This document shows, one piece after another, positions 1 to 21,559 of a DNA stretch of 21,559 nt. Location: IMG/VR virus record IMGVR_UViG_3300010354_000805, positions 1-21,559 of that record; one strand, 5' to 3'. Position 1 is the first letter of the stretch. The number at the start of each line of letters is the position of its first letter. This DNA is from a virus. Both the position numbers and the translations under genes were made by a program. The notes under the pieces were generated by a model, which ran no database searches, was not told the DNA's origin, and saw only the letters and a program-made list of their open reading frames with translations.

Positions 1-1
1 A

Positions 2-1369
2 TTTAGAAAGAAGATGTGGGATGGAAAGATCAAACTCTTCAACTTCTACAAGAGAGAAATCTATGCAGGACTTTATGACTATGTTGTGCAGTTTGCAAAG
101 GATAGATCATATACGGTTGAGGAGCCAGAAATTCAATCAAAAACTAGAGTCTCTTTTGAACAAATCTCAGACTATGTATCCCAACTATCCCCCTACGCAG
201 CAGGGAAGCCCCTAGAGGCTCATAAACACCAATTAGAGGCTATTACCCACGCCATAAATCAAGATAGATGTCTTTTGCTCTCTCCTACTGCGTCTGGTAA
301 AAGTTTAATTATATATGCACTGTGTAGGTATTATTTAGAAAAAATAAACCCCAAAAAGAAGATATTAATTATAGTTCCAACTATATCTTTAGTGTCACAG
401 ATGTATTCTGATTTTATGGAATACTCTTCTAAAACTAAATGGAAAGCCAGAGATTACTGTCATAAAGTTCATGGGGGTCAAGATAAAGAGACTAATAAAA
501 AAATAGTAATTTCAACTTGGCAAAGTCTATACAAACTACCAAACAAATACTTTGAGCAATTTGAAGCCGTATTTGGTGATGAGTGCCATTTATTTAAATC
601 TAAATCCTTGGCAAGCATTATGAGTAAACTAAAAGAGTGTCCATATAGAATTGGTACAACAGGAACTCTAGATGGTTCATTTACTCACAAACTGGTAATA
701 GAGGGATTATTTGGTAGAGTACATAAGGTTATATCTACAAAAGAACTTATGGAGAAAAAAATTCTCTCTAGTTTATCAATTGATTGTATAGTATTGGATC
801 ATGATGACATCGATAGAAATATAACTAAAAAAATGATTTATGCTGATGAAATTAATTGGCTAATTTCCTGTAAAAAAAGAAATGATTTTATTTGTAAATT
901 AAGCGGTTCGTTAAAAGGAAACACATTGATATTGTTTCAATTTGTAGAAAAACACGGAAAAATACTTTATGAAACAATTAAAAGTATGTTTCCGGAAAGA
1001 AACGTGTACTTTATACACGGCCAAACTGACGTGGAAATGCGAGAATCTGTTAGAAAATTGGTGGAAAAATGCAATAATTGTATTATAATAGCATCATACG
1101 GAACCTTTTCAACTGGTGTAAGTATCAGAAGACTAAATAATATTGTATTCTCTTCTCCTTCTAAAAGCAGAATTAGAGTACTGCAGAGTATTGGCAGACA
1201 GTTAAGAAAATCTGAACACAAAGAAATTGCCAAACTATATGATATCGCTGATGATTTGAAGTGGAAATCTTACGTGAATCACACACTAAAACATTTTAAT
1301 GAGAGAATTAAAATTTATGATTCTGAGAAATTTGATTACAAGATTATAAAAATTCCTTTAGGAGATTAA
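2..1369 (+). CDS. uvsW: UvsW-type DNA/RNA helicase, 5' end cut by window edge
   Basis: Superfamily 2 helicase related to T4 UvsW, which unwinds R-loops and branched recombination intermediates and helps switch T4 from origin to recombination-dependent replication. The reading frame is open back to base 2, and the residues before the first Met (14) read FRKK and continue into WDGKIKLFN. This matches the conserved WDGR segment inside the N-terminal domain of T4 UvsW, so Met14 is internal and the true start lies upstream of the window. Counting from Met14, Walker A is SPTASGKS (90-97), motif II is DECH (189-192) as in T4, motif III is TTGT (215-218), and motif VI is QSIGRQLRK (391-399). The C terminus is complete (stop at 1367-1369). 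The next gene starts on the following base, so the two are probably cotranscribed. Confidence 0.95.
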   Translation, partial: FRKKMWDGKIKLFNFYKREIYAGLYDYVVQFAKDRSYTVEEPEIQSKTRVSFEQISDYVSQLSPYAAGKPLEAHKHQLEAITHAINQDRCLLLSPTASGKSLIIYALCRYYLEKINPKKKILIIVPTISLVSQMYSDFMEYSSKTKWKARDYCHKVHGGQDKETNKKIVISTWQSLYKLPNKYFEQFEAVFGDECHLFKSKSLASIMSKLKECPYRIGTTGTLDGSFTHKLVIEGLFGRVHKVISTKELMEKKILSSLSIDCIVLDHDDIDRNITKKMIYADEINWLISCKKRNDFICKLSGSLKGNTLILFQFVEKHGKILYETIKSMFPERNVYFIHGQTDVEMRESVRKLVEKCNNCIIIASYGTFSTGVSIRRLNNIVFSSPSKSRIRVLQSIGRQLRKSEHKEIAKLYDIADDLKWKSYVNHTLKHFNERIKIYDSEKFDYKIIKIPLGD

Positions 1370-1960
1370 ATGGAAAATAATTATAAAATAATCAAGCTCA
1401 CTTCGGGGGAATCGTTGATCTGCAAGATCAATAGAATAAAACACGAAACCATAGTTATTGAGAGACCTATGGTTTTTAAGTCTATATCATTACCAAATAA
1501 TTCATTATTTTTTGGTGCAGAGGCTCTGCAACTTAAAAACTGGATGGAATTTTCAGAAGATAAAACTGTTGAAATACCTATTAACCATGTAACTGCTTTG
1601 ATGAAAGCAGATTCAATGATTTCACATTGTTATGATATGGAAAAAGAAAAAGAAGACACACCCAATGCAAAGTCGCAAGAAATGAAAGATATTCTTTCGC
1701 ATCTGCAGGATTTATCTTCGCCCCAACAACCAGACAATAAAACTGTTCCAGGGATTCCTCAAAAACTAAACATAAATTTTAATGTTCCGGAAGACATGAT
1801 ACCAGATGTCATGGGTGCTTTAGGAATAAATATAAACAATGAAGATATGATTATTGATGGGGAAAGTTATGAAGATCCCCAATCCCCCCCCAACAATAAA
1901 AGTTCAGATTGGGGAAATAATTGGCAAGATTGGCCTGCCGATCCCCATGACTATCTCTGA
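1370..1960 (+). CDS. LSm-like small phage protein with acidic, Trp-rich tail
   Basis: A 196-residue protein starting directly after the uvsW stop codon, with GGAG about 6 bases before its ATG. The first 80 residues (YKIIKLTSGESLICKI..., then IVIERPMVF..., then a strand ending in HVTAL) have the spacing of a short five-strand Sm/LSm-like barrel. Similar small proteins occur beside replication genes in marine T4-like phages. The middle (90-150) is polar and probably flexible. The tail (about 170-196) is rich in Asp, Asn and Pro and has three Trp (WGNNWQDW). Role unknown; RNA binding or an adaptor for another phage protein are inferences from the fold guess. The 3' end carries a run of eight C (1884-1891) that would shift the frame if miscounted. 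Confidence 0.75.
   Translation: MENNYKIIKLTSGESLICKINRIKHETIVIERPMVFKSISLPNNSLFFGAEALQLKNWMEFSEDKTVEIPINHVTALMKADSMISHCYDMEKEKEDTPNAKSQEMKDILSHLQDLSSPQQPDNKTVPGIPQKLNINFNVPEDMIPDVMGALGININNEDMIIDGESYEDPQSPPNNKSSDWGNNWQDWPADPHDYL
1876..1915 (+). other. Inverted repeat flanking a C8 tract
   Basis: TCCCCAATC (1876-1884) is perfectly complementary to GATTGGGGA (1907-1915), with a 22-base loop that includes most of an eight-C run (1884-1891). It lies inside the 3' end of the LSm-like gene. No U run follows, so it is not a standard intrinsic terminator. Other GGGGA and TCCCC words nearby (about 1859 and 1940) could pair in competing ways. Confidence 0.4.
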
Positions 1961-2028
1961 TTAGATTTAGTCTTTGCTGACTGACACAGTCAAGTCTACT
2001 TGCTAAAAAAACATTGTCAACAATTTTC

Positions 2029-2056
2029 TTGCTAAAGAAATTATTTGCTGTATAAT
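2029..2056 (+). promoter_or_regulatory. Sigma-70-like promoter for gene 55 operon
   Basis: TATAAT (2051-2056) is a perfect -10 box, with TTGCTA (2029-2034, 4 of 6 matches to TTGACA) 16 bases upstream. This is in the only sizeable gap of the replication block (1961-2079). The word TTGCTAAA at the -35 position is repeated exactly 29 bases upstream (2000-2007); it resembles, but does not match, the T4 MotA box. The predicted start near 2063 leaves a short leader carrying AAGGAG (2068-2073), 6 bases before the gene 55 ATG. The promoter probably serves early or middle expression of 55 and 47. Confidence 0.6.
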
Positions 2057-2079
2057 CGTGACAACACAAGGAGTATAAC

Positions 2080-2661
2080 ATGGGCAGAAAAAAGAAATTA
2101 GAACCAGAAAATGTAATAAAAAAAGAAAAAATTAAAAAACAAAAAGAACATTATGTAGATAATAAATTATTCTATAAAGAAATGGTAGACTGGAAAAAAA
2201 AATATAAAGAGTCCCAAGAAATGGACGAACCTGCTCCTCCGGTTACAGAATATATTGCAACTTGTTTTTTTCATATAGCAGAAAACTTAGCAAAAAAACC
2301 AAACTTTGTAAATTATCCGTTTAAGGATGATATGATTGGTGATGGCATAGAAAATTGTTTAACATATTGTAGCAATTTTAATCCTCGTAAATCTAAAAAT
2401 CCATTTTCTTATTTTACTCAAATAATATATTATGCTTTCTTGCGTAAAATACAAAAAGAAAAAAAACAAAATTATATTAAATACAAATATTTGGAGTCTC
2501 AAGATACTCAGGGGGATTTTACTGAATTCCTTAAATTATTAGGCATTAATGAAGAGGAGGGGGAAATGTATAAGAGAATGTCTGAGGAAAAAAAAGAAAA
2601 AACTATAATAAAGAAAAAGAAAAAAAAGAAAAAAGATAGTCTCTTGGAGGATGATGAATGA
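2080..2661 (+). CDS. 55: Late-transcription sigma factor gp55
   Basis: A 193-residue homologue of T4 gp55 (185 residues), the small sigma factor that directs host RNA polymerase to late promoters (TATAAATA) together with gp33 and the sliding clamp. The region-2-like core spans about residues 57-130, including YPFKDDMIGDGIENCL (79-94) and NPFSYFTQIIYYAFLRKI (107-124); both align with T4 gp55. The N terminus (1-45) is Lys-rich. The C terminus has eight consecutive Lys and ends SLLEDDE. In T4 the extreme C terminus (SLDFLYE region) binds the clamp, and this hydrophobic-acidic end may do the same. The start is supported by AAGGAG. Its stop overlaps the gene 47 start (ATGA). Its presumed targets are the TATAAATA motifs in this window. 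Confidence 0.93.
   Translation: MGRKKKLEPENVIKKEKIKKQKEHYVDNKLFYKEMVDWKKKYKESQEMDEPAPPVTEYIATCFFHIAENLAKKPNFVNYPFKDDMIGDGIENCLTYCSNFNPRKSKNPFSYFTQIIYYAFLRKIQKEKKQNYIKYKYLESQDTQGDFTEFLKLLGINEEEGEMYKRMSEEKKEKTIIKKKKKKKKDSLLEDDE
2555..2568 (+). promoter_or_regulatory. Strong internal ribosome-binding site inside gene 55
   Basis: AGGAGGGGG (2555-2563) stands two bases before an ATG (2566-2568) that is in frame with gene 55. The codons used are GAG GAG GGG, G-rich for a genome that mostly uses GAA and GGA. Initiation here would give a 31-residue peptide (2566-2661) with the poly-Lys tract and the SLLEDDE tail. Whether it is used is unknown. Confidence 0.35.
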
Positions 2662-3701
2662 GCAAAATTGCTTTTATAACCGACACACATTTTGGTGCGC
2701 GTAATGATTCGCCATTGTTTGTTGAATATTTTCTGTCCTTTTTAGAAGGACAGTTTTTTCCCTATTTAAAAGCCAATAATATTAAAACTGTTATTCATCT
2801 TGGTGATCTAATGGATCGCAGAAAGTATGTAAATTTTTATGTGCTTTCGCAAGTTAAATCTAGATTTATGGATTATCTTCGAAAAAACAATATAGAGTTT
2901 CACTGCATAGTCGGCAACCATGATACATTTTTTAAGAACACAAATGATCTAAATTCTATAAATGAATTGTTTGGGGAAAATGGAATTTACATTTATGATA
3001 AGCCAACATGTAAAACTATAGAAGGATTTGATTTTGCGATTGTTCCTTGGATAAACAAAGAAAACGAAAAAGAATGTTTAGACTTTATAAAGACAGCAAA
3101 GGCAGCAGTCTGTCTGGGGCACTTTGAACTATATGGATATGAGATTATGAGAGGTATACCGCATGAAGATGGTATGGATCCAAATCTTCTTTCTAGGTAT
3201 GAAATGGTTTTTAGTGGGCACTTTCACGTCAAGCACAGCAAAGATAATGTGCATTATCTCGGTACACCGTATCAGATAACTTTTAATGATCTTGGCCAGA
3301 AAAAGGGGTTCTATGTTTTTGATACAGAAACTCGCAATCTGGAATTTGTGGAAAACGAAAGAAAACTATTTTACAGTATTCGCTATAATGATGTTGATTA
3401 TGATATGTTAACTTTAGATTTTGAACGCTATAGAAATTGTTTTATGCGTGTCATAATAGAGAAAAAAACAAATAAACTAATGTTTGATGAATATATTAAT
3501 AAATTAAATTCAGTAGAAGTTTCTGAATTAAATATTATAGAATCGTTTGGAGAAACGAGTCAACAACAGGTTGACATTGATACGACTAAGGATACACTAA
3601 GCATCATCAACGACGAAATAGATCAGATGGAAGAAGTTCCAAATAAAAATAAATTAAAATCCATCATACACAGTTTATATCTAGAAAGCCTATCACAATG
3701 A
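2658..3701 (+). CDS. 47: Recombination nuclease subunit gp47 (Mre11-like)
   Basis: A 347-residue calcineurin-like metallophosphoesterase, close in length to T4 gp47 (339). Gp47 pairs with the ATPase gp46 to resect DNA ends for recombination-dependent replication and host DNA breakdown. Metal-binding motifs are in order: DTHFG (9-13), HLGDLMDRR (47-55), VGNHD (85-89), LGHFE (153-157) and SGHFH (186-190). The C-terminal third is the expected helical cap and partner-binding region. GGAGG (2646-2650) sits 7 bases before the ATG, supporting this start over the out-of-frame ATGs at 2651 and 2654. It overlaps gene 55 by ATGA and the next gene by ATGA, so translation is probably coupled on both sides. 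Confidence 0.95.
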   Translation: MSKIAFITDTHFGARNDSPLFVEYFLSFLEGQFFPYLKANNIKTVIHLGDLMDRRKYVNFYVLSQVKSRFMDYLRKNNIEFHCIVGNHDTFFKNTNDLNSINELFGENGIYIYDKPTCKTIEGFDFAIVPWINKENEKECLDFIKTAKAAVCLGHFELYGYEIMRGIPHEDGMDPNLLSRYEMVFSGHFHVKHSKDNVHYLGTPYQITFNDLGQKKGFYVFDTETRNLEFVENERKLFYSIRYNDVDYDMLTLDFERYRNCFMRVIIEKKTNKLMFDEYINKLNSVEVSELNIIESFGETSQQQVDIDTTKDTLSIINDEIDQMEEVPNKNKLKSIIHSLYLESLSQ

Positions 3702-4318
3702 ATATCTTTGCAGTACACAATAATCCAATAATTTCTGCTCAACAGTTGTGTGATAAACATGTAGTTAAAATGATTGTGGAAAGCTGTCAATTACTTTCTA
3801 CGGCACATAGATTACTTGATGGTTATGAAGACCGAGAAAAAACTAAAAGCGGAAGAACTCGTAAAATTTATAAAATGCATGATCCAGAAATGGAATCAAA
3901 ACTTTGTAAATTTGTTATGCCAAATCACCCCTGTGCAATTTGGGCAAGAGAGACAACATCAAACTATATTTGGCTTTCTAAACACACTCTGGGTTTGTGT
4001 GGTGAATATACAGATAGGTATGGCAAAGTTCATTCTATGGAACCTCTTGCTTTACTTCTAAATGAAAAATTGCCAAGTAATATTCCAGTGGATGAGCTAA
4101 CTGAATTCGTTCAAGCGATGCCAAAACAATATAAAATGCCTAATCCAATTTTAGGATATCGATATTATTATTGTTATGAAAAATCTAGATTTGCCACTTG
4201 GAAAAATTCAAAACATCCAAATTGGTATATTAATCTACACAATATAAAAGATATGGTTTCACAGAGCAATATTGAAGTTGAAATGAATGCCCCATCTTCT
4301 ATTAAAGATGGATTATAA
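3698..4318 (+). CDS. Conserved phage protein of unknown function (DKHVVKM family)
   Basis: A 206-residue protein overlapping gene 47 by ATGA. I recognise the pattern from marine T4-like and T7-like phages, where it is annotated hypothetical, but know no assigned activity. Motifs that look invariant are LCDKHVVKMIVESCQLLSTAHR (positions about 17-38; key residues D, K, H, E and H), NHPCAIWARE (about 76-85), EYTDRYGKVH (102-111), YRYYY (154-158) and FATWK (165-169). The His, Asp, Glu and Arg residues spaced through a compact soluble protein suggest an enzyme, and its place in the 47/46 operon suggests nucleic-acid or nucleotide metabolism. Both points are inference. No signal peptide or membrane segment is seen. 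Its last bases carry the late promoter motif for the next gene. Confidence 0.7.
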   Translation: MNIFAVHNNPIISAQQLCDKHVVKMIVESCQLLSTAHRLLDGYEDREKTKSGRTRKIYKMHDPEMESKLCKFVMPNHPCAIWARETTSNYIWLSKHTLGLCGEYTDRYGKVHSMEPLALLLNEKLPSNIPVDELTEFVQAMPKQYKMPNPILGYRYYYCYEKSRFATWKNSKHPNWYINLHNIKDMVSQSNIEVEMNAPSSIKDGL

Positions 4319-4321
4319 ATA
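4314..4321 (+). promoter_or_regulatory. T4-type late promoter (TATAAATA) at gene 4327
   Basis: Exact match to the T4 late promoter consensus TATAAATA, at the junction between the DKHVVKM gene and the basic protein gene. If the motif occupies -13 to -6 as in T4, +1 falls at 4327, the A of the downstream ATG, and no Shine-Dalgarno sequence is present. It may therefore give a leaderless mRNA, or serve gene 46 as well. Confidence 0.55.
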
Positions 4322-4326
4322 GACAT

Positions 4327-4815
4327 ATGAATGACAATATATTTAGAGATTATCAAGAACAAAAAGAAAATGAATCGGCTATTCAGATAATAGAAAACTC
4401 CGATAACATATCTATTTTTTGTTCAGAAAAAAATCATGTAAAATTAATTGAAATTTTAGATGATGAATATTTTATTTACGAAGAAACCGATAGTGGATTT
4501 TTGGTAAAAGATATTCCATATGACGATTTTATTAAAGTATTGTCGGAATATGAATTTTTAGAAACATTGGATGAGGCTGCTCCGGTAAGAAAACTGGTAG
4601 TTCGTGGTGGTAAAAGAAAAGTAATCTTTAAATGTCCACCGGGCCAGAAAAAAATAAAAAGAAGATGTATCAGAAGACCTGCTGCAGAACTAGCAAGAGT
4701 CAGGAGAGGTGCAAGAAAAGCAGCAAGAAAAGCAAGAAGCAAAAGAACAAGAGCAAATAGAAGAAGGAAAATTTCTCTAAAAAGAAGAGCATCGTTCGCT
4801 AAACGTCGTCATTAA
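4327..4815 (+). CDS. Basic late protein, probable virion or head-core component
   Basis: 162 residues in two halves. Residues 1-85 are acidic and probably globular (helical start, then short strands). Residues 86-162 are extremely basic: I count 35 Arg or Lys in the last 77, ending in RRASFAKRRH, with a KCPPGQKKIKRRCIRR segment holding two Cys. Marine T4-like phages encode similar acidic-then-basic proteins with a VVRxGK...CP.G.....CV motif, which I recall only as hypothetical or structural. DNA condensation, prohead core or internal head function is inferred from charge and from the late promoter directly upstream (4314-4321). It sits between genes 47 and 46, an unusual place for a late gene. 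There is no Shine-Dalgarno sequence. Confidence 0.6.
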   Translation: MNDNIFRDYQEQKENESAIQIIENSDNISIFCSEKNHVKLIEILDDEYFIYEETDSGFLVKDIPYDDFIKVLSEYEFLETLDEAAPVRKLVVRGGKRKVIFKCPPGQKKIKRRCIRRPAAELARVRRGARKAARKARSKRTRANRRRKISLKRRASFAKRRH

Positions 4816-4821
4816 TTTATT

Positions 4822-6552
4822 ATGTTAATATTAAAAAAGATACGCTGGAAAAATTTCCTAAGCACAGGAAATACTTTTACAGAAATTATACTGAATAAAC
4901 GCAAAAGCACACTTATTAGTGGTGCCAACGGATCTGGTAAAACTACATTACTAGATGCTTTGGTTTTTGGATTATTTGGTAAACCATATCGAAACATCAA
5001 TATTCCTCAACTGGTTAATAGTGTAAACAAAAAAGATTGTATTGTTGAAATAGAGTTTTCTGTTGGGGGAATAGATTACAAAGTTGTTCGGGGTCTTGCT
5101 CCAAAAACATTAGAGATATACAAGCAAGGTAAATTAATAGATCAAGATTCTAAAGCAAAAGATTATCAAAAAATGTTTGAAGAAAACATTTTAAAAATGA
5201 ATTGTAAAGCATTCTGCCAAGTCATCGTTCTTGGTTCTACTAATTATATTCCATTTATGGCACTAACTGCCGGTGAGCGCAGAGAAATAGTAGAAGCACT
5301 TTTAGATATCGATGTGTTTTCTATGATGAATTCTCTACTCAAGGGCAAAATTTCTGAAAACAAAGAAGAACTTAAAGAAGTTGGCCATAAACTATCGTTG
5401 CTAAAAGAACGAGCAGATGCCCAAACAAATCACATTAAGGTATTGAAGGAAAAGAGTAAAACTTCTATTGAAAAATATCAACAAGAAATAGAACAATCTT
5501 TAAAGCAAAATGAAGAATTAAATTCTGAAATTTTATCATTAACTGCTCAAATAAATGATTTAGTTGTGAACATAAAGGATGACGAACCGGAAATTGAAAA
5601 ACAACTAAGACTGGCAGAGAGAATAGTTGACGATAATGATACAAATATATCAAAAATTGAAAAAGAAATATCTTTTTATCATAATACAGATAAATGCCCA
5701 ACATGTTCTCAGAATATTAATGCAGAATTGAAGACGCAAAAATTACATACATGTAATCTACAAAAAAATGAACTAAAGGATTATACTGCAAAACAAGTCA
5801 TGGTTATCGATTCTCTTAAAGAGAAACTACAAACCCTATTTCATATTCAAAGCAAAATCGATTCTATTCAAAATAAAATAAAAGATGTCCAATCAAATAT
5901 ATCTGCAAATAATCAATACATCAAAAAAATGAATAAACAAATAGCAGATTTACATTCAGAGTCGGGGGACATTGAAAGTGAAAATGATAAATTACAAATT
6001 ATAATGAATGATGGTAAAAAACATTTAGATGATAAAAAAGAATTAGAGGAAAATGCACAATATTACACTATGGCATCTCTTATCATGAAAGATTCTGGTA
6101 TTAAAAGTAAAATTATAAAATATTATTTACCAATTATGAACAAAATCATAAATCAATATCTAGATCATATGGATTTCTTTGTTCACTTTGAGTTAGATGA
6201 ATCATTTGTGGAAACTATTAAAAGCAGACACAGAGATATTTTTACATATGCCAGTTTTAGTGAAGGAGAGAAGAGAAAGATAGATCTGGCCCTTTTGTTT
6301 GCTTGGAGAGAAATTGCAAAATTAAAGAATTCTTTAAATTGCAATTTGTTAATATTCGATGAGGTCTTAGATGGCAGTTTAGACGACACTGCAACTGATG
6401 CATTTTTAAGTATCATAAATTCTAAATTCTTTAAGAAAGATACAAATATATTTGTTATTTCACATAAACCGAAGGACACTTTACAAGACAAATTTAAAGG
6501 TCATTTAACTTTTGTGAAGAAAAATAACTTTAGTAGACTTGACATCCCCTAA
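4822..6552 (+). CDS. 46: Recombination nuclease ATPase subunit gp46 (Rad50-like)
   Basis: A 576-residue SMC/Rad50-type ATPase, close to T4 gp46 (560). Walker A is GANGSGKTT (34-42). A coiled coil runs from about 172 to 415, interrupted by a zinc-hook motif CPTC (292-295), where two molecules can dimerise. The ABC signature is FSEGEK (479-484), Walker B is LLIFDEVLDG (509-518) with catalytic Glu514, and the switch His is in VISHK (545-549). It acts with gp47 to process DNA ends. The start follows the basic-protein gene by 6 bases with no clear Shine-Dalgarno sequence, so it may depend on coupling. Both ATPase halves and the hook are present, so the protein looks complete. Confidence 0.96.
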   Translation: MLILKKIRWKNFLSTGNTFTEIILNKRKSTLISGANGSGKTTLLDALVFGLFGKPYRNINIPQLVNSVNKKDCIVEIEFSVGGIDYKVVRGLAPKTLEIYKQGKLIDQDSKAKDYQKMFEENILKMNCKAFCQVIVLGSTNYIPFMALTAGERREIVEALLDIDVFSMMNSLLKGKISENKEELKEVGHKLSLLKERADAQTNHIKVLKEKSKTSIEKYQQEIEQSLKQNEELNSEILSLTAQINDLVVNIKDDEPEIEKQLRLAERIVDDNDTNISKIEKEISFYHNTDKCPTCSQNINAELKTQKLHTCNLQKNELKDYTAKQVMVIDSLKEKLQTLFHIQSKIDSIQNKIKDVQSNISANNQYIKKMNKQIADLHSESGDIESENDKLQIIMNDGKKHLDDKKELEENAQYYTMASLIMKDSGIKSKIIKYYLPIMNKIINQYLDHMDFFVHFELDESFVETIKSRHRDIFTYASFSEGEKRKIDLALLFAWREIAKLKNSLNCNLLIFDEVLDGSLDDTATDAFLSIINSKFFKKDTNIFVISHKPKDTLQDKFKGHLTFVKKNNFSRLDIP

Positions 6553-6573
6553 TCGTGCATATATATTGCTTGT

Positions 6574-7680
6574 ATGGCTAAAAGAATTCAAAAAGGCGAC
6601 AGCGTTGAATCCATCGTTATGGGAGATGAACCTCTGTGGAATACCAATATTCCGCTGACGGATGAATACCTCTCTGCTTATATTATTAAGCACACTAATT
6701 GGTGCAACTATCATTGGGATCAAAAGAACTACCGAAAGGCTGTTTTGGAATATCTCAAGAATAAAAAAAATAAAAATCAATTCATTACAATCAGTAAAAA
6801 GAACGGCGATAATTTTGCATTTCGAGAAATTGGAAATTATTGCAGAATGCTGTCTCTCGGTTGCCCGTTGACAGAAAAAATTATTTCCTATATTGACTCT
6901 AAACTGAAGGACCTTAAGTCAACTTATGATGTGGTAGAACCTGAAGAATCTACTACTGAAAAGGTTGATATTCAGCAGAGGATTAAGGATAAGACAAAAG
7001 ATCTAATTGATACAATTGAAGAAAAGGTTGACCATTTTGTGCAGGCTCTTTCTGTGGATCGTCCATATTCATTTGATGCTGTTTCTTGGCTTACGGGTAT
7101 TGGTGTAAAACCGGTGCACACAAAAGAAATTATTAAGTTGTTTACTCCTCGTAAAGAGGAACTGGAAAAGGCTTTAAACGGCGATAAGGAACTTATGGAG
7201 GGATATGCGTTCTTGGGTAAGGCTAAGACTCGTAAATATATGGAATTCAATGTAGGTATTATAAACGCTTGTAATACGATTGCAGAAAATAAACGTAAAC
7301 CAAGGAAGAAGAAAAAAATTTCTCCAGAAAAACTTGTTTCTAAACTAAAGTATATGGTTGAGGATCCGACAACCAAGATTAAATCTATTGATCCCCGAAA
7401 GATTATCTCAGCAAATATTTTACTTACGTATAATACCAAAACAAAGAAAGCCTGTCTTTTTAGTTCAAAATCTGGGTTGAGCATCAAAGGCAGTTCTATT
7501 ATTGGATTTGATGAAACGGATTCTTCCTCAAAGTCTTTGAGGAAAGAAAGTTATATTTTTAACTTGACAAAGCAGCATAAGGATGTATCATCTGTATATA
7601 AATCCGTAAAATCTAAGGAGAAGCCTGTAAAAAGTAGAATAAATAATGATGTGCTGCTACTGCAGGCGATTAAACTATGA
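6574..7680 (+). CDS. Unknown 368-residue protein coupled to RNase H
   Basis: I do not recognise a function. It starts 21 bases after gene 46 without a clear Shine-Dalgarno sequence, and its stop overlaps the RNase H start (ATGA). Residues 1-110 look globular with several Trp and Tyr (WCNYHWDQKNYRKAVLEYL, 43-61). A charged, helical linker follows (about 115-155), then a helical middle, a Lys/Arg patch (KRKPRKKKKISPEKL, about 242-256) and a C-terminal domain with beta-strand character. The basic patch and the operon suggest a nucleic-acid-binding accessory factor for replication or recombination, which is inference. By eye its coding sequence is richer in G+C and in CGT arginine codons than its neighbours. 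Confidence 0.7.
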   Translation: MAKRIQKGDSVESIVMGDEPLWNTNIPLTDEYLSAYIIKHTNWCNYHWDQKNYRKAVLEYLKNKKNKNQFITISKKNGDNFAFREIGNYCRMLSLGCPLTEKIISYIDSKLKDLKSTYDVVEPEESTTEKVDIQQRIKDKTKDLIDTIEEKVDHFVQALSVDRPYSFDAVSWLTGIGVKPVHTKEIIKLFTPRKEELEKALNGDKELMEGYAFLGKAKTRKYMEFNVGIINACNTIAENKRKPRKKKKISPEKLVSKLKYMVEDPTTKIKSIDPRKIISANILLTYNTKTKKACLFSSKSGLSIKGSSIIGFDETDSSSKSLRKESYIFNLTKQHKDVSSVYKSVKSKEKPVKSRINNDVLLLQAIKL

Positions 7681-8513
7681 TTCTAATTGATAATTCGCAA
7701 TTGTTTTTTTCTTCCTATTTTTCGCATGGACACGCGACTGGAGAAGTAAATGACAATCTTGTGCGTCACACACTCTTATCTCAATACGCTCGTATCAACG
7801 ATAGGTATCGTGCTAGGTTTGGGGATATCGTCATTTGCAATGATGCTGATAACTATTGGAGAAAAGAGATATACTCCGCATACAAACAGCAAAGAAAAGA
7901 ACAAAAAGAAAAAAATAATTCGATAGATTGGAAACATCTATATGAAACATTTGATCGGGTAAGAGATGAGATTAGGGATAATCTTCCGTATAAATCCATC
8001 AGAGTGCCACGCTGTGAGGCCGATGATATCATGTATGTGTTGTGCAAGCATTATTCCCATAAGGAGAACATGCTTGTTGTTTCGTCGGATAAAGATATGA
8101 TTCAGTTAATGAAATTTAATGGCGTTTCAATCTATTCACCAAAAACTGATAGTATTATAAAATCAATTTCAAATCTTGATGAATTGCTATTTGCACACGT
8201 TCTGAGAGGCGATTCATCAGACAATATTCCTAACGTATTAACAAATACCGAAGATTTTGTTGAGAAAAAGATTCGTCAAAAACCAATGACTGCTAAAAGG
8301 ATTGTTGAATTTACTAATAATCCTTCCCTTATTAATGAAGATAATCTAAAAAGAAACAGATGTCTTATAGATCTCTCCTATATACCAGAGGAGCAAGAAA
8401 ACAATATTCTTGAGGGGTATAAAAAAACTATACCCGCAGATCGAAAGAATATTTTTAATTATCTTGTTTCTAAAAAAATGAAACTTCTTTTAGAAAGTGT
8501 GGAGAGTTTTTAA
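7677..8513 (+). CDS. rnh: RNase H, FEN-1-like 5' nuclease
   Basis: A 278-residue homologue of T4 RNase H (305 residues), a 5'-3' exonuclease/flap nuclease that removes RNA primers from Okazaki fragments. Acidic metal-site motifs are in the usual order: Asp5 in LIDNS, CNDAD (54-58), EADD (114-117), SSDKD (136-140) and GDSSDNIPN (178-186), the last being the start of the helix-hairpin-helix region. The C-terminal domain is shorter than in T4. The protein ends LLLESVESF, a hydrophobic tail that could be a sliding-clamp contact (inference). The ATGA overlap with the preceding gene suggests translational coupling. Together with genes 45, 44 and 62 downstream it completes lagging-strand functions. 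Confidence 0.93.
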   Translation: MILIDNSQLFFSSYFSHGHATGEVNDNLVRHTLLSQYARINDRYRARFGDIVICNDADNYWRKEIYSAYKQQRKEQKEKNNSIDWKHLYETFDRVRDEIRDNLPYKSIRVPRCEADDIMYVLCKHYSHKENMLVVSSDKDMIQLMKFNGVSIYSPKTDSIIKSISNLDELLFAHVLRGDSSDNIPNVLTNTEDFVEKKIRQKPMTAKRIVEFTNNPSLINEDNLKRNRCLIDLSYIPEEQENNILEGYKKTIPADRKNIFNYLVSKKMKLLLESVESF

Positions 8514-8514
8514 G

Positions 8515-8946
8515 ATGAAATATATTACCAGATTATATTCAGAAGTATTAAATGAAGTTCGTCAAGCAAAAACAGAAGAAGAAAAACTTCAACTTCTAAT
8601 TGAAAATAAATCAGAAGTGCTGATTGATATTTTTAAATATGGTTTTGGTAATTTAGATAGTCCATATAGAAATGGAGTTCCGCAGTATACTCCAGATGAT
8701 TCTCCATATGGTTATTCGTATTCAACTCTTCAAAAAGAGTTTCATAGGCTTTCTTACTTTTTTAATACAAAATTTTTAATAAGTAACGAGAAACTACGAG
8801 ACCAAAAATTAAAAAATATTTTAGAAATGTTGCATTTTTCGGAAGCAGCACTTCTTGAAAATATTTTTACTAAAAAGTTAGATAATTATGTTTCTAAAGA
8901 ACTGGTAATAAAAGCATATCCCGAATTGGAGAAGGAATTAGTATGA
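8515..8946 (+). CDS. DUF6433 family phage protein
   Basis: 143 residues, using the ATG at 8515 (GGAG at 8501-8504), one base after the RNase H stop. A GTG at 8497 in the same frame would overlap RNase H and is less likely. The layout matches DUF6433 proteins of T4-like phages: an N-terminal helix (ITRLYSEVLNEV), a GVPQYTPDDSPYG segment (54-66), a helical LxxEFHRLSYFF stretch (72-83), a KLKNILEMLHFSEAALLENI segment (98-117; the family often has a SLFIQLLE-LHP-EA pattern here), then a short Lys/Asp element and an AYPELEKEL end. No biochemical role is known to me. It overlaps the zinc-protein gene by ATGA and lies in the clamp operon. Confidence 0.8.
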   Translation: MKYITRLYSEVLNEVRQAKTEEEKLQLLIENKSEVLIDIFKYGFGNLDSPYRNGVPQYTPDDSPYGYSYSTLQKEFHRLSYFFNTKFLISNEKLRDQKLKNILEMLHFSEAALLENIFTKKLDNYVSKELVIKAYPELEKELV

Positions 8947-9536
8947 GTGAAGAACAAAATAGTGATTTTGATTCATTAATACAAGAATTAAAATCTATGG
9001 ACATTAATGTTGTTAAGAGGGCATTGCACATTGCAAAAAATATATCAAAACCCCCTCCAATAACGAATCAAGGACTTCTTAACAAAGTTGGTAGTTTTGC
9101 AACGGCATATGCATCTAGGGGGCTATCCAATAACAAAGCAGCAGAGTCTGTAAAATCACTCAGAGTTTTAAGTTGTCATGGTGGTGCAGGGTTAGAGCCA
9201 TGCCCCTATAGACAAAATAGTGAAAAATTTTCTGAATCTTATTTTTGTGGTGGTTGTGGGTGTGGCGATAAATCTAGTACACAACTAATTAATGTTAAAA
9301 ACGATAAGGGAGAGGAACAATATTCTAAGTTGGATTTCCCGAAAGTTGTTTGCCCATTACACATGCCAGGATTTAGTAATTATGTAGAGAGTTCACAAGA
9401 AGAAACAAAAAATTCTAGAAAAGTTGTAATAGAAACTTCGTATGGTGTAGAATATATTAAAAATAATTCAAATTTAAATAATGGAGAAGTGAAAGTAAAT
9501 GAAAACAACAACCAAGATCAGCAAAACCACTCTTGA
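8943..9536 (+). CDS. Cysteine-rich, probable zinc-binding phage protein
   Basis: A 197-residue protein. The N-terminal 70 residues are helical. The core (about 74-147) holds Cys78, His79, Cys87, Cys102, Cys105, Cys107, Cys137 and His140, including FCGGCGCGDKS and KVVCPLHMPGFSNY, and looks like one or two zinc sites. The C-terminal 50 residues are polar and probably disordered (NNNQDQQNHS). Proteins with the CGCGDKS...KLDFP..CPL.MPGF pattern occur near the clamp genes of marine T4-like phages; the function is unknown to me. AAGGA (8932-8936) precedes the start by 6 bases. Its 3' end overlaps gene 45 by 38 bases in another frame, which points to joint control with the clamp. A role in clamp loading or late transcription is only a contextual guess. 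Confidence 0.75.
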   Translation: MSEEQNSDFDSLIQELKSMDINVVKRALHIAKNISKPPPITNQGLLNKVGSFATAYASRGLSNNKAAESVKSLRVLSCHGGAGLEPCPYRQNSEKFSESYFCGGCGCGDKSSTQLINVKNDKGEEQYSKLDFPKVVCPLHMPGFSNYVESSQEETKNSRKVVIETSYGVEYIKNNSNLNNGEVKVNENNNQDQQNHS

Positions 9537-10188
9537 TATTTTAAAGAATTTTTCAAATATCAATGAAAAAATTTATATTGAGCCCGGTAATAAACTTTAT
9601 ACATTAAGTCCAGCAACCAATATTATTGCTGAGGCATATGTTGAAGAACAATTTGATGGTAAAATTTGTATTTATGAATTGAATAAGTTTTTAGGTGTAA
9701 TATCCTTATTTGATTCTCCTGAGTTTGAATTCGATGAAAAATCTGTAACAATTCATGGTTCAAACTCGTCAAAGGTAAGGTTTTTCTTTTGCGATGAAGA
9801 AGTTATTCTAAAATATGTTAAGAATCATGGAAAACTGCCAAAACAACAAAAGAATATGTATTCATTTGATATCACGCAAAAACAAATTGATGAAATATCC
9901 AGAGCATCTAGTGTTTTGGGTCTAAAAACTATTAAAATTTCTAGAGCAGAAACTGGTGTAGATTTTTCATTATTTGATAAAGATAACACAACCGCAAACG
10001 AATACAGTATAAACATACGAGATGCTGAGGTAGACGATGATGCTGAAGATGCATATATGAGAATAAGTCTTCTTGGTATATTACCGGGCAACTATCGCGT
10101 AGATGTTGATGATGGTAAATTAACTAAGTGGACAAATAAAAATATTGATTTAAAATATTTTATTGCTAAAGATATTTTAGAGGATTGA
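9499..10188 (+). CDS. 45: Sliding clamp gp45 (processivity factor)
   Basis: 229 residues against 228 in T4. Gp45 forms a trimeric ring that tethers the DNA polymerase and, with gp55 and gp33, activates late transcription. The N terminus KISKTTLDILKNFSNIN and the following CIYELNKFLGVISLF (57-71) align well with T4 gp45, and the MRISLLGILPGNYRVDV segment matches its C-terminal PGNY motif. The start lies inside the zinc-protein gene (38-base overlap). GGAG is about 13 bases upstream and no downstream Met fits the family N terminus, so this start is kept. Gene 44 begins 1 base after its stop. Confidence 0.94.
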   Translation: MKTTTKISKTTLDILKNFSNINEKIYIEPGNKLYTLSPATNIIAEAYVEEQFDGKICIYELNKFLGVISLFDSPEFEFDEKSVTIHGSNSSKVRFFFCDEEVILKYVKNHGKLPKQQKNMYSFDITQKQIDEISRASSVLGLKTIKISRAETGVDFSLFDKDNTTANEYSINIRDAEVDDDAEDAYMRISLLGILPGNYRVDVDDGKLTKWTNKNIDLKYFIAKDILED

Positions 10189-10189
10189 T

Positions 10190-11134
10190 ATGAAAATTAA
10201 AGATTCATTTCTTTGGGTTGAAAAATATCGACCACAAAGAATAGAAGATTGTATTCTGCCACCTTCTTTAAACAAGACGTTTACGGAAATGGTTAATTCT
10301 GGAGAACTTCAGAATTTATTATTATCAGGTGGTCCTGGTTGTGGAAAAACAACTGTAGCAAAAGCAATCTGCGATGAACTGGACATGGATTGGATTCTTA
10401 TAAACTGTTCAGAAGATGGTAATATTGATACGTTAAGAACCAAAATTAGAGATTTTGCTAGTACCATGACTTTAACCGGTGGCAAGAAAGCTGTTATTCT
10501 TGACGAATTTGATTATTCAAATCCATCAAGCATGCAACCTGCGTTGCGTGGGTTTATTGAGGAATTTGCAAATAACTGTCGTTTTATAATGACATGTAAT
10601 TTTAAAAATAGAATCATAGATCCATTAAAATCTAGATGCACAAATATCGATTTTAAACTGAGTAAAGAAGATAAAAATTATATTAGTGGAAAGTTTTTAA
10701 ATAGATTAAAATTTATTCTTGATAATGAATCCATTAAATATGACGAAAAGGTTTTGGTTAAACTTATTGTAAAATATGGAACTGATTTTAGACGCATAAT
10801 TAATGAACTACAGCGTTATTCTGTATCTGGAGAAATTGATTCTGGAATATTACTAGAAGTTGGTGATGTAAATATTCAAAAGCTCTTCGAAAGCATGAAA
10901 AATAAAAATTTTACAGAAATAAGAAAATGGGCTTTTGATAATTTAGATAATGATTCGACAATGATTTATCACAAAATATATGAATCTTGTGCCAATTATT
11001 TTGCTTCAACTAGTATCCCACAAGCAATATTAATAATTGCAGATTACCAGTACAAAGCAGCATTTGTTGCAGATCAAGAAGTAAACTTAACTGCATGCAT
11101 GGTTCAACTCATGTTGGAATGTGAGTTTAAATGA
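10190..11134 (+). CDS. 44: Clamp loader large subunit gp44 (AAA+ ATPase)
   Basis: 314 residues against 319 in T4. An AAA+ ATPase that, with gp62, loads the gp45 clamp at primer-template junctions. The N terminus WVEKYRPQRIEDCILP is typical. Walker A is GGPGCGKT (47-54), Walker B is VILDEFD (102-108), sensor 1 lies in TCNFKNRI (135-142), and the SRC arginine-finger motif is at 148-150. A helical collar domain follows (about 240-314). GAGG (10180-10183) supports the start. The stop overlaps the gene 62 start by ATGA, matching the T4 order 45-44-62. Confidence 0.96.
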   Translation: MKIKDSFLWVEKYRPQRIEDCILPPSLNKTFTEMVNSGELQNLLLSGGPGCGKTTVAKAICDELDMDWILINCSEDGNIDTLRTKIRDFASTMTLTGGKKAVILDEFDYSNPSSMQPALRGFIEEFANNCRFIMTCNFKNRIIDPLKSRCTNIDFKLSKEDKNYISGKFLNRLKFILDNESIKYDEKVLVKLIVKYGTDFRRIINELQRYSVSGEIDSGILLEVGDVNIQKLFESMKNKNFTEIRKWAFDNLDNDSTMIYHKIYESCANYFASTSIPQAILIIADYQYKAAFVADQEVNLTACMVQLMLECEFK

Positions 11135-11526
11135 ATTTTGATAAAAAAACAGATCTATTCTTTGTTGTAAATAACATCACAAACGGCAAAGATAATTTGT
11201 TTTCTGATGGATTGCAAGAATCTGTCTATAAACCATACTTGATAAACAAAGCACTGTCTTACTATCCAGACACCATAATGCACGCAAATGAAATGAATAG
11301 ATATTTTAATGCACCAAGAAAATATCAATATGAATATCTATTTCGATCAATTAGAAAGCGAAAGCGATTTTCAAAATGGAATAAAAAAATTGAAAATCCA
11401 GATATAGGAATGCTCATGGAGTATTATGGAGTATCTACGAATAGGGCTGAAGAGTACTTAAATATATTGACAAAAGAACAAATACAAAAAATACGAATTA
11501 AGACGAATAAAGGGGGTCTAGACTGA
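11131..11526 (+). CDS. 62: Clamp loader small subunit gp62
   Basis: 131 residues, clearly shorter than T4 gp62 (187), but it has the conserved middle: INKALSYYPDTIMHANEMNRYF (about 48-69), then EYLFRSIRKRKRFSKWNKKIENP (about 68-90), which corresponds to the T4 NYLMAAVPRGKRYGKW segment. It is translationally coupled to gene 44 (ATGA). In T4, one gp62 joins four gp44 in the loader. The short length reflects loss of N- and C-terminal parts rather than a frameshift: the frame is open and the gene ends just before the regA leader. The identification rests on position plus the middle motif. Confidence 0.85.
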   Translation: MNFDKKTDLFFVVNNITNGKDNLFSDGLQESVYKPYLINKALSYYPDTIMHANEMNRYFNAPRKYQYEYLFRSIRKRKRFSKWNKKIENPDIGMLMEYYGVSTNRAEEYLNILTKEQIQKIRIKTNKGGLD

Positions 11527-11532
11527 TATTTT

Positions 11533-11540
11533 TATAAATA
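11533..11540 (+). promoter_or_regulatory. T4-type late promoter upstream of regA
   Basis: Exact TATAAATA in the 51-base gap between genes 62 and regA. Predicted +1 is about 11546, giving a leader of about 32 bases. A TATAAT word (11548-11553) also lies in the gap but has no convincing -35 partner. This motif would drive regA and the coupled structural genes late in infection. Confidence 0.6.
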
Positions 11541-11566
11541 TAAATGTTATAATTATACATTTATAT
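11538..11566 (+). repeat. 10-bp inverted repeat overlapping the regA late promoter
   Basis: ATATAAATGT (11538-11547) is perfectly complementary to ACATTTATAT (11557-11566), with a 9-base spacer. The left arm overlaps the late promoter and lies almost wholly upstream of predicted +1, so only transcripts reading through from gene 62 would form the full hairpin. The right arm ends next to the weak GGA of the regA ribosome-binding site. The stem is almost all A-U and therefore weak. Confidence 0.45.
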
Positions 11567-11577
11567 GGAAAAATATC

Positions 11578-11985
11578 ATGGAACAAAATAATTCGTTGGT
11601 TGATTCGTTATTAGAAATAAAACTTTCAAAAGAAGATGATTTTTTAAAAGTAAAAGAAACCCTCACCCGTATAGGTGTATCTTCTAAAAAAGAAAAAAAA
11701 TTATATCAGTCTTGTCACATTTTACACAAAAAGGGCAAATATTACATAGTTCATTTTAAAGAACTTTTTTTATTAGACGGACTAGAATCCGATATTACGG
11801 AAACCGATATTGGACGAAGAAATACTATATCTAAATTATTAGAAGAATGGGGTCTTCTTACAGTAGTGGATAAAGATAAGTTAAATGCTATACTTACACC
11901 ACTAAATCAAATAAAAATTATACCCCATAAAGAAAAATCAGACTGGCAGTTGGTTCCTAAATATCATATAGGGAAAAAATTCTAA
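11578..11985 (+). CDS. regA: Translational repressor RegA
   Basis: 135 residues (T4: 122). T4 RegA binds initiation regions of early phage mRNAs, including those of genes 44 and 45 and its own. The match to T4 is strong: DFLKVKETLTRIGV (21-34), KLYQSCHILHKKGKYYIVHF (41-60), the RR pair near 81, LLEEWGLL, and WQLVPKYHIG near the end. The extra residues are a 10- to 13-residue N-terminal extension. The ribosome-binding site is weak (ATGGAAA). A second ATG at 11565 opens an 8-codon out-of-frame reading frame that ends at 11591, overlapping the regA start. The stop overlaps the next start by one base (TAATG). In T4 regA is followed by DNA polymerase gene 43; here structural genes follow. Confidence 0.96.
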   Translation: MEQNNSLVDSLLEIKLSKEDDFLKVKETLTRIGVSSKKEKKLYQSCHILHKKGKYYIVHFKELFLLDGLESDITETDIGRRNTISKLLEEWGLLTVVDKDKLNAILTPLNQIKIIPHKEKSDWQLVPKYHIGKKF

Positions 11986-12377
11986 TGGCAACAGGAACTT
12001 ACGACATAACAGCAGAGTCTAATTCTGATTTTAAACTAGAAATACAGTATACAGATTACAATGATTTACCTATAAATTTAACAGGTAAACATATTATTTT
12101 TTCACTAAAAAGGACATCACTTAATCTTCAAGATGATGTTTTTGCCATTTATAGCAATGTTGCCGATCAAATCGAAGGAACATTAGAATATCCAAACTCA
12201 GATAATTCATATGGATCTATACAAATTACACATATTACAGGCGAAATTATTATAAATATTGATAAAGAGGTTATGCAATTATTGGAACCTGGTCAATATT
12301 TTTATTCAATTCGTTTAAATAGTTCCAATTTTTCTGAAAATATTCTAAAGGGAAGATTTGATTTACAGGCGTTCTAA
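11985..12377 (+). CDS. Beta-sandwich structural protein, probable baseplate or fibre component
   Basis: 130 residues, rich in predicted beta strands, with GTYDITAESNSDFKLEIQYT at the N terminus and PINLTGKHIIFSLKR (29-43). The pattern of a leading linear-response segment followed by IxLTGxxxxFxxK is common in small phage structural proteins encoded next to tail fibres. No signal peptide. A one-base overlap with regA (TAATG) and AGGGA 9 bases upstream suggest coupled translation. The location before fibre genes supports a virion role; the specific position in the particle is unknown. Confidence 0.65.
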   Translation: MATGTYDITAESNSDFKLEIQYTDYNDLPINLTGKHIIFSLKRTSLNLQDDVFAIYSNVADQIEGTLEYPNSDNSYGSIQITHITGEIIINIDKEVMQLLEPGQYFYSIRLNSSNFSENILKGRFDLQAF

Positions 12378-12499
12378 TGGCAAATAAAATAAAAATAAAA
12401 AATAATTCAGAAAATAAAATATTTGTTATAAGAGATCTACCCAAAAAAATTAAAATTAAAAGGGGGAGACAATTAGTTATAATTGTCTTAACTAACTAA
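12377..12499 (+). CDS. 40-residue basic peptide in the regA-fibre chain
   Basis: A short reading frame joined at both ends by one-base overlaps (TAATG at 12375-12379 and at 12497-12501), which is why I call it a gene. The peptide begins MANKIKIKNNSENK and continues IFVIRDLPKKIKIKRGR, ending QLVIIVLTN: about a dozen Lys or Arg, no acidic cluster, and alternating polar/hydrophobic residues that suggest beta strands. No family recognised. AAGGGAAG (12348-12355) is over 20 bases upstream, so initiation probably relies on coupling. Its 3' end encodes the ribosome-binding hairpin for the next gene, so part of its sequence may be constrained as RNA. Confidence 0.55.
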   Translation: MANKIKIKNNSENKIFVIRDLPKKIKIKRGRQLVIIVLTN

Positions 12500-12501
12500 T
12501 G
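12461..12501 (+). promoter_or_regulatory. Hairpin-split ribosome-binding site for gene 12499
   Basis: AGGGGGAG (12461-12468) is over 30 bases before the ATG, too far for normal use. Between them AGACAATTA (12467-12475) pairs perfectly with TAATTGTCT (12480-12488) around a GTTA loop, extendable by a G-U pair (12466/12489). Folding leaves about 10 bases between the G run and the ATG. T4 genes 25 and 38 are known to use such an arrangement. No U run follows, so it is not a terminator. Confidence 0.6.
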
Positions 12502-13479
12502 GCATTATACAGAAGACGCGGAAATGTTGTATATTACGGAAGAAATGCCGCCGTTACTAATTTATTAGCGGGCCCACAAGGGCAACGTGGTCCACAGGGC
12601 ACAGGGGTCAATAGAGCGGATGTTAATACAAATGGCGAATTAGTATTAGGTCTTACTGATAATACAGAAATTAATGCAGGATCTATTGTTCCAGCAAGCG
12701 AAGTGTGGACTAAAGATGATGTAATACCAACAAGCATAGGTGGTATTGCTGCAGGAACAGTCGGGCAGACTTTAGATGGTTTGACTCCTATGCAAATATT
12801 AGAAAAATTGTTATATCCATATCAAGCACTTTCTGTGTCGTCATTCAGTGTTGGATTGCCGATTTCTACCACAGTTGAAGTTGGAACAATTAGTGCTGCT
12901 GGAATCTATTCAACTTCTTGGGCATTTAATAATGCATCAAATCTAACAGCAAATAGTATATCAATTAAACAAGGAACCACTGATCTGGCTACAGGATTAA
13001 ATGTAAGTCCATTTTCAATAACACATCCACAGTACCAATATACAACTCCAACTCAATTGCCATTTACAATTAGTGCAGGCCAAAAAGAGGGAGCAAATGT
13101 AACCTCTACTGTTAATTATAGCTGGAAATATAAAACTTATTGTTTTAAAAGTTCTCTGACTAGTTTGGGCAATGGGTTTAATCCAACAACAGACGCAACA
13201 GTATCTGGATTATCTTCTGCCTTTACCTCTGGGTTGTTTTCTTTTGCAAATACTAATTTTAGTACTTCTTCAACAGAGGAACAATATTTGTATATATTAT
13301 TACCATATTTAAATTTTACAAATTCATATAATTCTTTCACTTTGGGGGGATTTCCTTGGGATAAACAATCCCTATCCTCCGCAATAAATATTACAATAAA
13401 TGGTATAACTGCTTCCTATAAATATTATAGATCAACTAATAAAACACAATCGACACCAACAATAATTGCCTCTATTTGA
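12499..13479 (+). CDS. Collagen-motif virion/tail protein
   Basis: 326 residues. The N terminus MALYRRRGNVVYYG is followed by a short collagen-like Gly-X-Y stretch (GPQGQRGPQGTG, 25-36), common in phage fibre and decoration proteins. Residues 65-110 contain ...GGIAAGTVGQTLDGLTPMQILEKLLYPY, a motif I associate with phage structural proteins that trimerise. The remainder (112-326) is Ser/Thr/Asn-rich beta sequence with Ig-like character. It lacks membrane segments. It is the last gene of the TAATG-coupled chain from regA and seems to use the split ribosome-binding site. A late-promoter-like TATAAATA lies near its 3' end (13417). Receptor binding or fibre attachment is inferred from context. Confidence 0.7.
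   Translation: MALYRRRGNVVYYGRNAAVTNLLAGPQGQRGPQGTGVNRADVNTNGELVLGLTDNTEINAGSIVPASEVWTKDDVIPTSIGGIAAGTVGQTLDGLTPMQILEKLLYPYQALSVSSFSVGLPISTTVEVGTISAAGIYSTSWAFNNASNLTANSISIKQGTTDLATGLNVSPFSITHPQYQYTTPTQLPFTISAGQKEGANVTSTVNYSWKYKTYCFKSSLTSLGNGFNPTTDATVSGLSSAFTSGLFSFANTNFSTSSTEEQYLYILLPYLNFTNSYNSFTLGGFPWDKQSLSSAINITINGITASYKYYRSTNKTQSTPTIIASI
13417..13424 (+). promoter_or_regulatory. Possible late promoter for gene 13497, inside upstream gene
   Basis: TATAAATA lies 73 bases before the ATG at 13497, within the coding end of the collagen-motif gene. The position is reasonable, but the motif encodes Tyr-Lys-Tyr here, and several copies are expected by chance in coding DNA this AT-rich. Confidence 0.3.
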
Positions 13480-13496
13480 TGATTTAAGGAAAATGT

Positions 13497-13790
13497 ATGG
13501 GAATACCTTTAAGTGGAAAAATAGAACCGTTAGACCCCAACAACGACGATTATCCCGTAACTGATCCAAAATATGGACTTGGTGGGCTTAGAACTGTAGC
13601 CAATTTACAAGAAAAATATAACATTCCATATGCAAGAAGAGAATTGGGAATGTTAGTTTTTGTACAAGATCAAAATGCATATTATAAATTAAAAAATATT
13701 GGGTATGATGCGACAGCAACAATAGGCGCGGATTGGGAACTTTTACAAATAAGTGGGCAACTTGGAGACATTGATGCGGGAAATTATTAA
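13497..13790 (+). CDS. 97-residue tail/virion structural protein
   Basis: Small protein with AAGGA (13486-13490) 6 bases before the ATG. DPKYGLGGLRTVANLQEK (23-40), YARRELGMLVFVQDQNAYYKL (45-65; two motifs) and a final DWELL match a module that I recognise in phage virion proteins: a segment converting identifiers of the type GGxRxVAxxxxR..IPxxRRxxGMLVxVxxxxxxYxL. It is often fused to larger fibre proteins; here it is free-standing. No catalytic motif. It lies between the collagen-motif protein and the large fibre, so it probably forms a connector or accessory part of the fibre or baseplate. Confidence 0.6.
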   Translation: MGIPLSGKIEPLDPNNDDYPVTDPKYGLGGLRTVANLQEKYNIPYARRELGMLVFVQDQNAYYKLKNIGYDATATIGADWELLQISGQLGDIDAGNY

Positions 13791-13810
13791 ATTATAAATA
13801 TATTTAATAA
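13784..13810 (+). repeat. Inverted repeat enclosing the late promoter of the large fibre gene
   Basis: TTATTAAAT (13784-13792) is perfectly complementary to ATTTAATAA (13802-13810), enclosing TATAAATAT. One bulged T would extend the stem by three pairs. The left arm includes the stop codon of gene 13497 and lies upstream of predicted +1 (13806). The Shine-Dalgarno sequence (13819-13823) is outside. It may be chance in such AT-rich DNA. Confidence 0.35.
13793..13800 (+). promoter_or_regulatory. T4-type late promoter for the 1522-residue fibre gene
   Basis: Exact TATAAATA in the 39-base gap before gene 13830. Predicted +1 at 13806 gives a 24-base leader with a strong AGGAG (13819-13823) placed 6 bases before the ATG. 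This is a clean match in sequence, position and downstream signals. Confidence 0.75.
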
Positions 13811-13829
13811 CGCAAATTAGGAGTAAATA

Positions 13830-16800
13830 ATGGCTTCACCAAAAATTAGAATAAAAAGAGGATCAGGAGCACCAACATCAGCAGCAATACCATCTTCTGG
13901 CGAAATGGCATTGGATACTGCTAATAAATCATTATTTATTACTGTAGCAGATGGAACGACACCAACTTGGATCGGTGCTCAAATCGAAACTTCTCCTGCA
14001 GATTGGACTTCTTCTACAAAATTAGCAACACAAAGTGCAATTAATACGACATTTTTACCAAAAACTGGTGGGCAACTTGCTGGAAATATTACTACAGTAA
14101 ATGGTTCAATAACTACCATAGAAATTCCTAAATTAAAAATTAAACAAAGAAACGGCACTGCTGGTACCGGTGTGACTTTACAGGGTCCAGCAAATGTTGC
14201 AACAGATTACACATTAACACTACCTAGTGCCGATGGAGCCAATAATCAGTTTTTAAAAACTGATGGTAGTGGAAATCTCTCTTGGGCATCATCACTGTCT
14301 GGTATAACTCTTACTGAATTAACACCAACTGACACTGGTGATTATGGTTTACTAATGTCAAATGCTTCAAACGGTGCTTCGGTCAGTTCTGTTAACTACG
14401 ATTTTGCAGGTGATGTACAGGGGTTGGCACCAAGTGCACCAAAAAACGGTCCAATAAAATATAATAAAAGTAGTGGAACATTAACAGTTAATGGAAACAT
14501 GATTGTAAATGGTCAAGCGGCAAATCTAGTAATGACACCAGCCGCCGCAGGAGGAGTAAGTAATAATGCAACATCTTTTACGTTATCGACTGTAAGTGGA
14601 TTATCTCTTGGTCAACAAGTATATGTCAATGAAAATTTTTCACCACCGTCTACAGGTGGTCCTTGGGTTATTGAGTTTCCAAACGAATCAACAATTACTA
14701 ACATCGATACAGGATCAAAAGTAATAACGGTATCTACTCCAATAACAATAACGGCAAATGGAGTTAATTCTTCATTAACTAGTGGTCAAGTAACAAATTT
14801 ATTAAAATTTGCAACAGGAACAGTTGTTCTTGGTGTTGATCCAGGTAATGGTAATAATTCAGTTAGATTATTTAATACTGATGTTGATGCATTAAATATA
14901 GGTGGCTCAGCTAGTACTGTTTCGATTGGTGCAACTTCTGGCTTATTAAGTATTCCTAGTTCAGTGACTCTTGCTAATGGAGCAAGTAACATCGCCAGTT
15001 TAGATTTTAATTCATCAACTACAACTGCAAACTTAGCAAACACAGTACCAGCAACAACTTTAAACATTGGCGGCGCTGCAACCACAACCAACTTAGGTAA
15101 AACCGGAGGAGCAACAACAACAATAAGAAGCAACACAATAAATATTGCAAACGATACAGGATCTTCTGCAAAAACTATAAACATAGGAACCGGTGGTAGT
15201 GGTGATGCTACTGTAACAATAGGTAGATCTAGTGGCTCCACACAAACGCATACAATTTATGGAAAAATTTCAAATAGTGGATTTGGAACTCTAGGTTCTA
15301 GTGATGGTGGAGTACTTGTAACAAAATCTTATGTTGACTCTGTTGCTGCGGCTGGGTTGACCAGTAAAGGTGCGGTGAGAGTTGCTACAACAACATCTGG
15401 AACATTGAGTTCAAGTTTTGCAAACGGCAGTACTGTTGATGGTGTGACTTTAGCGACAAATGATAGAATTTTAATCAAAGATCAAACTACTAAATCTGAA
15501 AATGGTATTTATACAGTAAATGCTAGCGGAACACCAACAAGAGCAACTGATGCGGATGAAGCAGTAGAACTTGCAAAAGGAACTTATGTATTTGTTACTG
15601 CGGGAACGGCAAATGCAGGTAAAGGGTTTATTTTAAGAACTGGAGTGGTTACTCTAGGCACAGATTCATTAGATTGGGATCAATTTACAACAACTACAAA
15701 TTATACATTCAGTAATGGTTTAACAAATACTTCAGGAACAATAACAGTAAATCCAGCAACAAATGGTGGATTAAGTGTTACTGGTAGTGGCGTTTCGGTT
15801 GCATCAACGTTTGCAGGATCGGGTTTAACTTTATCATCCGGTGTTTTGACAGTTGATGGTATAACTGAAGTTGTTTATGCAACAACCGGCCCATTTAACG
15901 CAGGCTACAGCAACGGAACATCCGGTGATGGTGCAACTCTAACAAATGGCGGCACACAAGCAGCATTTTCTATAGATGGTGCCTCGCCAGCACAACATAC
16001 AAGAATTCTTGTAAAAAATCAAACAAACACTGCACAGAATGGAATTTATACTCTAACTACAGTAGGAAGTGGTAGTGCGAATTGGGTATTAACTAGAGCA
16101 GCAGATTTTAATGTTGCAGCAGAATTACAACAGTTAAATACGGTTTTAGTTACTTCAGGAGCAGCAAATGGAGGAAAAACATTTAATTTATTAACCAAGG
16201 GAACAATAACAGTTGGCACAACTGGATTAAATTTTACAGATTCTAGTACTGAAGTTATGTCTACAGATAGTAGATATTTTATTGTTGGTGCAAATAGAGA
16301 AAGAACGAATTTAGGCACAAACAACAATATTACTTCAAAATCTGTTGCAATAATTGCAGGATATTCTGCTCCTACAGGCAATAGTTTATCTGCAGAGGGC
16401 ACTATAACTTTTAGCACTTCTTCTTCAAAACTAAGTTCAGATATAATTCCAGGAATGAAAATAACTTTCTTGGGAACTATATATCCTGCTAATCTTGTTG
16501 TCGAGACTGTAAATTATAATGCTGGAACATTTGTTGCAAGAAATAGAGGAACTTCTGCTATTACTAGTATACCCGGCACACCTGGCACCGTAATTAATCA
16601 AAATATTATTTTTGATGGTGCATCAGGCGCGAGCACAAGTGCAGATCAAAATTATGATAATATAGGTCATAGAGGTATGATGATTTTTGACAAATCGGAT
16701 ATGACAAGTTGGTCCGCTTTAGGTTATAATACAGGACCAAGTGGATCATATACTGATGGATATTGGAGTATAGTTAGATCTGAAACTGATGGGTTAGGTA

Positions 16801-18398
16801 ACCGCGAATACCCAATAGTTACAACTAATACAGCACAAACATTATTAAGTAAAACATTAACATCTCCAATAGTAAACACTCCTTCGATATATAATCCTTC
16901 AATATTAAATTTTACTTTAAGAACTGCGCAAAATACAAGTAGCACAGGAGGGAACGCCTCTACTGCTAACTTAACTAAAAATTTTAATGATACTATAACA
17001 ATATCCGAAGAAGAAACCAACACGGGGTTATCAGAAATTAGTGCTGGAGTCATAAAGTTTACTTCTCCAGCATTAAGGGTTGTTGATGGTACTTTTGATA
17101 ATACTGTCACAGGTTTGCAGATATTTGATGATAATCATAATTTAGTAAATGGTGCATTAGTACAAGCAATTACAACCGGTTCTGTTCAGTTTACAAATAA
17201 TGCTTATTATTATGTTAGAACACTTAGCCCCAGCACAATACAATTATATGATACATATGCAAATTCAATAAATACCGCTTCTACTAGTGGAGTTATTAAT
17301 CATACCAGCATCACCACAAACGCTTCGAATACATTAAGATTTAAAGTATTTTCAAATATAATTACTTTGGGTAAAAGTTTTAGAGCTTTGACCGATACAT
17401 CTGGTATTGTAAGCGGTTCTTTTGTAAAATTAGCAATGCCTAATCCAACGTCTATTGGTTTTAATACTGATTATGATGTAGTTTTGGGTGACTTAAATGA
17501 AGTTTCTATCACAAAAACTACAGATATAATTTATGCAGCCGCTTCGTCATCATCAACATTAAAATGGACAGATCAATCTAATGGTGCTAATAACTTAACA
17601 TTAAGTGGATTGACAGGCAGTCTATTACTTTATACTGATGGTAATGTTTCAACAAAACAAATTAATTATAAATTATATACTGGTACTACTTCTATAACAG
17701 CAAATCATATACAGAGTGTTGCAATAAGTGGTACTACAATGACAATTACATTAGTTTCTGGACAAGGAGATTTAACTAATGTTTTACGAGCTAATAACTA
17801 TATTACGTTAGCAAATTGTACAGGATTTTCAAACCCCACAGACAATAAATTAGTAAATTATATACATTATATAACAGCCACAGCATATAACGGCACAAAT
17901 ACAACTATAACATGTTCTTTGAGAAGAAGTGCATCTGGAGCAGCGACAATTACGACTGGTTTGCCTGTCGCAATTTATAATTATGAAGTAAAATTTGGCA
18001 TGTCTAAGAGAACAGACTTTCCAATTGGAAGTAAAGTAGCTTTTGCCAAAGGAACGAGTACAAGTCCATCTTTAAATGTTCAAAAATTAACTGGGGAATA
18101 TTCTACTACTAATGAAGGCGAAGGAAGTTCATATGAAGCAGTATTGGCTACAAGATTTGATCTAAGTACCACTTCTGTTTTATGTTTTAGACTTCCATAT
18201 ATATTATGCTTGAGTTCTTCACCTACAGTTCCATATACCTCTGGCTCTGGCCTTGAAGGGGAAGGTCTCAATTCAACAAACCCTGCAAACTCTAATTATA
18301 TTAAAATTACAATTACACAACCAAATACAGACTACAACACGCCCTACAATGGGAGAAGAATTCTTCTAAATACACTAATTGATTGCGGAACTTATTGA
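13830..18398 (+). CDS. Large tail fibre / adhesin (1522 residues)
   Basis: Probable host-recognition fibre. The N terminus (1-50: SPKIRIKRGSGAPTS, then GEMALDTANKSLFI) is a common attachment module of phage fibres. YTLTLPSADGANNQFLKTDG (127-146) is another widespread fibre motif. Residues 355-466 repeat the pattern NIGG-x-A-x-T-x-x-IG. Two copies of a module with (R)ILVK(D/N)QT...NGIYT lie at about 509-620 and 678-804. NTAQTLLSKTLTSPIVNTPSI (999-1019, two adjacent motifs) is a typical linker repeat. The rest is Ser/Thr/Asn-rich beta sequence to the end (NTLIDCGTY). No intramolecular chaperone or enzyme motif is seen. It has its own late promoter and AGGAG. Which bacterium it binds cannot be read from the sequence. 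Confidence 0.85.
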   Translation: MASPKIRIKRGSGAPTSAAIPSSGEMALDTANKSLFITVADGTTPTWIGAQIETSPADWTSSTKLATQSAINTTFLPKTGGQLAGNITTVNGSITTIEIPKLKIKQRNGTAGTGVTLQGPANVATDYTLTLPSADGANNQFLKTDGSGNLSWASSLSGITLTELTPTDTGDYGLLMSNASNGASVSSVNYDFAGDVQGLAPSAPKNGPIKYNKSSGTLTVNGNMIVNGQAANLVMTPAAAGGVSNNATSFTLSTVSGLSLGQQVYVNENFSPPSTGGPWVIEFPNESTITNIDTGSKVITVSTPITITANGVNSSLTSGQVTNLLKFATGTVVLGVDPGNGNNSVRLFNTDVDALNIGGSASTVSIGATSGLLSIPSSVTLANGASNIASLDFNSSTTTANLANTVPATTLNIGGAATTTNLGKTGGATTTIRSNTINIANDTGSSAKTINIGTGGSGDATVTIGRSSGSTQTHTIYGKISNSGFGTLGSSDGGVLVTKSYVDSVAAAGLTSKGAVRVATTTSGTLSSSFANGSTVDGVTLATNDRILIKDQTTKSENGIYTVNASGTPTRATDADEAVELAKGTYVFVTAGTANAGKGFILRTGVVTLGTDSLDWDQFTTTTNYTFSNGLTNTSGTITVNPATNGGLSVTGSGVSVASTFAGSGLTLSSGVLTVDGITEVVYATTGPFNAGYSNGTSGDGATLTNGGTQAAFSIDGASPAQHTRILVKNQTNTAQNGIYTLTTVGSGSANWVLTRAADFNVAAELQQLNTVLVTSGAANGGKTFNLLTKGTITVGTTGLNFTDSSTEVMSTDSRYFIVGANRERTNLGTNNNITSKSVAIIAGYSAPTGNSLSAEGTITFSTSSSKLSSDIIPGMKITFLGTIYPANLVVETVNYNAGTFVARNRGTSAITSIPGTPGTVINQNIIFDGASGASTSADQNYDNIGHRGMMIFDKSDMTSWSALGYNTGPSGSYTDGYWSIVRSETDGLGNREYPIVTTNTAQTLLSKTLTSPIVNTPSIYNPSILNFTLRTAQNTSSTGGNASTANLTKNFNDTITISEEETNTGLSEISAGVIKFTSPALRVVDGTFDNTVTGLQIFDDNHNLVNGALVQAITTGSVQFTNNAYYYVRTLSPSTIQLYDTYANSINTASTSGVINHTSITTNASNTLRFKVFSNIITLGKSFRALTDTSGIVSGSFVKLAMPNPTSIGFNTDYDVVLGDLNEVSITKTTDIIYAAASSSSTLKWTDQSNGANNLTLSGLTGSLLLYTDGNVSTKQINYKLYTGTTSITANHIQSVAISGTTMTITLVSGQGDLTNVLRANNYITLANCTGFSNPTDNKLVNYIHYITATAYNGTNTTITCSLRRSASGAATITTGLPVAIYNYEVKFGMSKRTDFPIGSKVAFAKGTSTSPSLNVQKLTGEYSTTNEGEGSSYEAVLATRFDLSTTSVLCFRLPYILCLSSSPTVPYTSGSGLEGEGLNSTNPANSNYIKITITQPNTDYNTPYNGRRILLNTLIDCGTY
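15354..15689 (+). repeat. Fibre module copy 1
   Basis: Residues about 509-620 of the large fibre. Key elements in order are GAVRVATT, the DGVTLATNDRILIKDQT stretch, SENGIYTVNA, TRATDADEA, VFVTAGTANAGKGFIL and the closing Trp-Asp. The same order appears in copy 2 about 507 bases downstream. Confidence 0.65.
15861..16241 (+). repeat. Fibre module copy 2 (diverged)
   Basis: Residues about 678-804 of the large fibre. The order of elements is VVYATTG, SIDGASPAQHTRILVKNQT, AQNGIYTLTT, LTRAADFNVAAEL, VLVTSGAANGGKTFNL and GLNFTDSS. It aligns with copy 1 at the protein level with insertions, so it is an old duplication or a second import of the same module. Confidence 0.6.
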
Positions 18399-18430
18399 TT
18401 CTTGACTATATAATATAAAGGAGATTTATT

Positions 18431-18724
18431 ATGAGTGAATTAAAAAATTATAACGAGTCTGTGATTATACCTTTTCTTCAAAGAAAAGTTCAAGAAATTA
18501 CAAATCAAAATTTAGTATTGGAAGTTAATATTTTAGTTGAAAGACAAAAAAAAGCAGAAATAGAAACAGAATTAAGCAATGTCAAGAAAGAATTAGAAGA
18601 ATTAAAAACACAATTAATAGAATCTGGTTTTGCTGAAGAAGTTAAAGAAGAAACACCAGAACCAACTAAAAAAAAGAAAAAAATAAAATTAGAAACCGAA
18701 GTATTAGACGCTAGCACATATTGA
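18431..18724 (+). CDS. 97-residue coiled-coil protein between fibre genes
   Basis: The start is supported by AAGGAG (18418-18423), 7 bases upstream. It begins MSELKNYNESVIIPFLQRKV; residues about 16-68 form a heptad-like helix (EIETELSNVKKELEELKTQL). A Glu/Pro hinge (EETPEPTK) follows, then five Lys (KKKKKIKLE) and an acidic-aromatic end (EVLDASTY). Small proteins starting with this NYNE..I.P.LQRKV pattern accompany fibre genes in marine T4-like phages; the function is unknown to me. A fibre-assembly helper or a trimeric connector would fit the coiled coil. The Lys codons form an A AAA AAG heptamer (18670-18676). No convincing late promoter motif stands directly upstream, so it may be read from the fibre promoter. 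Confidence 0.65.
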   Translation: MSELKNYNESVIIPFLQRKVQEITNQNLVLEVNILVERQKKAEIETELSNVKKELEELKTQLIESGFAEEVKEETPEPTKKKKKIKLETEVLDASTY

Positions 18725-18743
18725 AAGGTATAATTTTTTTATT

Positions 18744-21512
18744 ATGCCTACGCCAGTAATAAAAATAAAAAGAAATATTGCAGGAAACGCCCCTACATCG
18801 TTGGGGTATGGTGAATTGGCTGCAGATATTGTTAATCAAAAATTATATATCGGAGACAGTTCTAGTAATCCAATTTTAATTGGAGATGGTGCATTTGCTG
18901 GCGGTGGAATCGCACAATTAGCATTTCGTGTACAACAAGCAAACGGCGCAAGTAACGTTTTTCAAATAACCCCTACAGAATATCAAAGTGATCAGGTATT
19001 AGATTTTTACTTAGATATTAAATCACAAACTTCTAATTATTTTTTTGCAGCACCGATTGCATCTAACGGGTATCCTTCTTTTAGAAGAATAATGCCAGCA
19101 GATTTTGCATCAGGATCTGCAAATGGAAAATATTTAACATCAGATGGTACAACTTTTACTTGGAGTACCCCAGCAACTGGTACAGGAGGAAATCCTTCTG
19201 GTGCAAATGGTCAAATACAGCTTGTGGTGAAAGATGGTGGAGTATTTGATTCATTAACAAATTTTCAAATATTAACAAATTCTTCTGAATTTTCAAAGAG
19301 CAATATAATAACAGTTCCAACGCAAAATGCAACATATAGTAAAATTAATTTTCCATTTAATAATATATTTTCAGAAAATGATATCGTGGGAATATCCATT
19401 GGTGGTGGAGCAACTACTAATTATGTAATTAGAAATATAACTAATACCTCTTTTAAAACTTATGCATTACCAACATCTTCCGGATCATCTATAGGTTCAT
19501 TACAAACATTTAGTAGCTCAAATATTTCGCCTATACAATTATTCCCATCTAGCAATTCCTCTACTCCTGTATTTTTTACGGGATCACTTTCTACTACCAA
19601 AGACAGTGATAACCCATCAACAATAACAGTCGCCTCTGGTATTATCAGCAATTTTAGAGTAGGTATGCAAATAACCAGTGGTGTTAGACCAGTTATTATC
19701 AGAGGTATAATTGTTGATACAACTCAAACTGGTTCACAAACTTATTCCTTTGCAGAAACTTTATCCACAACCACTTACCCTGTAGGATGTTACGTAGATG
19801 TTCTGCGGAGCGGACGTTCTCTAGATAGTAATTCTAATGCCTCTACTTACGCATATTCTGGATTACTTAATACGGATAATGCTTATATTAGTGCCCGAGC
19901 AAATACAAGTATAACATTAAATACGTATATTACGGGAACATTTAATACCGATGATACTAGTGCAAGCAATCCGACAAAAAAAACAGACACAACTATAGTT
20001 GTAGATTTAGTGGTTTATCCAAGAGGATCAATAAGGCCAAATACTTTTATTACACATATTGACGCATCAACGAACACCTTAACATTGAATCAACCACAGT
20101 TTCGAGGAGGTAACACTGGTACTACTAGTGTCACTATAACAGGATACGCAGCACACCCAGAAAGAAGGGTTTTTTCCTTTGGAACCCCATTATACAATAC
20201 ATCCTCTGAAATTTTGACTAACGAAAGTATATCATTAGTTAAGCAATTAAATGATGCTGGTAGAAATTTAGAACAAAAAATTCTTTTTAAATCGCCTGAA
20301 GCATATACTATTGCTGTTACTAGTTGGTCAACCGCAACAGCAACATTGTCAACTAAAAATAATTTATTAGAGATGTCTGTTGGGGATATTGTTTTGTATG
20401 GAACTTCTAGTAGTGGAACTACCCATAACACACCCAGTGCACTAACCTTTATTAGTGAAATAGATTACAATTTAGGAAGAATAACATTAAATGCTGTAAA
20501 TGGTTTACCCAGCTCAACTACTCAATTAACAATAAGATCTTGCAAACATGTTAAGAGTGTGATAGAGCATAGGGCGTTTCCTTTTGATAACTACAACTCA
20601 ACATATAGATTTACTAGTTCAAATATTACTAAGTATGCACACGGACTAAACACCAATCAAGGTTATTTGGATTATGCTACGAGTAATAATTCGTATGAAA
20701 GAAATATTTGGGACGGACAAAAAGGAAGTGGAAACAATTTAGGTTCAATTAATGATATGGGATTGTATATTTGTAGTGATACAAGTATAAAAATAGGAAT
20801 GTCCTCACTCGCTAGGGGGGCAAATACAGATAATAAATCTATAAAAGAACCAGTTGATACACTTACATCACACATAACAATAGAACCAACACGAGTAAGT
20901 TCAAATGAGGTTTATAATGGAATTTATGTAAAAAATCTCACTGTAACAAATAAAAATGATTTTGATAATTCAAATTATCTTTATTTACTAGGTTGTAGAT
21001 CTTCTACACCAAGAAAAAATGATGGTTATAATTATTTAACTTGGTATAGAATAGCCACAACTAGTATTTCTACTCTTGTTGGAGGGGCGGGAACAACAAT
21101 AAATCCAAAAGAAAATATTGGAGAATTTGGTATTGAACCTCAATTAGAAATTTCTTTAGCAGACGAAGTCCCAATAAATACATCCTTGACAGTTCCTCTA
21201 ATCAAAGGAACTGCTGGTGGAGATTTAAATATTACAACAAGTAATCCGGATACTGATATAATTTTAGCAATACCACCAAACAATACAGACATAGTTCTTT
21301 CTACCGGAAGCATATATATTACATCAGGGCTTGATGGTGGTGATATTTATGTACAATCAGCAGAAGATGTATATCTAACTTCACAAAATGTAAGAGTTTC
21401 TGGTAATTTAATTGTAGATGGCTATATTCAATCAGCAACAGGCTTTCAGGGTGACAATACTGACGCAGAAGAGCCAATTACTGGTCTTGTCATGGATGGG
21501 GGCACTTTCTGA
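18744..21512 (+). CDS. Second tail fibre / adhesin (922 residues)
   Basis: The N terminus (PTPVIKIKRNIAG, PTSLGYGELAADIV, NQKLYIGD, to about residue 50) is the same attachment module as in the 1522-residue fibre, so both may dock to the same or equivalent baseplate or fibre site. The body is Ser/Thr/Asn-rich beta sequence without enzyme motifs. The last 110 residues contain short repeated strand patterns (DLNITTSNPDTDIIL, TDIVLSTGSIYITSG, DIYVQSAEDVYLTSQ) that suggest a beta-helix or trimeric fibre shaft, ending in ITGLVMDGGTF. Only AAAGG, about 15 bases upstream, precedes the ATG, so initiation may be weak or aided by the upstream gene, whose stop is 19 bases away. Confidence 0.8.
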   Translation: MPTPVIKIKRNIAGNAPTSLGYGELAADIVNQKLYIGDSSSNPILIGDGAFAGGGIAQLAFRVQQANGASNVFQITPTEYQSDQVLDFYLDIKSQTSNYFFAAPIASNGYPSFRRIMPADFASGSANGKYLTSDGTTFTWSTPATGTGGNPSGANGQIQLVVKDGGVFDSLTNFQILTNSSEFSKSNIITVPTQNATYSKINFPFNNIFSENDIVGISIGGGATTNYVIRNITNTSFKTYALPTSSGSSIGSLQTFSSSNISPIQLFPSSNSSTPVFFTGSLSTTKDSDNPSTITVASGIISNFRVGMQITSGVRPVIIRGIIVDTTQTGSQTYSFAETLSTTTYPVGCYVDVLRSGRSLDSNSNASTYAYSGLLNTDNAYISARANTSITLNTYITGTFNTDDTSASNPTKKTDTTIVVDLVVYPRGSIRPNTFITHIDASTNTLTLNQPQFRGGNTGTTSVTITGYAAHPERRVFSFGTPLYNTSSEILTNESISLVKQLNDAGRNLEQKILFKSPEAYTIAVTSWSTATATLSTKNNLLEMSVGDIVLYGTSSSGTTHNTPSALTFISEIDYNLGRITLNAVNGLPSSTTQLTIRSCKHVKSVIEHRAFPFDNYNSTYRFTSSNITKYAHGLNTNQGYLDYATSNNSYERNIWDGQKGSGNNLGSINDMGLYICSDTSIKIGMSSLARGANTDNKSIKEPVDTLTSHITIEPTRVSSNEVYNGIYVKNLTVTNKNDFDNSNYLYLLGCRSSTPRKNDGYNYLTWYRIATTSISTLVGGAGTTINPKENIGEFGIEPQLEISLADEVPINTSLTVPLIKGTAGGDLNITTSNPDTDIILAIPPNNTDIVLSTGSIYITSGLDGGDIYVQSAEDVYLTSQNVRVSGNLIVDGYIQSATGFQGDNTDAEEPITGLVMDGGTF

Positions 21513-21515
21513 TAT

Positions 21516-21523
21516 TATAAATA
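21516..21523 (+). promoter_or_regulatory. T4-type late promoter at right edge
   Basis: Exact TATAAATA in the gap after the second fibre gene. Predicted +1 is near 21529, giving a 16-base leader with AGGAG (21532-21536) 8 bases before the ATG at 21545. The layout matches the promoter of the 1522-residue fibre gene. Confidence 0.7.
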
Positions 21524-21544
21524 CAGTAAACAGGAGTAACAACT

Positions 21545-21559
21545 ATGGCAACAATTAAA
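21545..21559 (+). CDS. Start of a further gene, cut by window edge
   Basis: Only five codons are visible (MATIK). A late promoter and a good Shine-Dalgarno sequence precede it, and the first residues resemble the basic, alternating start of the two fibre proteins (KIRIKR, VIKIKR). It is therefore probably another late structural or fibre gene, but five residues do not allow identification. Confidence 0.5.

Follow-up and report, generated by a model that had tools for sequence, protein, structure and literature searches.

A candidate hairpin-bridged Shine-Dalgarno sequence at an overlapping gene junction in an uncultured T4-like phage

Two genes of bacteriophage T4 are translated from split initiation sites, in which a hairpin shortens the distance between the Shine-Dalgarno (SD) sequence and the start codon. 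For gene 25 the hairpin reduces this spacing from 27 to 11 nt, as confirmed by reporter assays and DMS probing, and for gene 38, also a proven case, from 22 to 5 nt (PMC3014915); for the gene 26-25 split site the sources are Nivinskas (1999) and Malys and Nivinskas (2009), as cited in PMC3014915. The gene 25 arrangement is present in about 30 T-even phages, all close T-evens, and is missing from distant relatives (PMC3014915), so that a narrow distribution is by itself no argument against function. Overlapping gene pairs reinitiate, and such coupling is common, with an SD contribution that ranges from none to essential (PMC6728339). The literature that we consulted for comparison holds two split sites of this kind, both from T4; a third, independently derived and located at a junction that relatives use with no SD sequence, would mean that initiation across a hairpin has evolved more than once and can begin as an add-on to coupled translation and, if real, shows how split sites are born from overlapping-gene junctions.

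The window analysed here, the whole 21,559-nucleotide stretch of record IMGVR_UViG_3300010354_000805, represents part of the genome of an uncultured T4-like phage. Its genes run in the order clamp loader gp44, gp62, RegA (11578), a phrog_1084-like gene, a 40-codon gene and genes of a putative tail-fibre region, a designation suggested by the long repetitive proteins encoded downstream; Synechococcus phage DSL-LC03 and Pelagibacter phage Mosig have gp44 proteins with about 53-54% identity to that of the window. Many viral contigs retain the succession of regA, phrog_1084-like gene, 36-40-codon gene and next gene, from which we conclude that the 40-codon gene is real. Homologous ORFs of 36-40 aa occupy the same position in about 35 related loci, and the identity of the product in the three closest relatives is 65, 57 and 45%; the 40-aa protein of the window has no PHROG match. 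The 326-aa protein encoded next gave best segments that are 65 and 59% identical in two contigs, with the alignment starting from M1-A2, and searches with either this or the 40-aa protein for additional relatives returned only the same two contigs. No annotated phage carrying the gene at 11985 was found, and bacterial genome contigs contained no relatives. The features of the junction are as follows.

12377-12499, plus strand: gene for the 40-codon basic protein, whose 3' end bears the SD sequence and stem; syntenic ORFs of 36-40 aa lie between the phrog_1084-like gene and the next gene
12460-12466, plus strand: distant SD sequence AAGGGGG, recognised by the anti-SD duplex energy of the octamer AAGGGGGA; missing from relatives
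12467-12488, plus strand: perfect 9-bp hairpin AGACAATTA-GTTA-TAATTGTCT, from sequence and predicted fold; relatives lack a comparable stem
12489-12498, plus strand: 10-nt spacer TAACTAACTA that remains once the stem is looped out, containing no SD sequence
12497-12501, plus strand: TAATG, in which the stop of the 40-codon gene and the start of the next gene share 1 nt
12499-13479, plus strand: gene for a 326-aa protein of the tail-fibre region; the product has a conserved start residue and a short stretch of collagen-like sequence, GPQGQRGPQG

The small proteins of this family (36-40 aa, basic) end in a short hydrophobic stretch, such as VIIVLTN, TTTILVP or TTVIVK. The gene that follows the small ORF varies among relatives, encoding mostly mutually dissimilar products of 77-326 aa, and to judge from these sequences the junction looks as if it were a cassette boundary.

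The segment from 12460 to 12501 reads AAGGGGGAGACAATTAGTTATAATTGTCTTAACTAACTAATG, and most of the architecture originally predicted was borne out: a sole good SD sequence more than 30 bases from the ATG, a perfect 9-bp stem with a GTTA loop in the interval, a spacing of about 10 bases on folding, and the embedding of SD sequence and stem in the 3' end of the 40-codon gene together with a TAATG overlap. The SD sequence is 32 nt from the ATG at 12499, beyond the distance for direct use, and none is closer, the nearest 22 nt being without an anti-SD match. The arms at 12467-12475 and 12480-12488 pair at all nine positions, and looping out of this stable predicted hairpin restores a spacing of 10 nt, within the range of 5-11 nt. 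The G run was predicted correctly, but the SD letters given originally, AGGGGGAG, overlap the stem by two bases, and the best free anti-SD match is AAGGGGG. The octamer that contains it has a duplex energy of -9.7 kcal/mol against the anti-SD, a stronger match than is found near any other start in the window. The isolated stem, which starts at the base adjoining the SD sequence, is predicted at about -8.1 kcal/mol, with a possible tenth pair between G12466 and U12489; G12463-12465 may also pair weakly with an upstream CCC. A 66-nt context folds at -12.9 kcal/mol versus -5.6 +/- 1.9 for shuffled sequences (z -3.9), and the predicted pairing probability of the 9-bp stem is about 0.99 at every context length tried, from 66 to 351 nt.

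The likeness to T4 gene 25 is closer than the original prediction stated. In both cases the SD sequence directly precedes the stem (7 bp with a 4-nt loop in T4) within the 3' end of the upstream gene, the T4 sequence has the same 1-nt TAATG overlap, there with gene 26, and the distribution is restricted, in T4 to close relatives. The genes are different, however, the window site serving a tail-fibre-region gene after a 40-codon gene, and the sequences are unrelated; the window stem is longer and its SD sequence stronger. Whereas the gene 25 site is experimentally proven and occurs in about 30 T-evens, that of the window is a single candidate known from sequence. Gene 38 likewise has a hairpin that shortens the spacing between SD sequence and ATG and lies in the tail-fibre region, but it does not overlap its neighbour gene 37, which ends 26 nt upstream, and its hairpin is a G+C-rich UUCG hairpin. 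The TAATG overlap, and the abutting stop and start in the whole phage group, are as in termination-reinitiation coupling, although at coupled junctions of the usual kind an SD sequence is either close by or absent, and the window adds a distant SD sequence and a stem.

The related junctions place this site in context. The gap between stop and start is -1 to +2 nt in the window and in all 21 related junctions, so that stop and start overlap or abut throughout the phage group. None of the 21 has a usable SD sequence within 22 nt (best -2.8 kcal/mol), a far SD sequence stronger than -4.9, or a hairpin better than -3.9 kcal/mol, and neither the stem nor the SD sequence of the window is kept in any of them, all being from phages of other species; nor was the exact SD-plus-stem sequence found elsewhere in viral contigs. 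In the three closest relatives, whose small proteins are 45-65% identical, A-rich sequence takes the place of the G run. The stem of L087 is weak, at 6 bp, and is not accompanied by an SD sequence, and a further 18 junctions, beyond L086, L004 and L087, have neither. The original prediction named as refuting evidence relatives that keep the gene without the stem or a nearer SD sequence, and this is partly the case, since in L086 and L004 both genes are kept in this state; yet the distant SD sequence is also missing there, so that a site at work in the window phage is compatible with the absence of the stem from these phages. The relatives refute the need for a split site, which is unnecessary for start use among them, and not its working in the window phage. 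Compensatory changes in related phages, a check proposed originally, gave the stem no support, pairing in the three closest relatives being at the level that their coding predicts. Apparent covariation in a four-sequence alignment was rejected, the structure having been taken from the window itself, and is also undercut by synonymous sampling, which shows pairing in the relatives to be no greater than expected from coding. SD sequences are used at 40% of overlapping starts versus 24% of separate ones; with no overall trend to less SD use at overlapping starts, the SD-less state is particular to the junction of the small ORF and the next gene. The ancestral mode of initiation here looks like SD-less termination-reinitiation coupling.

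We propose that initiation at 12499 would come mainly from ribosomes that have completed the 40-codon gene and start again on the overlapping ATG, an arrangement kept, without an SD sequence, throughout the phage group. In the window phage only, the 3' end of the small gene would have gained a strong SD sequence and the 9-bp hairpin, which would loop out 22 nt and so place the SD sequence 10 nt from the ATG; the resulting split site may also recruit 30S subunits, or hold post-termination ribosomes, and would in this way raise initiation at 12499. We give an even chance to such a phage-specific site of the T4 gene 25 type being superimposed on the coupled start, and slightly less than an even chance to the reading that such a site evolved independently of T4, in a distantly related T4-like phage and at a coupled junction that ancestrally had no SD sequence. 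At best the split site would be a young helper on a start that does without it elsewhere. A consideration against it is that a ribosome at the stop of the small gene would, given the ribosome footprint, cover the 3' arm of the stem.

The absence of SD sequence and comparable stem from all 21 related junctions is also what is expected if the site is a coincidence on a coupled start: the gene would be expressed only through coupled termination and reinitiation at TAATG, and the codons for K-R-G-R-Q-L-V-I-I-V in an A+T-rich phage would have produced the G run and the hairpin as by-products. The peptide predisposes to a stem, since it alone predicts 6.1 of the 9 pairs, and all nine, with G-U allowed, form in 2.9% of synonymous sequences. 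Because the QLVIIV codons are nearly self-complementary, a T4-25-like site appears in about 0.9% of synonymous resamplings of the same peptide; an equally strong site appeared in none of 20,000. A perfect Watson-Crick 9-bp stem has a probability of 0.0017 under this sampling, AGGGGG one of 0.012, and both together about 5e-5 (0.005%), figures that, like the other chance estimates here, have to allow for the approximately 22 starts in the window and the open-ended first reading. This joint rarity argues against coincidence, as does the construction of the G run from the minority codons AGG and GGG. Perfect 9-bp hairpins with loops of 3-8 nt number three in the window versus 1.3 expected, near chance, and the stem by itself is thus unremarkable; its placement between a strong SD sequence and a start is rarer than the stem alone.

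A scan for this geometry across 779 unique gene starts returned two matches, T4 gene 25 (-12.2) and the 12499 site (-17.5), although the scan had been loosened with gene 25 in view until it was recognised, so that this positive control is not independent, and its filter missed T4 gene 38. The same filter passed 10 of 2564 internal ATGs (about 0.4%), the best of them at -15.5, and when 17,921 coding positions were sampled, 18 scored -17 or better, several of these being almost the same in sequence. As a class, gene starts therefore show no enrichment for the split architecture (2/779 versus 10/2564), though the 12499 combination is extreme, the strongest among starts and internal ATGs alike. 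Coincidence seems to us slightly short of an even chance; between a functional add-on and a coincidence the odds are about even, and either way coupling would be the basic mode of initiation.

An SD energy of -9.7 within a translated gene could also mean that the G run works without the hairpin, either as an internal SD sequence at which elongating ribosomes pause or as a standby site close to the stop of the small gene, the hairpin being incidental. SD motifs inside upstream genes often help reinitiation (PMC6728339), but 32 nt exceeds normal SD spacing unless looped, and the stem adjoins the SD sequence; we consider this very unlikely. Less likely still, and barely credible, is that the hairpin, predicted to be stable and located where two genes meet, has a role unconnected with initiation, as a terminator, protein operator or site of mRNA processing: a U run is absent, the hairpin is not among the terminator-like sites, an Rfam search of the window gave no match, and the loop is not of the UAAC type found in the T4 gene 43 operator. 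A terminator and promoter reading was likewise rejected, the sites being at chance level only.

A second RNA structure was observed upstream, at the regA start (11578), where a conserved, covarying structure spans 11524-11578 in the window and seven relatives (L005, L006, L020, L021, L023, L024 and L026). Its helix pairs TGATATTTTT (11524-11533) with the SD sequence through the A of the ATG (about 11569-11578), around an inner hairpin at 11538-11566, and a late-promoter-like TATAAATA (11533-11540) lies between the 5' arms. Pairing extends to 93% of cells over the eight sequences and includes 16 double changes, counts that lean towards the structure since it was predicted from the same alignment; none of 500 shuffles reaches that level, and slid registers pair at 48-70%. 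The layout is like that of the timing switch of T4 gene e, where late-promoter transcripts lack the 5' arm. By analogy, long early regA transcripts would hide the SD sequence and late transcripts would lack the 5' arms; an alternative is that the structure is a RegA operator. A limited literature search returned no description of this leader structure, which looks better supported than the split site at 12499. Further downstream, the region 13785-13830 ahead of the 1522-aa gene (13830) contains ATTATAAATATA and a good SD sequence, TTAGGAGT, which suggests that this gene may have a late promoter of its own.
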